From Candidatus Binatia bacterium (lineage in GTDB: Bacteria > Eisenbacteria > RBG-16-71-46 > SZUA-252), in contig DASQJL010000062.1 of the NCBI GenBank assembly GCA_035631035.1, forward strand, positions 1 to 64,000: a DNA stretch of 64,000 nucleotides, written 5' to 3'. The notes below the pieces were generated by a model. It worked only from the letters and a program-made list of their open reading frames with translations. It did no database searches and had not been told where the DNA came from. Numbering within the stretch: the first letter of the stretch is position 1; each line of letters begins with the position of its first letter. Below are positions 1 through 64,000 of this stretch, piece by piece. A program made the position numbers and the translations under genes.

Positions 1-1541
1 CCCAGGAGGTCCATCTTCACCAGGCCGAAGTCCTCGGTCTGGTCCTTCTCCCACTGCACGATCGGGACGCCCTTGGGCGCGATCTCGACCGGCACGTGGT
101 TCGAGAGCTCGTCCGGCACGAGCACGATCCCGCCGCTGTGCACGGCGAGGTGGCGCGGGTGCCCCTCCAGCGCCTGGGCCTGCGCCAGGATCTCGGGCCA
201 AGGGGGCTCGAAGTCCACGCCGCGGAACCGGGGGCGGCGCTGCATCCCCTCGATCGGGTCCTCGACGCCCCAGTGCCCCTGCAGGCGGCGGGTCACGTTC
301 ATGATCTCGGCCTCGGGCAGGCCGTAGACCTTGGCGATCTCGTGGATCGCCCCGCGCTGCTGGAAGCCGACGTGGTTCGCCACCATCGCCGCGCGCACGG
401 GCGCTCCGTTTTCGGCGAGCACGTCCAGCTGGATCTGGTCGCGCTCGTCCCAGGCGAAGTCCACGTCGATGTCGGGCGGGTCCTTGCGCTCGGGCGAGAG
501 GAAGCGCTCGAAGAACAGGTTGTGCCGCACCGGATCGACATGGGTGATGCCGAGCAGGTAGGCCACGATGCTCGCCGCCCCCGAGCCACGGCCGCAGATC
601 CGCGGCGTGCGCGACGTGATCGCCTCGACGATCAGGAAGTAATCGGAGAAGCCCTTGTCGCGGATGATCGCCAGCTCGCGATCCAGCCGCGCGCGCACCT
701 CCGGCGCCGGCCGCTTGCCGTAGCGGTGCACGATCCCCGCCTCGCAGCGGGCGCGCAGGATCTCGAACGCCTCCCCCTTGTCGAGCGGGTAGGAGGGAAA
801 GACGGTGCGCCCCATCTCCCAGTCCACGGCGCACTCCTCGCCGAGCCTGGCCGCGTTCTCCAGCGCTTCGGGCGCGTGCGAAAGCCGCGCCTCCATGGCG
901 GCGGCCGACGCGAACACGCGTCCGATCTCGGCCGTGTCGTCGGGCGGCACGCGCTCGAGCGTCGTGTTGCGGTCGATGGCGCGCACGATCTGGTGCAGGC
1001 GGCGCGACTCCGGTCTCGTGAAGTGCACGTCGTTGGTGGCCGCGCAGGGGATGCCGCGCGCGCGCGCCCAGGCGCGGAGCGGGCGGTCGCCGCGCCCGGG
1101 GACGAGCTCGGCGTAGACCGATACCGAGTCGCGAAGCGACTCCAGCAGCCCCCGGTCCTCGGAGAGCAGGACGAGATCCGCCGCGTGCCGGCGGACGTCG
1201 CGCTCGATCGAGAACTCGGGATCCAGGTGTCGCGCCGTGATCACGTGGCAGAGCGACGCGTAGCCCGAGCGGCCGCGCGCCAGGAGCACCGCCCGCCCGC
1301 GTCCTCCGGGCGCGGCGTGGGGCGCGTCCTTCTCGAGAATCTCCGCGCCGGCGATCGGGATGAGCCCGGTCTCGGCGCACATCTGGCGATAGAACACGAA
1401 CCCGTAGAGCGCGTTCGTGTCGGTGAGCGCGAAGCGGTCCATGCCGTGCGCGCGGGCCGCCGTGATCAGGGCCTCGATCGGCTCGGGCCCGCGCATCATC
1501 GAGTAGTGGCTATGGACGTGCAGATGGACGAAGCGCGACAC
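1..1541 (-). CDS. dnaE2: Error-prone DNA polymerase III alpha subunit, DnaE2/ImuC type (3' end outside window)
   Basis: The reverse strand encodes about 513 residues of a C-family replicative polymerase that runs off the left edge. The N-terminus is a PHP domain (start VSRFVHLHVHSHYS). Its usual TDHDGLYG-type motif reads TDTNALYG, so the PHP metal site looks degenerate, as is common in DnaE2. The palm contains RGSGAAS followed by PPDIDVDF, which carries the catalytic aspartates. A GTG at 1541 gives the first residues of the PHP domain and overlaps the end of imuB by 32 nt, which suggests translational coupling. The position behind lexA and imuB, rather than with replication genes, argues for the mutagenic DnaE2 over the replicative DnaE. 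DnaE2 extends DNA past lesions with ImuB in the SOS response. The C-terminus cannot be judged. Confidence 0.9.
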   Translation of the reverse strand, partial: MSRFVHLHVHSHYSMMRGPEPIEALITAARAHGMDRFALTDTNALYGFVFYRQMCAETGLIPIAGAEILEKDAPHAAPGGRGRAVLLARGRSGYASLCHVITARHLDPEFSIERDVRRHAADLVLLSEDRGLLESLRDSVSVYAELVPGRGDRPLRAWARARGIPCAATNDVHFTRPESRRLHQIVRAIDRNTTLERVPPDDTAEIGRVFASAAAMEARLSHAPEALENAARLGEECAVDWEMGRTVFPSYPLDKGEAFEILRARCEAGIVHRYGKRPAPEVRARLDRELAIIRDKGFSDYFLIVEAITSRTPRICGRGSGAASIVAYLLGITHVDPVRHNLFFERFLSPERKDPPDIDVDFAWDERDQIQLDVLAENGAPVRAAMVANHVGFQQRGAIHEIAKVYGLPEAEIMNVTRRLQGHWGVEDPIEGMQRRPRFRGVDFEPPWPEILAQAQALEGHPRHLAVHSGGIVLVPDELSNHVPVEIAPKGVPIVQWEKDQTEDFGLVKMDLL

Positions 1542-2706
1542 CGAGGGCCATCCACGAAGCGGGCACGAGCGCGTCCGTGCCCAGGCGGGAGCGGAGCCGG
1601 TCGAGCGCGACGTCGAACTGGGATCGGCGGTCCTGGACGGCGGAGGGCCACAGCATGAGCTGCTCCGCGCGCGCGGCGTCCTCCCACGCCGCGAGCCGGA
1701 TGCGCCGCACCCGCACGCGCCGCGTGAGCGCGCCGTCGAGCAGCGCGAGCGCGGCCGCGCCGAGCGCGCGCTCGCCCGAGATCCCCTCCCGAATCACCCG
1801 CCGGGCGCGGCCGTGCCGGCCGTCAGCGTAGATCGCCCCGACCTCCAGACGGTTCGCGGCCGTGCCGCGCCGGCGGATCCCAAAGCCCACTTCCAGTGCG
1901 AGCCGCTCCATGCGCGCGGCCAGCACGCGGCGGTCGTTTGTCTCGGCCGCGAGCGTCTCCTCGGCGACGGCCGTCGGCGGCCGCGCGGCCCGCTCGGGCG
2001 CGCCGTCCAGGCCGCGCGCCTCCCGCCAGAGCGAGAAGGCGGCGGCGCGCCCCACGGCCGCCTCGAGCTGTCCCACCGCCAGCGCCTGCACGTCCCGCAC
2101 GTGCCGCACGGCGAGCAGGTCCAGCCGCTCCGACGCGAATGCCCCACGCGCGGAGGGGAGAACCCGCACCGCCAGCGGCCCGAGGAACGCAGCCTCGCTT
2201 CCCGTGGGAACGTCGAGCAGCTCGCCGTCCGGCGCCAGCACGCCCGCGGCCACCGCGCTCACGAGGCGGGTCGAGGCGACCCCGAGCGTGGGGTGGAGGC
2301 CGAACCATCGCTCGACTTCCCTGCCCGCGCGCGAGGCGCGGTCGCAGGCGTCGCGGTGCGTGCGCGCGAGACCGGTCAGGTCGAGGACGAAGCGTCCCGG
2401 CCTGGGCGCCCCGCCGAGCGGCGCCAACGGCAGGAGGCGGTCGCGGATCGAATCGGAGACGCCCGCGTAGAGGTCGGCGTCGGGCGGGATCGGCACCAGA
2501 TCGCGACAGACGCGCCGCGCCGCCAGGAGCGGCATGCCCGGATAGACCCCCTGCGCCGCCGCCTCGCGCGACGCCAAGAGCACGCGCGGCCGCGACGAGT
2601 CGGGCGGGGCGAGCGCCACCGGGCGCCCCACGAGCTTGGGGCAGCGGCGCCGCTCGGCCTGGATGGCGAAGGAGTCGATGGCGAGATGGACGAGGATGTG
2701 TTCCAT
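1510..2706 (-). CDS. imuB: ImuB, catalytically inactive Y-family polymerase-like protein
   Basis: 398 aa, related to Y-family (DinB/UmuC) polymerases. The first catalytic motif, normally DxDxFF, reads AIDSFA (residues 9-14), so the first aspartate is lost. The second motif, normally SIDE, reads VLDLTG, so the glutamate is lost. This fits ImuB, which does not polymerise but recruits DnaE2. QLMLW at 349-353 looks like a beta-clamp-binding motif, the key functional element of ImuB. The gene starts 34 nt downstream of lexA and runs into dnaE2. No imuA (RecA-like partner) is present; lexA takes its place. The protein is somewhat shorter than the roughly 500 aa of many ImuB proteins. A degenerate DinB is the alternative, but gene order favours ImuB. 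Confidence 0.87.
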   Translation of the reverse strand: MEHILVHLAIDSFAIQAERRRCPKLVGRPVALAPPDSSRPRVLLASREAAAQGVYPGMPLLAARRVCRDLVPIPPDADLYAGVSDSIRDRLLPLAPLGGAPRPGRFVLDLTGLARTHRDACDRASRAGREVERWFGLHPTLGVASTRLVSAVAAGVLAPDGELLDVPTGSEAAFLGPLAVRVLPSARGAFASERLDLLAVRHVRDVQALAVGQLEAAVGRAAAFSLWREARGLDGAPERAARPPTAVAEETLAAETNDRRVLAARMERLALEVGFGIRRRGTAANRLEVGAIYADGRHGRARRVIREGISGERALGAAALALLDGALTRRVRVRRIRLAAWEDAARAEQLMLWPSAVQDRRSQFDVALDRLRSRLGTDALVPASWMALGVALRPSARP

Positions 2707-2740
2707 ATTTATGTACCGGCGCGCCGCAGCGCGCCGGAAC

Positions 2741-3409
2741 CTAGTGGTATTGGCGAACCAGCCCGACCAGCACGCCGCGGATCTCCAAGCGATCAGCGGC
2801 GACCCGCAGCGGCTTCATCGCCGCATTCGCGGGCCGAAGCTCCACCCAGCGTCCAGCCGAGCCCGGCCCATGAAACCGCTTGAGCGTGGCCTCGCCGTCC
2901 ACGATCGCGACGATCGTCTGCCCGTTCTCGGCGCGCCGCGCGCTCCGCACGACGACCACGTCGCCGTCCTGGATGCCGTCGTCCACCATGGAGTCGCCGC
3001 GCACGCGGAGCGCGTAGCGCTCCCCCGCCCCAAGGAGCGAGGCCGGCACCTCGATCTCTTCCGGGATTTCGATCGCCTCGATCGGCCGTCCCGCCGCGAT
3101 CGTCCCGAGAAGCGGCAGCGTGGCGGCTTCGGGGCGGGTCGAGCGCCGGATGCGCGTCTCGAGAGGCGGCGCCGTCCTGTCCGCCGCCCATTCCCGCCCC
3201 GGAGCCGCCGCCGCGAGCCAGCGCTTGGCGTTCGGCGGGGCCGCGACCAGGTAGCCGCGCCGCCGGAGCTGCGCGATCAGCTTGGACACGGCGTTCAGCG
3301 AGGCCAGGCCCAGGTGCCGCCGGATCTCGTCGTACGAGGGCGCGTAGCCGTTCCGCCGCGAGAAGCGGATCACGAAGTCGTAGGCGGCGCGCTGCCGTGG
3401 CGTGAGCAT
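2741..3409 (-). CDS. lexA: LexA repressor (S24 family)
   Basis: 222 aa. Residues 1-65 form a winged-helix domain that opens like typical LexA (MLTPRQRAAYDFV). The C-terminal S24 protease domain has the self-cleavage bond Ala106-Gly107 (GTIAAGRP), nucleophile Ser140 (GDSM) and general-base Lys177 (ATLKRF). It represses SOS genes and cleaves itself when RecA is activated by single-stranded DNA. The open frame continues upstream, but the ATG at 3409 matches the family N-terminus and lies downstream of a good promoter (3537-3565). It is the first gene of lexA-imuB-dnaE2, so the mutagenesis cassette carries its own repressor. Confidence 0.95.
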   Translation of the reverse strand: MLTPRQRAAYDFVIRFSRRNGYAPSYDEIRRHLGLASLNAVSKLIAQLRRRGYLVAAPPNAKRWLAAAAPGREWAADRTAPPLETRIRRSTRPEAATLPLLGTIAAGRPIEAIEIPEEIEVPASLLGAGERYALRVRGDSMVDDGIQDGDVVVVRSARRAENGQTIVAIVDGEATLKRFHGPGSAGRWVELRPANAAMKPLRVAADRLEIRGVLVGLVRQYH

Positions 3410-3536
3410 CTGTTCCCTTCTCCGCGCGAGCGGCGGTTTCCTGCGGGCCCCCGAGGCGGCCGCGTGGCGCCCTGTAAGCAGCCGTCCGGGACCCGCTCCC
3501 CCAGGCGGTAGGAAGACGCCCGAAGGGACATGAATG

Positions 3537-3565
3537 AAGATAGGTGAACAAAAGGTGAAAGTCAA
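3537..3565 (-). promoter_or_regulatory. lexA promoter with direct-repeat SOS operator in the spacer
   Basis: Reading leftward, TTGACT (3565-3560) and TATCTT (3542-3537) are separated by exactly 17 nt, a near-consensus sigma70 promoter. The spacer begins and ends with TTCACC, 11 bp apart. This includes TTTC-N7-GTTC at 3560-3546, one base away from the GTTC-N7-GTTC SOS box known from Alphaproteobacteria. A LexA dimer bound here would block the polymerase directly, so lexA-imuB-dnaE2 is probably autoregulated. The site is also only about 20-40 nt upstream of the divergent SRPBCC gene. The promoter is seen in the sequence; LexA binding is inferred. Confidence 0.6.
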
Positions 3566-3583
3566 GCGTGCTAGGATGCCCGC

Positions 3584-4435
3584 ATGCCCCCGACCGACGT
3601 GGCCGTGTTCCGGTCCTTCCGGGACCCGGTGCTCGCCGTTTGGCCGTATTGGTCGCGCCCCGAATTGCTGGAGCGCTGGCTGGGCGCGGCCGAGGTCGAC
3701 TTGGAAGCGGGTGGGTCCTTCCAGGCGACGCTGTGGAACGGGGACGTGGTGCGCGCGACGATCCTGGCCGCGGCCCCGCCCAGTCGACTGGATCTCGCCT
3801 GGCGCGGCGAGGGTCCCGATGCGGCGATGACGGTCCGCGTCCGGCTCGAGCACCAGGGCCCGGGATGCCGGATCGCGGTCGAGGAGGAGGATCCCGGAAG
3901 CGACGTGGAGCGCGCGCACGCCTGCGCGTGGTGGCATGCCGCCCTGGACGCGCTTCGATCGGCGATCGACGGGAATCCCGACGCCCATCACTGGGGCGAT
4001 CGGCTGCCGATCGTGCTCCGGACTCCCCTGGCGCGCGGGGCATCCGACATCTGGCCGCTTCTCTCCACCGCATCGGGCCTGGCGAAGTGGCTCGCGACCG
4101 CCGAGCGCTTCGATCCGGTGCCGGGAGGGGCCTTCCGCTTCGTGTCGCAATTCAAGGGGAGCGAGATCGTCGAGGAGGGACGCGTGGAGGCGGTCGAGCC
4201 GGACCGGCTGGTCGCGCTCTCGTGGGAGTGGATGGGCCAGGGGTGGCAGGCGGCCACGCGCGTGGAGCTGCGGCTGGAGCCCGATCCCACGGGAACGGCG
4301 CTCGTGATCCATCACTCGGGATTCGACGCCCTCGAGCCGGAGCAGCGCCTGGTCGCGCGCGTGAACTACGCGGCGGCATGGCGGGACGTGATGCACGACC
4401 TGAAGCGGCTGGTGGCGCCCGGCCCGACCGGCTGA
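3584..4435 (+). CDS. Tandem SRPBCC (AHSA1-like) domain protein
   Basis: 283 aa with two consecutive START/SRPBCC-type domains, roughly residues 8-130 and 143-280. Each has the AHSA1 signature: an opening such as PYWSRPELLERWL or PLLSTASGLAKWL, then a proline/glycine-rich PGGAFRF-type strand and a long C-terminal helix (NYAAAWRDVMHDLKRL). These folds bind hydrophobic ligands in a deep cavity; the ligand cannot be told from the sequence. No signal peptide is seen, so it is probably cytoplasmic. It is divergent from lexA and shares its 174-nt upstream region, so LexA occupancy could affect it. It converges with the oxidoreductase gene one base downstream. Confidence 0.75.
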   Translation: MPPTDVAVFRSFRDPVLAVWPYWSRPELLERWLGAAEVDLEAGGSFQATLWNGDVVRATILAAAPPSRLDLAWRGEGPDAAMTVRVRLEHQGPGCRIAVEEEDPGSDVERAHACAWWHAALDALRSAIDGNPDAHHWGDRLPIVLRTPLARGASDIWPLLSTASGLAKWLATAERFDPVPGGAFRFVSQFKGSEIVEEGRVEAVEPDRLVALSWEWMGQGWQAATRVELRLEPDPTGTALVIHHSGFDALEPEQRLVARVNYAAAWRDVMHDLKRLVAPGPTG

Positions 4436-4436
4436 C

Positions 4437-5447
4437 TTACATCCGCAGCACGATCTTCCCCACGTTGGCCCGCGACTGGAGGAGGCGGTGCGCCTCGCCC
4501 GCTTCGGCCAGCCCCATCACGCGTCCCGGCTGCGGCGTGATCTCGCCCAGGTCGGCCAGCGAGACCAGCTCTTCCAGCACCTTCCGCATCAGCGCGCGGT
4601 TTCGGATCAGCTCGCGCAGGTTGACGCCGTGGAGGCCCAGGCTGGGCCGGAGCAGGTCGATGAACGTGAACCGCGGCGCGCGCAGCAGGTAGCTCAAGGC
4701 GCCCAGCACGCCCTTTCCCGAAAGACCGCTCACCCCCAGCGACACCACCCGTCCGCCGGGCCGAAGCGACTTGAGCCCGTCGCGGATCGTCGGGCCGCCC
4801 ACGGAGTCGAGCACGATGTCGTAGGCGCGTCCCCCGTAGATCCGCTGCCCCAGACGCGCGATGTGCAGATGGCGCGACTGCACCACGTGCTTCACCCCTT
4901 CCGACAGGAGCCGCGCGCGCTTGAAGTGCGTTCCCGCCGCACCCGTCATCTCGAGGCCGGCGCGGCGCGCGAGATCCACCGCCGCCATCCCCACGCCGCC
5001 CGCCGCCGCGTGGATGAAGATGCGCATCCCCGGCTCCACGGGCCCGGTGCGATAGAGCGCGACGTAGGCCGTGCCGTAGTTCAAGGGAAGGGTCGCCGCG
5101 CACTGGTAGGCGAGCGAGTCGGGAATCGCGATCACCTGCTCGGCGGGAACGGCGATCCGCTCGGCGTAGCCGCCCGTCAGGTGGTACGCGAGCACCCGCT
5201 GTCCCACGCGGAACCGGTCGACCCCCTCGCCGAGCGCGATCACGTCGCCGCTCGTCTCGTGCCCCAGGACGAAGGGGCGCGGCGGCGCCTCGGGGTTCAA
5301 TCCCTGCCGCGACAGCACGTCGGTGAAGTTGACGCCGGCGGCCTGGACCTGGATCAGGACCTCGCCGGGGCCGGGATGCGGCTCGGGGGCCTCCTCGACG
5401 CGGAGCGTTGCGGGAGGGCCGGCTCTTCGAAGGGTGACGGCGCGCAT
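4437..5447 (-). CDS. Zinc-type alcohol dehydrogenase-like / quinone oxidoreductase (MDR family)
   Basis: 336 aa of the medium-chain dehydrogenase/reductase superfamily, quinone-oxidoreductase branch. An N-terminal GroES-like domain (GEVLIQVQAAGVNFTDVLSRQG, GHETSGDV) is followed by a Rossmann domain with AAAGGVGMAAVDLAR, the NADPH-binding loop. The cysteine ligands of zinc alcohol dehydrogenases are missing, so it probably reduces quinones or enones with NADPH without zinc. It lies 7 nt downstream of the uracil-DNA glycosylase gene and is likely cotranscribed with it. The substrate is unknown. Confidence 0.85.
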   Translation of the reverse strand: MRAVTLRRAGPPATLRVEEAPEPHPGPGEVLIQVQAAGVNFTDVLSRQGLNPEAPPRPFVLGHETSGDVIALGEGVDRFRVGQRVLAYHLTGGYAERIAVPAEQVIAIPDSLAYQCAATLPLNYGTAYVALYRTGPVEPGMRIFIHAAAGGVGMAAVDLARRAGLEMTGAAGTHFKRARLLSEGVKHVVQSRHLHIARLGQRIYGGRAYDIVLDSVGGPTIRDGLKSLRPGGRVVSLGVSGLSGKGVLGALSYLLRAPRFTFIDLLRPSLGLHGVNLRELIRNRALMRKVLEELVSLADLGEITPQPGRVMGLAEAGEAHRLLQSRANVGKIVLRM

Positions 5448-5454
5448 CGCGGCA

Positions 5455-6165
5455 CTATACCCGATCGCGCAGCCTCGCCGCCGTGTCGAACACCTCCTGC
5501 CACATCGCGCGCGTGAGCACGCCGGTGCTCGTGTTTTGCTGGCTGGGGTGATAGGAGCAGAGGAGCCATCCGCCTTCGGGCAGCGGATGGGCGACGCCGT
5601 GGCCGAACGCGGGCTTCTTCGGCCCCAGGTCGTCGCGACCCAGCGCGCGACGCGCGCGCAAGAACGCCTCGAACCCGATCCTTCCCAGGACCAGCCGGAC
5701 GCGCACGCGCGCGAGCGCCCGCATCTCGCGGACGAGGTACTCGCGGCAGCGCTCGGCCTCGACCGGAAGCGGCCGGTTTCCGGGAGGCGCGCAGCGGAGG
5801 GCGGCCGTGACGTAGGCCCCGCTCAACCGCATCCCGTCGTCCCGGGAGACCGATTCCGCCTGACTGGCCAGCCCCTGCCGGAACAGCTCGCCGTAGAGCC
5901 ACTCCCCCGACTTGTCCCCGGTGAAGACCCGGCCGGTGCGATTCCCGCCATGGGCCGCCGGCGCCAGGCCGATCACCAGGAGCCAGGCTTCGGAGTCGCC
6001 GAAGCCCGGAACCGGCCTTCCCCAATAGACCTGGTCCCGAAACGCCGCCCGCCGGGTCCGGGCCACCTCCTCGCAGTAGCGCCGGAGCCGGGGGCAGCGC
6101 TCGCAGCCGACCACGTCCGCGGCGATCCCTGCCAAGTTGTCTGGCGAGGCGTCCCTAGGGCTCAT
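5455..6165 (-). CDS. udgB: Uracil-DNA glycosylase, family 5 type (UdgB)
   Basis: 236 aa. The N-terminal cysteines C21 and C24 (CERCPRL) with C31 suggest the Fe-S cluster of family 4/5 glycosylases. The water-activating motif reads GLAPAAHGGNRTGRVFTGD, with alanine where family 4 has acidic residues, which is the family 5 signature. The C-terminal DNA-intercalating motif is HPSQQNT. It removes uracil and other deaminated bases to start base excision repair. The ATG at 6165 is the only start that keeps the N-terminal cysteines. The oxidoreductase gene follows on the same strand. Family 5 is favoured over family 4 by the active-site motif. Confidence 0.88.
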   Translation of the reverse strand: MSPRDASPDNLAGIAADVVGCERCPRLRRYCEEVARTRRAAFRDQVYWGRPVPGFGDSEAWLLVIGLAPAAHGGNRTGRVFTGDKSGEWLYGELFRQGLASQAESVSRDDGMRLSGAYVTAALRCAPPGNRPLPVEAERCREYLVREMRALARVRVRLVLGRIGFEAFLRARRALGRDDLGPKKPAFGHGVAHPLPEGGWLLCSYHPSQQNTSTGVLTRAMWQEVFDTAARLRDRV

Positions 6166-6188
6166 TCCCGCATCATACCAACGGCACC

Positions 6189-6218
6189 TTGATCCTCCCC
6201 TCCCCTACGGGAGACAAT
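6189..6218 (+). promoter_or_regulatory. Candidate sigma70 promoter of the haem operon
   Basis: TTGATC (6189-6194) and GACAAT (6213-6218) are spaced by 18 nt, about 35 nt upstream of the first ATG of the ccsA/hemX-hemA operon. A purine-rich stretch, GAGGAGG, follows at about 6232. The match is moderate and is the best seen in the 86-nt gap from udgB. Confidence 0.4.
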
Positions 6219-6251
6219 GCACGCAGGGGTCGAGGAGGCCCCTAACCAATC

Positions 6252-7088
6252 ATGCAGCCGCTACTTCCGTTACTCACGACGTTGCTGCCGGTGCTGTACG
6301 GCCTGAGCGCGGCGGGCTATGCGCGCGTCTACATCGCCGAGCCGGGGGTGTTCGAGGGAACCCGCGGGCAGAGCGGCGGCCCGCTCCTCCTGCGCGCCGC
6401 CGTCTTCGTGCACATCCTCTATCTCGCCGCGCGCGGCCTGATGGAGGGGCACCTGCCGCTCGCGTCGGTCTATGACTTTCTGTCAGCCACCGGCTTCTCG
6501 CTCGCCGTGGTCTATCTGTACGTGGAGATGCGCGTGCGGATCCGCACGACCGGCATCTTCGTCGTCCCGCTCGTCTTCATGCTGCAGATCCTCGCCTCGG
6601 CCTACGGCGTCGCCTCGCCCGCGATCAAGCCGCCGATCAAGCCGATCTGGTTCGAGCTGCACACGCTGGCGGCGGTGCTCGGCTACAGCGCGTTCGTGGT
6701 CTCGGCGATCTACGGGATCCTCTTTCTCATCCTCTATCGCGACATCAAGGCGAACCGCGTCTCCCTCTTCTACAGCCGCATGCCTCCCCTGGAGACGCTG
6801 GGCCGCATGAACGCCAGCGCCGCGGGGGCGGGGCTCGTGCTCCTGGCGATGGCGATCGGTATGGGCATGGGCTGGGCGCGGCTGGCCGGCGTGGCCTTCC
6901 TCTCCGATCCCAAGACGTGGCTCACGATCGTGGCCTGGGTCATCCTGGCCTTCGCCGTGCTGGCCTACCACCGCCTGGGATGGCGGGGGCCGCGCGCGGT
7001 CTACGCCTCGCTGGCCGGGTTCACGACGCTTGTCCTCTCGCGCTTCGCGGTGGACCTCTTCTTCCACTCGTTCCACACGTTCCGGTAG
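6252..7088 (+). CDS. CcsA/HemX-like integral membrane protein
   Basis: 278 aa with about eight hydrophobic segments. It belongs to the CcsA/HemX cytochrome c assembly family, with conserved histidines in FVHILYLAARG, FELHTLAAVLGY and FFHSFHTFR. The tryptophan-rich WWD haem-handling motif of true CcsA is not evident, so HemX is the better comparison. HemX is encoded next to hemA in many bacteria and in Bacillus lowers HemA protein levels. It is 3 nt upstream of hemA and is the first gene of the haem operon. It could tune HemA or handle haem at the membrane; which of the two is not decided by the sequence. Confidence 0.8.
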   Translation: MQPLLPLLTTLLPVLYGLSAAGYARVYIAEPGVFEGTRGQSGGPLLLRAAVFVHILYLAARGLMEGHLPLASVYDFLSATGFSLAVVYLYVEMRVRIRTTGIFVVPLVFMLQILASAYGVASPAIKPPIKPIWFELHTLAAVLGYSAFVVSAIYGILFLILYRDIKANRVSLFYSRMPPLETLGRMNASAAGAGLVLLAMAIGMGMGWARLAGVAFLSDPKTWLTIVAWVILAFAVLAYHRLGWRGPRAVYASLAGFTTLVLSRFAVDLFFHSFHTFR

Positions 7089-7091
7089 GCG

Positions 7092-8405
7092 ATGGCCGCC
7101 AACTCCCGCACGCTCGACCTCTTCTGCGTCGGATTGAACCACGAGACCTCACCGCTCGAGGTGCGCGACGCGCTCGTCATGAACGACGAGGAGGTGGAGC
7201 GCGCGATCCAGGCGCTGCGGGAGCGCGGCGGAGCGAGCGAAGCGCTGGTCCTCTCCACCTGCAACCGGACCGAGGTCTACGCGCGCGGCGCGACGATCGA
7301 GGATCCGTCCGCGTTCGTCACGGCCCTGCTCCACGAGATCAAGGGGATGGACCTCTCCGGCAAGGAGGGCCGCTTCCTCTACACCTATCGCGAGCCCGAA
7401 TCGGTGCGGCATCTCTTCCGCGTCGCCTGCGGGCTCGACTCGCAGATCCTGGGCGAGCCGCAGATCACGGGCCAGGTGAAGGACGCTCTCTCGCTCGCGG
7501 CCCGCTCCGGCGGATCGGGCCCCGTCATCGACCGGCTGCTCGACGCCGCGCTCCGCGCCGCCAAGCGCGCCCGGACCGAGACCGGAATCGGCCGCGGACC
7601 GGTGTCCAGCGCCTACGCCGCGGTGAGCCTCGCGACCAAGGTGCTCGGCGGCCTGGGCGACAAGCGCGTCCTCCTGATCGGCGCCGGAGAGATGGCGGCG
7701 CTGGCGGCGGCCCATTTCCGCGACGCGGGGGTGGCGCAATTCATGGTCGCCAACCGTAGCCGCGAGCGCGCGGACGCCTTCGCCGTCGCCTACTGCGCGC
7801 GCGTCGTCTCGCTCGAGGCGCTCCCCGTCGTGCTCCCCGGCGCCGACATCGTCGTCAGCGCGACCTCGGCGCCCGACGCGGTCGTGCGCGAGGACATGGT
7901 GCGAAACGCCATGAAGATCCGGAAGAACCGCTCGATCCTCTTCTTCGACCTCGCCGTCCCGCGCGACGTCGAAGCCTCGGTCGCGCGGCTTCCGAACGTC
8001 TTCTTGAACGACCTCGACGCCCTGGGCGGGATCGTGGCGCAGAGCCTGGCGCATCGCCGGGGCGAGATCCCCAAGGTGGAAGCGATCGTCGAAGAGGAGC
8101 TGTCGCGCTTCCTGCGCTGGCACCGCTCGCTGGCCGTGGTTCCCACGGTCACCGCGTTCCGGAATCAGGTCGAGACGATCGCCCGGCAGGAGCTGGAGCG
8201 GCACAAGGGGAAGTTCCGAGCCGAGGACCACGCCGCGCTGGACGCCCTGGTCCACGGCATCGTGCAGAAGATGCTCCACCGTCCCACGACCAAGCTCACG
8301 AGGGCCGACGAAAAGGCCCCCGAGGGGATCGCCCGGATCGACGCCATCCGCGATCTGTTCGGAATCGAGGAGGAGGATTCCGATGCGGATCGGAACCCGC
8401 GGTAG
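7092..8405 (+). CDS. hemA: Glutamyl-tRNA reductase
   Basis: 437 aa. It reduces glutamyl-tRNA(Glu) to glutamate-1-semialdehyde with NADPH, the first committed step of C5-pathway tetrapyrrole synthesis. The catalytic cysteine is in LSTCNRTEVYA, GEPQITGQVKDA is the conserved substrate-binding stretch, and GAGEMAALAAAHF is the NADPH loop. A C-terminal helical dimerisation domain follows. Length is normal. The end overlaps hemC by 23 nt. With hemL in the same operon, this shows the C5 route rather than ALA synthase. Confidence 0.96.
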   Translation: MAANSRTLDLFCVGLNHETSPLEVRDALVMNDEEVERAIQALRERGGASEALVLSTCNRTEVYARGATIEDPSAFVTALLHEIKGMDLSGKEGRFLYTYREPESVRHLFRVACGLDSQILGEPQITGQVKDALSLAARSGGSGPVIDRLLDAALRAAKRARTETGIGRGPVSSAYAAVSLATKVLGGLGDKRVLLIGAGEMAALAAAHFRDAGVAQFMVANRSRERADAFAVAYCARVVSLEALPVVLPGADIVVSATSAPDAVVREDMVRNAMKIRKNRSILFFDLAVPRDVEASVARLPNVFLNDLDALGGIVAQSLAHRRGEIPKVEAIVEEELSRFLRWHRSLAVVPTVTAFRNQVETIARQELERHKGKFRAEDHAALDALVHGIVQKMLHRPTTKLTRADEKAPEGIARIDAIRDLFGIEEEDSDADRNPR

Positions 8406-9306
8406 CGCGCTCGCCCTGGCCCAGAGCGGCCACGTGCGCGAGCGCCTGGCGAACGGCGCTCCCGACGACATCCCGCTCGAGGTGATCGAGACCTCCGGCG
8501 ACCGCAATCCGATGGCCTCCCTCCGCCGCTTCGGCGGCAAGGGGATCTTCACCAAGGAGATCGAGGAGGCGCTGCTGCTGGGCCGCGTGGACCTCGCGGT
8601 CCATTCGCTCAAGGACCTGCCGACCGAGATGACGGCCGGGCTCATGATCGGCGCGATGCTCCCCCGCGAGGACCCCCGCGACGCGGTGATCGCGCGCGGA
8701 GGAACGCCGCTCGAGAAGCTCCCTGCCGGCGCCACGGTGGGCACCTCTTCGCTCCGGCGAAAGGCGCAGCTCCTGGCGAAGCGGCCCGATCTGAACGTCG
8801 TGGACCTGCGGGGGAACGTGCCCACCCGGATCGCGAGGCTCGAAGAGGGGCGTTTCGACGCGATCGTCGTGGCGGCCGCGGGGCTCCGCCGGCTGAACCT
8901 GATCGACCGCGCCACCGAGCTCCTGGACGACGCCTTCATGCTCCCCGCGCCCGGGCAGGGCGTGGTGGCGATCCAGATCCGCGAGGGGGATCCGGAGACG
9001 GCGGCGGCGGTGGGCAAGCTGCACGATCCCGGCGCCGCCGCGGAGGCCGCGGCCGAGCGGTCGCTCCTCTCCGCGCTGGGCGGCGGCTGCCTGGTCCCGA
9101 TCGGCGCACGCGCGAAGATCGAGGACGGCACCGTCACGCTCGCGGGCTTCGTCGGCGATCCCTCGGGACGGCCGGCGCTGCGGCGCACGGCGCGCGGTCC
9201 CGCCTCCGACCCGGAAGCGGTGGGGCGCGAGCTGGCGCGGATGCTCCTCCACGAGGGCGCGCGCGCGATCCTGGACCGGGCCCGTGGCGACGAGGTCTTT
9301 CCGTGA
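8383..9306 (+). CDS. hemC: Hydroxymethylbilane synthase (porphobilinogen deaminase)
   Basis: 307 aa. It joins four porphobilinogens into hydroxymethylbilane. The start MRIGTRGSALALAQ is typical, HSLKDLPTEM carries the conserved active-site region, and the dipyrromethane cofactor cysteine is in LGGGCLVPIGA. The ATG at 8383 lies inside the end of hemA, giving a 23-nt overlap. The stop overlaps hemD by 4 nt. Confidence 0.96.
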   Translation: MRIGTRGSALALAQSGHVRERLANGAPDDIPLEVIETSGDRNPMASLRRFGGKGIFTKEIEEALLLGRVDLAVHSLKDLPTEMTAGLMIGAMLPREDPRDAVIARGGTPLEKLPAGATVGTSSLRRKAQLLAKRPDLNVVDLRGNVPTRIARLEEGRFDAIVVAAAGLRRLNLIDRATELLDDAFMLPAPGQGVVAIQIREGDPETAAAVGKLHDPGAAAEAAAERSLLSALGGGCLVPIGARAKIEDGTVTLAGFVGDPSGRPALRRTARGPASDPEAVGRELARMLLHEGARAILDRARGDEVFP

Positions 9307-10088
9307 GCGAGCCGCGTCCCCTCCTGGTCGTGGCGCGGAGCGAGCCCTCCGACGACGAACTGATCCGCGCCGCCGAAAGCCAGGGATTCGACGTGGCGCG
9401 GCTCGAGCTGTTCGAGACGCGCCCCGGCGGGCAGGTGGACGCGCTGGCGGAACGCTTGCAGCGCGTCGAGCCGGGCACCGCCGTGGCATGGACCAGCCGC
9501 CGCGCGGCGGTGGTGCTGGCGCAGACGGCGCTCCCCAAGCGGCGCGAGGCGCTCCAGGCGATGCCGCTCTACGCGGTCGGGGAGGAGAGCGCTGCGCCGA
9601 TCCGCGGCGAGGGGCTGGAGGTCTTGGTGCCCGGCAGCGGTCTGGGCGCGGGACATCTGGCCGCCTACCTGGTCGAGCACGCGCAGGGACTGGGCGTGAA
9701 ACGCGTCCTCTTCCTGCATGGGGATCGCGCGCTGGCCGATTTTCCGGACGCGCTCACGCGCGCCGGGATTCACGTGGAGAAATACGAGCTCTATCGCACG
9801 GTCTACCTGCCGGCCGACCCCGCGCCGGTGGTGCGGGCCCTCGACGCGCGGCGTCCTTGCGTCATCGCCTACTACAGTCCCTCGGGCATCGCGGGGCTGG
9901 AGCGGCTGCTCGACCCCGCGACCGGCGAGGTGCTCCATTCGGAAGCGATCGCGATCGCGCGGGGGGAAACGACCTACCAGGCGCTCCTGCGCTGGGGGTA
10001 CGCGCATGCCGTGCGCCCCACGGGCGCCCGGCGGCATGACGCCTTCGTTCTCGACGCGATACAATCGGTATCGAGGAGCCCTCATTGA
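9303..10088 (+). CDS. hemD: Uroporphyrinogen-III synthase
   Basis: 261 aa. It closes hydroxymethylbilane with inversion of ring D to uroporphyrinogen III. HemD is poorly conserved, but the two-lobed fold is visible: an N-terminal lobe with [13 protein letters not shown] and a second lobe with [10 protein letters not shown] and [17 protein letters not shown], ending in [16 protein letters not shown]. The position between hemC and hemB, with 4-nt overlaps on both sides, supports the call. It is a single-domain protein, not fused to CobA as in some bacteria. Confidence 0.9.
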
Positions 10089-11068
10089 CCTTCCCGACCA
10101 CACGACTCCGCCGCCTGCGCGCGACCCCCGCGCTCCGCGCCATGACGCGGGAGACCACGCTCGACGCCGCCGACCTGGTGGCGCCGCTCTTCGTCGCGCA
10201 CGGCGACACGGCGCGCCGCGAGATCGGCTCGATGCCCGGACACGCCCAGCTCTCGGTGAAGGAAGCGGTGCGCGAGGCGAAGACGCTCGCGGAATTGGGC
10301 GTGGGCGGCGTGATCCTCTTCGGCATCCCGAGAGCCAAGGACGCCGAGGGGAGCGAGGCGTACGCCGAGGACGGCATCGTCCCGCGCGCGCTCCGCGCCA
10401 TCAAGGAGGCGGTCCCGGAGCTGCTCCTCTGGGCCGACGTCTGTCTCTGCGAATACACCGACCACGGGCACTGCGGCCTGATCCGGGACGGGCGCGTGGA
10501 CAACGACCGCACCCTCCCGCTCTTGGCGCGCGCCTCGGTCGCCTACGCGCGCGCGGGCGCCGACCTGATCGCCCCGAGCGACATGATGGACGGACGCGTG
10601 GGCTCCATCCGCCGCGCGCTGGACGAGGCGGGGCTGGACGACACGCCGATCGTGGCCTACTCCGCCAAGTACGCGAGCGCGTTCTACGGGCCCTTCCGCG
10701 AAGCCGCCGAGTCGGCGCCGCAATTCGGCGACCGGCGCGGCTACCAGATGGACCCGGCGAACGGGGATGAGGCGGTGCGCGAGGTGGCGCTGGACATCGA
10801 GGAAGGGGCCGACATGGTGATGGTGAAGCCGGCGCTCCCCTACCTCGACGTGATCCGCCGCGTGAAGGAGCGCTTCGGCATGCCGGTCGCCGCGTACAAC
10901 GTGTCCGGGGAGTACTCGATGATCAAGGCCGCCGCCGAGCGCGGCTGGCTGGACGGAGAGCGCGCCGCCCTCGAGGTGCTCACCTCGATCCGCCGCGCGG
11001 GCGCCGACGTGATCCTGACCTACTTCGCGAAAGAGGTCGCTCCCCTCCTGGGAAGGAGCGCGCGATGA
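10085..11068 (+). CDS. hemB: Delta-aminolevulinic acid dehydratase (porphobilinogen synthase)
   Basis: 327 aa. It condenses two aminolevulinates to porphobilinogen. The cysteine motif [16 protein letters not shown] indicates a zinc-type active site. The Schiff-base lysines are in [16 protein letters not shown] and [10 protein letters not shown]. The start is a TTG overlapping the hemD stop by 4 nt (the first codon reads ttg at 10085), and the stop overlaps hemL by 4 nt. Confidence 0.96.
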
Positions 11069-12405
11069 GCGGCCCCCGACCCGGAGAGCGGCCGGTGACC
11101 ACCGCGGGAGTCCCGGCGCGCACCCGCGAAAGCGAGATCCTCGCGCGACGCGCCGAGGGACTGCTGCCCGGCGGCGTGGATTCTCCGGTGCGCGCCTTCA
11201 AGGGCGTGGGCGGGACGCCGCGCTTCATAGCCTCGGCGAAGGGCGCCGTCATGACCGACGCCGACGGCAACCGTCTCCTCGACTACGTGCTGGGCTGGGG
11301 ACCGCTCCTCCTGGGGCACGCGCATCCCAAGGTCGTGGAAGCGGTGAAGCGCCAGGCCGACCAGGGCACCCTCTACGGGGCCAGCACGCGACTCGAGGTG
11401 GAGCTGGCCGAGCGGGTGCGCCGCTTCGTTCCGGCGGCGGAACGGATCCGATTCGTCTCCACCGGCACCGAGGCGACGATGAGCGCCCTGCGCGTGGCGC
11501 GGGCCGCCACCGGACGGAGCGCCTACGTGAAGCTGGACGGCTGCTACCACGGCCACGCCGATTCGTTCCTGATCCAGGCGGGCTCGGGCGTCGCGACGCT
11601 CGGGATCCCCGACTCGCCGGGCGTGCCGGAGAGCACCGCCCGGGAGGCGCGCATCGCCTCGTACAACGACCTCGACTCCGTGGCCGCGCTCTTCGAGCGC
11701 GAGCCCCAGGGAATCGGGGCCGTCATCGTGGAGCCGGTGATCGGCAACTACGGGGTGCTCACGCCCGAGCCGGGCTTCCTTCCGGGGCTTCGCTCGCTCT
11801 GCGACCGCCACGGCGCGGTCCTCATCTTCGACGAGGTGATGACCGGCTTTCGGGTGGCGCGCGGCGGCGCGGCCGAGCGCTACGGCGTCCGCCCCGACCT
11901 GGTCACGCTGGGCAAGGTGATCGGCGGGGGCCTTCCGCTCGCGGCCTTCGCCGGCCGCGCCGACCTGATGGAGCGCGTCGCGCCGCAGGGGCCCGTCTAC
12001 CAGGCCGGCACCTATTCCGGAAACCCGCTCTCGATGGCCGCCGGCAACGCCGCCCTCGAGACGCTCGAGCAGGACCCCGATCTCTTCCGCCGGGTGGAGG
12101 CGCGCACCACGCTGCTCGCCGCGGGCTTCCGCGAGATCCTCACGCGCCGGCGGATCCCCGGGACGGTGAACGCGGTGGGCTCGATGTGGACGATCTTCTT
12201 CGGCCCCGCCCGCGTGACCTCGATGAAGGACGTGCGCTCGGCCGACAAGCCGCGGTTCGCCCGTTTCTTCCACGGCATGCTGGAGCGCGGCATCTACCTT
12301 CCGCCCTCCGCGTTCGAGAGCGCATTCCTTTCCGACGCGCACACCGATGAGGATATCGACAGGACCCTGGAAGCCGCCGACGAAGCGATGGAGGGGCTCA
12401 CGTGA
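11065..12405 (+). CDS. hemL: Glutamate-1-semialdehyde 2,1-aminomutase
   Basis: 446 aa, PLP enzyme of aminotransferase class III. It converts the HemA product to 5-aminolevulinate. [15 protein letters not shown] is the conserved cofactor phosphate region, [12 protein letters not shown] carries the aspartate that binds the pyridine nitrogen, and the PLP lysine is in [29 protein letters not shown] at the N-terminus separates it from ordinary aminotransferases. The length is normal. It overlaps hemB and hemE by 4 nt each. Confidence 0.96.
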
Positions 12406-13451
12406 CCCAGCTCGCGCCCGCTTACCCGTTCCTCCGCGCCTGCCGCGGCGAGCCCAGCGCGGAGACGCCGATCTGGATCATGCGCCAGGCCGGACGCTAC
12501 CTGCCCGAGTACCGCGCGCTTCGCGAGAAGCACGGGTTCCTCGAGTTCTGCACCGTGCCCGAGTTGTGCGCCGAGGTCACGGCGCAGCCGATCGACCGCT
12601 TCGGCTTCGACGCGGCGATCCTTTTCTCGGACATCCTGATTCCGGTGATCGGGCTGGGCGTGCCGATCGCCTTCAATCCGGGCCCCGTGCTCGACTTCCA
12701 CATCGAGCGCCGCGAGGACGTCGCCCGGCTCCACTGGAAGGGAGCCGCCGAATCGACGCCCCACGTGCGGCCGGTGATCCGCGCCGTGCGCGAGCGGCTC
12801 GCGGGACGCGTGCCGCTGATCGGCTTCGGCGGCGCCCCCTTCACGCTGGCGTCCTACCTGGTCGAGGACGGCCGCGCGAAGGACCTGACCAAGACGCGCT
12901 CGTTCCTCTCGCGCGATCCGGAATGGTTCGCGCGGCTCCTGGACATCATCGTCGAAGCCACGATCGACTACCTGAAAGCGCAGATCGCGGCGGGCGTGGA
13001 CGCCATCATGCTGTTCGACACGCAGGCAGGAGCGCTTCCGCCGGCGGAGTTCGCGCGCACCGCGGCGGCTTCGGCCGCGCGCGTGCTCGCGGCCCTCCCC
13101 AAGAGCACGCCGACGATCTACTTCGCGCTGGCTCCGGCGGTGGGACACCTGGAGGCGCTCCGCTCCATCCGCGCCGACGTCTATGGCCTGGACTACCGCG
13201 TGTCGGTCAGCCAGGCGCGCGCCATCCTGGGGCAGAGCCACGGGGTGCAGGGCAATCTCGATCCCGCGGTGCTCCTCGGGCCGCCGGAGGAGATCGTGGT
13301 GCAGGCCGAGTCGATCCTGCGAGAAAACGCGGGGCGGCCGGGGTTCATCTTCAACCTGGGGCATGGCATCTGGCCGGAGACGCCGGTCGAGAGCGTGTCC
13401 CTGCTCGTCCAGACCGTCCGGCGCTTCCGCGCTCCCGCGGGGATCCCATGA
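12402..13451 (+). CDS. hemE: Uroporphyrinogen decarboxylase
   Basis: 349 aa. It decarboxylates the four acetate side chains of uroporphyrinogen III to coproporphyrinogen III. The family signature PIWIMRQAGRYLPEYR is at residues 25-40, the catalytic aspartate is in FGFDAAILFSDI, and GFGGAPFTLASYLVE is conserved. The GTG start overlaps hemL by 4 nt, and the stop overlaps the hemN ATG in ATGA. Confidence 0.96.
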   Translation: MTQLAPAYPFLRACRGEPSAETPIWIMRQAGRYLPEYRALREKHGFLEFCTVPELCAEVTAQPIDRFGFDAAILFSDILIPVIGLGVPIAFNPGPVLDFHIERREDVARLHWKGAAESTPHVRPVIRAVRERLAGRVPLIGFGGAPFTLASYLVEDGRAKDLTKTRSFLSRDPEWFARLLDIIVEATIDYLKAQIAAGVDAIMLFDTQAGALPPAEFARTAAASAARVLAALPKSTPTIYFALAPAVGHLEALRSIRADVYGLDYRVSVSQARAILGQSHGVQGNLDPAVLLGPPEEIVVQAESILRENAGRPGFIFNLGHGIWPETPVESVSLLVQTVRRFRAPAGIP

Positions 13452-14863
13452 GCGACGCTTCGAATTCCAAGCCCGCGCCCGCCTCGGTCACGGCCGACTT
13501 GCTCGCCAAGTACGACCGCCCGGGGCCGCGCTACACCTCGTATCCCACCGCGGTCGAGTTCCACGAAGGGTTCGACGCGAAGCGCTACATCGCCAAGCTG
13601 GAGGAGGCGGCGCGGAAGCCCGAAGAGCCGCTCTCGCTCTACGTCCACCTCCCCTTCTGCCGGGAGCGGTGCAGCTTCTGCGGGTGCAACGTGATCATCA
13701 CGCAGAAGCCGGGCGTGGCGGACGCCTACCTGGACGACCTGGAGCGCGAGGTGAATCTCGTGGCCGACCGGCTCGGGAAGCGGACGCGCCTGGTGCAGTA
13801 CCACTGGGGCGGCGGCACGCCGACCTATCTCTCGCTGGAGCAGATGCGGCGCGTCTGGAACATGATCGCCAAGCGATTCACCTTCGCGGACGACGCCGAG
13901 ATCGCGATCGAGGTGGACCCGCGCGTCACGACGCGCCGCCAGGCGGAGCTGCTCCGCGAGCTGGGCTTCAACCGGATCTCGATGGGCGTCCAGGATTTCG
14001 ATTCCGACGTCCAGGAGGCGGTGAACCGCTACCAGACCTTCAACCAGACGCGCGACCTGCACCTGTACATGCGGGAGCTGGGCTTCGAATCGATCAACTT
14101 CGACTTCATCTACGGGCTGCCCCACCAGACGCAGGCGACCTTCCGGAAGACGATCGAGCTGGCGCTGGAGCTGCGCCCCGACCGCGTGGCCGTCTACTCC
14201 TACGCGTTCGTGCCCTGGATCAAGGCGCACCAGAAAGCGATCCGCCCCGAGGACCTGCCCCCGCGCGACGTGAAGCTGCAGCTCTTCGGCATCGCGCACG
14301 AGCTGTTCCTGGGCGCGGGCTACCAGCAGATCGGCATGGACCACTTCGCGCTGCCGACCGACTCGCTGGCCGTGTCGGCGCGAAACCGGGCCCTCTTCCG
14401 GAATTTCATGGGCTACACGACGCACCCCGCGCGCGACTACATCGGCTTCGGGGTCTCCTCGATCGGAGACCTGGGCGGCGCGTTCGCGCAGAACACGAAG
14501 AAGCTGAACCGGTACAAGGACGCGCTGGACCAGGGCCTTCCCCCGATCGAGCGCGGCTTCGAGCGCAGCCGGGACGACGAGATCCGCCGGGACGTGATCC
14601 AGGAGCTGATGTGCAACTTCCACCTGGACATCCCGCTGATCGAGAAGCGCTACGGGATCCGCTTCGCCGAGTACTTCGCCGACGCCCTCCGCGAGCTGGA
14701 CGAGAGCGGTCCGGTGCAGCACGGCTTCGTGCGCCGGAACGAGAAGGAGATCGAGGTGACCGAGGCGGGACGGCTCTTCGTGCGGAACGTCTGCATGGCG
14801 TTCGACGCCTATCAGAAGAAGAACGAGGCCGAGAAGAAGCCGATCTTCTCCCGGACAGTCTAG
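13448..14863 (+). CDS. hemN: Oxygen-independent coproporphyrinogen-III oxidase
   Basis: 471 aa radical SAM enzyme that turns coproporphyrinogen III into protoporphyrinogen IX without oxygen. The cluster motif is C71-x3-C75-x2-C78-x-C80 (CRERCSFCGC). RYTSYPTAVEF at 28-38 is typical of genuine HemN and is missing in HemW look-alikes. The ATG at 13448 sits in the ATGA overlap with hemE; the frame is open further upstream, but only inside hemE. A hairpin follows the stop before hemH. The pathway then continues with the usually oxygen-dependent HemY nearby, so the organism pairs an anaerobic step with an aerobic one. Confidence 0.95.
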   Translation: MSDASNSKPAPASVTADLLAKYDRPGPRYTSYPTAVEFHEGFDAKRYIAKLEEAARKPEEPLSLYVHLPFCRERCSFCGCNVIITQKPGVADAYLDDLEREVNLVADRLGKRTRLVQYHWGGGTPTYLSLEQMRRVWNMIAKRFTFADDAEIAIEVDPRVTTRRQAELLRELGFNRISMGVQDFDSDVQEAVNRYQTFNQTRDLHLYMRELGFESINFDFIYGLPHQTQATFRKTIELALELRPDRVAVYSYAFVPWIKAHQKAIRPEDLPPRDVKLQLFGIAHELFLGAGYQQIGMDHFALPTDSLAVSARNRALFRNFMGYTTHPARDYIGFGVSSIGDLGGAFAQNTKKLNRYKDALDQGLPPIERGFERSRDDEIRRDVIQELMCNFHLDIPLIEKRYGIRFAEYFADALRELDESGPVQHGFVRRNEKEIEVTEAGRLFVRNVCMAFDAYQKKNEAEKKPIFSRTV

Positions 14864-14885
14864 CGGGCCGGGCTTGCCCGGCCCG
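14864..14885 (+). terminator. Intra-operon hairpin between hemN and hemH
   Basis: Directly after the hemN stop codon lies a perfect inverted repeat with two 10-nt arms (CGGGCCGGGC and its complement) and a TT loop. There is no T-tract behind it, so it is not a classic terminator. It may protect the upstream message end or reduce readthrough into hemH, 36 nt further on. Confidence 0.4.
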
Positions 14886-14920
14886 TCTGAGCCACTACCC
14901 TTCGCACGAGAAACAACTGC

Positions 14921-15910
14921 ATGAAAACAGGGATCCTGCTCCTCAACCTCGGCGGCCCCGACACGCTGGACGCGGTGCGCCCCTTCCTGGTGCGGCTCTT
15001 CAGCGACCGCGAGATCATCCGGCTCCCCGGCGGCCCGGTGGGCCAGTGGTTCATCGGGCGGATGATCGCGGTCAAGCGCACCAAGGAAGTGCAGGAGAAC
15101 TATCACAAGATCGGCGGGGGCTCTCCGATCGTCTGCTGGAGCACCCTCCAGGGCGAGGGGATGGTCCAGCGCCTGCGCGCGCGCGGACACGACGTGGAGT
15201 ACGCGCTCGCCATGCGCTACTGGAATCCCGACACCGACGCCGCTTTGGATCGGCTGGAATCGCTGGGCTGCGACCGGCTGGTGGCGCTCACGATGTATCC
15301 GCACTACTCGGTGGCGACGACTGGTTCGTCCATGGCGGAATTGCTGCGCGTGATGAAGCGCCGGAAGACCCGGCTTCCCCTCACGCGAATCGAGACCTGG
15401 TACGACCATCCGGGATATCTCGACGCCCTGGCCGCGCGCGTGCGCGCCAGCCTCGACACCTTCCCGCCGGGCTCGCGCCCGATGCTCCTCTTCTCCGCGC
15501 ACGGACTGCCCAAGCACTTCATCGACGACGGCGACCCCTACTGCGAGCACATCCGGGTCACGCTGGACGGCGTGCGCGCCAGGCTCCCCGAGCTGCCCTG
15601 GACGATCGGCTACCAGAGCCGCGTGGGTCCGGTGGAGTGGATCGGCCCGAGCACCGACCAGGTGATCGACCGGCTGGGACGCGAAGGGGTGAAGGACGTG
15701 CTCGCGGTGCCGATCTCGTTCGTCTCCGACCACATCGAGACGCTCTACGAAGTCGACATGCTCTACGGAGATCAGGCGAAGAAGGTGGGCATCGTCAACT
15801 TCCGCCGCCCCGAGGGGCTGAACGACTTCCCCCCATTCCTGGACGCGCTCGCGTCGGTGGTGGAGCCGGCACTCGCGCAAACCGGCGAGCCGGTGCTGGC
15901 TGCGGGGTAG
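14921..15910 (+). CDS. hemH: Ferrochelatase
   Basis: 329 aa. It inserts ferrous iron into protoporphyrin IX to make protohaem. The start MKTGILLLNLGGPDTLDAVRPFL is characteristic. The catalytic histidine is in LLFSAHGLP and the metal-guiding glutamate region is SDHIETLYEVD. It lies 57 nt behind hemN with the hairpin in between and is the last gene of the rightward haem run. It converges with the metallo-beta-lactamase-like gene. Confidence 0.95.
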   Translation: MKTGILLLNLGGPDTLDAVRPFLVRLFSDREIIRLPGGPVGQWFIGRMIAVKRTKEVQENYHKIGGGSPIVCWSTLQGEGMVQRLRARGHDVEYALAMRYWNPDTDAALDRLESLGCDRLVALTMYPHYSVATTGSSMAELLRVMKRRKTRLPLTRIETWYDHPGYLDALAARVRASLDTFPPGSRPMLLFSAHGLPKHFIDDGDPYCEHIRVTLDGVRARLPELPWTIGYQSRVGPVEWIGPSTDQVIDRLGREGVKDVLAVPISFVSDHIETLYEVDMLYGDQAKKVGIVNFRRPEGLNDFPPFLDALASVVEPALAQTGEPVLAAG

Positions 15911-15967
15911 ATAGCTGGCCTGTCGGCCGCGAACGTCAATCATGCACAACATGCGTAAACGAGATTC

Positions 15968-15985
15968 ACCGCCGCTAGCGGCGGT
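15968..15985. terminator. Palindrome between convergent genes, possible bidirectional terminator
   Basis: ACCGCCGCTAGCGGCGGT is a perfect 18-nt palindrome in the 119-nt gap between hemH and the convergent gene at 16030. It is followed on the plus strand by AAAAA rather than T residues, so the U-tract of a textbook terminator is missing in both directions. Confidence 0.4.
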
Positions 15986-16029
15986 AAAAAGTTGTCCGGT
16001 ATTCTGACGTTCCGAAGGGTGAGCTAGTC

Positions 16030-17619
16030 CTACGGCTTCACACCCGCCGTGGCCTGCGGCAGGGTTCTTCCTCGTAACGTCACCAACGAATCCAGCTCGA
16101 CCCGCGTGAGCATCGCAGGATTTCCCCGCATCGGCCACGACTGCACGATGCGGTCGGCCGCGAGCCCCTCGTCATCCAGTGCCTTCAGGAAGCGCTCGGC
16201 GCGGCGGCTGGCGCGCGTCTTCCCGTCCACCGTGACCCAACCCTGCTCCGTCTCGAACAGCATCCGCTGCTTTGGAAACCAGAAGACCACGAACTCGTTC
16301 GTGTGGTCGGAGCGCGGCCCGATGTTCACGGCGACCAGCCGATTGGTGGAGTCGGCCAGGTCGAAGCGCTTGGCGAAGGTCTGCATGGAGAGGGGCCGTT
16401 TGGCGCGCGCCAGCCGGTCGGGGTGCAGCGTGAAAGCCAGGTCCGACATCTGCCGCACGAAGTGCTCGTTCCCCGGCGTCGTGACGACCGTCGCGCCCTC
16501 CGCCACGAACGCGCGGAGACCCCCCGCGTAGTGCGGGTGGTAGTGGCTGAACAGGAAATAGCGGATCGGCTTGTTCGGGAACTGCCGCTTCGCGGCGTCC
16601 GCGATCCGCTCGCCGTTCTCGCTTCCGACGGCCGCTTCGAGGACCGCGAGCTTGTCCGCGAACTCCACCACCAAGGTCCTCGTGTCGAGGTCGTCCAGGT
16701 CCGCCGACCAGAGCCCCGGTGCCAGGGGCGCGAGCTTCACTTCGGCCCGCATCGAGTCGGCGGGCTCGGGTGGGTCGTAGCCTGGGGGCGACGCCAAAGA
16801 GTCGGGAGCGTCCGTCCGGAACGAGACACGGCGCTCGGCCATCGACCACTGCATGTCGCGCTCGTGGACGATCTGGCGCATCTCGGTGGGAACGAGGCCC
16901 GGTTCCCCGTAGGCGTAGAGGACGCCGTCCCGCACATCGCCCAGTCGGGGATGCGGCCTCGTCGTCATGTACGAGATCACGGCGCCGTCGATGGGCCGCA
17001 GCGTGAGCGCTCCGGACCCGGGTCGGTTATCGCTCAGGAACCAGACGCCTCCCGGTCCGCCGCCGGTCACGCGCGCGCGCGCGGTCGCCGCGCTCGCTCC
17101 GGCCGCTCGCGCCACCTCCCAGGGGAACCCTGCCGTGACCTGGGCCAGGGCCTGCTCGCGCCGCTCCGCACCGATCTCGCGCCACGGGCTGCCCGGGGCG
17201 GAGCGGTAGAGGAGCGTCCCGCCGGCGCCGGCCGGCAAGAGCATCCAGCTTTCCGGCCCGCCGGCCGAATCCCCCTGGATCCACGTGGTCCAGTCCAGAC
17301 GCACCGCCCCTTGGCCGTTCGACAGGAAGCGCTGCCGCGATCGATACGGCTGCTTCTCGCCCGGGGTGCGGAAGTGCCCTTCCAGCTCCAGGACTCCCTC
17401 GTACTGGATCTCGATGCACTTCCCCGGCGCGGGAGCCGGAGAACCGGAGATCGCGGCCTTGAGCTGGGCGGCGAGCAGGGCCGCCGGGGTCGACCTTCCG
17501 GGCGGCGGCGAAGGCTTCCCGGGCGGCGTGCTCCTTCCGGACGGCGGCGACGGCGCGAGAAACGCCGCACACAGGGCGAGTGCGGCGGCGCGGCGAAGGG
17601 ACCAGCGGGTCAGAGGCAT
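16030..17619 (-). CDS. Secreted metallo-beta-lactamase-fold protein with altered metal motif
   Basis: 529 aa with an N-terminal signal peptide (AAALALCAAFLA), then a proline-rich linker, an uncharacterised beta-rich half to about residue 300, and a metallo-beta-lactamase fold in the C-terminal half. The metal motif, usually HxHxDH, reads HYHPHYAGG near residue 358: two histidines remain, but the aspartate is His and the last His is Tyr. SDHTNEFVVFW supplies a later histidine. Hydrolysis is therefore uncertain. The gene sits between hemH and hemY on the opposite strand, with no clear link to haem. The substrate is unknown. Confidence 0.7.
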   Translation of the reverse strand: MPLTRWSLRRAAALALCAAFLAPSPPSGRSTPPGKPSPPPGRSTPAALLAAQLKAAISGSPAPAPGKCIEIQYEGVLELEGHFRTPGEKQPYRSRQRFLSNGQGAVRLDWTTWIQGDSAGGPESWMLLPAGAGGTLLYRSAPGSPWREIGAERREQALAQVTAGFPWEVARAAGASAATARARVTGGGPGGVWFLSDNRPGSGALTLRPIDGAVISYMTTRPHPRLGDVRDGVLYAYGEPGLVPTEMRQIVHERDMQWSMAERRVSFRTDAPDSLASPPGYDPPEPADSMRAEVKLAPLAPGLWSADLDDLDTRTLVVEFADKLAVLEAAVGSENGERIADAAKRQFPNKPIRYFLFSHYHPHYAGGLRAFVAEGATVVTTPGNEHFVRQMSDLAFTLHPDRLARAKRPLSMQTFAKRFDLADSTNRLVAVNIGPRSDHTNEFVVFWFPKQRMLFETEQGWVTVDGKTRASRRAERFLKALDDEGLAADRIVQSWPMRGNPAMLTRVELDSLVTLRGRTLPQATAGVKP

Positions 17620-17666
17620 GCCTCAGAACACTAGGGCCTTCCGGCGCGGAACGCTAGTATCCGCGC

Positions 17667-19052
17667 ATGCGCGTCGTCATCATCGGCGGAGGAATCGCGG
17701 GTCTCTCCGCGGCGTGGGCCATTCGCGCCGAAGCGGCGCGCCGCGCCGAGTCGCTCGAGCTGACCGTGCTGGAGGCGGGGCCGCGCGCGGGCGGGCGGAT
17801 CCGCTCGACGCGCGAAGACGGCTACCTGGTCGAGTGGGCGGCCAACGCCGTCCAGGGAACGCACAACGCGGCGTGGCGGCTGGCCGAATCGGTGGGCCTC
17901 GCCGACCAGCGGGTGCTGGGCAGCACCGACGCGGCCCGCCGCTACATCTGGCGCGGCGGCCGCCTCCACCGCCTTCCGCTGAACCCGGCCGCCTTCTTCG
18001 GCTTCACCGGCCTCTCCCCCGCTTCGCGGCTGCGCGTCGCGATGGAGCCCTTCTTCGCCAATCGCGTGAAGAAGGAGGAGAGCGTCCACGACTACGCCGT
18101 GCGGCACATCGGCGAGGAGGCGGCGAGCGTCCTGATCGGCGCCGTGGTGCGCGGCGTCTTCGCCGGAAATTCGAAGCGGCTCTCGGTGGACGCCGCCTTC
18201 CCCGTGATGCGCGAGATGGAGCGGAGCCACCGTTCGCTGGTGGTGGCGATGATGGCGCGGTCCAAAAAGGGAGGCGCCGGGGGCGCCGGCCGCGCCGCGG
18301 GGCCGGGGGGACGCGCCCTCTGGAGCTTCACGCGCGGCCTCGAATCGCTGACCGACGCCCTGGCGGCACGGCTGGGCGATGCGGTTCGGCTCGCCACGCC
18401 GGCGCTGGCGCTGGAACGGAACGGGACGGGCTACGTCGTGCGGATGGCGAGCGGCGACCGGCTCGAGGCCGATTCGGTCGTGCTCGCGATCTCCGCGCGG
18501 GCGGCGGCGGCGCTCCTGCGCCCGCTCGACGCCGAGCTCGCCAAGCTCCTCGGGACGATCGAGCCCGCGGGGGTGGCCGTGGTCGGGCTCGCCTTCCGGA
18601 ACGACCGCTTCCGCACGCCGCCGGACGGCTACGGCTACCTGGTCGTGCCCGGCGAGGATCTGCCGATCCTGGGCGCACTCTTCGAGTCGAACCTGTTTCC
18701 CGGACGCGCGCCCGAGGGGCAGACGATGGTGCGGGTCATCATGGGCGGCGCGGACCGGCCCGATCTCCTCACGCGGAGCGACGCCGATCTCGCGGGGCTT
18801 GCGATGGGGGCGCTGGACAAGACGCACGGGCTGGCGAGCGGCCCCGAGCGGACCTGGGTGATCCGGCAGGACGCCTCCATTCCCCAATACGCGGTCGGAC
18901 ACATGGCGCTCCTGGCCGACCTGGACCGCCGCCTGGCGGCGAACCGGGGACTGCTCCTCGCGGGAAACGGCTATCGGGGGGTGTCGGTCGCCTCGCTGAC
19001 GGAGGACGCGGAGCGGATCGCGGCGCGCGTCGTCAGCGCGCCCGGCGGATGA
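17667..19052 (+). CDS. hemY: Protoporphyrinogen oxidase (HemY/HemG FAD type)
   Basis: 461 aa FAD-dependent amine-oxidase-fold enzyme that oxidises protoporphyrinogen IX to protoporphyrin IX, the substrate of HemH. The N-terminal dinucleotide motif is VIIGGGIAGLSAAWAI, followed by EAGPRAGGRIRS. The C-terminal FAD motif is LLLAGNGYRGVSVASLTEDAE, typical of PPOX. It is 47 nt from the divergent 16030-17619 gene and is separate from the haem operon only by that gene. Its 3' end overlaps the convergent 71-aa gene by 20 nt. A coproporphyrinogen oxidase activity, as in Gram-positive HemY, is less likely because hemN and a classical hemH are present. Confidence 0.92.
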   Translation: MRVVIIGGGIAGLSAAWAIRAEAARRAESLELTVLEAGPRAGGRIRSTREDGYLVEWAANAVQGTHNAAWRLAESVGLADQRVLGSTDAARRYIWRGGRLHRLPLNPAAFFGFTGLSPASRLRVAMEPFFANRVKKEESVHDYAVRHIGEEAASVLIGAVVRGVFAGNSKRLSVDAAFPVMREMERSHRSLVVAMMARSKKGGAGGAGRAAGPGGRALWSFTRGLESLTDALAARLGDAVRLATPALALERNGTGYVVRMASGDRLEADSVVLAISARAAAALLRPLDAELAKLLGTIEPAGVAVVGLAFRNDRFRTPPDGYGYLVVPGEDLPILGALFESNLFPGRAPEGQTMVRVIMGGADRPDLLTRSDADLAGLAMGALDKTHGLASGPERTWVIRQDASIPQYAVGHMALLADLDRRLAANRGLLLAGNGYRGVSVASLTEDAERIAARVVSAPGG

Positions 19053-19248
19053 GCCAGACGATCAGCGCAGAGAGCATTCCCACGGGGAGGCCCAGCAGAA
19101 GCAGCGTCGTCCCGATGTAGGCGGCCTTGTTGGTCGAGGACGACGAGGCACAGAAAGCGCAAGCCGCGGGAAGCAGCCGGAAGAACGACGCGTGCGCCAC
19201 CGCGAGCGCCGCCTTCGCCAGCATCGCCAGCACTGCCGTCAACGCCAC
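19033..19248 (-). CDS. Small membrane protein at the end of the cytochrome oxidase operon
   Basis: 71 aa from a GTG at 19248, overlapping the stop of the preceding subunit III-like gene by 10 nt. It has two hydrophobic segments (about 2-22 and 43-66) joined by a stretch containing CAFC and SSSSTNK, and ends in the basic WLIRRAR. It is not a family I recognise. The position suggests a small accessory subunit or assembly factor of the oxidase. Its stop lies 20 nt inside the end of hemY on the other strand. Confidence 0.6.
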   Translation of the reverse strand: MALTAVLAMLAKAALAVAHASFFRLLPAACAFCASSSSTNKAAYIGTTLLLLGLPVGMLSALIVWLIRRAR

Positions 19249-19865
19249 GGCTCGTACACCACGGCGTAGAGCACCGGCCAGACCCCCACCACGAAGAGCC
19301 AGAACATGCGGGAGAGCGTGAACGCGACCCGGGCATCGTCGGGACGTCCCTCGCGCGCGGCCCGCGCCATCTTCCGGGACGCGACGAGCAGCACGATCAG
19401 CGCCGCGAGCACGTGGATCGCGTGCGCCACGACCAGGGCGTAGAAGGTCGCCCCGTAAATCCCCGACGTCGTCGTCAGGCCGAAGGCGGTGAGGCGCGCC
19501 CACTCCAGTCCCTGCACGGCGAGGAAGACCACGCCCAGGGCCGCGCCGGCGCCGATCGCGCGCGTCGCCGCACCCATCCGGTCGGGGAACGAGGCGCTCG
19601 CGCGGATCACCGAAGCACCGCTCAAGAGAAGGACCACCGTGTTCGCCAGCGTGAGGCCCATCGGCAGCCGCGGCTGTCCCGCCGGGGGCCAGGAGGGCTG
19701 CCCGGCGCGGAGCACCACGTGGGCGCTGACCAGCGCGGCGAAGAACATCGCCTCCGTGAAGAGGAACAGGGTCATGCCGATGACCCCGGTCTCGACCGCG
19801 CGGTCGACGGGGGTCAGCGTGCGCGTGGCGCCGCGAGCCATGGAAGCGCTAGCCGCCGTAGACAC
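19239..19865 (-). CDS. Second cytochrome c oxidase subunit III-like protein
   Basis: 208 aa with five hydrophobic helices, homologous to subunit III of haem-copper oxidases. The conserved glutamate of the proton/lipid region is in FLFTEAMFFAALVSAH and the later helix contains FYALVVAHAIHVLAAL. The GTG at 19865 overlaps the end of the subunit IV gene by 17 nt; an ATG at 19841 would avoid this and is a real alternative. It differs clearly from the upstream subunit III, so it is a paralogue rather than a recent duplicate. It may replace or complement subunit III. Confidence 0.85.
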   Translation of the reverse strand: MSTAASASMARGATRTLTPVDRAVETGVIGMTLFLFTEAMFFAALVSAHVVLRAGQPSWPPAGQPRLPMGLTLANTVVLLLSGASVIRASASFPDRMGAATRAIGAGAALGVVFLAVQGLEWARLTAFGLTTTSGIYGATFYALVVAHAIHVLAALIVLLVASRKMARAAREGRPDDARVAFTLSRMFWLFVVGVWPVLYAVVYEPWR

Positions 19866-20145
19866 GGACGATGTCCGGGAAGAGGCCGAAGAAGAGGATG
19901 GCGAGCGCGAGCACCCCCGCGACCAGGATCGCCACGACGTGCGCGGGCTCGAACTTGAGGTGCATGTAGAAGGCGATCACGAGCGAGGCCTTCACGATCG
20001 CGACGAGCCAGATGAGGAGCGCCGCGAGCTGGGCGTGGCGGAGGTAGGCGAGGAGCAGCGACAGGATCAAAGCACCCATCAGCACGCCCCAGATCGCCAC
20101 GTAGTTGGGGTGGCGCCGCTCCGGCGCCGGAATCGTATGGGTCAT
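19849..20145 (-). CDS. ctaF: Cytochrome c oxidase subunit IV (prokaryotic type)
   Basis: 98 aa with three hydrophobic helices. The second is WLVAIVKASLVIAFYMHLKFE, the hallmark of the small bacterial CtaF/CoxD family. The ATG at 20145 starts MTHTIPAPERRHPNY, 16 nt behind the first subunit III gene. It is a small subunit that stabilises the oxidase core. Confidence 0.88.
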   Translation of the reverse strand: MTHTIPAPERRHPNYVAIWGVLMGALILSLLLAYLRHAQLAALLIWLVAIVKASLVIAFYMHLKFEPAHVVAILVAGVLALAILFFGLFPDIVRVYGG

Positions 20146-20161
20146 CGCGCGGGCGCTCTCC

Positions 20162-20758
20162 TCAGTTGGCCAGGTACAACAGCGGGAACAGGAAGATCCA
20201 GACCACGTCCACGAAGTGCCAGTAGATGCCGACCAATTCCACGCGGTGCGTGTCGCTCCGGCGTGCCACCATCTGCCGTATCGCCAGGATCGCGAAGAGC
20301 CCGCCCGTGACATGCAGGGCGTGGAGCCCCGTGAGCGCGTAGTAGAAGGACCAGAAGAGGCCGCTCACCGGGGTGAAGCCCATAGACATCTCGTGGCCGT
20401 ATTCGAAGGCTTTCACGCCCAGGAACACCCCGCCGAGAGCGATCGTCCCGAGCATGTGCCGCGAGGCCCGCTTGAGATCGCCGTGCTCCACCGCCGCGTG
20501 CGCGAGGACCATGAACAGGCTGGAGGTGAGGAGCACCAGCGTGTTGAACGCGCCGGCGGGCCTGACCGTGTGGCGCGCCAGGGCGCCCCACTCCGGGTGG
20601 CGCAGGCGGAAGAGCACGTAGCAGACGATCAGCCCGCCGAAGATCACGACCTCCGATCCGAGGAACCACCAGATCGCCAGCCGTCCCGTCGAGATTCCGG
20701 TCGACCGGATGAGGTCGTGGCGCCGCGGCGCGGCGGCGTGCGCGGCGGCCCGGCTCAC
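20162..20758 (-). CDS. ctaE: Cytochrome c oxidase subunit III
   Basis: 198 aa, five-helix form. LAIWWFLGSEVVIFGGLIV carries the conserved glutamate, and GLHALHVTGGLFAIL and YWHFVDVVWIFLFPLLYL are strong subunit III signatures. The GTG start overlaps the subunit I stop by 4 nt. It is part of the oxidase core in the inner membrane, supporting subunit I stability and proton uptake. Confidence 0.93.
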   Translation of the reverse strand: MSRAAAHAAAPRRHDLIRSTGISTGRLAIWWFLGSEVVIFGGLIVCYVLFRLRHPEWGALARHTVRPAGAFNTLVLLTSSLFMVLAHAAVEHGDLKRASRHMLGTIALGGVFLGVKAFEYGHEMSMGFTPVSGLFWSFYYALTGLHALHVTGGLFAILAIRQMVARRSDTHRVELVGIYWHFVDVVWIFLFPLLYLAN

Positions 20759-22500
20759 AGCGGTCTCCCCGGCGCGACGTCTTGCGGGAACCAGTCGGCG
20801 TCGCGCCCCGGGGCGCTGTACTCGTAGGGGCCGCGGTAGACGACCGGCGTCCCCTCGAAATTGCCGTGCCCCGGCGGCGACGGCACGGTCCACTCGAGCG
20901 TGTTCGCGCGCCAGGGGTTTTTCCCCGCGACCGCGCCGAAGCGCAGGCTCCCGAAAAAGTTGAGCACGAACGGGATCTGGAAGAGGAGGAGCCCGATCGT
21001 GCCGAGGGTCGCGGCCAGCTGGAGCGGGTGCAGGTCTCCGAGGTGCGCGAAGACGCGCGGATCGAACGTGCGGCGCGGATAGCCGCGCAGCCCCAGGCCG
21101 AACATCGGCATGAAGGTGACGTTCACGAAGAGGAAGGTCCCCCAGAAGTGGATCTTCCCCAGCGTCTCGTTCAGCATCCGGCCGAACATCTTCGGGTACC
21201 AGTAGTAGATCCCGGCAAACAGGGAGAAGAAGACCGGCGGGATCAGGGCGTAGTGGAAATGGGCCACCACGAAGTAGGTGTCGTGCACGTAGATGTCGGC
21301 GGCCGCCGAGCCGTTGATGATCCCGGTCACCCCGCCCCAGAAGAAGACGCCGACCATCCCGATCGCGAAGAGCATCGCCGCCTTGAGCTCGATCGCTCCT
21401 CTCCAGAGGGTCGCGACGAAGGCGAACATCGTGATCGCCACGGGGACCGAGATCAGGATCGTCGTGATGCTGAACGCGCTCGCCAGGCGCGGGTCGATCC
21501 CGCTCACGAACTGATGGTGCGCCCACACGATGAACGAGAGAACGCCCGTGGCGAGCGTGGCGTACACCACCATCCGGTAGCCGAAGAGCGGCTTCCGCGC
21601 AAAGACGGGGAGGATCTCCGCGACGATGCCGAGTCCCGGGAGGAGGATGACGTAGACCTCGGGATGGCCGAAGAACCAGAAGAGGTGCTGGTAGAGCAGC
21701 GGATCGCCGCCGGCGCCGGGGTTGTAGAAGCCGGTGCCCGCAACGCGGTCCAGCAGGAGCAGCACCGCGCCCGCCACGAGCGGCCCCACCGAGAAGAGGA
21801 AGATCACGCTCGCGACCAGCTGCATCCAGACCATCATCGGCAGGTCGAACATCTTCATCCCCGGAGCGCGCAGGTTGATCGCGGTGGTGATGAAGTTGAT
21901 CCCGCCCATGAGAAAGGCGACGAACTCGAGCGCGACCGCGGCGATCCAGAGCGGCACGCCCCACGCGGCGCCGGAATAGGCCACGTTGGCCGAGAGCGGC
22001 GGATAGGCGGTCCATCCCGCCGGCGAGGCGCCTCCCGGGACGAAGAAGGAGCCGAGCAGGATCAGGCAGCTCACGAGGAAGGTCCAGTAGGACATCATGT
22101 TCAGCCGCGGAAACGCCATGTCGCGCGCGCCGATCATCAGCGGGATCAGGAAATTGCCGAAGCCGCCCAGCAGCACCGGCATCGCCACGAAGAAGATCAT
22201 GATCGTGCCGTGCATCGTGATCAGCGCGTTGTAGGTGCCGGCGGGCACCTCGCCGAATCCGGGCACCGCGCGATCCGGAAACGCGAGGTGCATCCGCATC
22301 ACGTGCGCGAGCAGCCCTCCGATCACCGCCATGCAGAGGCCGGTGAGCAGGTACTGCTTGGCGATGTGCTTGTGATCGGTCGAGAAGAAGTAGGTGCTCC
22401 AGAACCCGTGCGGCGCGTCGTCGTGCGCCCCGGCATGCGCCGCCGGAGGCGCGGCCCGGGGCGGATCGAGAGGCGGCTCGAGGATCGTGGCCTCGCTCAC
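20755..22500 (-). CDS. ctaD: Cytochrome c oxidase subunit I (A1-type haem-copper oxidase)
   Basis: 581 aa, about twelve helices. It binds haem a, haem a3 and CuB and reduces oxygen. CuB ligand regions are seen: FGHPEVYVILLPG with the A1-type proton-channel glutamate and the cross-linked His-Tyr, WAHHQFVSGI, and the haem ligands in HDTYFVVAHFHYALI. The frame is open far upstream, but the real start is the GTG at 22500, which overlaps the ctaC stop in GTGA. The GHPEVY motif sets it in the A1 group, not A2 or B. Haem a synthesis genes (ctaA, ctaB) are not in the window. Confidence 0.95.
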   Translation of the reverse strand: MSEATILEPPLDPPRAAPPAAHAGAHDDAPHGFWSTYFFSTDHKHIAKQYLLTGLCMAVIGGLLAHVMRMHLAFPDRAVPGFGEVPAGTYNALITMHGTIMIFFVAMPVLLGGFGNFLIPLMIGARDMAFPRLNMMSYWTFLVSCLILLGSFFVPGGASPAGWTAYPPLSANVAYSGAAWGVPLWIAAVALEFVAFLMGGINFITTAINLRAPGMKMFDLPMMVWMQLVASVIFLFSVGPLVAGAVLLLLDRVAGTGFYNPGAGGDPLLYQHLFWFFGHPEVYVILLPGLGIVAEILPVFARKPLFGYRMVVYATLATGVLSFIVWAHHQFVSGIDPRLASAFSITTILISVPVAITMFAFVATLWRGAIELKAAMLFAIGMVGVFFWGGVTGIINGSAAADIYVHDTYFVVAHFHYALIPPVFFSLFAGIYYWYPKMFGRMLNETLGKIHFWGTFLFVNVTFMPMFGLGLRGYPRRTFDPRVFAHLGDLHPLQLAATLGTIGLLLFQIPFVLNFFGSLRFGAVAGKNPWRANTLEWTVPSPPGHGNFEGTPVVYRGPYEYSAPGRDADWFPQDVAPGRPL

Positions 22501-23243
22501 GACTTCCCTCCCGTCTTCGGCGCCGGCTGGGGAGCCGGCGTGGGAGCTGCCTGGAATGCCGCCGCCTGGGAGGCCGGCTGGGCGGCTATCCGGGAGTCGA
22601 GCCACCGCTCGTAGTCCGCTTCGGTGTCGACGTAGAGCGTGCCGCGCATGAGCCCGTGCGCCACGCCGCACAGCTCCGCGCAGAGGACGCCGTAGCTGCC
22701 GGGACGCGTCGCGCGGAACCAGCCCTGGATATGGCGCCCCGGCACCGCGTCCTGCTTCAGGCGGAGCTCGGGAACCCAGAAGGAGTGGAGGCAGTCGGCC
22801 GCGCCGAGGGTGAACGCGACGTTCTCGCCCACCGGCACGTGGATCTCGTTGGGGATGACGATGTCGTCGGGCGAGCCGAGGATGCCGTCCTTCCCGGGAT
22901 GCGTGAACGTCCACGCCCACTGGCGCCCCTCGACGCCGATCTGCAGCTGCGCCGGCGGAACCTTCTCCTTGATCGTCTTCCAGACGCGCTCGCCGAAGGC
23001 ATCGATGGCCAGATCGCACACGAGAATGGCGACGCAGGGGATCAGGATCCACCCGGTCTGGCGGAAGCTCTTGCCCGGCACGTAGGCCGCGCGCACGCCG
23101 TCCTTCTTGCGGTACCGGAACGTGAACCAGAGGAGGATCCCCTCGGCCGCGACGAACCAGACCCCCACGATGAGGGTGATGACCCACATCACGCGGTCGA
23201 TATCGCCCGCGTAACTTGATGCAGCAACAGGCATTAGGTGCAT
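22497..23243 (-). CDS. ctaC: Cytochrome c oxidase subunit II
   Basis: 248 aa. Two membrane helices (about 18-42 and 62-82) precede a periplasmic cupredoxin domain with the complete CuA site: the histidine in LHSFWVPELRLKQDAVPGR and CAELCGVAHGLM with two Cys, His and Met. There is no fused cytochrome c domain, so electrons come from a separate donor. The C-terminus is a 25-residue Ala/Pro tail. The ATG at 23243 is used; MPVAASS three codons further in is possible. It is the first gene of ctaC-D-E-F and the accessory genes. Confidence 0.94.
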   Translation of the reverse strand: MHLMPVAASSYAGDIDRVMWVITLIVGVWFVAAEGILLWFTFRYRKKDGVRAAYVPGKSFRQTGWILIPCVAILVCDLAIDAFGERVWKTIKEKVPPAQLQIGVEGRQWAWTFTHPGKDGILGSPDDIVIPNEIHVPVGENVAFTLGAADCLHSFWVPELRLKQDAVPGRHIQGWFRATRPGSYGVLCAELCGVAHGLMRGTLYVDTEADYERWLDSRIAAQPASQAAAFQAAPTPAPQPAPKTGGKS

Positions 23244-23268
23244 GCGCGGCGAGCCCTCGGGTGCGAAT

Positions 23269-23284
23269 GTTAATGGGGATTAAC
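23269..23284. promoter_or_regulatory. AT-rich inverted repeat upstream of the oxidase operon
   Basis: GTTAATGGGGATTAAC is a 6-nt inverted repeat with a GGGG centre, 25 nt upstream of the ctaC start, and is the only AT-rich patch in the 106-nt gap to queD. Position and symmetry fit a repressor or activator site. The regulator is unknown. Confidence 0.35.
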
Positions 23285-23349
23285 TCGAGGGAGGATGGGG
23301 GATGCCGACCGGAGTCGCTATGGAGCCGAGGGATACCTGCGAATGGTAC

Positions 23350-23718
23350 TCAGGTATACCTGCCCTCGTACTCGCAGCGCGCTTCGCAGGTCTCGTGAAC
23401 CGTGATGCGCGCGAGCGACGGAAGCGAGTGCTTGAGTCGTTCCCAGAGCCAGCCCGCGAGATGTTCCGACGTGGGATTGTCGAGGCCCGGGATCTCGTTC
23501 AGGTAGTAATGGTCGAGCTGCTTCCGCAGAGGCTCCACGGCATCCCGGATCACCGCATAGTCGAGGAACCAGCCGGTGCGCGGATCCACCTCTCCCTCTA
23601 CGGTGACCTCGATGCGAAACGAATGGCCGTGGAGGCGGCGGCACTTGTGCCCGTCGGGCGCGTTCGGCAGCAGGTGCGCGGCTTCGAACGTGAAGTCCCG
23701 GGTCAGCCGGACTCTCAT
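23350..23718 (-). CDS. queD: 6-carboxy-5,6,7,8-tetrahydropterin synthase
   Basis: 122 aa of the PTPS/QueD family. It converts dihydroneopterin triphosphate to carboxytetrahydropterin in queuosine biosynthesis. Zinc ligands are the histidine in FEAAHLLP and the pair in LHGHSFRIEV; the C-terminal HETCEARCEY carries the catalytic glutamate region. The ATG at 23718 gives MRVRLTRDFTFEAAH. It lies 19 nt behind queE on the same strand, which confirms QueD over a eukaryotic-type PTPS. Confidence 0.93.
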   Translation of the reverse strand: MRVRLTRDFTFEAAHLLPNAPDGHKCRRLHGHSFRIEVTVEGEVDPRTGWFLDYAVIRDAVEPLRKQLDHYYLNEIPGLDNPTSEHLAGWLWERLKHSLPSLARITVHETCEARCEYEGRYT

Positions 23719-23737
23719 CGCGTCCTCTCCCTCATGC

Positions 23738-24430
23738 TCATCGCAGCCCCACCGCCTTGTGCGTCTGCGGAATGATTCGCGCTTCGGGGTAGCGGTCCCA
23801 GGGCCACCACTCGAACACGGCGCGGCCGTCGCCACTTCCGTGCTCGGGCTGCAGCACGACGGCGCCGCGGTACTCCAGGGCGTCCAGGAAGCGCACCGCG
23901 TCGTTCACGTCCCCCTCCGACTGGATCACGAACTTGAGCTGCCGGCGCTCCTCGGGGAGCGCCATCAACTCGCGCAGCGTGGGAAGCTGCGCCTCCACGG
24001 GATCCCCCTCGAACGTCCGCGCGCTCTCCCCCTTGGGCGAGATCGTCCAGAAGTCGATCAGGGCCATCAGCGGCTCCACGACGCGCGAGCCGCTGGTCTC
24101 GACCGAAATCCACCAGCCCCGCTCCCGCAGCGAGCCCAGGAGCCACCCGAGCGATTCGGCGGGGGCGATCAACGGTTCCCCTCCCGTGAGGCACAGCCGC
24201 CGAACGGACGGATGATGCAGGATGCGATCGAGCACCGCATCGGGCGACATCGTCTCGAAACGCCCGATCCCGCTGGTCGCCAGCGCCTCCGGCTGATCGC
24301 ACCAGACGCATCGGAGCGGGCAGCCGTAGAGTCTAAGAAAAACGGTCCGCTCGCCGACGTGGACCCCCTCCCCCTGGACGGAGAGGAAGATCTCGTTCAC
24401 GCGAAGGGGTTTCAGATCGGGTGCGGGCAT
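23738..24430 (-). CDS. queE: 7-carboxy-7-deazaguanine synthase
   Basis: 230 aa radical SAM enzyme acting right after QueD in the preQ0/queuosine pathway. VNEIFLSVQGEGVHVGERTVFLRL at the N-terminus is the QueE signature, and the cluster motif is C37-x3-C41-x2-C44. CLTGGEPL follows. queC and queF are not in the window. It is divergent from the hydroxylase-mla operon. Confidence 0.94.
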   Translation of the reverse strand: MPAPDLKPLRVNEIFLSVQGEGVHVGERTVFLRLYGCPLRCVWCDQPEALATSGIGRFETMSPDAVLDRILHHPSVRRLCLTGGEPLIAPAESLGWLLGSLRERGWWISVETSGSRVVEPLMALIDFWTISPKGESARTFEGDPVEAQLPTLRELMALPEERRQLKFVIQSEGDVNDAVRFLDALEYRGAVVLQPEHGSGDGRAVFEWWPWDRYPEARIIPQTHKAVGLR

Positions 24431-24458
24431 CGGACGATTCTACCGGTTTCCCCGGGGA

Positions 24459-24487
24459 TTGACCTGCTCCGTGGCCGTTCGTACAAT
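24459..24487 (+). promoter_or_regulatory. Sigma70 promoter of the hydroxylase-mlaEFD operon
   Basis: TTGACC (24459-24464) and TACAAT (24482-24487) are separated by exactly 17 nt, one of the best promoter matches in the window. The start of transcription would be near 24494, leaving a leader of about 60 nt to the ATG at 24554. Confidence 0.7.
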
Positions 24488-24553
24488 CCCCGGCAATCGA
24501 CACCGGGCCGTCGGAAATGCCCGGCCGCCAACAGGAACGGAGGTTGGACGACC

Positions 24554-25207
24554 ATGGCCAAGGCGAACTACGGGGATCTGCCGATCAACCACAGCGACGA
24601 GCCGATCCGGTTGTTCAAGTCCGACTTCCTCGAGTTCTTCACCCACATCCACCCGGTCGTGGTGCTCGTGCTGTACGTGCCGGTGGTTCTCTTCTTCCTG
24701 GCGCGGGCGTTCCGGGAGCAGGGGGGCGGGGCCATCGGGCCGGTGTTCGGCATGTACGCGGTGGGCCTTCTGGTCTGGACCTTCTCCGAGTACATCCTGC
24801 ATCGCTACCTGTTCCACTGGGACCCGCAGCATCCGTTCCTGAAGCGGGCGTGGTACCTGGTGCATGGCGTCCATCACGAGCAGCCGCAGTGCAAGACGCG
24901 CCTGGTCATGCCGCCGATCCTGAGCATTCCGCTGGCGGTCCTCTTCTTCCTCTTCTTCAAGACCCTGATCGGCACGATCCTCGGGCTCCCGCTCTGGGTG
25001 GCGCCGCTCTTCGCCGGCTTCGTGACCGGCTACATCGCCTACGACATGATGCACTATGCGGAGCACCACCTCTCGATGACGTGGGGCTTCCTCAAGTTCG
25101 TGAAGCGCTACCACCTGCTGCACCACTACAAGACCCCCGAGCATCGGTTCGGGGTCAGCTCCCCTCTCTGGGACTACATCTTCGGCACCAAACCGAAGGG
25201 CCGCTGA
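24554..25207 (+). CDS. Fatty acid 2-hydroxylase-like (FA2H/Scs7) membrane di-iron enzyme
   Basis: 217 aa, about four membrane helices. It carries the eight-histidine di-iron pattern of the fatty acid hydroxylase/sterol desaturase superfamily: HRYLFH, HGVHHEQP, HYAEHH and HLLHHY. HGVHH followed by RLVMPP, and FGVSSPLWDYIFGT at the end, are specific to the FA2H/Scs7 branch, which in eukaryotes 2-hydroxylates the N-acyl chain of ceramides. It is the first gene of an operon with mlaE, 28 nt downstream. The nearby spt-bcerS-cerR genes would supply a ceramide substrate. The ATG at 24554 is chosen for its position behind the promoter. The enzyme's substrate is inferred. Confidence 0.82.
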   Translation: MAKANYGDLPINHSDEPIRLFKSDFLEFFTHIHPVVVLVLYVPVVLFFLARAFREQGGGAIGPVFGMYAVGLLVWTFSEYILHRYLFHWDPQHPFLKRAWYLVHGVHHEQPQCKTRLVMPPILSIPLAVLFFLFFKTLIGTILGLPLWVAPLFAGFVTGYIAYDMMHYAEHHLSMTWGFLKFVKRYHLLHHYKTPEHRFGVSSPLWDYIFGTKPKGR

Positions 25208-25235
25208 CGCCTCCGCGGCGAGCCGGCAGGACGCC

Positions 25236-26015
25236 GTGAATCTGATCGCGGCGATTGTCGAGCGGCTGCGCCGCATGGTGGAGGTCGTCCAGGACTTCGT
25301 GCTGTTTGCCTGGGAGGCGATCCGGGCGACCTTCACGCCTCCGTACTACGGGCGCGAGTTCTTGAGCCAGCTCCACTTCGCCCTGGTCGGCTCGCTCCTG
25401 ATCGTGGTCGTGTCCGCCGCGGTGGCGGGCCAGGCGCTGGCGATCCAGCTGGTGCGCGAGCTGGCGAACACGGGAGCCAAGTCGCAGCTCGGGCACTTCA
25501 TGGTGATCTCGGTGGTGCGCGCGCTGGGACCGGTGCTCACGGGGATGGTGGTAGCCTCGCGCATGTCGGCCGGGATCACCGCGGAGCTCGGGGCGATGCG
25601 ATCCAGCGACCAGCTCGATGCGCTGATCGCGTTCGGCTCGAATCCGATGAAGCGGCTGGTCGTGCCTCGTGTGGCGGCGCTCCTGATCGCGCTCCCCGTG
25701 CTCGTGATCATCGGGGACGCGCTGGCGGTGGTGGGCGGCGGGTTCGTGGGACTCCAGTACCACCTGCCCGTCGAGTCGTATTATTCGGGGGTGCTCAAGT
25801 ACCTGACGCCCAAGAACGTGATGGTCGGCATGATCAAGCCGTTCGTCTTCGCCGTGATGATCGCGACGGTGGCCTGCTGGCGCGGGTTCCGGTCGGCGGG
25901 GGGCGCCAAGGGCGTGGGCGTCTCGACCACCGAGTCGGTCGTGATCTCCTCGGTGGGGATTCTGGTCGCCGACGGCGTCTGCACGCGGCTCGTGTTTCGA
26001 ATCCTGGGTTGGTGA
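25236..26015 (+). CDS. mlaE: MlaE-type ABC transporter permease
   Basis: 259 aa, five to six membrane helices. The permease core RALGPVLTGMVVASRMSAGITAELGAMR is the MlaE/YrbE signature. It forms the inner-membrane channel of the MCE lipid transporter. It starts with GTG at 25236 and ends 6 nt before mlaF. In Gram-negative bacteria the Mla system moves phospholipids between the inner and outer membrane; here it is co-encoded with a lipid hydroxylase. Confidence 0.93.
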   Translation: MNLIAAIVERLRRMVEVVQDFVLFAWEAIRATFTPPYYGREFLSQLHFALVGSLLIVVVSAAVAGQALAIQLVRELANTGAKSQLGHFMVISVVRALGPVLTGMVVASRMSAGITAELGAMRSSDQLDALIAFGSNPMKRLVVPRVAALLIALPVLVIIGDALAVVGGGFVGLQYHLPVESYYSGVLKYLTPKNVMVGMIKPFVFAVMIATVACWRGFRSAGGAKGVGVSTTESVVISSVGILVADGVCTRLVFRILGW

Positions 26016-26021
26016 GTTCTG

Positions 26022-26822
26022 ATGATCTCGTTCCAGCATGTCGACTACTCGATCGATGGACGGCCGATTCTCCGGGACATCACCTTCGATGTGCCCCAGG
26101 GGGCGACGACCGTCATCCTGGGCCCGTCCGGCTCGGGGAAGAGCACGACGCTCCGGCTGCTGCTGGGGCTGGCGCGGCCCGACGCGGGAGAAATTCGGAT
26201 CGACAACGAGGACATCACGCGGATGAGCGAGAAGCGGCTCCGCCAGGTCCGCCAGCGCGTGGGAATGGTGTTTCAGCAGGGGGCGCTTTTCGACTCGATG
26301 ACCGTGGGTGAGAACGTGGCGTTTTCCCTGATCGAGCACGACAAAGTCCCGGATGAGGAGCTGGAAGGGACGGTTCGGTCGCACCTCCAGCTGGTGGGGC
26401 TCGATCCGGACCTGATCGACCGGATGCCCGATCAGCTCTCGGGCGGAATGCAGCGGCGTGTGGCGATCGCGCGGGCGCTCGCGGCCCGCGATCCGAATAT
26501 CCTCCTCTACGACGAGCCGACAACCGGGCTCGATCCGCAGAGCGCGGAGCGGATCACCGACCTGATCGTGGAGCTGCGCGACCGCATGAAGAAGACGTCG
26601 ATCATGGTGACCCACGACATCGCCGATGCCTTCAAGGTGGCGAACACCATGGCGGTGTTGAACGAGGGGCGGCTCGTGTTCGAGGGCACCCCGTCCGACC
26701 TGGCCCACACCAACGAGCCGTTCATCAACGAATTCCTGGCTCCGTTCCGCAAGGCGGTCCTGGCCGCGACGCAGCGTGTCGTCGCGGTTCCAGGGACCCC
26801 GCGGCCCACGGCGCTCCAGTGA
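26022..26822 (+). CDS. mlaF: MlaF-type ABC transporter ATPase
   Basis: 266 aa. Walker A GPSGSGKSTTLRL at about residue 37, signature LSGGMQRRVAIARALA at about 141, Walker B ILLYDEPTTGLDP and the switch histidine in VTHDIADAF. The length and TTGLDPQ context match MlaF. It lies 6 nt behind mlaE and 13 nt before mlaD, so the three form one transport complex. No STAS protein (MlaB) is encoded here. Confidence 0.94.
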   Translation: MISFQHVDYSIDGRPILRDITFDVPQGATTVILGPSGSGKSTTLRLLLGLARPDAGEIRIDNEDITRMSEKRLRQVRQRVGMVFQQGALFDSMTVGENVAFSLIEHDKVPDEELEGTVRSHLQLVGLDPDLIDRMPDQLSGGMQRRVAIARALAARDPNILLYDEPTTGLDPQSAERITDLIVELRDRMKKTSIMVTHDIADAFKVANTMAVLNEGRLVFEGTPSDLAHTNEPFINEFLAPFRKAVLAATQRVVAVPGTPRPTALQ

Positions 26823-26835
26823 CGGGAGGAATGGC

Positions 26836-27762
26836 GTGAAGCGAACCGGGCAGGTGCCCTTCATGAAGCTCCAGGTCGGGATCCTGTCGCTGATCGCGCT
26901 CGCCCTGATCCTCTGGGCCACCTTCCAGTCGGGAAGCTTCAAGTTCGGGAAGGAGGAGGAGATCACGGTCCACTTCGCCAACGTCGGCGGGCTGGAGACC
27001 GGCTCCCCCGTCCGGCTGAACGGCGTGCCGGTCGGCACCGTGCGCCGGATCGAGCTGGGCGACAGCACCAACATCGTGAAGGTCGTGATGGGCGTGAAGG
27101 ACGGCACCCGCTCGCGCCTCCACCAGGGCGCGACCGCGCGCATCACGACGGTGGGATTCCTCTCCGAGCTCTACATTGCGCTCGACGCGGGAAACGAGAC
27201 GCTCCCGGTGATCGCGAGCGACGAGGAGATCCGCCCCGCCATCATCACCGACCCCCAGGTGCTGCTCAGCCAGGCGAAGGGGATGGCGGACAGCGTGGAG
27301 GTGATCCTGGCCAACCTGAACGCCGCCACGCGGGGCTTCTCGAACGGACAGGGAACGCTGGGACGCCTGGCGCGCGACGAGAAGCTCTACGACAATCTGG
27401 TCGCGATGAGCCGGAACGCGAGCGAGCTGGCCTCGCGCATGAACCAGACCCAGTCGCGCGTGGCCGACCGCCTGATGGCGCTGGCCGCCTCCTTCGACAG
27501 CCTCTCCTGGCGGATGCAGCACGGCGAGGGCACGCTGGCGCAGCTCATGAACAACGGCGAGCTGCACCGGAATCTCGCCTCGAGCACGGCGCGGATGGAT
27601 TCCGTGATGGCGCTGATGGAGTCGGGCAAAGGGTCGATGGGCAAGCTGATGGCCGACTCGACGCTGTACGAGGATACGAAAGCGCTGATGGGCTCGATGA
27701 AGCGGCTGATGGCGGAGATCGAAAAGGACCCCAAGAAGTACTTCAAGTTCAGCCTGTTCTAG
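26836..27762 (+). CDS. mlaD: MCE-domain protein MlaD
   Basis: 308 aa. A single N-terminal membrane helix (about 11-30) anchors an MCE domain (about 38-120, VHFANVGGLETGSPVRLNGVPVG), the periplasmic lipid-binding ring of MCE transporters. The rest is a long helical region, rich in repeats of LMxxG and GTL, much longer than in E. coli MlaD, which could extend a tunnel into the periplasm. The GTG at 26836 is preceded by a GGGAGGA ribosome-binding site. No mlaC or mlaA is present nearby. The gene converges with the LVIVD protein gene. Confidence 0.9.
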   Translation: MKRTGQVPFMKLQVGILSLIALALILWATFQSGSFKFGKEEEITVHFANVGGLETGSPVRLNGVPVGTVRRIELGDSTNIVKVVMGVKDGTRSRLHQGATARITTVGFLSELYIALDAGNETLPVIASDEEIRPAIITDPQVLLSQAKGMADSVEVILANLNAATRGFSNGQGTLGRLARDEKLYDNLVAMSRNASELASRMNQTQSRVADRLMALAASFDSLSWRMQHGEGTLAQLMNNGELHRNLASSTARMDSVMALMESGKGSMGKLMADSTLYEDTKALMGSMKRLMAEIEKDPKKYFKFSLF

Positions 27763-27765
27763 ACC

Positions 27766-30372
27766 TCACCGCACCCACACCAGCCTCGTCGTTCGCTTCT
27801 CTCCTGCGGCTTCCGCGCGGATCCAGTAGATGCCGCTTCCGGTCTCGTGGCCGCGCTGGTCGCGACCATTCCACCGTAACGCCAGGGGACCGGCCGGCGC
27901 GTTCCCATCGAACAGCGTGGCCACCCTCCGGCCCGCGGCATTGAATACGCCGACCCGCACCGGGCCCGCCGACCGCAGCCGCAGCGTCACCGACGCCTCC
28001 CGCGACGCGGGATTGGGCCGCGGCGATTCCAGCGCCACGGGCGGCGCGTTCGACGTGGTCCCGGTCGTGTCGTCCACGCTGGCCGGTTGGAGCGCGGCGT
28101 CGTAGGCCATGAAGTCGTCCACGGCCGCCTCCACGACGCCGTCGGCGGGGGGCTGGTCCTGCGCGATGAAGCGGACGCGCACCGCGGCGCTGGGCGCGAT
28201 GTAGTCTTTCACGCGGATCACGTCCCGCTGCCACGCAGGGTGGCTCTCGATCAGCGAACGGACGGTGACCCAGGTCTGGCCGTCGCGCGTGATCTGGATC
28301 ACGAGCGAGTCGGGCTCGCCGGGGGTGTTCATGTGGAACCACCGCGACCAGGAGAGCGTCGGCTCGGTCATGGCGCTCAGGTCGATCGGCGGCGTGGTCA
28401 GTGTGGTCTTGCCGCCGTCCACGTCCGTGGCCGCGGGGTCGCCGCCGGCCGGGCCGTTCCCGGTGACGAAGCAGTAGCCCGTCCCCGTTCCCGTCGTGGC
28501 GTCCACGCCCGGGGCGACCGGGCCCACCGTGAGGATGCCCTCGGCCGGCTCGTCGTGCTGCGCGTCCTGAAGCGGGGTGCCGCGACCCGGCGCGGCGCCC
28601 GAGGCCAGGCGGTCTCCGCCCGGAGTGGCGCCCGGCGCCAGCGGAAGCCTCGGCGCGTTCTGTCCGGTCGTGCCGTTCGGAATCGCGCGCTCCCACCGGC
28701 CGGCCGACGCGTTGTCGTCGGCGTCGGCAAGGCTCCACCCCCGGTCGGTGTCACAGGAGTCGTACCAGGCGGCCGGGAGCAGCTTGAAATCCACGGTCCG
28801 CGTCACGCCGGGCTCGGCCGAGGTCAGCCGGGAGGCGGGGGCGAATCCGGGACGGTAGGCGCTCACGACGTAGTTTCCCCGCGGCACGCCGGCGAGGTTG
28901 TAGATCCCCGTCGAGACCGTGGCCGCCGAGAGCGGCGTGCCCTCGAGCGTGATCGCCGCGTCCTGAATCGCCGCCGCGTCCCCTTCCCGCCGCACCACGC
29001 CCGTGAGCGCGGTGGCCGCCACCCGCTTCATCGCGACCACGAAGCTGTCCCGGCTCCCGACCGTCACGTTGTCGCTGACGAACGCCGTCTCGTAGCCGAA
29101 TTTCGACAGCCGCAGGGTGCTCGCGCCCGGCGCCAGCGCGATCCGCGCGCCGCCGGTCATGCCGGTTTGCGTGGAGTCCTCGGGCGTTTCCACGTGGACG
29201 ACGTCGACGCCGGTCAGCGGCGATCCCCCGGTGTCCCGCGCGCGCACCTTGACGATGCCGTAGTTCCGGACCGCGCGGAAGACCCAGAGCCCGCTCTCGA
29301 TGTCGCTCGCGATGAAGGTCCCCGACGGAAACCCGCACGCGACTTCCCATACGCCGTGGAAGCCTCCGGAGTACGAGGGGTAGGTGTCGTACCACCCGAA
29401 CTGCGCCGGCAGCGTCGGATCGGCGATGTCGAACAGGCGCACTCCCTCGGTGTACCAGGCGACGAACGCGGTGTCCTGCTTCACGTGCACGTTGTGCACG
29501 ATCGAGAGCGGGTTCACGGTGGTCTCGTACAGGAGTGGGTGGGCCTGGAGGTCCTGGAGGTCGAAGACCTTCATCGTCGAGTAGTTCACCTCGTCGCAGA
29601 CGTAGAGATAGCGCCCGTCCTTGGAGGTCTCGCCGCTGTGCGACTTGGCGTTCAGGTAGCTCCAGGAGGACTGCTCGACCGGCGCCGACGGATTGCTCAG
29701 ATCGAAGATCCGGACCGTGTTGCTCGAGATGCAGAAGGCGTGAAGCCGCGTGCCGCGCACCCACGAGTCGTGCACGTAATCCTTGGTGTAGGAGGCGAGG
29801 TCGACGGGGTTTTCAGGATCGGCGAGCGACATGACGTGCATGCCGGTCATCGTGTTGGTCGCGCGCGTGCCGTTCAGGATGAGGAGCGCGCGCGTGGTGT
29901 CGACGGTGACCGTGTGCTCCCGGTTGAACGCCGTCGTGTAGGTGTTCGCGAGCACGGGGTGCTCGGGGTCGGTCATCCGGATGATCTGGATGCCGCCGCC
30001 GACGGCCTCGGTCGAGACGTAGAGCCAGGTCCGGTACTGCTTCATCTCGCGCCACCAGGAGGTGAGCCCCGGGATGAACCCCACCTCGTAGGGCGCCGAC
30101 GGATTCGTCACGTTCACGATCGACGTTCCGGTTTCGGTGCCGAGCACGGCGTACTCGCGCCCATCCGGCGCGACATAGGCGGTACAGGCGGAGTAGCGCG
30201 TGTAGCTGTTCAGGTGGGCGAGGAGCTGGACGTTCCGGGACACGGCGGAAGCCATGGCCGGGGACGGCCGTAGCGGCGCGATCAGGGGCGCGGCGAGGAA
30301 CACCGCGAGGAGGGCTCGACGGACCATGGGCATGAACCGATTTCGGATGCGGGAGACGGGATGGGGATTCAC
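27766..30372 (-). CDS. Secreted LVIVD-repeat (choice-of-anchor B) protein with FlgD-like C-terminus
   Basis: 868 aa. A signal peptide is visible (ALLAVFLAAPLIAPL). Residues from about 45 to 370 form a beta-propeller of LVIVD-type repeats (NTVRIFDLSNPSAPVE, VRLFDIADPTLPAQF), like choice-of-anchor-B proteins. Two carboxypeptidase-regulatory-like beta domains follow (TGVVRREGDAAAIQDAAITLEG), then a low-complexity Thr/Gly stretch, an MAM-like beta domain, and a C-terminal Ig-like domain beginning PRPNPASREASVTLRL and ending YWIRAEAAGEKRTTRLVWVR. That end resembles FlgD-like and type IX-type sorting domains of FCB bacteria. It is probably cell-surface or exported. It lies downstream of the ceramide operon, and the link to it is unclear. 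Confidence 0.8.
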   Translation of the reverse strand: MNPHPVSRIRNRFMPMVRRALLAVFLAAPLIAPLRPSPAMASAVSRNVQLLAHLNSYTRYSACTAYVAPDGREYAVLGTETGTSIVNVTNPSAPYEVGFIPGLTSWWREMKQYRTWLYVSTEAVGGGIQIIRMTDPEHPVLANTYTTAFNREHTVTVDTTRALLILNGTRATNTMTGMHVMSLADPENPVDLASYTKDYVHDSWVRGTRLHAFCISSNTVRIFDLSNPSAPVEQSSWSYLNAKSHSGETSKDGRYLYVCDEVNYSTMKVFDLQDLQAHPLLYETTVNPLSIVHNVHVKQDTAFVAWYTEGVRLFDIADPTLPAQFGWYDTYPSYSGGFHGVWEVACGFPSGTFIASDIESGLWVFRAVRNYGIVKVRARDTGGSPLTGVDVVHVETPEDSTQTGMTGGARIALAPGASTLRLSKFGYETAFVSDNVTVGSRDSFVVAMKRVAATALTGVVRREGDAAAIQDAAITLEGTPLSAATVSTGIYNLAGVPRGNYVVSAYRPGFAPASRLTSAEPGVTRTVDFKLLPAAWYDSCDTDRGWSLADADDNASAGRWERAIPNGTTGQNAPRLPLAPGATPGGDRLASGAAPGRGTPLQDAQHDEPAEGILTVGPVAPGVDATTGTGTGYCFVTGNGPAGGDPAATDVDGGKTTLTTPPIDLSAMTEPTLSWSRWFHMNTPGEPDSLVIQITRDGQTWVTVRSLIESHPAWQRDVIRVKDYIAPSAAVRVRFIAQDQPPADGVVEAAVDDFMAYDAALQPASVDDTTGTTSNAPPVALESPRPNPASREASVTLRLRSAGPVRVGVFNAAGRRVATLFDGNAPAGPLALRWNGRDQRGHETGSGIYWIRAEAAGEKRTTRLVWVR

Positions 30373-30453
30373 GAAAACAGGGGCTCCGAGCGGGTGCCGG
30401 CCAGGATGCGCCCGCCCCGTGATTCTACCGTCGGCCGGCGCCCGGCGCCAGCC

Positions 30454-31440
30454 CTAGAGCCAGCCGGCCTCGCGATACCAGTCCGCCGTCGCCCGGATCC
30501 CTTCCCGTAGCCCGATCCGGGGCGTCCAGCCGAGCCGCTCCCGGATCTTCCGCGACGAGGCGATCCAGTCCCCCGCGGCGATCTCCGCCAGCTTCTCCCG
30601 GGAGAGAAGCGGCGCCCTGCCCGCGGCGCGCGCCCAGCCCTCGGCGACCGACGCGATCCCCGTCAGGGCCCACTGCGGAATGGCGATACGAACCGTCCAG
30701 GTCCGGAGCGCCTCCCGGACGGCGATGCCCAGCTCGGCGTAGTCGGTCACGTCCGGCTCGCAGGCGAAGAACGCCTGCCCCAGGGCGGCCTCCTCGGTGA
30801 GTGCCGCATAGACGGCGGTGACGAGGTCGCTCACGTGGACGATGGAGAACCGCCCCCGCGCGCGGAGGACCGGCTCCAGGTGCCACTTCCCCGCGACGAA
30901 CGCCTTGAGGATGGCGGTGTCCCGGGGGCCGTAGACGGCCGGGGGGCGGATCACCGCGATCGGCAGCCGGTCGGCCGCCATCAGCACGAGCTGCTCCGCG
31001 CGGAGCTTGCTCTCGCCGTAGGCGGAGACCGGGTGGGGGCGCTGATCCTCGGTGACCGGGAGGCCGGTCAGGCTGGGTCCGGCGGCCGCCTGGCTCGAGA
31101 TGAAGAGAAAGCGCCGAAGCGTGCCCTGATCCGCGGCGCGCAGGAGCCGCTCGGTGCCCACCACGTTGGCCTCGTGGAACTCCGCCGCGTTCCGGGCGCG
31201 GATGAGCCCGGCGGCGTGGACGATCCAGTCGGCGCCCTCCACCGCGCGGGCCAGCGCCATGGGATCGTCGAGCGCGGCATCGGCCAGCTCGACCGGCTTC
31301 CCCTCCAGCCACCGCCGCGACGAGGTGCCGCGCACGACGGCGCGCACGCGCGCGCCGCGCAGGAGGAGCTCGTCCACGACGTGGCTTCCGACGAATCCGG
31401 ATGCTCCCGTGACGACGGCGAGGGGCGCCGCGTCGCTCAC
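30454..31440 (-). CDS. cerR: NAD-dependent epimerase/dehydratase family, CerR-like
   Basis: 328 aa extended SDR. The N-terminal Rossmann motif is VVTGASGFVGSHVVDE and the catalytic pair is in YGESK at about residue 143. The GTG at 31440 overlaps the stop of the acyltransferase gene in GTGA. CerR, an enzyme of this family, performs the reduction step of bacterial ceramide synthesis (Caulobacter), and here it is encoded with the other two pathway proteins. By itself the family could act on many NDP-sugars, so the function rests on the gene neighbourhood. The C-terminal third contains a hydrophobic stretch, IPQWALTGIASVAEG, suggesting membrane contact. Confidence 0.7.
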   Translation of the reverse strand: MSDAAPLAVVTGASGFVGSHVVDELLLRGARVRAVVRGTSSRRWLEGKPVELADAALDDPMALARAVEGADWIVHAAGLIRARNAAEFHEANVVGTERLLRAADQGTLRRFLFISSQAAAGPSLTGLPVTEDQRPHPVSAYGESKLRAEQLVLMAADRLPIAVIRPPAVYGPRDTAILKAFVAGKWHLEPVLRARGRFSIVHVSDLVTAVYAALTEEAALGQAFFACEPDVTDYAELGIAVREALRTWTVRIAIPQWALTGIASVAEGWARAAGRAPLLSREKLAEIAAGDWIASSRKIRERLGWTPRIGLREGIRATADWYREAGWL

Positions 31441-32546
31441 GCGAGCCGCTTTTCGTAGATCCGGTAGACCGCGCTCCGCGTGCCGCCCGAGCCGAGGATC
31501 AGCTGGTGCACGGAGTCGTTGTCCTCGAGCGTCCAGCCCACCTCGCACAACGGGTAGCCGCGGCGCCGCGTGGCGCGCATGAGCGCCTCGACGAGCAGCG
31601 CCCCGACGCCGCGCTTCTGGTATTCGCCCAGCACGCCGAGCGCGAGAAGGCGGCCCTCCTTGATCCGCGGGAGGGTCCAGAGCAGCTTGACGAGGCCGAA
31701 GGGGAAGAGCTTCCCCTTCACCTTGGCCAGCGCGACGTTGACGTCGGGAAGGATCAGCCCGAACCCGACCGGCGCGCCGTCCACCTCGGCGAACTGCACC
31801 AGGTCGGGGACGACCGCGGGCTTCAGCTGGCTCGCCATGTGATCGATCTCGGCGTCGGTCATCGGAACGAAGCCCCAGTTCCGCTCCCAGGCGGCGTTGT
31901 AGACGGTCTTCACGCGGCCCAGCTCCTCGTTGAACTTCTTCATGTCGAGCGGACGGACCGTGATCCGGTCGCGCTTCTTCGCCATCGACGCGATCCGCTG
32001 GAACACGGGCTGGGGCGTCTCGGGCACGGGGACGCGCCACTGGTAGAGATCCTTGGCCTTGGTCAGGCCGGCCGCCTCGATCCACGCGGCGTACTCGCGG
32101 ACGTTGTACGGCATGAGGAGCATCGGCCGATGGTCGAAGCCGTCGATCAGGAGGCCGCACTCGTCGTTCGTCGTGAAGCTGAGGGGGCCGCGGAGCACCT
32201 GAGCGCCCTTCGCGCGCCCCCACCGCTCGGCGGCGGCCAGGAGCGACGCCGTCGCGGCCGGCGACTCCGCCTCGAAGAATCCGAACGCGGCCTGCCGCTC
32301 TCCCTGGAAGGCGTCGTGATTGCGATCCACGGTCGCGGCGATCCGGCCGACGATGCGCCCGCCCTCGAGCGCCAGGAAATAGGCGGCCTCGGCGTGCTCG
32401 AAGTAGGGATTCTTCCCGGGGGTGAGGCGCGCCTTCTCGTCCGAGGGAAGCGGCGGGACCCAGTGCGGCTCGTTCCGGTAGCGGTCGTAGACGTAGCGGA
32501 TGAAGCGATCCAGGTCCTTCGCGGTTTGGACCGGAACGACCTCCAC
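31437..32546 (-). CDS. bcerS: GNAT-fold acyltransferase, bacterial ceramide synthase-like
   Basis: 369 aa. The N-terminal half has the motifs NEPHWVPPL and GKNPYFEHAEAAYFLA with an acyltransferase GRIVGRIAA strand; the C-terminal part holds a second GNAT-like core, LLALGVLGEYQKRGVGALLVEALM. This domain pair and size match the family of the bacterial ceramide synthase (bCerS) of Caulobacter, which N-acylates the sphingoid base. The GTG at 32546 lies 17 nt behind the spt gene and the stop overlaps cerR by 4 nt. No signal peptide. The family is also found outside ceramide clusters, so the substrate is inferred from the neighbours. Confidence 0.72.
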   Translation of the reverse strand: MEVVPVQTAKDLDRFIRYVYDRYRNEPHWVPPLPSDEKARLTPGKNPYFEHAEAAYFLALEGGRIVGRIAATVDRNHDAFQGERQAAFGFFEAESPAATASLLAAAERWGRAKGAQVLRGPLSFTTNDECGLLIDGFDHRPMLLMPYNVREYAAWIEAAGLTKAKDLYQWRVPVPETPQPVFQRIASMAKKRDRITVRPLDMKKFNEELGRVKTVYNAAWERNWGFVPMTDAEIDHMASQLKPAVVPDLVQFAEVDGAPVGFGLILPDVNVALAKVKGKLFPFGLVKLLWTLPRIKEGRLLALGVLGEYQKRGVGALLVEALMRATRRRGYPLCEVGWTLEDNDSVHQLILGSGGTRSAVYRIYEKRLA

Positions 32547-32563
32547 GGCGGGCTCGGCGGGGG

Positions 32564-33772
32564 CTATTCGGCCTGGGGGGCCAGCTCGGCGCCGAGCTGC
32601 TGGCGGACCTCGGAGACGACGCGAAGAATGGTGTCGAGCTGGGAGTCCTGGTGCGTCGCCATGTACGAGGTGCGGAGGAGATCGCGTCCGGGCGCCACGG
32701 CGGGGACCAGGATCGCGTTCACGAACACGCCCCGGTCGTAGATCTTCCGCCACCAGTGCATGCACTTCATGCGATCGCCGATGAAGATGGGGATGATCGG
32801 CGTGCCCTTGCCCGAGCCGACTTCGAGGCCCTGGGACTGGAAGCCGGTCCGCATCTTGTCCGCGATGACGCGGAGGCGCTCGCGAAGGACCGGACCCTCG
32901 TCGCTCTCGATCACGTCGAGGGCGGCCAGCGCGGCCGCCACGCTCGAGGGCGTCATGCTGGCGCTGAAGATCATGGCGCGCGCGTGGTGGCGCAGGTAGT
33001 CCATGACCTCCTTGGGGCCGGCGATGAAGCCGCCAAGGGACGCGAACGACTTGCTGAAGGTGCCCATCACGAGGTCGACCTGGTCCTCGACGTTCTGCGC
33101 CTCGCAGGCTCCGGCGCCGCGGGTGCCGAGGACGCCGATGCCGTGCGCGTCGTCCACCAGGAGCCGCGCGTTGTACTCGCGCACCAGGCGCACGATGTCG
33201 GGCAGGGGCGCGATGTCCCCCTCCATGCTGTAGACCCCGTCCACGACGACGAGCTTTCCCGCCTTGGCCGGCACCTTCTCGAGCACGCGCTCCAGGTCGC
33301 GCAGGTCGTTGTGCCGGAAGCGGAGCACCTGCCCGTGCGAGAGGCGCGCCCCGTCCACGATGCAGGCGTGCGCGTCCTTGTCCAGAATGACCACGTCGCC
33401 CTTCTCGACGAGCGCGGAGATCGATCCCAGGTTCGTCAGGTAGCCGGTCGAATAGACGAGCGCCGCTTCCTTCTTCATGAACCGGGCGAGCCGCTCTTCG
33501 AGGATCGCGTGCAGCTCGAGCGTGCCGTTCAGGAAGCGGGAGCCGTTGTTCGAGGTCCCAAAGCGCATCAGCGCGTCCTCGGCGGCCGCCATGACCTTGG
33601 GGTGCTTCGTGAGCCCGAGGTAGTTGTTCGACCCGGCCATGATCATGCGCTTGCCGTGGATCGTGACCTCGGTGCCGTGGTTTTCGGAGATCGGGAGGAA
33701 GTACGGGTAGAAGCCGGCCCGCTGGGCCATCCGGTGTTCGTTGAACTCGTTACACTTGGCGAAGATGTCCAC
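32564..33772 (-). CDS. spt: Serine palmitoyltransferase-like alpha-oxoamine synthase
   Basis: 402 aa PLP enzyme. SNNYLGLTKHPKV and GSRFLNGTLELHAILEE are typical of alpha-oxoamine synthases (BioF/Kbl/HemA-ALAS/SPT). The PLP lysine is in GTFSKSFASLGG (about residue 240) and DDAHGIGVLG carries the cofactor aspartate. The GTG at 33772 gives VDIFAKCNEFNEHR, the N-terminus of the SPT-like group. BioF or threonine-related Kbl are the alternatives, but no biotin or threonine dehydrogenase genes are near, and the operon with bCerS- and CerR-like genes supports condensation of serine with an acyl group. An acyl carrier protein gene, often found in such clusters, is not seen. Confidence 0.78.
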   Translation of the reverse strand: MDIFAKCNEFNEHRMAQRAGFYPYFLPISENHGTEVTIHGKRMIMAGSNNYLGLTKHPKVMAAAEDALMRFGTSNNGSRFLNGTLELHAILEERLARFMKKEAALVYSTGYLTNLGSISALVEKGDVVILDKDAHACIVDGARLSHGQVLRFRHNDLRDLERVLEKVPAKAGKLVVVDGVYSMEGDIAPLPDIVRLVREYNARLLVDDAHGIGVLGTRGAGACEAQNVEDQVDLVMGTFSKSFASLGGFIAGPKEVMDYLRHHARAMIFSASMTPSSVAAALAALDVIESDEGPVLRERLRVIADKMRTGFQSQGLEVGSGKGTPIIPIFIGDRMKCMHWWRKIYDRGVFVNAILVPAVAPGRDLLRTSYMATHQDSQLDTILRVVSEVRQQLGAELAPQAE

Positions 33773-33851
33773 GCGCGCCTTTTGTGTTGGGGTTACCGGG
33801 CTTTCCGTGATGGTCTCGAGCCGCCGGAGGGCCGCTTGGCGAATCGCGGGA

Positions 33852-33880
33852 ACCTTAGCGGTTCCGGCTCCGGGAGTCAA
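33852..33880 (-). promoter_or_regulatory. Promoter of the spt-bcerS-cerR operon
   Basis: Reading leftward, TTGACT (33880-33875) and TAAGGT (33857-33852) are separated by 17 nt. Transcription would begin near 33845, leaving a leader of about 70 nt before the GTG at 33772. Confidence 0.6.
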
Positions 33881-34047
33881 TCGGTCGACGGCCCCGGCGC
33901 CGTTAGCGGGCCCGGGGGCCCGGGTATCTCCTTGCGGCATGGGAAGTAATCGCGGATGATCCGTCCGGCGGAGCTCCTGCCGGGGGAGGACCCCGGCGGC
34001 GTGGCCGCCCGCAAGCCGCCGACCCATCCGATGTGAAAGGAGACGCC

Positions 34048-35046
34048 GTGAACCGGTCCCGCTCCCTCCGCGCGATCCTCCTCGCCGCGACGCTGCTCGC
34101 CGGCGTCGCATCCCCCGCCCGGGCCACCTTTTCGATCGTCGCCCGCGATCCGGAAACCGGGGACCTGGGCGTTGCCGTCCAGTCGCACTACTTCTCCGTG
34201 GGACCGATCGTGCCCTGGGCGGAGCCGGGCGTGGGCGCCGTGGCCACGCAGTCGCTGGTCGAGGTGGCGTACGGCCCCCGCGGGCTGGCCCTGATGAAGG
34301 ACGGCGCCGCGGCCAAGGACGCGCTGAAGAAGCTCCTCGACGAGGACAAGTACCGCGAGGTGCGCCAGGTGGCGATGGTGGACGCCCACGGCGACGTCGC
34401 CGTGCACACGGGCAAGAAGTGCATCCCCTTCGCCGGCGACGAGGCCGGCGACCACTTCACCTGCGAGGCCAACCTCATGGCCAGCGACAGGGTCTGGCCG
34501 GCCATGGCCGCGGCCTACCGGAGCGCCAAGGGGGATTTCCCTGAGCGGCTGATCCAGGCGCTCGAGGCAGGGCAGCGGGCCGGCGGCGACATCCGAGGTC
34601 AGCAGTCGGCCGCCATCGTCATCGTGAAGGGGACCCGTTCGGACAAGCCGTGGGCGGACCGCGTCATGGATCTGCGCGTGGAGGACAGCCCCAAGCCGAT
34701 CGCCGAGCTGCGCCGGCTGGTGGGCCTCTGGCGCGCCTACAAGAAGAGCGACGAAGGGGACGCGTTCATCACCGAGGGCAAGGTGGAGGACGCGCTCCGC
34801 GCCTATTCCGAGGCGGCCCGGCTCGCGCCGGGAAACGACGAGCTCCTCTTCTGGCAGGCGGCCACCCTCTGGAAGCTGGGGCGCGAGAAGGAAGCGGCGC
34901 CGCTCTTCCGTAAAGTCTTCGCCAAGGACCGCCGATGGGTGACGCTGGCGCCGCGGCTGGTGCCCGCCGACCTGCTCCCGGACGATCCCGCGTCCATTCG
35001 GCGCATCCAAGCTCTTGCGCCCCCGGCGCGGGCCCGGGCGCGATAG
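34048..35046 (+). CDS. DUF1028 (Ntn-hydrolase-like) secreted protein with TPR-like tail
   Basis: 332 aa. A signal peptide (AILLAATLLAGVASPARA) is followed by TFSIVARDPETGDLGVAVQSHYFSVG, the diagnostic start of DUF1028, whose exposed Thr after processing may act as N-terminal nucleophile. The C-terminal 90 residues contain a tetratricopeptide-like pair (KVEDALRAYSEAARLAPGN). The GTG at 34048 is preceded by AAAGGAGA with a 4-nt spacer and is better than the GTG five codons upstream. The substrate of the family is unknown; peptidoglycan has been suggested for relatives. It is divergent from the ceramide operon. Confidence 0.8.
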   Translation: MNRSRSLRAILLAATLLAGVASPARATFSIVARDPETGDLGVAVQSHYFSVGPIVPWAEPGVGAVATQSLVEVAYGPRGLALMKDGAAAKDALKKLLDEDKYREVRQVAMVDAHGDVAVHTGKKCIPFAGDEAGDHFTCEANLMASDRVWPAMAAAYRSAKGDFPERLIQALEAGQRAGGDIRGQQSAAIVIVKGTRSDKPWADRVMDLRVEDSPKPIAELRRLVGLWRAYKKSDEGDAFITEGKVEDALRAYSEAARLAPGNDELLFWQAATLWKLGREKEAAPLFRKVFAKDRRWVTLAPRLVPADLLPDDPASIRRIQALAPPARARAR

Positions 35047-35132
35047 AATGGCTCGATCGAGCCCGTAGCCCGCCGTACGGAACCACCCTCACCGGACCAC
35101 GCCCCGGCTCGCCGAGGCATCGGAGGAACGTC

Positions 35133-36308
35133 ATGTCGGAACGCACCACCTCGACGCCGGCGGCGGCCGCTTCGCCGGTCCCCTACATCCCCGGCCTCGA
35201 CGGAGTCCCCGCCGCGCGCTCCAGCATCTGCTGGATCGACGGCGACCAGGGCGTGCTCGAATACCGCGGCTACCCGATCGAGACGCTCGCGGAGAAGAGC
35301 ACGTTCGAGGAGACCTCCTACCTGCTCCTCTGGGGGAAGCTCCCGAACCGCGCCGAGCTGGAGAAGTTCTCGCGCGACCTGCGCTCGAACCGGGACGTGC
35401 GCTTCCGGCTGATCGACCTCCTGAAGTGCCTGCCCGACACCGGCCATCCGATGGAGGCGCTCCAGGCCTCGATCGCCGCGCTCGGGATGTTCTATCCCGA
35501 CCGCGACCCGATGAAGCCGGAGGATCGCTACAACTCCGCCGTGCGGCTGATCGCCAAGGCGCCCACGCTGGTGGCGGCGTTCCACCGCCTGAGCCTCGGC
35601 AAGGACTACATTCCGCCCCGCGAGGAGCTGTCGCACGCGGCAAACTTCCTCTACATGCTGACCGGCGAGGTCCCCGAGGAGGACGAGGCGCGGGTCATGG
35701 ACATCTGCTTCATCCTCCATGCCGAGCACTCGATGAACGCCTCGACCTTCGGGGGCCGCGTGACCGCCTCGACGCTGGCCGATCCCTACACGGTGATCTC
35801 CTCGGCGATCGGCGCCCTCACGGGGCCGCTGCACGGCGGCGCGAACGAGCAGGTGATCCACATGCTCCAGCAGATCGGGGACGCCGAGAAGGCGCGCCCC
35901 TACATCGAGGACCTGATCCACCGGAAGCAGAAGATCATGGGCATCGGCCACCGGATCTACCGCGTGAAGGATCCGCGGGCGCTCGTGCTGCAGCGGCTGG
36001 CCGGGCAGATGATCTCGAAGGGGGGCGGCGATCCGCTGCTCGCGGTGGCGCAGGAGGTCGAGAAGGTGACCGCCGAGCATCTCGGCGCCAAGCGGATCTA
36101 TCCGAACGTGGACTTCTATTCCGGCGTGCTCTACACGGCGATGGGTCTCCCCGCCGCGCTCTTCACGCCGATGTTCGCCATCGCGCGCGTCTCGGGCTGG
36201 CTCGCCCACTGGCTGGAGCAGATCCAGGACAACCGGATCTACCGCCCGGACCAGATCTACACCGGCACCCACGCCGAGCCGTACATTCCGATGGAGGAGC
36301 GCGTCTAG
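35133..36308 (+). CDS. gltA: Citrate synthase
   Basis: 391 aa. It condenses acetyl-CoA and oxaloacetate. The catalytic triad is seen: His in HAEHSMNAST, His in GPLHGGANE, and Asp in NVDFYSG. The oxaloacetate-binding arginine is in GIGHRIYRVKDPR. The ATG at 35133 is preceded by GGAGG; the frame is open upstream but without family similarity. A 14-nt palindrome (GGCTCGATCGAGCC, 35050-35063) lies in the leader. No other citric-acid-cycle gene is nearby. Confidence 0.95.
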   Translation: MSERTTSTPAAAASPVPYIPGLDGVPAARSSICWIDGDQGVLEYRGYPIETLAEKSTFEETSYLLLWGKLPNRAELEKFSRDLRSNRDVRFRLIDLLKCLPDTGHPMEALQASIAALGMFYPDRDPMKPEDRYNSAVRLIAKAPTLVAAFHRLSLGKDYIPPREELSHAANFLYMLTGEVPEEDEARVMDICFILHAEHSMNASTFGGRVTASTLADPYTVISSAIGALTGPLHGGANEQVIHMLQQIGDAEKARPYIEDLIHRKQKIMGIGHRIYRVKDPRALVLQRLAGQMISKGGGDPLLAVAQEVEKVTAEHLGAKRIYPNVDFYSGVLYTAMGLPAALFTPMFAIARVSGWLAHWLEQIQDNRIYRPDQIYTGTHAEPYIPMEERV

Positions 36309-36337
36309 GACGAGGGGGACGGCGGTTCGAGCGCGGC

Positions 36338-37168
36338 ATGTGCACGCTGATCGCGGGGGTCGAGATTCTCGGCCCCCGCACGCTTGTTCTGGGCGCCAAC
36401 CGCGACGAGTCGCCGGAGCGCGCCGCAGCGCCTCCGGGCATCCTGCGCGAGCGGCCGCGCGTGGTGGGCGGCCGGGACCTGGTCGCGGGCGGCACGTGGC
36501 TCGCGGTGGGCGAGGCGCGCGCGGTGACCGCGCTGATGAACCGGCGGCCGACTCCGGCGGCGATCATGCTCGCGGGCGCGCTGACGCCGGCGGCGGCGCC
36601 TCCCGAGGGCGCGCCGGCGCCCCGCTCGCGCGGACTCCTCTGTCTCGAGGCCGCTGCCCTCGGCGGCGCGCCGGACCGGCCCGATCGCATCGACCCGGGC
36701 ACCGGCGAGCGCCATCCCGCCCGGCTCCACGCCGCGCTCGCGCTGATCGCCCGGGACGCGTACGCCGCCTGCACGCTCGTGGGGCTGAACCTGGACGAGC
36801 CCTCGTGGGCCATTCTCGCCGAGGCGGGCCGGGAAACCCGGATCCGGACCCTCGAGCCGGGCTGGAACGTGGTGACGCACGCCGATGTGAACGAGCGGGA
36901 CGAGCCGCGCACGGCCTGGCTCCTGAGCCGGCTGGAGAGCCTGAGGCCGCGCACCGCGGACGAGGCGCTCCGGGAGCTTGCGGCGCTGCTCGTCACGCAC
37001 GAAGAGATCGGGCGCGCGGTCCCCGGCGTCTGCCTCCACCGGGACCGCTTCCCCACCGTCTCCAGCTCGCTGATCGCGCTCGGGGACCTGGGCCCGCAGC
37101 GCTATCTCCACGCGCCCGGGCCGCCCTGCTCCACGCCCTACGCCGACCTCTCGTCGCTCCTCGCCTGA
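36338..37168 (+). CDS. NRDE/TANGO2-family protein
   Basis: 276 aa. The ATG at 36338 gives MCTLIAGVEILGPRTLVLGANRDESPER, matching the Transport and Golgi organisation 2 (NRDE) family, where Cys2 can be exposed as an N-terminal nucleophile and the NRDE motif is diagnostic. LVAGGTWLAVGEA follows. Eukaryotic TANGO2 has been linked to haem trafficking; the bacterial function is unsettled. It starts 29 nt behind gltA on the same strand, so it is likely cotranscribed. Confidence 0.85.
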   Translation: MCTLIAGVEILGPRTLVLGANRDESPERAAAPPGILRERPRVVGGRDLVAGGTWLAVGEARAVTALMNRRPTPAAIMLAGALTPAAAPPEGAPAPRSRGLLCLEAAALGGAPDRPDRIDPGTGERHPARLHAALALIARDAYAACTLVGLNLDEPSWAILAEAGRETRIRTLEPGWNVVTHADVNERDEPRTAWLLSRLESLRPRTADEALRELAALLVTHEEIGRAVPGVCLHRDRFPTVSSSLIALGDLGPQRYLHAPGPPCSTPYADLSSLLA

Positions 37169-37214
37169 CCGGGCCGGCTTGTCCCCGGCGGGATCGCCGT
37201 GTCACGATCCAGGC

Positions 37215-37598
37215 ATGCCCAAGCGTATCGGGATGGGAATCGCGGCGGCGGTGGCGGCCGCCGCGATCCTCGCCATCGCCGCCTCCTGGCGGGAACGGGT
37301 TCCGCCGGGCCCGGTCGAGACCGTCGCCCTCAGCATGAAGGACTACACGTTCAACGGCCGGAACCCCACGCTGCGCTTTGCGCCGGGGCAGCGCGTCCGC
37401 TTCGTCGTGAGCAACGACGAGGACACGCGCGTGCTCCACAACTTCCGGATCGCCGGCCTGGGCGTGCCCTGCGGCCCGCCCCTCCTGCCGGGCGAGCGCC
37501 GCGAGGTCACCGTGACGCTGCCCCGCTCCGGCACCTTCGCCTACACCTGCTGCACGCACCCCGGGATGGGGGGCAAGCTCGTGATCGCGGCGCGCTGA
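37215..37598 (+). CDS. Membrane-anchored or secreted cupredoxin
   Basis: 127 aa. An N-terminal hydrophobic segment (residues 5-24) is followed by a single cupredoxin domain. The type 1 copper ligands are His75 (VLHNF) and C112-x2-H115-x2-M118 (CCTHPGM). A second Cys113 next to the ligand is unusual. It is probably an inner-membrane-anchored or periplasmic electron carrier; it could feed the ctaC-D-E-F oxidase. It is downstream of the NRDE gene and convergent with the DUF1579 gene. Confidence 0.82.
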   Translation: MPKRIGMGIAAAVAAAAILAIAASWRERVPPGPVETVALSMKDYTFNGRNPTLRFAPGQRVRFVVSNDEDTRVLHNFRIAGLGVPCGPPLLPGERREVTVTLPRSGTFAYTCCTHPGMGGKLVIAAR

Positions 37599-37628
37599 CC
37601 GTTCCGGCGCCGTCTCCTCGGCAAGCGG

Positions 37629-38300
37629 TCAGCCGTTGCTCTTGTCCGAGACTTCCTTCTTCTCCGAGGCCTTCTCCACCGGCCCGCCGCTCTTCACGGC
37701 CGCCTCCTGCATGATCGGCTTGGGGTCGCCCGAGGCGTCGCTCGTCATGACGAGGCTGTACTTCCCGGGCTCGTCGAACTTGAAGGTCATGATCTCGGTG
37801 ATCGCCTTCCCGTCCACGACCGAGGTCGAGGAGAGGAAGAGCGTCTTGTCGTCCGTGAAGGAGCCGAGGAACACCGACGCGGCCGAGGAGATCTCGTCGG
37901 TCCAGACGCACTGATACTGATTCCGGTCGGGGTCGTAGCCCCAGACGCTCCGCCCGTAGAAGGGCTTTCCGTTCATCGTGTACTGGTGGTCGCCTTCGAG
38001 GTGCATGCCGTTGAAGGTCCACTTGTACGTGGACTTGCTGGGACTCTTGGCGTCGGCTCCGGCGAACGCGTGCGTCTCGCCGTTCCACGACCCGAGCAGC
38101 ACCGCCAGCTTCTGCAGCTCGGCCGGCGGCTTCCCCATCTGCTGACTTTTCTTCGAGACCACCGCGGCGCGCGCGGGCTGCGCCTTGGCGGCGGTCTTGG
38201 CCTTTTCCGGCGACGACTGGGCCGGCGGGTCGGCGGCGTATGCGCGGGCGGAAGCGCCCAGCACGAGGGCTGCAGCGAGGATGGCAAAGATGCGGTTCAT
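37629..38300 (-). CDS. Secreted DUF1579 family protein
   Basis: 223 aa. The N-terminus MNRIFAILAAALVLGASARAYA is a signal peptide, then a low-complexity Lys/Ala/Pro stretch. The DUF1579 domain starts at about residue 63: LAVLLGSWNGETHAF, VWGYDPDRNQYQCVWTD. It is a lipocalin-like beta-barrel family of unknown function. The C-terminus is charged (EKASEKKEVSDKSNG). The ATG at 38300 is preceded by AGGAGG, which decides the start inside a longer open frame. Confidence 0.8.
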   Translation of the reverse strand: MNRIFAILAAALVLGASARAYAADPPAQSSPEKAKTAAKAQPARAAVVSKKSQQMGKPPAELQKLAVLLGSWNGETHAFAGADAKSPSKSTYKWTFNGMHLEGDHQYTMNGKPFYGRSVWGYDPDRNQYQCVWTDEISSAASVFLGSFTDDKTLFLSSTSVVDGKAITEIMTFKFDEPGKYSLVMTSDASGDPKPIMQEAAVKSGGPVEKASEKKEVSDKSNG

Positions 38301-38395
38301 GGTGGCTCCTCCTGGAGCGGGAGTGGGGTTGTGGTGCGAAGGAAAAAGGCTACCGTGGCCCCCCGGGCCACGCAAGATGGTAGAGTAGCCGCCCC

Positions 38396-39355
38396 ATGAA
38401 CGACGCACCCTCCCGATCCGCCTCGCCGGCGGCCGCCCTGTCCGGTGAGCCCGCCATCGTCGCGAGCGATCTCGTGAAGCAGTACGACGAAGTCCAGGCC
38501 GTGCGCGGCGTCTCCTTCGAGGTCGCTCCCGGCGAGGTCGTGGGATTTCTTGGTCCCAACGGGGCGGGCAAGACGACGACGGTGCGGATGATCTCCTGCT
38601 TCCTTCCACCGACCTCGGGAACCGCAAGCGTCTTCGGCGTGGACGTTCGGGAGCGGCCGCGCGACGTGAAGCGGATGCTCGGAATCTGCCCGCAGGAGGA
38701 CAACCTCGACCCCGATTTCGACGTTCTCAAGAACCTGCTCGTCTACGGGCGCTACTTCGGAATTCCCGGCGCCGAGGTCAAGCGGCGCGCGCTGCCGCTG
38801 CTCGAGATGATGGCGCTGCAGGACAAGGCCAAGTCGCCCGTCGCCTCCCTCTCCGGGGGGATGAAGCGGAGGCTGATCCTGGCGCGCGCGCTCCTGAACG
38901 AGCCGCGCGTGCTGGTGCTGGACGAGCCCACCACCGGACTCGACCCGCAGGCGCGGCACGCCATCTGGACCCGGGTGCGCGCGCTCCGCGCGACCGGCGT
39001 CACCGTGCTCCTGACGACGCACTACATGGAAGAGGCGGCGCAGCTCTGCGACCGGGTCATCATCATCGACGAGGGGAAGATCCTGCTGGAAGGCACCCCC
39101 GAAGCGCTGGTCCAGCGCGAGGTCGGGCGGAGCGTGATCGAGATCTGGAACCACGGCCCCGACGTGATCGAGGCGATGCGGCGGGTTCCCGGCCGCCTCG
39201 AAGAGGTCGGCGACCGGCTCTATCTCTATCCCGAGGACGAGGACCAGGCGGTGCGCCTGCTGGATGCGCGCTTCCCCGGCCAGGACCGGCTCCTCCGGCG
39301 CGCAACGCTCGAGGACGTGTTCCTGAGGCGCACCGGGCGGGCGCTCCGCGACTGA
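38396..39355 (+). CDS. ABC-2 type exporter ATPase (NodI/DrrA-like)
   Basis: 319 aa. Walker A is GPNGAGKTTTVRM at about residue 53, Q-loop CPQEDNLDPDFDVLKN, signature SLSGGMKRRLILARALL, Walker B VLVLDEPTTGLDP, switch histidine in TTHYMEEA. The C-terminal extension after residue 240 is typical for exporters of the NodI/DrrA branch. The permease starts 2 nt downstream. It likely exports a polysaccharide, lipid or hydrophobic molecule; the cargo is unknown. Confidence 0.92.
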   Translation: MNDAPSRSASPAAALSGEPAIVASDLVKQYDEVQAVRGVSFEVAPGEVVGFLGPNGAGKTTTVRMISCFLPPTSGTASVFGVDVRERPRDVKRMLGICPQEDNLDPDFDVLKNLLVYGRYFGIPGAEVKRRALPLLEMMALQDKAKSPVASLSGGMKRRLILARALLNEPRVLVLDEPTTGLDPQARHAIWTRVRALRATGVTVLLTTHYMEEAAQLCDRVIIIDEGKILLEGTPEALVQREVGRSVIEIWNHGPDVIEAMRRVPGRLEEVGDRLYLYPEDEDQAVRLLDARFPGQDRLLRRATLEDVFLRRTGRALRD

Positions 39356-39357
39356 CC

Positions 39358-40146
39358 ATGCGCGAGATCTTGCGAAACCTGTCGCTCCGTTCGCTGCGGG
39401 TGCTGCAGCGCGACGCCGACGTCTACTTCACGGTCTGGAAGACCGAGTTTCTGCCGCCCCTGCTGGAGCCGATCATCTACGTGTTCGGATTCGGTCTCGG
39501 ACTGGGCCAGCTGGTGCACGACGTGAGCTACCAGGGGCGCACCCTCTCCTACCTGGCCTTCATGGCCCCGGGCGTGCTGGCCGTGGCGATCATGTTCTGG
39601 GCCTTCTTCGAGACCACCTTCTCGTCGTACGTCCGGATGTACTACCAGAAGACGTTCGACGCCATCCTCGCGACACCTCTCCTGGTCGAGGACGTGATCC
39701 TGGGCGAGCTCCTCTGGGGCACGGTGAAGTCGATGATCGCGAGCACCATCATGCTCGGCGTGCTCTCGGCGCTGGGTCTGGTGCACTGGCCCACGGGGCT
39801 GTGGGTCGTCCCCATCGCGGCCGCGGGCGGGCTGCTCTTTTCGGGCTTCGGGCTGATCATGACGTCCGCCGTGAAGACGATCTCCCAGTTCAACGTGCCG
39901 ATGTTCGCCTTCGTCCTTCCGATGTTCACCTTCGCGGGGACCTTCTTCCCGCTCGACATCCTTCCGAAGTGGGCGCTCGCCGTCGCGTGGTGCCTGCCGC
40001 TGACGCACATCACGATCCTGGTGCGCTCGGCCGTGCTGGGGACCGGCCATCCGATGCTTCCGGTGAGCGCGGCGTACGTCGTGGTCGTGGCGCTGGCGCT
40101 GGGAGCGTGGTCCTTGGTGCGGATGAAGAAGCGGCTGATCCAGTAG
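39358..40146 (+). CDS. ABC-2 type exporter permease (NodJ-like)
   Basis: 262 aa with about six helices. The signatures SYLAFMAPGVLAVAIMFWAFFETTF and the conserved motif FTFAGTFFPLDILPKWALAVAWCLPLTH belong to ABC-2 permeases of the NodJ branch. YQKTFDAILATPLLVEDVILGELLW is the coupling region. It is paired with the upstream ATPase and convergent with the anti-sigma factor gene 3 nt away. Confidence 0.92.
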   Translation: MREILRNLSLRSLRVLQRDADVYFTVWKTEFLPPLLEPIIYVFGFGLGLGQLVHDVSYQGRTLSYLAFMAPGVLAVAIMFWAFFETTFSSYVRMYYQKTFDAILATPLLVEDVILGELLWGTVKSMIASTIMLGVLSALGLVHWPTGLWVVPIAAAGGLLFSGFGLIMTSAVKTISQFNVPMFAFVLPMFTFAGTFFPLDILPKWALAVAWCLPLTHITILVRSAVLGTGHPMLPVSAAYVVVVALALGAWSLVRMKKRLIQ

Positions 40147-40149
40147 ACG

Positions 40150-41373
40150 CTAGGGCTGCGTTCCGCGGGCCCGCGTCATCTCCTGCTCGAACTCCGCCAG
40201 CCTCCGGCGCGCCGTCGCGGCGAGCGTCGCGTCGCCTCCCGCGAGCGAGATGGCGCGGCGGTAATGATGCGAGATGCTCTCCACCGCGCCGGTGTTGGAC
40301 GGGTCGGTGAGCCGCGCCCGCTCGGCCTCGGCCAGGTAGAGCCGGATCCGCGCGGAGTCGGCGCCCGCGCGTCCCATTTGATAGAGGAAGCGCAGATCGG
40401 TTTCCGCCCGCGCCACGGCCTCGCCGGGGACGCCGGGGTTCCATACCGGCGGCAGCCGGTAGGCGCGCAGCACGTTCGCGTACGCGTCGCCGGGAGGCGG
40501 GGCGCCCGCTGCGGCGCCCGGTGCCGCGTTCTGCATGGCGAGCTTCCGGTTCGCAACGGCCTCGGGGGCCATCGCCGCCGATGGCGCCGGTTGCGCGTCG
40601 CGGAAGCGAGCGGCCTGATCCTTCTCCGCTTCGACCTTCCCGAGCGTGGCGTCCGCCGCGCGGCGCGACGGCTGCGTCTCGACCGGAGAAGGCGCGACCG
40701 CGGACTTCTTGGCGGACTTCGCTTCCCGAGACGCGGACGCGCGGTCTCGCGCCGGAGGAGGGGCGGCCTCGTTCTGGGCGAGACCGCCAGAGGCCACGCC
40801 ATTCTTCGCCTGCGCTGAGTCCGCGCGCGTCTCGCTTCGCGGCGCGCCCACCGTCTCGGGACGCGGCGCCCGCACCCATTCGTTCTGCCGCTGGAAGAGC
40901 GCGACGGCCACGACCACCACCGCGACCGCCGCGACCGCGCCGCCGCCGATTCCGATCCACGGCAGGTGCAGGCGGCGCCGGGGCTCCAGGTCCTCGCTCG
41001 AGGAATCGGGCCGCCGCCGATCCACCCTGGGAACGTCGACGTAGTCCCCGCGCCGGGCGCGCGGTTCGGGCGCGCCGGGCGCCGAGGCCGCGCTCTCGCG
41101 GGTGGTCGCGACCACGTCCACGCCCCGGCCGGATCCGATTTTCCCCATCACGGACTCCGTCATCCGCTCGAAGTACGCCTCGTCCGCTCGGTCGGGTCGG
41201 AGACGCAGCTCGGCTTCGGCGGCGGACATCTCCTCGAGCCGCTCGCTGCACTGGGCGCAGGCCAGCACATGGGCTTCGATCAGCGTGCGGCGGTCGGCCG
41301 TCAGCTCCCCGTCGCGATACGCGAACAGCTCCTCCGACGTGGGGTGGTGCGGGTCGGGCAGGGTTGGGCTCAT
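40150..41373 (-). CDS. Membrane anti-sigma factor with zinc-finger (zf-HC2-like) domain
   Basis: 407 aa. The N-terminal domain has H-x3-C-x2-C, in EAHVLACAQCSERLEE, the ZAS/zf-HC2 signature of anti-sigma factors that trap ECF sigma factors. A single helix near residue 150 (IGIGGGAVAAVAVVVVAVALF) passes the inner membrane. The periplasmic part is a long Ala/Pro/charged linker and a helical C-terminal domain. The start overlaps the sigma factor stop by 4 nt (ATGA). The signal sensed is unknown. Confidence 0.88.
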   Translation of the reverse strand: MSPTLPDPHHPTSEELFAYRDGELTADRRTLIEAHVLACAQCSERLEEMSAAEAELRLRPDRADEAYFERMTESVMGKIGSGRGVDVVATTRESAASAPGAPEPRARRGDYVDVPRVDRRRPDSSSEDLEPRRRLHLPWIGIGGGAVAAVAVVVVAVALFQRQNEWVRAPRPETVGAPRSETRADSAQAKNGVASGGLAQNEAAPPPARDRASASREAKSAKKSAVAPSPVETQPSRRAADATLGKVEAEKDQAARFRDAQPAPSAAMAPEAVANRKLAMQNAAPGAAAGAPPPGDAYANVLRAYRLPPVWNPGVPGEAVARAETDLRFLYQMGRAGADSARIRLYLAEAERARLTDPSNTGAVESISHHYRRAISLAGGDATLAATARRRLAEFEQEMTRARGTQP

Positions 41374-41966
41374 CGGGGCTCCGCTTCCCTCAATTCGTGC
41401 AGCGCTTCGATCAGGGCCTCCCGCGCGCGCGCCAGGCGCGACATGACGGTACCGACGGGCACGGCCAGCGCCTCCGCGATCGCCGCGTACGAGAGGTCGG
41501 CATCCACGCGCAGCGCCAGGATGGTGCGGTGGTCCTCGGACAGCTTCGCGTAGGCCCGTTCCACCTGCACCCGGCGCTCCAGCGCCGGGGCGTCCTGCGT
41601 GGGATCCGCCACGCGATCGGCGAGCGGGGCCGATCCGTCCGCGCCGGGCTCGTCCAGCGGCTCCGCCGCGCGCCGCTTGGCATCCCGGATCCAGGTGAGC
41701 GCGGTGCGTGCCACGATGGTGAGGAACCAGGGGCCGAAGGGGCGGTCGTCCGCGAAGCGGTCGAGGGCGCGGTAGGCTTTGACGTAGCTCTCCTGGAGCA
41801 CGTCGTCGGCGTCTTCATGATTGCGGGTGATCCGTCGCGCCAGGCGATAGCCGCCCCGCCGCGTACGGCGGACCAGCTCGGCATAGGCATCCGCCTCGCC
41901 GTCGCGAATCCGGCGAACGAGCTCGCCGTCGCTCAGCGAGGAGCGGTCGGGTCGGGCCGGTACCAT
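41370..41966 (-). CDS. ECF RNA polymerase sigma factor (RpoE-like)
   Basis: 198 aa. Region 2 spans about residues 20-90 (DADDVLQESYVKAYRALDRF) and region 4 residues 130-190 (YAIAEALAVPVGTVMSRLARARE). No region 3 is present, as in ECF sigmas. The cognate anti-sigma factor follows with a 4-nt overlap. It is likely autoregulated from an ECF-type promoter 20-40 nt upstream. Target genes are unknown; it is divergent from the inverted repeat element and the Tad operon lies beyond it. Confidence 0.93.
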   Translation of the reverse strand: MVPARPDRSSLSDGELVRRIRDGEADAYAELVRRTRRGGYRLARRITRNHEDADDVLQESYVKAYRALDRFADDRPFGPWFLTIVARTALTWIRDAKRRAAEPLDEPGADGSAPLADRVADPTQDAPALERRVQVERAYAKLSEDHRTILALRVDADLSYAAIAEALAVPVGTVMSRLARAREALIEALHELREAEPR

Positions 41967-41982
41967 CGGCCGCCGAATGTAC

Positions 41983-42008
41983 TACGCCCGGATACGGAAG
42001 GATATTCC
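41983..42008 (-). promoter_or_regulatory. Candidate ECF-type autoregulatory promoter
   Basis: Leftward, GGAAT (42008-42004) and CGTA (41986-41983) are spaced by 17 nt, resembling GGAAC-N16/17-CGT promoters used by ECF sigmas. The transcript would begin about 10 nt before the sigma start codon, so the leader is very short. Confidence 0.35.
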
Positions 42009-42055
42009 CGTTTCTTGTAATTGGGGATTTTGCAAGGTCCTACCCGAAGGGCGTC

Positions 42056-42188
42056 GCCAAAGGGCAGCCGGGCGCTACGCGTTTTTGGCGCGAGGGGAAG
42101 CAACCCTCTGGGAAGTGGTCGCCTCGCGGCGGCTTCGCCTTGCTCGGCTCTACACTTCCCTCCGGGTTCTTCCCCTCGCGTCCACAAA
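42056..42188 (-). repeat. Structured repeat, copy A (inverted relative to copy B)
   Basis: This copy shares the flank GGCAGCCGGGCGCTACGCG and the end TCCACAAA with copy B at 42359-42492 in opposite orientation. Its core 42089-42180 folds into a long hairpin: 12 bp (42089-42100 with 42169-42180), one bulged C, 5 bp (AACCC with GGGTT), a 3x3 internal loop and 8 bp (GGGAAGTG with CACTTCCC), closing a 35-nt loop. The 25 paired positions differ from copy B at six pairs, and all six are compensated. This supports selection on the folded form as RNA or as single-stranded DNA. No coding function is seen. Confidence 0.85.
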
Positions 42189-42358
42189 TGCGTTGAGGTC
42201 CGCCGGACGCATTGGCGAGGGCGGGGCGCCCTCACCACCTTCTTTTGGTGTGAAGGTCATCAACGTCGAGGCGTGGAGAGGCTCCGGCCCTGATTACTTC
42301 ACGCATCCAATGAGTGGGGGCGTGGAATCGGATCGGCTGGCGGCGGCACGACGCCGTC
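42189..42358. other. 170-nt spacer between the inverted repeats
   Basis: The stretch has no plausible gene. It contains a local hairpin, TGCGT with ACGCA (42189-42212), and the weaker pair ACCTTC with GAAGGT (42237-42258). It is open in several frames, but composition and lack of start signals argue against coding. Its boundary positions give no clear target-site duplication. Confidence 0.5.
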
Positions 42359-42492
42359 TTTGTGGACGAGCGGGAAGGAACCCGAAGCGGAGTGTAGGAG
42401 CCGAGCAAGGCGAAGCCGCGGCGAGGCGACCACTCCGCGGAGGGTTGCCTTCCCGCTCGCCCAAAACGCGTAGCGCCCGGCTGCCTTCTGGC
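42359..42492 (+). repeat. Structured repeat, copy B
   Basis: Core 42367-42459 folds as in copy A: 12 bp (42367-42378 with 42448-42459), 5 bp (AACCC with GGGTT), a bulged G on the 3' side, a 3x3 internal loop (GAA/GGA), 8 bp (GCGGAGTG with CACTCCGC), and a loop of 36 nt that is nearly the same as that of copy A (GCCGAGCAAGGCGAAGCCG). Stem positions 3, 5, 9 and 11 of the outer helix and 2 and 4 of the inner helix differ from copy A with matching changes on the other strand. The downstream flank repeats that of copy A in reverse. It lies between the ECF sigma gene and the end of the Tad operon. Confidence 0.85.
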
Positions 42493-42519
42493 ACCGGACG
42501 CTCGCACACGTCTACGAAA

Positions 42520-42618
42520 TTACCGCCCCGCCCGCCGACTCTTGTTCTGACCCCGGCGCGTGAGCCACAGAAGGCCCAACCCCACGACCGCGGCCCACAC
42601 GATGATCTTGACCAGCAC
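42520..42618 (-). CDS. 32-residue putative membrane peptide after tadC
   Basis: A GTG at 42618 begins MLVKIIVWAAVVGLGLLWL (one membrane helix), followed by the positive tail TRRGQNKSRRAGR, 32 residues in total. The upstream AGGAGGTGATC is a near full-length Shine-Dalgarno match, with nine nucleotides between AGGAGG and GTG, stronger than that of any neighbouring gene. It lies 29 nt behind tadC on the same strand and would be the last gene of the Tad operon. The start signal and helix make it likely to be translated. It is not a family I recognise. Confidence 0.65.
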   Translation of the reverse strand: MLVKIIVWAAVVGLGLLWLTRRGQNKSRRAGR

Positions 42619-42647
42619 GAGCGATCACCTCCTCGCTATGGGAGACT

Positions 42648-43574
42648 TCAGTGCGATGCGTTTTGAGCGGCGATGGCCTGCGCAAGCTGTATCGCGGCCG
42701 GGCCGAGAATCACGATCAAGAGCGCCGGAAAGATCAGGAACACGAGCGGGAACGCGAGCTTGATGCCCGCCTTGCGCGCGGTCTGCTCGGCACGCTGGCG
42801 GCGCTTGGTCCGCATCGACTCGGCGTGCGCGCGCAGCGACTGGGCGATACTCGTTCCGAGCTTGTCCGCCTGGATCAGCATGGCGGTGAGGGCATAGAGA
42901 TCGTCCACGCCGGTGCGGCGCGCGAGGCGCCGCAGCGCGTCGGAGCGCGTGAGACCGGTCCGAATCTCCTGCCCCACCACGAGCAGCTCGTCGCTCAGCG
43001 CCGGACTCGCCAGCGTGATCTCGCGGCCCACGCGCTCGATCGCGGCGTTCAGGCCCAGCCCCGCCTCCACGCAGACGACCAGGAGGTCGAGGGCGTCGGG
43101 CAGCGCGGTCTGGATCGCGGTCTGCCGGGCAGACCCCTTCATGTAGAGCCAGATCGTCGGCAGGTAGAAGCCGACCGCCGCCGCGATGCCGCCGGAGAGC
43201 ACGATCGAGCCGACCGGGCGCGCCATCGCGAAGTTGACGGCGATCCAGCCCAGACCGAAGACCGCGGCGCCGACGACCTTGGCGCCCAGGAAGACGAGAC
43301 TGGCCTTGGGATCGCGGATGCCGGCGCGCACCAGGCCCGACTGGAGCGCCTCGTTGCTGTCGCCCGACGGGAGGAAGCCGCCCAGCGTCGCCAGGAGGCC
43401 GGCGATGGGCGAGGGCGCATCGGGATCGAGATTGGGACGCGACGCCAGCGCGCGAGCGCGGAGGTCGCGCAGGCGGACGGCGACCGGGTCGCGGTCGCGG
43501 ACGAATACCTGGTAGATCGCAAGCGTGCCGACGGCCAGGGCGAAAGCGAGCAGGATCGTCGAGATCAGGAACAT
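42648..43574 (-). CDS. tadC: Tad pilus inner-membrane platform protein TadC
   Basis: 308 aa with the T2SS F domain (about residues 155-280; ALPDALDLLVVCVEAGLGLNAAIERV) and three to four helices, the last LAFPLVFLIFPALLIVILGPAAI. It forms the inner-membrane base of the pilus with TadB. The ATG at 43574 gives MFLISTILLAFALA, 4 nt behind tadB; upstream starts overlap tadB strongly. Order tadA-tadB-tadC is the usual one. Confidence 0.92.
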   Translation of the reverse strand: MFLISTILLAFALAVGTLAIYQVFVRDRDPVAVRLRDLRARALASRPNLDPDAPSPIAGLLATLGGFLPSGDSNEALQSGLVRAGIRDPKASLVFLGAKVVGAAVFGLGWIAVNFAMARPVGSIVLSGGIAAAVGFYLPTIWLYMKGSARQTAIQTALPDALDLLVVCVEAGLGLNAAIERVGREITLASPALSDELLVVGQEIRTGLTRSDALRRLARRTGVDDLYALTAMLIQADKLGTSIAQSLRAHAESMRTKRRQRAEQTARKAGIKLAFPLVFLIFPALLIVILGPAAIQLAQAIAAQNASH

Positions 43575-43578
43575 GGCA

Positions 43579-44550
43579 TCACACCTTGATGTTGACGATT
43601 TGACGGATCGCGAGTGATCCAAGGAGCTGCATGAGCGCGCCGAATCCGAGCACCGCCCGACCGCTCGGAAGGTCCCACATCTTGTGGAAGTACTCGGGCG
43701 CCACGATCACCATGAAGATGGCGAGCCCGAGCGGCAGGCAGGTGAGGATGGCGCCGGTCAGACGCCCCTGCGCCGTGAACGTCTGGATGTCGCCCAGAAT
43801 CCGGAAGCGGTCGCGGATCAGGCGGCTCGTGTTGTCCAGAACCTCGGTCAGGTTGCCGCCCGTGTCCCGCTGGAGCACCACCGCCGTCACGAAGAACTTG
43901 AGATCGAGGGAGTCCACGCGGTTCGCCATGTTCGTCAGGGCCTCGCGCATTTCGAGACCCAATGCCTGCTCCTCCACGACGATGGCAAACTCGGACCGGA
44001 TCGGTTCCGGCGACTCGTCGGCCACGATCTGCATGGCCGAGGAGAACGAGATGCCCGCGCGCAGGGCGCTTACCAGGAGGTCGAGCGCGTCCGGAAACTC
44101 TTCGGAGAACGCTTTCATGCGAACGCTCTTCTTGTGATGAAGGATCAGAAGAGGAGCGACGCCGCCCACCACCATGAAGACCAGCGCGTGGAGGAGCCGG
44201 GCGAACACGACGTACCCGACGAGGTACGCGATCATGGCGCCGGCCGCCATGATCAGGAGGAACATGCCGACCCGCATCGACGAGCCCGCCTGGTAGAGCA
44301 GCAGCTCCAGGCCGCGGGCCACGGTCATCTTGCGGAGGAACCGGTCCAGGAACGGCATCGAGCTCATGCGGGTGTCCCGCTCGATCGCGAGCGCCGCGCC
44401 GCCCGACGCGCGCAACCGCGCTCGGGGATCCTGGGCGCCGATGCGGTCCCGCAGGCTGCGCGTGCCCTGCTCCTGCTTGCGCAGGTTCATGGCGACGACC
44501 ACGGCCGCGGTGGCCCCGAAGAGGAGAACCGCTACGAACAGATAGATCAT
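43579..44550 (-). CDS. tadB: Tad pilus inner-membrane platform protein TadB
   Basis: 323 aa with an N-terminal helix, two central helices and the T2SS F domain (FPDALDLLVSALRAGISFSSAMQIV), then a C-terminal helix. It pairs with TadC on the membrane and contacts the ATPase TadA. ATG at 44550 overlaps the tadA stop by 4 nt. Confidence 0.93.
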   Translation of the reverse strand: MIYLFVAVLLFGATAAVVVAMNLRKQEQGTRSLRDRIGAQDPRARLRASGGAALAIERDTRMSSMPFLDRFLRKMTVARGLELLLYQAGSSMRVGMFLLIMAAGAMIAYLVGYVVFARLLHALVFMVVGGVAPLLILHHKKSVRMKAFSEEFPDALDLLVSALRAGISFSSAMQIVADESPEPIRSEFAIVVEEQALGLEMREALTNMANRVDSLDLKFFVTAVVLQRDTGGNLTEVLDNTSRLIRDRFRILGDIQTFTAQGRLTGAILTCLPLGLAIFMVIVAPEYFHKMWDLPSGRAVLGFGALMQLLGSLAIRQIVNIKV

Positions 44551-45938
44551 TTCACCACCCCCCGGTCGAAGAGCCCGCCGAGGTCCGTCCCGGCCAGCTC
44601 GACCCGCTCCGCGAAGTGCGGCACGACGCCGGTGGCCTCGAAACGTCCCTCAATCCTCCCGTCCGCCTTGGTCCCGGTGCGGACGAACCGGAAGATCTCC
44701 TGCATCGTCACCACGGGTCCTTCCATGCCGACGATCTCCTGCACGCTGAGGATCTTGCGCGTCCCGTCCGGGAGGCGCGACACGTGGATCACGCAATCGA
44801 GCGCCGACGCGATCTGCTCCCGGATGGCCTTGTCGGGCAGCGAGTGCCCGGCCATGAGGACCAGGTTCTCCATGCGGTGCAGGGCGTCCCGCGGGCCGTT
44901 GGAGTGCAGCGTCGTCAGCGACCCGTCGTGGCCGGTGTTCATGGCCTGGAGCATGTCGAGCACTTCGTCGCCGCGCACCTCGCCGACGACGATCCGGTCG
45001 GGGCGCATGCGCAGCGCGTTCCGGACCAGGTCACGCTGGGTAATCGTTCCCTTCCCTTCCAGGTTCGGCGGCCGGGTTTCCAGGCGCACGACGTGCGGCT
45101 GCTGGAGCTGGAGCTCCGCCGAGTCCTCGATGGTCACGATGCGCTCGCCGTCGGGGATCGACCGCGAGAGGATGTTCAGGAGCGTCGTCTTGCCCGAGCC
45201 GGTGCCCCCCGTGATCAGCGCGTTGATGCGCGCGCGGATCACGCCCTGGAGCAGGACGGCCATGGTCTCGGTCATCGAGCCCAGCTCGAGCAGGTTGTCG
45301 ATGGAGAGCGCCCGGCGGCGGAAGCGGCGGATCGAGAGGATCGGCCCGTCCAGCGCCGAGGGGGGGATGATCGCGTTCACGCGCGAGCCGTCCGGCAGGC
45401 GCGCGTCCACGAGCGGGCTCGATTCGTCGATGCGGCGGCCCACTCGCGAGATGATGCGGTCGATGATCTGGCGAAGATGCGCGTCGTCCCGGAACTGCAC
45501 GTCGGTCAGCTCCAGCTTGCCGAGCCGCTCGACGTAGACCTGGCGGTGCGTGTTGACCAGGATGTCGGAAATCTCCTCGTCCAGGATGAAGGGCGTGATC
45601 GGCCCGAGATCGAAGGTGTCGTGCAGGAGCTCCTGGACCAGGCGCTCCTCGTCGGAGCGGCCCAGCCGGAGGTCCGACTCGCCCAGGAGGCGGCGCGCCA
45701 CCGATTCCACCTGCTCGCGGCGGCGGTTCTCGTCCATCCCCTCGAGATTGGCCATGTTCAGCTTGCCGATCAGCTCGCGATGGAGGCGGCGCTTCAGCTC
45801 CTGGTACTCGTCCAGCTGCTGATGGCCGTTCTGGCCGTTGCGCGCCTGCGCCCCGGGCTCCGACGGTTCGAGGATCGGCGCGGACGACGACGTCGCGGTG
45901 GCGGCCGGCGCGCGCCGGAAGCGTTCTCGTAAGCTCAT
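44547..45938 (-). CDS. tadA: Tad pilus motor ATPase TadA/CpaF
   Basis: 463 aa. N-terminal helical region to about 130, then the hexameric secretion ATPase core: Walker A GGTGSGKTTLLNI at about residue 240, Asp box IVTIEDSAELQL, Walker B VVGEVRGDEVLDM and the His box TGHDGSLTTLHSN. It powers both extension and retraction in known Tad pili. It overlaps tadZ by 4 nt and tadB by 4 nt. Confidence 0.95.
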   Translation of the reverse strand: MSLRERFRRAPAATATSSSAPILEPSEPGAQARNGQNGHQQLDEYQELKRRLHRELIGKLNMANLEGMDENRRREQVESVARRLLGESDLRLGRSDEERLVQELLHDTFDLGPITPFILDEEISDILVNTHRQVYVERLGKLELTDVQFRDDAHLRQIIDRIISRVGRRIDESSPLVDARLPDGSRVNAIIPPSALDGPILSIRRFRRRALSIDNLLELGSMTETMAVLLQGVIRARINALITGGTGSGKTTLLNILSRSIPDGERIVTIEDSAELQLQQPHVVRLETRPPNLEGKGTITQRDLVRNALRMRPDRIVVGEVRGDEVLDMLQAMNTGHDGSLTTLHSNGPRDALHRMENLVLMAGHSLPDKAIREQIASALDCVIHVSRLPDGTRKILSVQEIVGMEGPVVTMQEIFRFVRTGTKADGRIEGRFEATGVVPHFAERVELAGTDLGGLFDRGVVK

Positions 45939-47266
45939 CGAAGCACCTTCTTTCCGAAGAGACCGCGCCGAATGCTTTCCTCCGCCTGCGGGGCCGGCGC
46001 CTGCTTCCCCGAGAGTTTGGCGGCGAGGGCGATGATGTCCTTGGCGGCCGGCGATTCCGGGTCCTCCTGGCAGAGGGCCCGCCCCGCGTTCACCGAGGCG
46101 AACACGCGCCGGTAGTCGTTCGTGATCGTGTGGTAGGGCTGCATCTGCATCGCCTCGGCCAGCTGGTCCAGCGTGATCAAGCCCCGGGTGCCGGTGGAGC
46201 GGTTGACGATCAGGCGCACCCGGTCGGGAACGTTCGTGAAGTGAAGTCGGTCGAGCAGCTCCATCGCGCGGCGCGCGGCGCGGATCGCCGGGATCGAAAG
46301 CTCCCCGACCACCAGGATCGTCGTGCTCCTGTCGAGGATCTCGAGCGAGACCTCGTCGAAGGTGTGCGGCGCGTCCACGACGACAACGTCATGCGTAGCG
46401 GCCAGCGCGTCCAGGACGGCGCCGGCCTGCGCCGGCGTGATCGGCTCGAGGTTGGTGAGATCCTCGGGCTGCGCCAGGACGTTCACGCCGCTCGAATGCG
46501 GCAGGAGATTCATCCGGAGCGTCGCGGAATCGATGCGCGGCGCCCGGAGCAGATCGGACATCGACCGCTCGGCCCGCAGGCCCAGCAGGTGGGCCGAGCT
46601 TCCCGTCTGCGCGTCGAAGTCCGCGAGCGCGGTCTCGACGCCCATGTTGGCTTTGAGCGCCACGGCCAGGTTGGCCGCGACCGTGGAGCTCCCGACGCCG
46701 CCTTTGATGGTGAAGAGAGTTACGATCGAGCGCGCTCGGGTACCCGATGCGGAGCGGGCGGCGCCGCTTCGCGAGACACGCTCGACCGCTTCCTGAAGGA
46801 GCGCCCGGTCGAGGGGTTTCTTCAAGACTTCCTGCGCCCCCGCGCGGATGGCCCTCAGGAGGAGCTGGGGATCCAGGGAATTGGAGAGAAGGAAGAGCGC
46901 GGTGTCGGGCGCATCCATCTTGAAGTGCCCCGCCGCGGTCAGCGCTTCCTCATAGTCGTCCGGAAGATCGAGCAGCACCACCCGCGGCGCCTTCTGGCGC
47001 GCGAGCAGGAGCCCGCTGCGAAGCTCCGTCCGCTCGCCGACGATCTCGACGCCCGGGAGTCCGTGCAGCGCGGCCCGGGTCGTGCGCTGCTGGCCGTCGT
47101 CCTCGAGGATGAGGAGCACGGTCACGACGCCCGGGTTGTAGTCGGCCGGGACCAGGCGCTCGGACGCGTGCCCGCCGCCGTTCCCATTGGCGTGCCCGTT
47201 CGTCTCGTCCGGACGACGGTCGGGGTCGCCGCTGTTGTTGGAATCTTCGAAACGCATGCCGCTCAC
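45935..47266 (-). CDS. tadZ: Tad pilus localisation protein TadZ/CpaE
   Basis: 443 aa. A Gly/Asn-rich N-terminal stretch, then an atypical receiver domain (about 45-165), then a ParA/MinD-like ATPase with deviant Walker A FTIKGGVGSSTVAANLA. In other Tad systems it places the pilus machine at the pole. The receiver-like domain lacks the usual acidic cluster and its phosphorylation is doubtful. The start is ATG at 47266. Confidence 0.9.
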   Translation of the reverse strand: MSGMRFEDSNNSGDPDRRPDETNGHANGNGGGHASERLVPADYNPGVVTVLLILEDDGQQRTTRAALHGLPGVEIVGERTELRSGLLLARQKAPRVVLLDLPDDYEEALTAAGHFKMDAPDTALFLLSNSLDPQLLLRAIRAGAQEVLKKPLDRALLQEAVERVSRSGAARSASGTRARSIVTLFTIKGGVGSSTVAANLAVALKANMGVETALADFDAQTGSSAHLLGLRAERSMSDLLRAPRIDSATLRMNLLPHSSGVNVLAQPEDLTNLEPITPAQAGAVLDALAATHDVVVVDAPHTFDEVSLEILDRSTTILVVGELSIPAIRAARRAMELLDRLHFTNVPDRVRLIVNRSTGTRGLITLDQLAEAMQMQPYHTITNDYRRVFASVNAGRALCQEDPESPAAKDIIALAAKLSGKQAPAPQAEESIRRGLFGKKVLR

Positions 47267-47291
47267 CTCCGAGCTAGTTCGCGGACCAGGA

Positions 47292-48341
47292 CTATTCGAT
47301 CAGATGGACGCCGTACACGGCCGTGCTGTCCGGCGGGATTTCGGAGTCCACCGTGCCGACGGCGATGTAGTCGATGAACTGCCCCTTGAAGCCGTTCTTG
47401 TTCAGGTCGTTGGGCGGCCGGTACTGCATGAAGAAAGCCGCGAACTTGAGCACCTTCACCATCTTCTTGCCGTTCACACTGAACGTCGCCACGATCGGCG
47501 TGAGGAACACGCGGCTCTGGTTGCCGGTGTACTGCTGGTAGCAGATCCCCTCGCGCTTGTCCGTGTCGCGGTCGAATCGCTCCTGCAGCGCGTCGCGGAT
47601 CGGGCCCAGGTTCAAGCCGGGCTTGGTGGCGCTCTCGGTCATGTCGCCGATGTGGAAGCAGCAGTCGTAGCCGTTCAGGATGTAGTAGGCCAGCTCCGCC
47701 GCGCCCCCCTTGTTGGTTGCCGTGCTGTCGTTCTCCACGCAGTTGTCGAAGTCCAGGAACTGGAAATTGCCCTGCTGCGACGCGCCGACCGGCATCGTCA
47801 GCGTGTAGGTGCTGTCGCAGCTCTTGGAGAAGTCGCCGTACGAAGGCTTCTCCGGCGCGAAGGGCGCAAGCCCCTCGCAGACGTCGGTCAGCGGTCCGAC
47901 CTCAGCGGTCGCGTTGGCCCGGACGTTCATGAAACGCAACCCGAGCGTCTGCGCGAAGTGGAGCATCACCGAGTTGCCGTGGTCGGCGTCGCGATAGACG
48001 CTGACCTTGACCTTGCGAACCCCCGGGAACTCCACGTCGGTGTCCGGGTTGATGACGACCGACGTTTTCACGTTCTGGTAGGCGTGATTGGCTGCAGCCG
48101 TGGCGGCCGCGCGGGCCTTGGAGTTCGCGACATTGAGCTGGGCGGTCAGGGGGTCGATCGCTGAGGCGCCGGCAAGCGCCGCGGCATCCGCGGCGGCCTG
48201 CAGCTCGGTCTTGGCCGCCATGAGCTTCCCCACGTCGATCGCCAGGGAGACGAACCATAGCGACACGAGGAGGAAGACGGCGACGTACAGGAGGGCCATG
48301 CCCTCCTCGCCGCGGCGGCGGTTGCGCGTCGACAGGCTCAT
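47292..48341 (-). CDS. tadG: TadG-like pilus assembly protein
   Basis: 349 aa. The N-terminal RRRGEEGMALLYVAVFLLVSLWFVSLAIDVG is the TadE/TadG pseudopilin-like helix, and AKTELQAAADAAALAGASAI is the TadG signature. The rest is a periplasmic domain with several cysteines, and no clear von Willebrand domain can be seen, so it may be a shortened form. It lies between the secretin gene and tadZ. Confidence 0.85.
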   Translation of the reverse strand: MSLSTRNRRRGEEGMALLYVAVFLLVSLWFVSLAIDVGKLMAAKTELQAAADAAALAGASAIDPLTAQLNVANSKARAAATAAANHAYQNVKTSVVINPDTDVEFPGVRKVKVSVYRDADHGNSVMLHFAQTLGLRFMNVRANATAEVGPLTDVCEGLAPFAPEKPSYGDFSKSCDSTYTLTMPVGASQQGNFQFLDFDNCVENDSTATNKGGAAELAYYILNGYDCCFHIGDMTESATKPGLNLGPIRDALQERFDRDTDKREGICYQQYTGNQSRVFLTPIVATFSVNGKKMVKVLKFAAFFMQYRPPNDLNKNGFKGQFIDYIAVGTVDSEIPPDSTAVYGVHLIE

Positions 48342-48346
48342 GACGG

Positions 48347-49540
48347 TTACTTGGTCTCCGGAGTCGGGTGGTTGGCCGGCGCGTCATGGTCCGGCTCGTC
48401 GGTCGGGAGCTTCGGGAATTCGTGAGCGAGATCGGTGACCAGGGACGGCGTCACGGCGATCATCAGGTCGCGCTCGATCAGCTCGGTCTTCTTGTACTTG
48501 AAGAGCAGGTTCAGGACCGGGATATCGCCCAGGATCGGGAACTTCTTCACGGTCTTGTGCTGTTCGCTGTGCTTCACGCCGCCGATGACCAGCACGTCGC
48601 CGCTGTTCATCTCGACCGTGGTTCCGACGCGTCGCGTGGACACGCCCGGCACCACGTACCCGTTCAGCAGCACCGAGTGGGAGTAGTCCGGAGCGCTGAC
48701 CTCGGGCGCCACGTAGAGCCGGATCCGGCCGCCGTCCAGGACGGTGGGAATGCACGCGAGCTTGATCCCATATTCCTTCCACTCGATCGTCACCGTCGTC
48801 CCGTTCACGGAGGAGCTGTTCGCGATCGGAACGGGGAATTCGCCGCCGGCCAGGAACGAGGCGCTGTCGCCGCTGGTCGCGACCAGGTTCGGGCTGGCCA
48901 GGGTCTTGACCGCGCCGTTCTCTTCCAGCATCCGGAAGGTCGTCAGGAAATTGGCGTTGCCGTCGCCACGCCGCCAGGTCGCGAACCCATCCGTCTCCGG
49001 ACCGATCAGGGGCGGGTTATAGGGAGTCTCGACCTTGGTGACGAAGAGACCGCCGGTGATGGTTCCGTTGAGTCGCTTGGCATCGTGCAGCATGGCGGTC
49101 CAGTCGAAGCCCATCTCCTTCATCTTCTGCAGATTTACCTCGGAGATCCGCGTCTCCAGGAGGACCTGCGGCTTCGAGGACTGGTCGCTCACCGTCACGT
49201 CGTAGAGCGTGAAGTGACCGTTCTCTTCCCACACGACCAGCGAGGTATGCCCGGGAGCCTTGCCGTTCAGCACGACCGACCGCTCGGAGCCGACGGCCGC
49301 GTCGGCCACCTTGGAGTCGGCGATCGAGACCGTGCTCACTTCGTTCGGCATCTCGATGACGAGGGACTTGCCCGCTCCCACCTCGAGCGGCTCGGCCTTC
49401 CCGGCCAGCGCCGGCGCAGCCGGCATTGCGATCCATGCGAGGCCCAGGATCCCCAGGGCCAGCGCCGCGCGGCGGACGCCGCGTTCCACGTTACCGAGCA
49501 TCGTGCGAACCATCGTTCGGCTCCTTGGGTTGGGGCTCAT
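48347..49540 (-). CDS. rcpA: Tad pilus secretin RcpA/CpaC
   Basis: 397 aa. Signal peptide (ALALGILGLAWIAMPAAPALA), then the pilus secretin N-domain (EPLEVGAGKSLVIEMPNEVSTVSIAD) and the C-terminal secretin core (PILGDIPVLNLLFKYKKTELIERDLMIAVTPSLV). It forms the outer-membrane pore. It is on the short side for CpaC. Overlaps rcpC by 4 nt. Confidence 0.93.
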   Translation of the reverse strand: MSPNPRSRTMVRTMLGNVERGVRRAALALGILGLAWIAMPAAPALAGKAEPLEVGAGKSLVIEMPNEVSTVSIADSKVADAAVGSERSVVLNGKAPGHTSLVVWEENGHFTLYDVTVSDQSSKPQVLLETRISEVNLQKMKEMGFDWTAMLHDAKRLNGTITGGLFVTKVETPYNPPLIGPETDGFATWRRGDGNANFLTTFRMLEENGAVKTLASPNLVATSGDSASFLAGGEFPVPIANSSSVNGTTVTIEWKEYGIKLACIPTVLDGGRIRLYVAPEVSAPDYSHSVLLNGYVVPGVSTRRVGTTVEMNSGDVLVIGGVKHSEQHKTVKKFPILGDIPVLNLLFKYKKTELIERDLMIAVTPSLVTDLAHEFPKLPTDEPDHDAPANHPTPETK

Positions 49541-50415
49541 CGGACGCTATCGCGCAGCGCGGGAAGCTCCGTCACCTTGGCTTCACGGATGATGCGAACC
49601 GTAGGCTTCACCGGCCGGGTGGCAGGCATATGAGGCACGGTCGCCGCAGCCACGGCCGTTCCCGTCTTGTTGAGCGAATGCTTGACCGCTTTCGCCAGCT
49701 TGGGCCCCGGCCTGCCATCGAGCATCTCGCCTGTGGATAGACCGGCAACGCGCATCGTGTCGGCGTCCTCCGGGTTCCGGAGCACCAGGTGGATCTTGCC
49801 CTCGTGGAGTCCGAGGGCGAGTCTCTCGGCGCCGGCCGGGTCGACCAGGATCGTCACGGCCTGGACGGTGATCGGCTTGTTGTCCTGCTGGGTCGTCTTC
49901 TGGCCCGAAGCGAGCACCTCGGCGTTCTGGAGGATGGTCTTGGTCTGCGCTTCCTGATCGGCGCCGCGGCCGTCCACGGTGCAGAGGACGTCGACGCGAT
50001 CGCCGGGGAGCACGAAGCCGCTGACGCCCGAGACCTGGTTCACCTCGAGGCTCGTGGCGCGCAGGCCGGGGCGGACCAGCATCGAGAGGCCGCCGCCCCG
50101 TGAGGAGAGCTTGGTCACCGTGATCGGCTCACGCGCGGCCAGGAAGATCTTGGTGGTCTGCCCCACGACCGAATCGGGGTCGGAGAACGCGCCCGCCGGA
50201 ACGCTTTCCTTGGGATAGCGCACGACGCGGAGCTGCGCCCGGTCCAGCTTCGCCCCGAACGTCAGGTCGGTCGCGGTGATCACGACCGGGACGAAGTGTT
50301 TGGACGTGTTCTGCGCGACCTTCTGCGCCGTCGCCTTGAGACCGGCATAGCCGGCCAACGCGGCGAGAGCGCCGAGCACGAGGGCCAACGCGAGTACGGA
50401 TCTGGATCGGGACAT
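49537..50415 (-). CDS. rcpC: Tad pilus assembly protein RcpC/CpaB
   Basis: 292 aa. N-terminal membrane helix (VLALALVLGALAALAGYAGL), then an SAF domain (FVPVVITATDLTFGAKLDRAQLRVVRYP) and the RcpC domain (GFVLPGDRVDVLCTVDG). It supports secretin assembly and may bind peptidoglycan. The ATG at 50415 follows a GGGAGGAG site, decisive in a longer open frame. Confidence 0.92.
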   Translation of the reverse strand: MSRSRSVLALALVLGALAALAGYAGLKATAQKVAQNTSKHFVPVVITATDLTFGAKLDRAQLRVVRYPKESVPAGAFSDPDSVVGQTTKIFLAAREPITVTKLSSRGGGLSMLVRPGLRATSLEVNQVSGVSGFVLPGDRVDVLCTVDGRGADQEAQTKTILQNAEVLASGQKTTQQDNKPITVQAVTILVDPAGAERLALGLHEGKIHLVLRNPEDADTMRVAGLSTGEMLDGRPGPKLAKAVKHSLNKTGTAVAAATVPHMPATRPVKPTVRIIREAKVTELPALRDSVR

Positions 50416-50426
50416 CGTTCTCCTCC

Positions 50427-50897
50427 CTAAGGGGCCGACGGGTCTCCGCCGGTTTCGTGACGCATCACGCACTGACTCGACATGGAAATGGTGTTGCCGT
50501 AATCGCCGCCCACGAGGGCGTAGATCCCTGGGGTCATGAACGTGAACGTGGCGGTCACGGTGACGTGATCCAGCTTGGTGCCGGCGTCGGGACCGGTCAC
50601 CGTGACCGCCGTCGCGGCAATGCCCGCCGGAGCCAGGATCTCGTTCACGCGGCCGCTGACGCTCGCCAGGTCCGGGTCCGTGATCACGGCGATGCGCGCG
50701 CCCTCGCGAGCGGCCTGGTCGAGTACGCTCTTCGTCTGGAACGCGCGGCCGAAGTCGAGCATTCCCATCGCGAGCACGAGGAGGATCGGGAGGACGAACG
50801 CGGCCTCGATCAGCGCCACGCCGCTCTCCCGCCGCCCGGCTTCCCGAGGAGCGCGACCCGCGGATGCGCGCGCCACGTCGTCGTGCTGCACACTCAT
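50427..50897 (-). CDS. tadE: TadE-like minor pseudopilin
   Basis: 156 aa. The motif RRESGVALIEAAFVLPILLVLAMGMLDFGRAF is the TadE pseudopilin segment with the prepilin-peptidase processing G-V-A-L-I-E region. A soluble domain with alternating beta strands follows (HVTVTATFTFMTPGIYALV). The ATG at 50897 overlaps the tadV stop by 4 nt. Confidence 0.85.
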   Translation of the reverse strand: MSVQHDDVARASAGRAPREAGRRESGVALIEAAFVLPILLVLAMGMLDFGRAFQTKSVLDQAAREGARIAVITDPDLASVSGRVNEILAPAGIAATAVTVTGPDAGTKLDHVTVTATFTFMTPGIYALVGGDYGNTISMSSQCVMRHETGGDPSAP

Positions 50898-51424
50898 TGC
50901 GCGCCTCCGAGTCGGGGTACGAGGGCCAGCGTCACGGTCGCGAGCGCGATCGCGACGCCGAACGGGATGTAGATCCTGGAAGTCTCCGGAGCGGCCACCG
51001 GCACCCCGGCCGCCCGGGTTGCCGCCCAGCGGGCCAGGCCCGCCGTTCGTCCGAGCATTTCGCGCAGCCGTCCGAGACGGAGCGCCGTCACGACGCCGAG
51101 CAGCCCGCCGAAGATCAGCGCGGCCAGCCCGGCGAGGAGCGCCATCGGAAACGAGAGAATGGCGCCGACCGCCATCAGGAGCTTCACGTCTCCCGCGCCC
51201 GTGAAGCGGAACAGGTAGCCCGGGAGAAGAAGGGCTCCGGCCGCCAGTGCGCCGCATGCGGAGAGGAGAAGGCCCTGCCCGGCCCCGAGGGCGCTGTGCA
51301 CGCACAGCGCCGCTACGAGGGCCGGGATGGTCAGAGCGTTCGGGATCCTGCGCGAGCGCAGGTCCGTCCAACTCGCCACACCGCACAGGATCACCGCGCC
51401 GCCGGTCATCCAAGGTGTAGTCAT
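50894..51424 (-). CDS. tadV: Prepilin peptidase TadV/CpaA (A24)
   Basis: 176 aa, about six helices. The two catalytic aspartates of A24 peptidases lie in SWTDLRSRRIPNALT and FRFTGAGDVKLLMA. It lacks the N-methyltransferase domain, as in TadV. It processes the Flp pilin encoded 19 nt upstream and TadE-like proteins. Confidence 0.93.
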   Translation of the reverse strand: MTTPWMTGGAVILCGVASWTDLRSRRIPNALTIPALVAALCVHSALGAGQGLLLSACGALAAGALLLPGYLFRFTGAGDVKLLMAVGAILSFPMALLAGLAALIFGGLLGVVTALRLGRLREMLGRTAGLARWAATRAAGVPVAAPETSRIYIPFGVAIALATVTLALVPRLGGAQ

Positions 51425-51443
51425 GTTGGTTGTGTTCGTCGAA

Positions 51444-51617
51444 TTACATCGCGTTCAGAGCGTCCACCGCAGCCTGGTACGCACCCTCGACCGCCGTACG
51501 GAGGCCGAGCGGGTCCGCGATGATGACGGCCGTCGCGATCGCGGCCACGAACGCCGCGAGAAGGCCATACTCGATGAGATCTTCGCCACGCTCGTCCCGA
51601 ATGAAGTTCTTCAGCAT
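51444..51617 (-). CDS. flp: Flp-type major pilin
   Basis: 57 aa from ATG at 51617: MLKNFIRDERGEDLIEYGLLAAFVAAIATAVII. Cleavage is expected after the G of ERG|EDLIEYG, which has the E and Y of the Flp motif, and is followed by a single helix. The C-terminus GAYQAAVDALNAM is short. It is preceded by GGAGGGTG. It is the first gene of the operon, usually the most highly expressed; the pilin forms the fibre. Confidence 0.95.
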   Translation of the reverse strand: MLKNFIRDERGEDLIEYGLLAAFVAAIATAVIIADPLGLRTAVEGAYQAAVDALNAM

Positions 51618-51997
51618 TGAAGCACCCTCCCACTACAAGACTGTGGTACTGCGTTTGCCCGACCCGGCCCGTTTCAAGTTCGGTCTCTTCCGGGCGAGCG
51701 GCCCACTACCGGCGCGTGGCGGATGACCTCCGCCGCGAGGCGTTTGGACCACGCGCGCATCCATGCAAGGGCAACTTCGATGCCGCATTTCATCGCAGAG
51801 CGCTGCGCGTCCCTACCTATCGGCTGGGGCAGGAATTAGCAGGAGCGAAAAGCGCATCGCGCGCGCGGGACGCACGCCGGGGAGCCGAAAACTGGGGGAG
51901 ATCACCCAAGTGAAGGCTGGAATTGTCCCCAAGTCCTTGTGCGGCTAGGATGGTCGTATCCAACCGCTTCCGCGATTCCACCGACCCAGGAGCGCGC
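51618..51997. other. 380-nt intergenic region between flp and the M20 peptidase gene
   Basis: It should hold promoters for both divergent genes, but I see no strong sigma70 pair for flp. The pilin side has the ribosome-binding site GGAGGGTG at 51622-51629. No gene or clear repeat was found. The stretch 51840-51960 is only moderately AT-enriched. Confidence 0.5.
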
Positions 51998-53392
51998 ATG
52001 AAACTCGACTCGGTCTTCCGCTACCTCGACGACAACAAGGACCGCCTCACGAACGAGCTGGTCCAATTCCTCCGCATTCCGAGCATCAGCGCACACCCCG
52101 ACCGCGACGCCGACGTCGCCGCCGCCCTGGACTACGACAAGCGGAAGCTCGAATCGCTGGGCTTCAAGACCGAGGTGTGGCCGACGCGCGCGCACGCGGG
52201 ACTCTTCGCCGAGCGGATCGAAAACCCCGATCTCCCGACGGTGCTGATCTACGGGCACGTGGACGTTCAGCCGGTCGATCCGGTGGAGCTCTGGAAATCG
52301 CCGCCGTTCGAGCCGCGGATCGCGGACGGGAAGATCTGGGCCCGCGGCGCCGACGACAACAAAGGGCAGCACTACGCCCAGATCGCGGGCGTCGAGGCGG
52401 CGCTCCAGGCCGGCGGCGGTCTCCCGGTGAACGTGAAGTTCATCCTCGAGAGCGATGAGGAGCACGACGGCGAGGCGATGGCCGCCGAGTTCCCCAAGCA
52501 CGGGAAGAAGCTCGCGTGCGACGTGATCGTGGTCTCCGACTCCCAGATGCCCGATCTGGACCACCCGGCGCTCACCACCTACCTGCGCGGGATCCAGGCG
52601 TTCGAGATCACGATCACGGGGCCCAACGGCGACAAGCACTCCGGCGAATGGGGCGGGATGCTCTACGAGCCGGTGGACGTGCTCCGCTACGTGCTGCAGG
52701 AGCTGAAGGACTTCAAGACGGGGCGGGTGCTGATTCCGGGCTTCTACGACGACGTGGTCGTGCCGGGCGCCGAGGAGCGGAGCGCGATGAGCAACGGTCC
52801 CTGGGACGACGCGGAGAAAGCGCGCGAGATCGGCGTCACGCGTCTCTTCCACGAGGAGGGATTCACCGCGCGCGAGTCGGGCGTGATCCGCCCCACCCTG
52901 CAGGCCAACGGGATCTGGGGGGGCTACACGGGGCCGGGGTTCAAGACGGTGATCGGCAACACGGCCAAGGCCAAGATCAGCATGCGCCTCGTGCACAACC
53001 AGAATCCCGAGAAGATCGCGAACCTGTTCGAGAAGCGGGTGCGCGAGTTGGTCGGCGACATGGGCACGGTCACGTTCCAGCGCTTCGGCGCGGGACTGCC
53101 CTTCCAGGCCGATCTGGGGAACCCGTTCGTGAAGGCCGGGCTGAAGGCGCTCGAATCGGGGTTCGGAAAACCCGCGGTCGTGATGGGCATGGGCGGGTCG
53201 ATCCCGATCGTGGCGCCCCTGGTCAAGGCCACGGGGGCCCCTTGCGTGCTGATGGGCTTCGGGTTGCCCGGAGACAACCTTCACGCCCCCAACGAGCACT
53301 TCGCCCTGTCCTGCTTCTTCGGCGGGGCCAAGTCGGCGGCGGCCTACCTCTACGAGGTCGCCGCCCGGGCGGGAATATCGTCAAGCCGTTAG
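51998..53392 (+). CDS. M20 family metallopeptidase (dipeptidase/ArgE-DapE-like)
   Basis: 464 aa. Metal ligands are the histidine in IYGHVDVQPVD, the aspartate in ARGADDNKGQ, the glutamate pair in LESDEEHDGE, the aspartate region VVSDSQM and a C-terminal histidine in NLHAPNEHF. An intervening dimerisation domain is seen in the middle. This is the M20 branch that includes cytosolic dipeptidases. The ATG at 51998 has AGGAG ahead of it. No signal peptide. The substrate is unknown. Confidence 0.92.
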   Translation: MKLDSVFRYLDDNKDRLTNELVQFLRIPSISAHPDRDADVAAALDYDKRKLESLGFKTEVWPTRAHAGLFAERIENPDLPTVLIYGHVDVQPVDPVELWKSPPFEPRIADGKIWARGADDNKGQHYAQIAGVEAALQAGGGLPVNVKFILESDEEHDGEAMAAEFPKHGKKLACDVIVVSDSQMPDLDHPALTTYLRGIQAFEITITGPNGDKHSGEWGGMLYEPVDVLRYVLQELKDFKTGRVLIPGFYDDVVVPGAEERSAMSNGPWDDAEKAREIGVTRLFHEEGFTARESGVIRPTLQANGIWGGYTGPGFKTVIGNTAKAKISMRLVHNQNPEKIANLFEKRVRELVGDMGTVTFQRFGAGLPFQADLGNPFVKAGLKALESGFGKPAVVMGMGGSIPIVAPLVKATGAPCVLMGFGLPGDNLHAPNEHFALSCFFGGAKSAAAYLYEVAARAGISSSR

Positions 53393-53701
53393 AAATACAC
53401 TTGTTGTGCTTTTGAAATTAAGTATCCTGCGTCTTGGGGGTCGGCATCTAAACGGTAGGAGACCTAGGGAAACAGATTAGGGAAAGCCTATTGAGGTGCG
53501 CCCCTCCGGCCAGGGACGGCCGGGGAGGATGTGCCCCAGTCACGGAAGACGGGGCGCGAACGGCGGCAGGGTCCCGAGCTCGTGGTTCTCACCGGCACCC
53601 GACTCCACCCTCCCGTAACGGCGCGCCCCTAATTTGCGCCTGGGGTCGCCACCGTGGAGTGAGCGCCGGCGGTCCCCGCCGCCCGGCAGGCTCGCCACCC
53701 G
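53393..53701. other. Non-coding interval with promoter-like site and hairpins; possible structured RNA
   Basis: An AT-rich patch holds TTGTTG-N16-TATCCT (53401-53428, rightward), a promoter-like signal directly behind the peptidase stop. Downstream are a GGCC-centred hairpin (53503-53511 with 53518-53528), a hairpin GCCCC-GTC with GAC-GGGGC (53533-53555), and CGGCGG/CCGCCG (53667-53681). No coding frame fits. It might be a small RNA or 3'-UTR structures of the convergent genes. It does not match a riboswitch, tmRNA, SRP or RNase P consensus that I know. Confidence 0.35.
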
Positions 53702-54352
53702 CTAGAGCGTCGTCACCGCCAGTCCCGAAAAGTCCGCCACCGTGTCGTCTTCGGTCCAGAGTCCCACGTTCCCCGCCGAGAAGCGCTCGTCCCGCAGCTT
53801 CATCTTCACCACGCCATCGTAGATCACCTCCAGCCGCTCGCCCACGCGGCGAACGCCCAGGGTGTGCCACTCGTCGGGGCGTGGGGGCTCGACCGGAACC
53901 ATCTTGATGTCGCGCCGCTTGCCGTTCAGCAGATAGTGCGCGATCAGCTCCTGGCTCCGGCCGCTGACGCGGACGAGATAGCCGTTCTTCCCCTTGGCGT
54001 CGAGCTGGAACGCGATCCCCACCGAGGGATCGATCCCCCCCGATCGAATCCGGTAGCGCACCGACGTCTGCTGGTCGGCGACGCGCGGCTTCAGGAACTG
54101 GAGCGCATGCGACCCCAGCCCTTCCTCGAAGTCCATCTGCCGCAGGAGGCGCGTGCCGGCCTGCGTCGAGTCTTCCAGCACCGCCCAGCGGCCGCTGGCC
54201 ACGCGCGTGGAGGCCGGCGCCTGGCCCAGCGTGTCGGCCTCGAACGTCCAGGTATAGGTCCTCCCCGGGAGCGGCGCGCGGGTCCCGGCAGAGACGGGAC
54301 CGGCAACCACCGCCGTCAAGCACAGCACCACCCACATCCTCCGCACGCTCAC
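53702..54352 (-). CDS. Secreted concanavalin-like (DUF1080/LamG-type) protein
   Basis: 216 aa. The N-terminus (MWVVLCLTAVVAGPVSAG) is a signal peptide. The rest forms one beta-sandwich, with YTWTFEADTLGQAPASTRVASGRWAV, HTLGVRRVGERLEVIYDG and NVGLWTEDDTVADFSGLAV, like DUF1080/laminin-G sugar-binding domains. The GTG at 54352 overlaps the upstream nuclease stop by 4 nt (GTGA). The ligand is unknown. Confidence 0.75.
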   Translation of the reverse strand: MSVRRMWVVLCLTAVVAGPVSAGTRAPLPGRTYTWTFEADTLGQAPASTRVASGRWAVLEDSTQAGTRLLRQMDFEEGLGSHALQFLKPRVADQQTSVRYRIRSGGIDPSVGIAFQLDAKGKNGYLVRVSGRSQELIAHYLLNGKRRDIKMVPVEPPRPDEWHTLGVRRVGERLEVIYDGVVKMKLRDERFSAGNVGLWTEDDTVADFSGLAVTTL

Positions 54353-55872
54353 GCACCCTCCTTCAGAGCCAGGAACAGCCGCATCGTCGCCTCCGTGTCG
54401 CGGCCGCAGTAGGCGAGCAGGCGCTCGCGCAAGAGCTCGCGCGCTTCCGCCGGCTGGCCGGGATCGGTCATGTCCGAGAACGCCAGCGACGCCTGGCTCC
54501 CGTCCTTGATCACCAGGTCGCCGTACCCCAGCCCGTCCACGACGGCCGGAAGGACGTCCTTGATCGAGAACGAGCCGCGCAGGTCGGGATGGTAGTAGTG
54601 GAGGTGGAGGAGCCGGTGCAGGTCCACCATCCGATGCTCGACGTGATCCAGGAGCGGGGCCGCGAGATCGGGCAGCGTCTCGGCCAGCTCCCGCATCGTC
54701 CGCGCCTCGAATCCGGAATAGACCACGATGGAGCCCGCGCCGTCGAGCGCCTCGAGGAGGGCCATGGCGAGGGACCGGCGCGGATCGGTGCGCGCGTCGT
54801 GCAGATACTCGCGATGCTCCACGGCGCCGTTCTCGTGGAGCACGTGATCGCTCCACTGGAACGGCGTCGGCTCGAAGGGGCGCGTTCCGGGAATCACCGG
54901 AAGCGGCGCGCTGCACGATTCGAAGTCGAGGAAGTGAATCGGATAGGCGGCCTTCGAGAGCTCCTCCCGGAGTCTCGGGTCCTGGAACGGCGCGCCGTCG
55001 ATCAGGCAATCGCGCACGCGGCGCTGCAGCGTGCTCAGCCCGTCGAAATCGTCCGGGATCTCGCGAATGTCGGCGATGCCGAGCCCGGCCAGCCGGCGCC
55101 GCAGCCGCTGGTCCATGCGCGGCAGGGTGTGGATCGGGTGCTCGGCGCCGTTCTGGTGGCAGGCCCCGTGGAAGGGGCAGCGGTGGGGCCGCTCGCAGTG
55201 CTTTCCGATCGCGATGTCCGGGGGCTCGAGCGCCCAGAGAACCTGGCGCATCGACTCCACCCGTCGCAGCAGATCGGGAAGCCGGCGGCGGGCGTCCTCG
55301 GTCAGCTCGCGCCTCGTGAAGAGGAGCGCGGGATCGTAGGGCCCCCCCGGCCACACGTAGTCCCCGTTCACGTGGAGCACGGAAATGCCGCGTACCGGAA
55401 CGCCCGAGCCCTCGACCACGTGGAGCTGGATCGCCACGTCGGTCACGTACTCGTCCTTCACCTGCTTGCTCGACTTGACCTCCACCACCTCCCAGCTCCG
55501 CTCGTCCGCCCTGGCGATCACGTCCACGCGGACCCGGATCTGGTCGAACGTGAAGGCCGCCTCGAACACGGCCGGCACGCCGGGATCCGCCATCGCCTCG
55601 CTCGTGGCCCGGGCGGCGTCGTCGTGGTGGTAGGCGTCGTGGCCGATGAGGACCCCGCCCGGGAACACGGCGCGCGCCGCCACGCCCACCTGCCGCCCGA
55701 CCTCGATCAGCCCCTGGCGGGCGGCGTCGAGCGGGTCCTTCTGATCATGGGCGTAGCATTCGAGATAGAGGCGCTTGGCGCACTGGAGGCCCGCATGGAC
55801 GCGGGACTTGGAGAGCGGCTTGATCGAGGCGCGGGTGGACAATGCACCTTCCCGAAGCAGGGCCTGGCTCAT
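54349..55872 (-). CDS. DUF2779 protein: Cas4-like Fe-S nuclease fused to DEDD-type exonuclease domain
   Basis: 507 aa. The N-terminal half is a PD-(D/E)xK nuclease: RVRVDVIARAD gives the aspartate and VVEVKSSKQV the E-x-K. C31 plus C226, C232 and C238 (CERPHRCPFHGAC) are spaced like the Fe-S cluster of Cas4/AddB nucleases. The C-terminal part is DUF2779, a DEDD exonuclease-like fold with FLDFESCSAP, VVYSGFEARTMREL and YCGRDTEATMRL. The ATG at 55872 is taken because it gives the compact domain start. Members of the DUF2779 family are found in phage-defence and repair contexts, but no CRISPR array is near. DNA repair is the cautious guess. Confidence 0.75.
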   Translation of the reverse strand: MSQALLREGALSTRASIKPLSKSRVHAGLQCAKRLYLECYAHDQKDPLDAARQGLIEVGRQVGVAARAVFPGGVLIGHDAYHHDDAARATSEAMADPGVPAVFEAAFTFDQIRVRVDVIARADERSWEVVEVKSSKQVKDEYVTDVAIQLHVVEGSGVPVRGISVLHVNGDYVWPGGPYDPALLFTRRELTEDARRRLPDLLRRVESMRQVLWALEPPDIAIGKHCERPHRCPFHGACHQNGAEHPIHTLPRMDQRLRRRLAGLGIADIREIPDDFDGLSTLQRRVRDCLIDGAPFQDPRLREELSKAAYPIHFLDFESCSAPLPVIPGTRPFEPTPFQWSDHVLHENGAVEHREYLHDARTDPRRSLAMALLEALDGAGSIVVYSGFEARTMRELAETLPDLAAPLLDHVEHRMVDLHRLLHLHYYHPDLRGSFSIKDVLPAVVDGLGYGDLVIKDGSQASLAFSDMTDPGQPAEARELLRERLLAYCGRDTEATMRLFLALKEGA

Positions 55873-56029
55873 GGCTGGAACGGGTACATGACCCGAAAAC
55901 GATAGCACAGGGGAAGTGGCCGGACGCGGGCGGACCCGGGCGAACTGCAGCAGGATGTCAGAGAGCCCGCCGCGCCGGCCGACCCGAGTATATCGCGTCC
56001 GCGCGGGCTGGTGTACGATCGGTCCGCCC

Positions 56030-56626
56030 GTGAGCGATCCCACCGATCCCATCGCGCTGTTCCAGGACTGGTTCGAATCGGCCCACCACGTGGGACTGCC
56101 GGAGCCGTCCGCCGCGGCGCTCGCGACCGTGGACGCCGACGGGCAGCCCTCCGTCCGCATGGTGCTCCTCCGTGGCCACGACGAGCGAGGATTCGTCTTC
56201 TTCACCAATCTGAACTCGCGGAAGGGACGCGAGCTGCTCCAGCCCGGCCGCACGCCGCTCGCGTCGCTCTGCTTCTACTGGCCGCCGCTCGCGCGGCAGG
56301 TCCGCGTCGAGGGACGCGCCGAGCGCGTGGACGACGCCGAGGCCGACGCCTACTGGGCGACGCGCCCGCGCGGGCACCAGGTCGCCGCGTACGCCTCGCC
56401 GCAGAGCGAGCCTCTTCCCGGCGGGCGGCGCGAGCTGGAGGCCCGGTTCGCCGAGTGGGATCGGAAGCTTCCGCCAAAGAACGTGGCGCGCCCCGACTAC
56501 TGGTCGGGATTCCGCGTGATCCCCGCCACGGTCGAGTTCTGGGAGGGACGCGAGAACCGGCTGCATCGCCGCGTCCTCTACACGCGAACGGACGCCGGAT
56601 GGACCGAGACGACGCTCGCTCCCTAG
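56030..56626 (+). CDS. pdxH: Pyridoxamine 5'-phosphate oxidase
   Basis: 198 aa flavoprotein making pyridoxal phosphate. SVRMVLLRGHDERGFVFFTNLNSRKGREL is the FMN-binding region, YWPPLARQVRVEGRAERV is the core strand, and PDYWSGFRVIPATVEFWEGRENRLHRR is the PdxH C-terminal signature. The GTG at 56030 gives VSDPTDPIALF, the family start. The 3' end overlaps the next gene by 28 nt. Confidence 0.95.
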   Translation: MSDPTDPIALFQDWFESAHHVGLPEPSAAALATVDADGQPSVRMVLLRGHDERGFVFFTNLNSRKGRELLQPGRTPLASLCFYWPPLARQVRVEGRAERVDDAEADAYWATRPRGHQVAAYASPQSEPLPGGRRELEARFAEWDRKLPPKNVARPDYWSGFRVIPATVEFWEGRENRLHRRVLYTRTDAGWTETTLAP

Positions 56627-57345
56627 CGCTCCCGGCCGCCCTGTTCCTCCTGGGCGCGGCGTCGGCCGCCTTCGACGTCGGCTGCGTGCTGATCAAGACT
56701 CCCTTCCTGCGCCCCGGCGTCACCCTGGGCGACGCGATCGAGACGGCCGGAGTGTTCGTGGTGATCGCGCTCTTCGCGCGCGTGGGGAGGCTGGCCGGGC
56801 GCGGCCCCGCGGGCGGCGCCGCACTCCTCGCCGGATTCGCCGCGGCGGCCTTCGCCTTCGGGCATGGCGCGCATGTCGCGGCCAACTCGATCCACGATCT
56901 CGCCGAGCGGAGCGGGGCGGGCGATCCCACCGGGCTGCTCGACTTCTGGGACGAACACGTCGGGCACTACGCCGTGGACAGCGGGCGGATCCTCTTTGCG
57001 ATCGGTCTCCTGGGGCTGCCGGCGGAGCGCGCGAAGGGCGCGGCACGCGGATCCGTTCCCGCGTTGCTCGTGATCCTGGGCGGCGCGGCGTACGGCTTCA
57101 CCACGTTCGCCTCGGCCGTCGAGGGGCAGACCGTGCCGCTCGTGCTTCCCTTCTACGCACTCGCCGCGATCGCGATCCTCGCCCTGGCGCGCGCCGGGCG
57201 CGGCGTCCCCTGGATCCGCTCCTTCTTTGGCGCGGCCGCCGGCACGGCGCTCCTCTTCTTCCTGATCTGGGGGGTCTGGCAGCACGGCTTCCCCGAGTTC
57301 ACGCGCGCGGGGATTCTTCGCGGCGCGGGGGCGCGGTCCGGATGA
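56599..57345 (+). CDS. Integral membrane protein with histidine motifs, unknown function
   Basis: 248 aa with about seven helices. The histidines in GHGAHVAANSIHDL and WDEHVGHYAVD lie near helix ends and could bind metal or haem. The family is not recognised. The ATG at 56599 overlaps pdxH by 28 nt and the stop overlaps the S33 hydrolase by 4 nt, indicating one operon. Confidence 0.7.
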   Translation: MDRDDARSLALPAALFLLGAASAAFDVGCVLIKTPFLRPGVTLGDAIETAGVFVVIALFARVGRLAGRGPAGGAALLAGFAAAAFAFGHGAHVAANSIHDLAERSGAGDPTGLLDFWDEHVGHYAVDSGRILFAIGLLGLPAERAKGAARGSVPALLVILGGAAYGFTTFASAVEGQTVPLVLPFYALAAIAILALARAGRGVPWIRSFFGAAAGTALLFFLIWGVWQHGFPEFTRAGILRGAGARSG

Positions 57346-58892
57346 ACGCGCGCTTCCTCGCGGCGATCGCCCTCTGCGGCTCCCTGGCCCCGGCCGCCGC
57401 GGCCCGGGGCGCTCCTCCTGCGAAAGGCGCGCACCCGCGGGCGACGGCATCGGCGCCCGCCGACACCTCGCGGCTCTCCTTCGAACCCTATGCCGTGAAG
57501 GGCCTGGACGGCGTGGAGCGCCCCGCCGAGCTGGGCCGGCTGGTCGTTCCGGAGCAGCACGCGCATCCGGCGGGCAAGCAGATCGCGATCGTCTTCCTCC
57601 GCTTTCGATCCCCGAGCACCTCGCCCGGGCCTCCGATCGTCTTCCTGCCGGGAGGCCCCGGGTACCCGGGGACGCTGCTCGCGCGGACCCCGCCCTATCT
57701 GGAGCTGTTCGAGAAGCTCCGCTCGGGCTCCGACGTGATCGTCCTCGATCAGCGAGGGTCGGGCCTCTCCAACCCCACGCTCCAGTGCGCGGTCCGCGGT
57801 TCGCTCCCTCCGGACGCCTTCGAGACCGAGGCCAAGACGGCGTCGGCGCTCGGGAGCATGCTCCGCCCCTGCGTCCGTCTCATGCGCAACGACGGCATCG
57901 CCATCGAGGCCTACAACACCGGCGAGAGCGCCGAGGACCTCGAAGACCTGCGCCGCGCCCTGGGCGCCGAGCGGCTCCGCCTGATCGGGGTCTCCTATGG
58001 AACCGAGCTCGCCCTCGAGATGATCCGCCGCCACGGCGACCGCGTGGACGCGGCCGTGCTGGCGGGGACGCGCGGCCCCGACATGACCTGGCGCCTCCCC
58101 TCCGTGAACGATATCCAGCTGAAGCGCGTCTCGAGCCTGGTGGCGAAGGATCCGGGCTGGGGGCACGATCTCCCGGATCTCGAGGGCTCGGTGCGCCGGC
58201 TGATTGAGCGGCTGTCGTGGCGGCCGGCCACGCTCCCGATCACCGACCGGAAGACGGGGAAGGTCGTGCCGATGCGGATCGGGCCCGCCGGCATCCAGGC
58301 GATCCTCGGCTCGGATCTGAACGATTGGACGCGCGCCCCGTTCCTCCCCGCCCTGTTCGGCTCGCTCGCCAACGGCGACTCGACGCTGCTCGTCCGCCGG
58401 GTCGAAGACCTGGTGAACACGACCGCCTCGGGCATCTCGGTGATGCAGGTGACGACCGACTGCGCGTCGGGCGCCTCGCCGGAGCGGCGCGGCATCGTCG
58501 CCCGGGAGTCGCGTTCGGCGCTCCTCGGCAACGTGAAGAACATGCTCGTGAATCCCGCGTTCTGCGATCTGGTGGGAGGCGCCGACCTGGGGCCGGCGTT
58601 TCGCGAGCGGATTTACAGCCCGGTGCGGACGCTGTTCCTGACCGGGGCGATGGACGGGGTCACGCCGCCCTTCCAGGCCGAGGAGGTGCGCTGGGGATTT
58701 CCCAACGGGATTCACCTCGTGGTCGAGAACGGATGGCACGAGGTGCTTCCCTTCAACGAGGTGCAGCAGGCGGTGGAGGATTTCTTCGCGGGTCAGGATC
58801 TCCGCGGCCGCCGGATCGAGCTCCCCAAAACCCGCTTCCTTTCGCTGGCCGAAGCCAAGACCCTCACCGCTCCGGGCCCCCCGCGGCGATGA
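57342..58892 (+). CDS. Secreted S33-family alpha/beta hydrolase (TAP-like)
   Basis: 516 aa. Signal peptide (AIALCGSLAPAAAA). The oxyanion region is FLPGGPGYPG, the nucleophile is in GVSYGTELAL (serine), the aspartate in TGAMDGVTP and the histidine in NGWHEVLPF. TAP-like C-terminal domain. Members are proline iminopeptidases or tripeptidyl peptidases. The ATG overlaps the stop of the upstream membrane protein by 4 nt. The substrate is unknown. Confidence 0.87.
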   Translation: MNARFLAAIALCGSLAPAAAARGAPPAKGAHPRATASAPADTSRLSFEPYAVKGLDGVERPAELGRLVVPEQHAHPAGKQIAIVFLRFRSPSTSPGPPIVFLPGGPGYPGTLLARTPPYLELFEKLRSGSDVIVLDQRGSGLSNPTLQCAVRGSLPPDAFETEAKTASALGSMLRPCVRLMRNDGIAIEAYNTGESAEDLEDLRRALGAERLRLIGVSYGTELALEMIRRHGDRVDAAVLAGTRGPDMTWRLPSVNDIQLKRVSSLVAKDPGWGHDLPDLEGSVRRLIERLSWRPATLPITDRKTGKVVPMRIGPAGIQAILGSDLNDWTRAPFLPALFGSLANGDSTLLVRRVEDLVNTTASGISVMQVTTDCASGASPERRGIVARESRSALLGNVKNMLVNPAFCDLVGGADLGPAFRERIYSPVRTLFLTGAMDGVTPPFQAEEVRWGFPNGIHLVVENGWHEVLPFNEVQQAVEDFFAGQDLRGRRIELPKTRFLSLAEAKTLTAPGPPRR

Positions 58893-58963
58893 ACGGAAAC
58901 GGCCCCGGCGACGTCCGCCGGAGCCGCTCCTTCGTTCCTTCCCGCGCCGCAGCGCGGGTCGTT

Positions 58964-59551
58964 TCAGCCGCGCGAGGCGAGACGCGGTCCCCGCCGCTCC
59001 TCGGCATGCGACGTGATCTGACGCCAGAGGGCGCCGGCGTTGGTCTGCCGAATGCGCGCCGTCTCGGTGATCGAATGGAAGCAGAAGACCAGCCCCAGCC
59101 CGGTCGCGATCCCCGCCATCAGATCGCCGCGCTGCCCCGCGCCGCCGGAATAGATCCACGAGAAGGCCATCGCCGTCACCACCGTCACGTTCGCGAGCGC
59201 CGCGACGGCCCAATCTCCCGAAGGATTGAAGCCGGGCACGACCTCGAGCTGCGCGAGCCGCGTGAACCACTGCGGGCCCGAATTGCCGTTCGGCTCCATG
59301 AACTCCTTCACGTACCCCGCGATCAGGCGGACCTGATGCCGTCCGTGGACGGCGGCATAGAAGCCGAACGCGGTCGCGAAGATGACCGGAAGCATGAGGC
59401 TCGCGCTCTTCGCGGCGATGCCCCAGGAGAGGAGCACGGCGGCCGCGATTCCCGCAGCCGTCCAGCAGACGAGCGAGGTGCGCTCGGCGTCGCGGCCGCG
59501 AGCCATCAGGGCCTGGTACTCCAGCGAATCCCAGTCGGAGAATGCAGCCAT
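58964..59551 (-). CDS. Four-helix membrane protein of unknown function
   Basis: 195 aa. Helices at about 27-45, 48-66, 112-132 and 140-160, with a loop between helices 2 and 3 containing KEFMEPNGNSGPQWFTRLAQLE. The start, MAAFSDWDSLEYQALMARGRDAER, has no signal peptide. I do not recognise the family. The stop is 72 nt from the convergent hydrolase gene. Confidence 0.7.
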   Translation of the reverse strand: MAAFSDWDSLEYQALMARGRDAERTSLVCWTAAGIAAAVLLSWGIAAKSASLMLPVIFATAFGFYAAVHGRHQVRLIAGYVKEFMEPNGNSGPQWFTRLAQLEVVPGFNPSGDWAVAALANVTVVTAMAFSWIYSGGAGQRGDLMAGIATGLGLVFCFHSITETARIRQTNAGALWRQITSHAEERRGPRLASRG

Positions 59552-59860
59552 GGTCGGTCCCCCTTTGCGTTAGGTCTCGTCGAAGGCCCGCTCCCCGCGG
59601 GGCCGGATGGACCTATCGGCAGGTACCCCTCCTTTTGTGAGCGTCTCGTGATCGAAAGGTGGCGCACATGTGACGTCTGGTCCGCCCTGGCGCCCGCCGG
59701 TCACGGCGCGAGGCCCGCCCACCGCCGGGCAAGAACCCTCATGTGCTTGTCCCCGCATGACTTGAGGGCCGGCGCCGCAACGGCATGTGGGTTGCAGAGG
59801 ACGGCGGCGCACTCGTGCCGGTGAGACCACGTGTTCGAGGACCCAGGAAAGGAGCCGCAG
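59552..59860. other. 309-nt intergenic region before the zinc-finger protein gene
   Basis: It lies between divergent genes and should hold both promoters. The hexamer CATGTG occurs three times (59667, 59740, 59784), and AAAGGAG at 59848-59854 is the ribosome-binding site of the next gene. No gene is seen; other open frames here are shadows. Confidence 0.45.
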
Positions 59861-60565
59861 ATGATTCGGACCGTTACGATGGGAGCGGCGGTAGCCGCGC
59901 TGGTGGCAGCGTCGCTTCTCGCGACCCCGGGTGAGGCGAAGGCCGACCCCGGCGGAAAGTGGTGGACCCCGAAGCAGGGGCGCGAGCGACGCGTCGAGGG
60001 AGTGTACCGCCGCGATTCCGCACCCCGCGGCTTCAGCCGGCAGTGGCGGAGCTGGGGCGATCACCGGGTCTATCGGGACCGGATCGTGATCCGCGCGAGC
60101 CGGGGACCGCGCTATCAGGCATGGCGCACCTACTGCCCGCCCGAGTACATCTACTCGCGGCACGTCATCCGCGTCCGGCCGATCCGCTTCGTCGTGGCCG
60201 CCATGTTCGGCGGCGTGCGGTTCCAGGGCAGCTACCACGACGACGACTGCCTCTACGGCTGCAACTTCTGCGACGCGCGCTTCAGCAGCTACGGGGCGTA
60301 CTACGCCCACGTCCAGTCGTGTGCCCATCGCCCGCAGGGATATCGGGTGCAGTGCAGCGATTGGGGGAGCGCCGGCGATTGGGGAGACGACGGCTGGCGG
60401 AATCTGGGCGACCGCGATCCCGGCTACGATCGCAGTTACGATCGCGGCTACGACCGGGGCGATGACGGGCGCTGCGACAAGGACGACGACGGTCGCTACG
60501 ACCGTGGCGGCCGCTGGGATGACGACCACCGCGACATGGACGACGACGACGATTACGACCGCTGA
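59861..60565 (+). CDS. Secreted C2HC zinc-finger-like protein with Asp/Arg-rich tail
   Basis: 234 aa. A signal peptide (GAAVAALVAASLLATPGEAKA, residues 8-28) precedes a basic, Trp/Tyr/Arg-rich central part. Then C134-x2-C137-x12-H150-x3-C154 reads like a classical C2HC zinc finger, rare in exported bacterial proteins. Extra C130, H156 and C165 are near. The last 60 residues are a tail of repeated DRxYDRG and acidic runs (DDDDDYDR), which could bind calcium. The ATG at 59861 is preceded by AAAGGAG. A terminator follows. I do not recognise the family. Confidence 0.75.
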   Translation: MIRTVTMGAAVAALVAASLLATPGEAKADPGGKWWTPKQGRERRVEGVYRRDSAPRGFSRQWRSWGDHRVYRDRIVIRASRGPRYQAWRTYCPPEYIYSRHVIRVRPIRFVVAAMFGGVRFQGSYHDDDCLYGCNFCDARFSSYGAYYAHVQSCAHRPQGYRVQCSDWGSAGDWGDDGWRNLGDRDPGYDRSYDRGYDRGDDGRCDKDDDGRYDRGGRWDDDHRDMDDDDDYDR

Positions 60566-60593
60566 TCCGCGGGACGGATCGGCGTCGGACCGA

Positions 60594-60626
60594 GGGGAGG
60601 CGATCACCCGCCTCCCCTTGCGTTTT
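60594..60626 (+). terminator. Rho-independent terminator of the zinc-finger protein gene
   Basis: The stem GGGGAGGCG (60594-60602) pairs perfectly with CGCCTCCCC (60609-60617) around a 6-nt loop, followed by TTGCGTTTT. This is the clearest intrinsic terminator in the window. Confidence 0.75.
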
Positions 60627-60707
60627 CGACGGACCTGAGTAGCCTTGATTCAGCCAGCGCGATACGGTGATCGCGCTGGCTGCTCTCTTCTGGAGGAACT
60701 CCTGACG

Positions 60708-61886
60708 ATGCGATTCCGGCCCGCCGCGCTCATCCTGCTGCTCCTCGCGGCCGGCTCCTGCGGCCGCTCATCGCGCGAGGTCCAACCGCCGCCGCCCGCC
60801 TCTTCCACCGACTACCGCGCCGTGCTCGTCGCGAGCGGCCTGTCGCAGCCGGTCGGGGTGGTCGCCGCTCCCGGCGACACGACGCGCCTGTTCCTCGTCG
60901 AGAAGACCGGCGCGATCCGAATCCTTCAGGGAGGATCGCTCCGTCCCCGCCCCTTCCTCGATCTGAGCGCCCGCGTGAGCGGCGGGAGCGAGCAGGGACT
61001 CCTGGGGCTCGCCTTCCACCCGGGGTACGCCGCGAACGGTCGGTTCTTCGTGGATTACACCGACCTGAGCGGAGACACGCGCGTCGTCGAGTTCCAGGTC
61101 TCGGCCAATCCCGACAGTGCCGGCGCGACGGAGAAGGAGATCCTCTTCGTGGACCAGCCGTTCGCGAACCACAACGGCGGCCAGCTCGCCTTCGGTCCCG
61201 ACGGCAAGCTCTACGTCGGTCTGGGCGACGGCGGGAGCGGCGGCGACCCGCAGGGGAACGGGCAGAACCTGGGCACCCTCCTCGGGAAGATCCTGCGTCT
61301 CGACGTGGACGCGGCCTCGCCCTACGCGGTGCCCGCCGACAACCCCTTCGTGGGCCGGGCGGGCGCGCGAGGCGAGATCTGGTCGTACGGACTCCGGAAC
61401 CCGTGGCGCTTCTCCTTCGATGCGGAGACCGGAGCGATGTGGATCGGGGACGTGGGACAGGACTCGTGGGAGGAGATCGACGTGGAGCCCGCGGCTCAGG
61501 GAGGGCGGAACTACGGCTGGAACCGGATGGAAGGGACGCACTGCTACCCGCCCGGAACCACCTGCAACCCGCTGGGGATCACGCTGCCCATCGCCGAATA
61601 CGATCATGGCGCGGGGTGTTCCGTGACCGGAGGCTTCGTCTACCGCGGCATGGAGCTGCCCGAGCTGCGCGGGACCTACTTCTATGGAGACTACTGCACG
61701 GGGATCGTGCGCAGCCTGCGCCTGGTGAACGGAGAGGCCGCCGTGCCGCGCGACTGGACGCCCGTGCTTCGCACGGCGGCCGGCGGTCCCATGCAGGGGC
61801 TCTCTTCCTTCGGGGTGGACTCGAACGGAGAGCTCTATTGGACGCTGCTCTCGGGAGAGGTCTACCGGCTGGCGCGCCGGCCCTAG
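60708..61886 (+). CDS. Sorbosone/glucose dehydrogenase-like PQQ beta-propeller lipoprotein
   Basis: 392 aa. The N-terminus MRFRPAALILLLLAAGSC is a lipoprotein signal with lipobox LAAGSC. The rest is a GSDH-type six-bladed beta-propeller: SQPVGVVAAPGDTTRLFLVEKTG, EQGLLGLAFHP, NHNGGQLAFGPDGKLYVGLGDGG and YGLRNPWRFSFD. HNGGQL and the NPWR motif are typical of Yli1-like soluble aldose dehydrogenases. The ATG at 60708 is preceded by TGGAGGAA. It may use PQQ; no pqq genes are nearby. Confidence 0.88.
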   Translation: MRFRPAALILLLLAAGSCGRSSREVQPPPPASSTDYRAVLVASGLSQPVGVVAAPGDTTRLFLVEKTGAIRILQGGSLRPRPFLDLSARVSGGSEQGLLGLAFHPGYAANGRFFVDYTDLSGDTRVVEFQVSANPDSAGATEKEILFVDQPFANHNGGQLAFGPDGKLYVGLGDGGSGGDPQGNGQNLGTLLGKILRLDVDAASPYAVPADNPFVGRAGARGEIWSYGLRNPWRFSFDAETGAMWIGDVGQDSWEEIDVEPAAQGGRNYGWNRMEGTHCYPPGTTCNPLGITLPIAEYDHGAGCSVTGGFVYRGMELPELRGTYFYGDYCTGIVRSLRLVNGEAAVPRDWTPVLRTAAGGPMQGLSSFGVDSNGELYWTLLSGEVYRLARRP

Positions 61887-61889
61887 CGC

Positions 61890-62423
61890 TCAGGCGCCGG
61901 CGATCGCGCTCCGCCGCTCCAGGAACAGGACGTCGCGCCAGGCTCCGTCCAGGCGTCCGATCCGCTCCCGCCTTCCGACCTCGCGAAATCCCAGCGCACG
62001 ATGGAGCCGCAGGCTCGCCTCGTTCTCGGGGAAAATGCCGGCCTGGAGCGTCCAGATCCCCTGCTGCTCCGAGGCCTGGATGAGCGCGGCCAGAAGGGTC
62101 CGTCCCACGCCGCGCCCGCGCGCATCCGCCGACACGTAGACGCTCACCTCGGCGACGCCCGCATAGACGCAGCGGCCGGAAACCGGGGAGAGCGCCGCCC
62201 AGCCGAGGAGACGGCCGGACTCGCGCGCGACGAAGCGGCAGTCCTTCCGGTGCCCCCGGTCCCAGGCCTCCCACGCGGGAGGCTCGGTCTCGAAGGTCGC
62301 CTGCCTCGTCGCGATCCCCTCGGCGTAGACGCGGCGCACCTCGGCCCAGTCGTCGTCCCGCATCCGCTCGGCGACAGGCGCCGCGGCGCCCGCGGGGTGC
62401 GCGCTGGGACGGCCGTCGGTCAC
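61890..62423 (-). CDS. GNAT acetyltransferase, phosphinothricin acetyltransferase-like
   Basis: 177 aa. ATRQATFETEPPAWEAWDRGHR and VEVSVYVSADARGRGVGRTLLAALI are the signatures of the PAT/YncA branch. ARGRGVGRTLL is the acetyl-CoA loop. The GTG at 62423 overlaps the kinase stop by 4 nt. YncA-type enzymes acetylate L-amino acid analogues such as methionine sulfone; here the substrate is not certain. Confidence 0.85.
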   Translation of the reverse strand: MTDGRPSAHPAGAAAPVAERMRDDDWAEVRRVYAEGIATRQATFETEPPAWEAWDRGHRKDCRFVARESGRLLGWAALSPVSGRCVYAGVAEVSVYVSADARGRGVGRTLLAALIQASEQQGIWTLQAGIFPENEASLRLHRALGFREVGRRERIGRLDGAWRDVLFLERRSAIAGA

Positions 62424-64000
62424 GCGATGCGCGATCCCGCCGAGTCCAGCACCTCGCGCACCTTGCGCACCAAGGCGTCCCGCGAGAAGGGCTTCTGCAA
62501 GAAAGCCAGCCCCGGCTCCAGGATGCCGTGGCGCGCCACCGCTTCGTCGCTGTATCCCGACATGAAGAGGACGCGGATGTCGGGCTTCAGCTCGGCCACC
62601 TTGTCCACCAGCTCGCGGCCGCTCATGCCGGGAAGGATGAGGTCGGTGAGCAGCAGGTGGATCTCCTGCTCCTCGCCGATCAGCTTCATGCCCGACTCCG
62701 GATCGTCCGCCACCAGCACGCGATAGCCCGTCGATTCCAGGATGTCGCGAATGAGCGAGCGGATCATCTCGTCGTCCTCGACGACCAGGATCGTCTCCGT
62801 GCCGCCGGGCGCGGGACCGGCTTCGATCGCCGGACGCCCCGGCTCGGCCACGTCGCCGAAACGCGGAAAGTAGACCTTGAAGGTGGTCCCCCACCCGGGC
62901 TCGCTGTAGACCCAGACGTGGCCCCCGCTCTGCTTCACGATGCCGTAGACCGTCGCGAGGCCCAGCCCCGTGCCGCGCCCCGCTTCCTTCGTCGTGAAGA
63001 AGGGCTCGAAGAGGTGCTCGCGCGTCTCGCGATCCATGCCCACGCCCGTGTCCGAGACGCAGAGCCGCACGTAGTGCCCCGGCTTCACGTCCACGTAGCC
63101 GCGCACGGCATCCTCGTCCAGCGCGACGTTCGTCGTCTCGATGGTCAGCTTGCCGCCGCGCGGCATGGCGTCGCGGGCGTTCACCGCGAGATTGATGATC
63201 ACCTGCTCCACCTGGCCCGGATCGGCCTGGATGCGGCCGAGGTCGGGAGCGAGCTTCATCGCGATGTCGATGTCCTCGCCGATCAGGCGCCGGAGCATCC
63301 GCTCGGCGTCCTGCGCGGTCGCGTTCAGGTCGAGCACGCGCGGCTCGATCACCTGCTTCCGCCCGAACGCCAGGAGCTGCCGCGTGAGGCCGGTCGCACG
63401 CTCGGTGGCGCGCAGGATCTCGAGGACGCGGCTCCGCGCCGCCCCGGGCTCCTTGAGATCGGCCAGCACCAGCTCGCCGTAGCCCGCGATGACGCTGAGC
63501 AGGTTGTTGAAGTCGTGGGCGATCCCGCCGGCCAGCCGCCCGACCGCCTCCAGCTTCTGGGCGTGGAGGAGCTGCTCCTCCAGCCGCCGCCGCTCGGTCG
63601 CGTCGCGGAACAGGATCACGGCGCCAACCGTCTCGCCGGTGGCGGAGCGGAGCGGCGACGAGGAGAGGCTCACCGCGAGCATCGATCCGTCCTTCTTGAT
63701 GAAGACGTCGTCGCGCTCGATCGTGGTGCGGTTCTCCATCGCGGTCAGGATCGGGCATTCGTGGCGAGGAAGGGAGGTCCCGTCGGGACGCCGGTAGTGG
63801 GTCATCTGGTGGAGATCGCGCAGGAAGAGCTCATCGCGCGTCCAGCCCATCAGCTCCCCGGCCGCGGGATTCATGAACGTGACGCGGCCTGCGCGGTCGA
63901 TGGCGTAGAGTCCTTCGCCCGTGGACTCGGCGACGGCGCGGATGAACTCGGCCTGGCGCCGGAGCGTCTCCTCCGATTCCTTCCGCGACGTGATGTCGCG
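62420..64000 (-). CDS. Hybrid sensor histidine kinase with C-terminal receiver (5' end outside window)
   Basis: 527 residues are visible; the N-terminus is beyond the right edge. A PAS domain (residues 18-130, AEFIRAVAESTGEGLYAID) is followed by HisKA with the phospho-accepting His at about 162 (GGIAHDFNNLLSVIAGY), HATPase (NLAVNARDAMPRGG, GTGLGLATVYGIVKQSGG) and a receiver (ILVVEDDEMIRSLI; the Asp in LLLTDLILPGMSG at about 452). Domain order fits soluble hybrid kinases that use PAS sensing. The GNAT gene follows with a 4-nt overlap. Confidence 0.93.
   Translation of the reverse strand, partial: RDITSRKESEETLRRQAEFIRAVAESTGEGLYAIDRAGRVTFMNPAAGELMGWTRDELFLRDLHQMTHYRRPDGTSLPRHECPILTAMENRTTIERDDVFIKKDGSMLAVSLSSSPLRSATGETVGAVILFRDATERRRLEEQLLHAQKLEAVGRLAGGIAHDFNNLLSVIAGYGELVLADLKEPGAARSRVLEILRATERATGLTRQLLAFGRKQVIEPRVLDLNATAQDAERMLRRLIGEDIDIAMKLAPDLGRIQADPGQVEQVIINLAVNARDAMPRGGKLTIETTNVALDEDAVRGYVDVKPGHYVRLCVSDTGVGMDRETREHLFEPFFTTKEAGRGTGLGLATVYGIVKQSGGHVWVYSEPGWGTTFKVYFPRFGDVAEPGRPAIEAGPAPGGTETILVVEDDEMIRSLIRDILESTGYRVLVADDPESGMKLIGEEQEIHLLLTDLILPGMSGRELVDKVAELKPDIRVLFMSGYSDEAVARHGILEPGLAFLQKPFSRDALVRKVREVLDSAGSRIA

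Follow-up and report, generated by a model that had tools for sequence, protein, structure and literature searches.

Two facing hairpins beside an ECF sigma factor gene probably belong to a dispersed REP-like palindromic repeat of this genome and one relative

The window (the whole 64,000-nucleotide stretch analysed, from contig DASQJL010000062.1 of a Candidatus Binatia bacterium) contained, at 42056–42492, two hairpin-forming units that faced each other and whose stems differed by matched changes on both sides. The question raised by this locus was whether such a pair represented a structured RNA under selection or a palindromic DNA repeat. The two hairpins were probably a single copy of a REP-like palindromic repeat that is scattered over this genome and one relative; the matched stem changes were real, and palindrome repair at the DNA level can account for them with no need for selection on RNA.

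Layout and fold of the window pair

The inverted pair of structured repeats reported in the earlier note was found where it had been placed, and the locus had the following features:

42056..42190, plus strand: unit A (w1), composed of 5′ foot and long hairpin; covariance model R1 match of 98.5 bits, E 3e-17 (own genome)
42358..42492, minus strand: unit B (w2), the partner that faces unit A; R1 match of 98.2 bits (own genome)
42056..42083, plus strand: foot of unit A, with mini-hairpins GCC-AAAG-GGC and GGGCGC-TAC-GCG
42086..42184, plus strand: long hairpin of unit A, with 35-nt loop at 42118–42152
42387..42438, minus strand: inner 8-bp stem and 36-nt loop (42395–42430) of unit B
42191..42357, no strand: 167-bp spacer between units A and B, with no homology to the spacers of other loci
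41370..41966, minus strand: neighbouring ECF sigma factor gene (Pfam Sigma70_r2 and Sigma70_r4_2), with about 90 bp between its start codon and unit A
42648..43622, minus strand: neighbouring T2SSF/Tad-type pilus gene (Pfam T2SSF, 3.9e-18), stop about 155 bp from unit B

Units A and B were 86–88% identical in inverted orientation; the inverted-repeat arms were 88% complementary at 42056–42150/42398–42492 and 82% complementary at 42150–42188/42359–42397. The fold described earlier, a 25-bp stem closed by a large loop, was confirmed in both units: in each, the long stem comprised 5-bp and 8-bp segments on either side of a 3x3 internal loop and ended in a loop of 35 or 36 nt, the two end loops being nearly identical. 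The folding energies were −74.3 kcal/mol for unit A (z −5.9; none of 200 dinucleotide shuffles as good) and −75.7 kcal/mol for unit B (z −5.0; one of 200 shuffles as good). The earlier extent of the unit held for the hairpin and fell short of the whole conserved unit, which was longer and included the 5′ foot 42056–42083 (GCCAAAGGGCAGCCGGGCGCTACGCG in unit A, able to form two mini-hairpins). The feet of the window pair stood inverted to each other as terminal inverted repeats; the foot was common to all copies, including those in a second genome (G008; see below), and the alignments contained the invariant GC..GCGC...GCG.

The neighbours were as the earlier note had stated: an ECF sigma factor gene plus a zf-HC2 anti-sigma candidate lay to the left of the pair, and two T2SSF (Tad pilus-type) genes lay to the right (Pfam). 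No terminator-like site (GC stem followed by U-tract) and no T-tract were found at 41900–42750, and no Rfam 15 family matched at gathering score anywhere in the window, in agreement with the earlier statement that the pair was neither a terminator nor a known riboswitch. Long open frames crossed the palindromes, in the window at 41977–42666 (plus strand, 229 aa) and 42232–42507 (minus strand, 91 aa); they were taken to be spurious, given the GC-rich, inverted-repeat make-up of the units.

Copies in two genera of the family

The own genome (G000; a 3.35-Mb draft in 135 contigs) was first searched for copies by BLAST, of which the matches at other loci covered mainly the foot and the start of the arm, and R1 was built from seven own units. 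R1 recognized 10 units at 6 loci: (i) inverted pairs at four loci (the window, C12, C48, and C50), with spacers of 167–231 bp and (ii) single units at two loci (C4 and C42). The element feet read AACGAAAGGCGGCTCAGCGC or GCCAAAGGGCGGCCGGGCGC. The copies at unrelated loci were 88–90% identical, while their flanks and spacers were unrelated; C12 and C4 were the exception, being segmental duplicates with similar spacers. A shared spacer as part of the unit was rejected, since spacers differed between all loci except these two. A contig end lay less than 300 nt away at 3 of the 6 own loci and at 11 of 24 loci in G008 (about 5% expected for G008), and copy numbers were probably underestimated because many loci adjoin contig ends. 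The contig ends C12:46489 and C4:25828 (L009 and L010) shared the same 3′ gene end followed by a terminator-like hairpin, the codons of this gene reading like the C-terminus of a secreted protein; these contig-end repeats, together with the palindromes, probably break the assembly.

G008 belonged to another genus of the same family, and R1 found an inverted pair there (38.2 and 38.1 bits); about 24 loci were recognized in this genome by BLAST with G008 sequence. The G008 foot was like the own foot (GGCRGC..GCGC...GCG); loops and stems differed, the stem sequence being largely different. The G008 copies took the forms of single near-perfect palindromes of about 70–190 nt, inverted unit pairs (including C297 and C228), and short internal-deletion copies. 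The palindromes had the inverted ends AACGAAAGG...CCTTTCGTT, both of which were retained in the short derivatives L124, L128, L155, and L158, and the single palindromes terminated in GCCGCCTTTCGTT. The matching sites of G006 or G007, congeners of G008, lacked the element at all three sites compared, with both flanking genes aligned; at one of them, the L120 site, the stop codon in G006 was followed by a short terminator-like hairpin instead of the element.

When R1 was applied to 47 genomes of the phylum, it matched no genome other than the own one under stricter filters, and G008 was added with normal filters. G001 gave weak BLAST matches and no convincing element; a short foot pattern with three mismatches allowed performed no better over the family than its reversed-pattern control; the G008 foot pattern had no match in viral contigs. 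A pattern of foot plus arm start, applied to 84,980 genomes, gave 45 single matches, which were regarded as chance because the best one scored only 20 bits with the covariance model.

The elements were intergenic at the loci examined. A total of 23 of 25 G008 elements started 1–26 nt past the stop of a coding-like frame in sense direction, 15 of them within 15 nt; 2.6% of random positions over the whole window were so placed after a stop, a baseline that would be higher for intergenic positions only. The units sat farther from stops in the own genome (22–160 nt) than in G008, the nearest stop being 22 nt away at C42, 25 nt at C48 (partial frame), 36 nt at C50, and about 155 nt in the window. 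E. coli REPs located no more than 15 nt from the stop codon are known to stall ribosomes and reduce translation (summarised in PMC12306157), and by analogy a similar translation-lowering effect is possible for the G008 copies.

Likeness to REPs and MITEs

The pair is likely to be a copy of a non-coding palindromic element that is dispersed in two genera of one bacterial family and has a layout and position like those of REPs/BIMEs and a MITE-like size. This reading, the mobile palindromic element of REP/MITE type among the options of the earlier note, was the best supported, because there were 10 units at 6 loci with unrelated flanks, a cognate family in G008, and absence at three sister sites. 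The refuting condition set in the earlier note, that no further copies exist, did not hold. The reading was weakened by the absence of any Y1 transposase match in the family's draft genomes (see below), by the lack of target-site duplications, and by the larger distance of own units from stops. Movement in particular was weakened by the purF / pilB-like intergenic region, which was occupied in both genera (C42 of the own genome, L038 at about 1911–3700; C18 of G008, L125) and empty in G006 and G007; the distribution may thus be partly inherited, even as old vertical inheritance, or this region may be a preferred site.

In the proposed scheme, the long hairpin follows the 5′ foot in each unit; units are usually arranged in inverted pairs, and G008 has single palindromes as well. 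We infer that the copies were spread by an enzyme that works in trans and recognizes the foot or the terminal palindrome, and that gene 3′ ends are preferred, either at insertion or through selection; once transcribed there, the hairpin may block ribosomes or exonucleases or help to terminate transcription. More speculatively, these could be large REP-like elements that insert specifically just past stop codons by means of a non-Y1 enzyme, with stems that diverge between genera yet stay self-complementary.

The comparison was extended to known systems. REPs are extragenic palindromes, often inverted dimers folding singly or together, located mostly between tandem or convergent genes near the 3′ end of the upstream gene; their units are 20–40 bp and most of their spacers 20–100 bp, and those of the CGTC superfamily have no dedicated transposase (Di Nocera et al. 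2013, PMC3733652). The element shared with REPs/BIMEs of the GTAG and CGTC superfamilies its repetitive, extragenic, and palindromic nature, inverted dimers, and location at gene 3′ ends, and with CGTC REPs the lack of a dedicated transposase, here in a search for Y1 genes. Unlike REPs, it had units of 100–190 nt (4–5 times longer), stems above 20 bp, and spacers of 140–231 bp, there was no fixed GTAG or CGTC tag by the stem in the window genome, and unlike for GTAG REPs, no RAYT was found in the family. It was therefore called REP-like rather than REP: it departs from REPs in size, spacer length, and the transposase, which was not found, and its tag was not fixed in the window genome and, in G008, was an enriched GTAG at variable distance. 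TIR families are longer, partly self-complementary repeats in dimers that belong to Y1 (TIRYT) transposase genes (PMC3733652); the element resembled them in length, partial self-complementarity, and dimers but had no Y1 transposase found. The element contributes, from a little-studied lineage, palindromes that are long, RAYT-less, and adjacent to stop codons, and it bears on the spread of REPs without a dedicated transposase.

A conventional MITE, derived by internal deletion from a DDE insertion sequence and bounded by long terminal inverted repeats, would likewise be short, non-coding (here 60–540 bp), dispersed, and absent at sister sites, and its inverted ends would be kept in internal-deletion copies, as they were in the four short G008 derivatives. 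This origin is possible though unlikely: target-site duplications, which the earlier note had proposed to look for, did not appear as any consistent direct repeat beyond chance at ten two-ended copies, the units were themselves hairpins, and no parent insertion sequence was seen in a transposase search that covered Y1_Tnp only.

Matched stem changes and the remaining explanations

The dispersed-element reading has to account for the stems as well. The six compensated stem changes claimed earlier were reproduced: among 33 stem pairs shared by the window units, the 5′ sides differed at six and the 3′ sides at the same six (CG>AT, AT>CG, GC>AT, AT>GC, GC>CG, and AT>GC), a full overlap with a hypergeometric P of 9e-7. 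Over seven own units, a 41-pair structure displayed 94.7% standard pairing and 8 two-sided pairs, above shuffles and slid controls. Perfect compensatory changes of this kind commonly count as proof that an RNA is functional, and here they occurred in an apparent dispersed palindromic DNA repeat.

Selection on a transcript should tolerate G.U more than A.C mismatches, and a count that treated both alike is therefore a simple sequence test. It gave no indication of selection at the RNA level: in confident hairpins, with a score of 24 or more, there were 33 G.U versus 37 A.C mismatches (P 0.72) and in all units 57 versus 45, the counts being non-independent because the copies are related. As G.U was not in excess over A.C, the stems had no transcript-strand bias. 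Moreover, three of the six window changes (CG>AT, AT>CG, and GC>CG) had no possible G.U intermediate. Template switching during replication is a documented source of multibase compensated changes in one event, and the hairpins so corrected, described in RNA genes, display two-sided changes without a G-U intermediate (Monttinen and Loytynoja 2022, PMC8794818); the stems analysed here were alike in their multibase compensated changes but lay in a dispersed extragenic repeat. With these three points (no G.U excess, three changes without a G.U route, and the template-switch alternative), the compensated changes alone are not evidence for RNA selection, and the earlier claim that they directly show selection on a folded form was not supported.

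The arm matching fits DNA arm correction and cruciform-level constraint alike, and RNA-specific selection is without positive support. The arms would be kept matched mainly at the DNA level, by template-switch correction or cruciform-level constraint, and the same upkeep would also yield the six compensated changes of the window pair. The 3x3 internal loop had a constant position in the window units and most other own copies. This suggests some constraint on the folded form, on either strand, and weakens pure arm correction, which would erase such a loop.

It is quite unlikely that the pair is a functional structured RNA, either a small RNA or a 3′-UTR element, with a stem preserved by transcript-level selection and a dispersal due to its usefulness. 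Strong folding, two-sided changes above controls, the retained internal loop, the nearly identical window loops, and the sense-strand placement directly past stop codons in G008 argue for it, but loops differed between loci, G008 stems were largely different sequences, no promoter-like site and no Rfam match were found, the stems had no G.U excess, and clear units occurred in only two of the 47 phylum genomes.

It is improbable that the copies are ordinary terminators enlarged by template switching and copied between loci by gene conversion without transposition. The position just past stop codons, the GCCGCCTTTCGTT ends of G008 single palindromes, and the terminator-like hairpin of G006 at the place of the L120 element fit such an origin, but the window had neither a T-tract nor a terminator-like site, and without flanking homology it is difficult to see how interiors so nearly identical were copied between unrelated loci.

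Mobilisation by a RAYT (Y1 HUH) transposase, as in a classical REP/BIME system, would be favoured by REP-like traits (extragenic palindromes, inverted pairs, and gene 3′ ends; PMC3733652) and by the GTAG that 14 of 30 G008 ends had in the 30 nt upstream (3.2 expected from shuffles). It is nonetheless very improbable, given units of 100–190 nt instead of 20–40, a GTAG that lay at variable distance (8–23 nt) and was mostly the stop codon itself, so that it serves as a lead only, no fixed GTAG or CGTC tag by the stem in the own genome (the window units having no GTAG there), and no match to Y1_Tnp (PF01797) in the family's nine draft genomes, among them both carriers, versus 22 of the 47 phylum genomes above cut-off. 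The REP-associated tyrosine transposase that the earlier note had suggested seeking was thus not found in these nine genomes, and a Y1 transposase was set aside as mobiliser of the dispersed element.

Two further observations were made in the relatives. In the sister family f11 (G027–G046), nearly every genome had Y1_Tnp, mostly one each, and this single gene looks like a vertically kept RAYT-type gene; none was found in the window's family. At L121 of G008 (1088–1183), a convergent FlgD_ig-type gene retained a separate short terminator, CGGGGCGGTCC...GGCCGCCCCG-TTTTCGTT, next to the element, and the flanks of this terminator (AACGAAAA/TTTTCGTT) resembled the element ends (AACGAAAGG/CCTTTCGTT).
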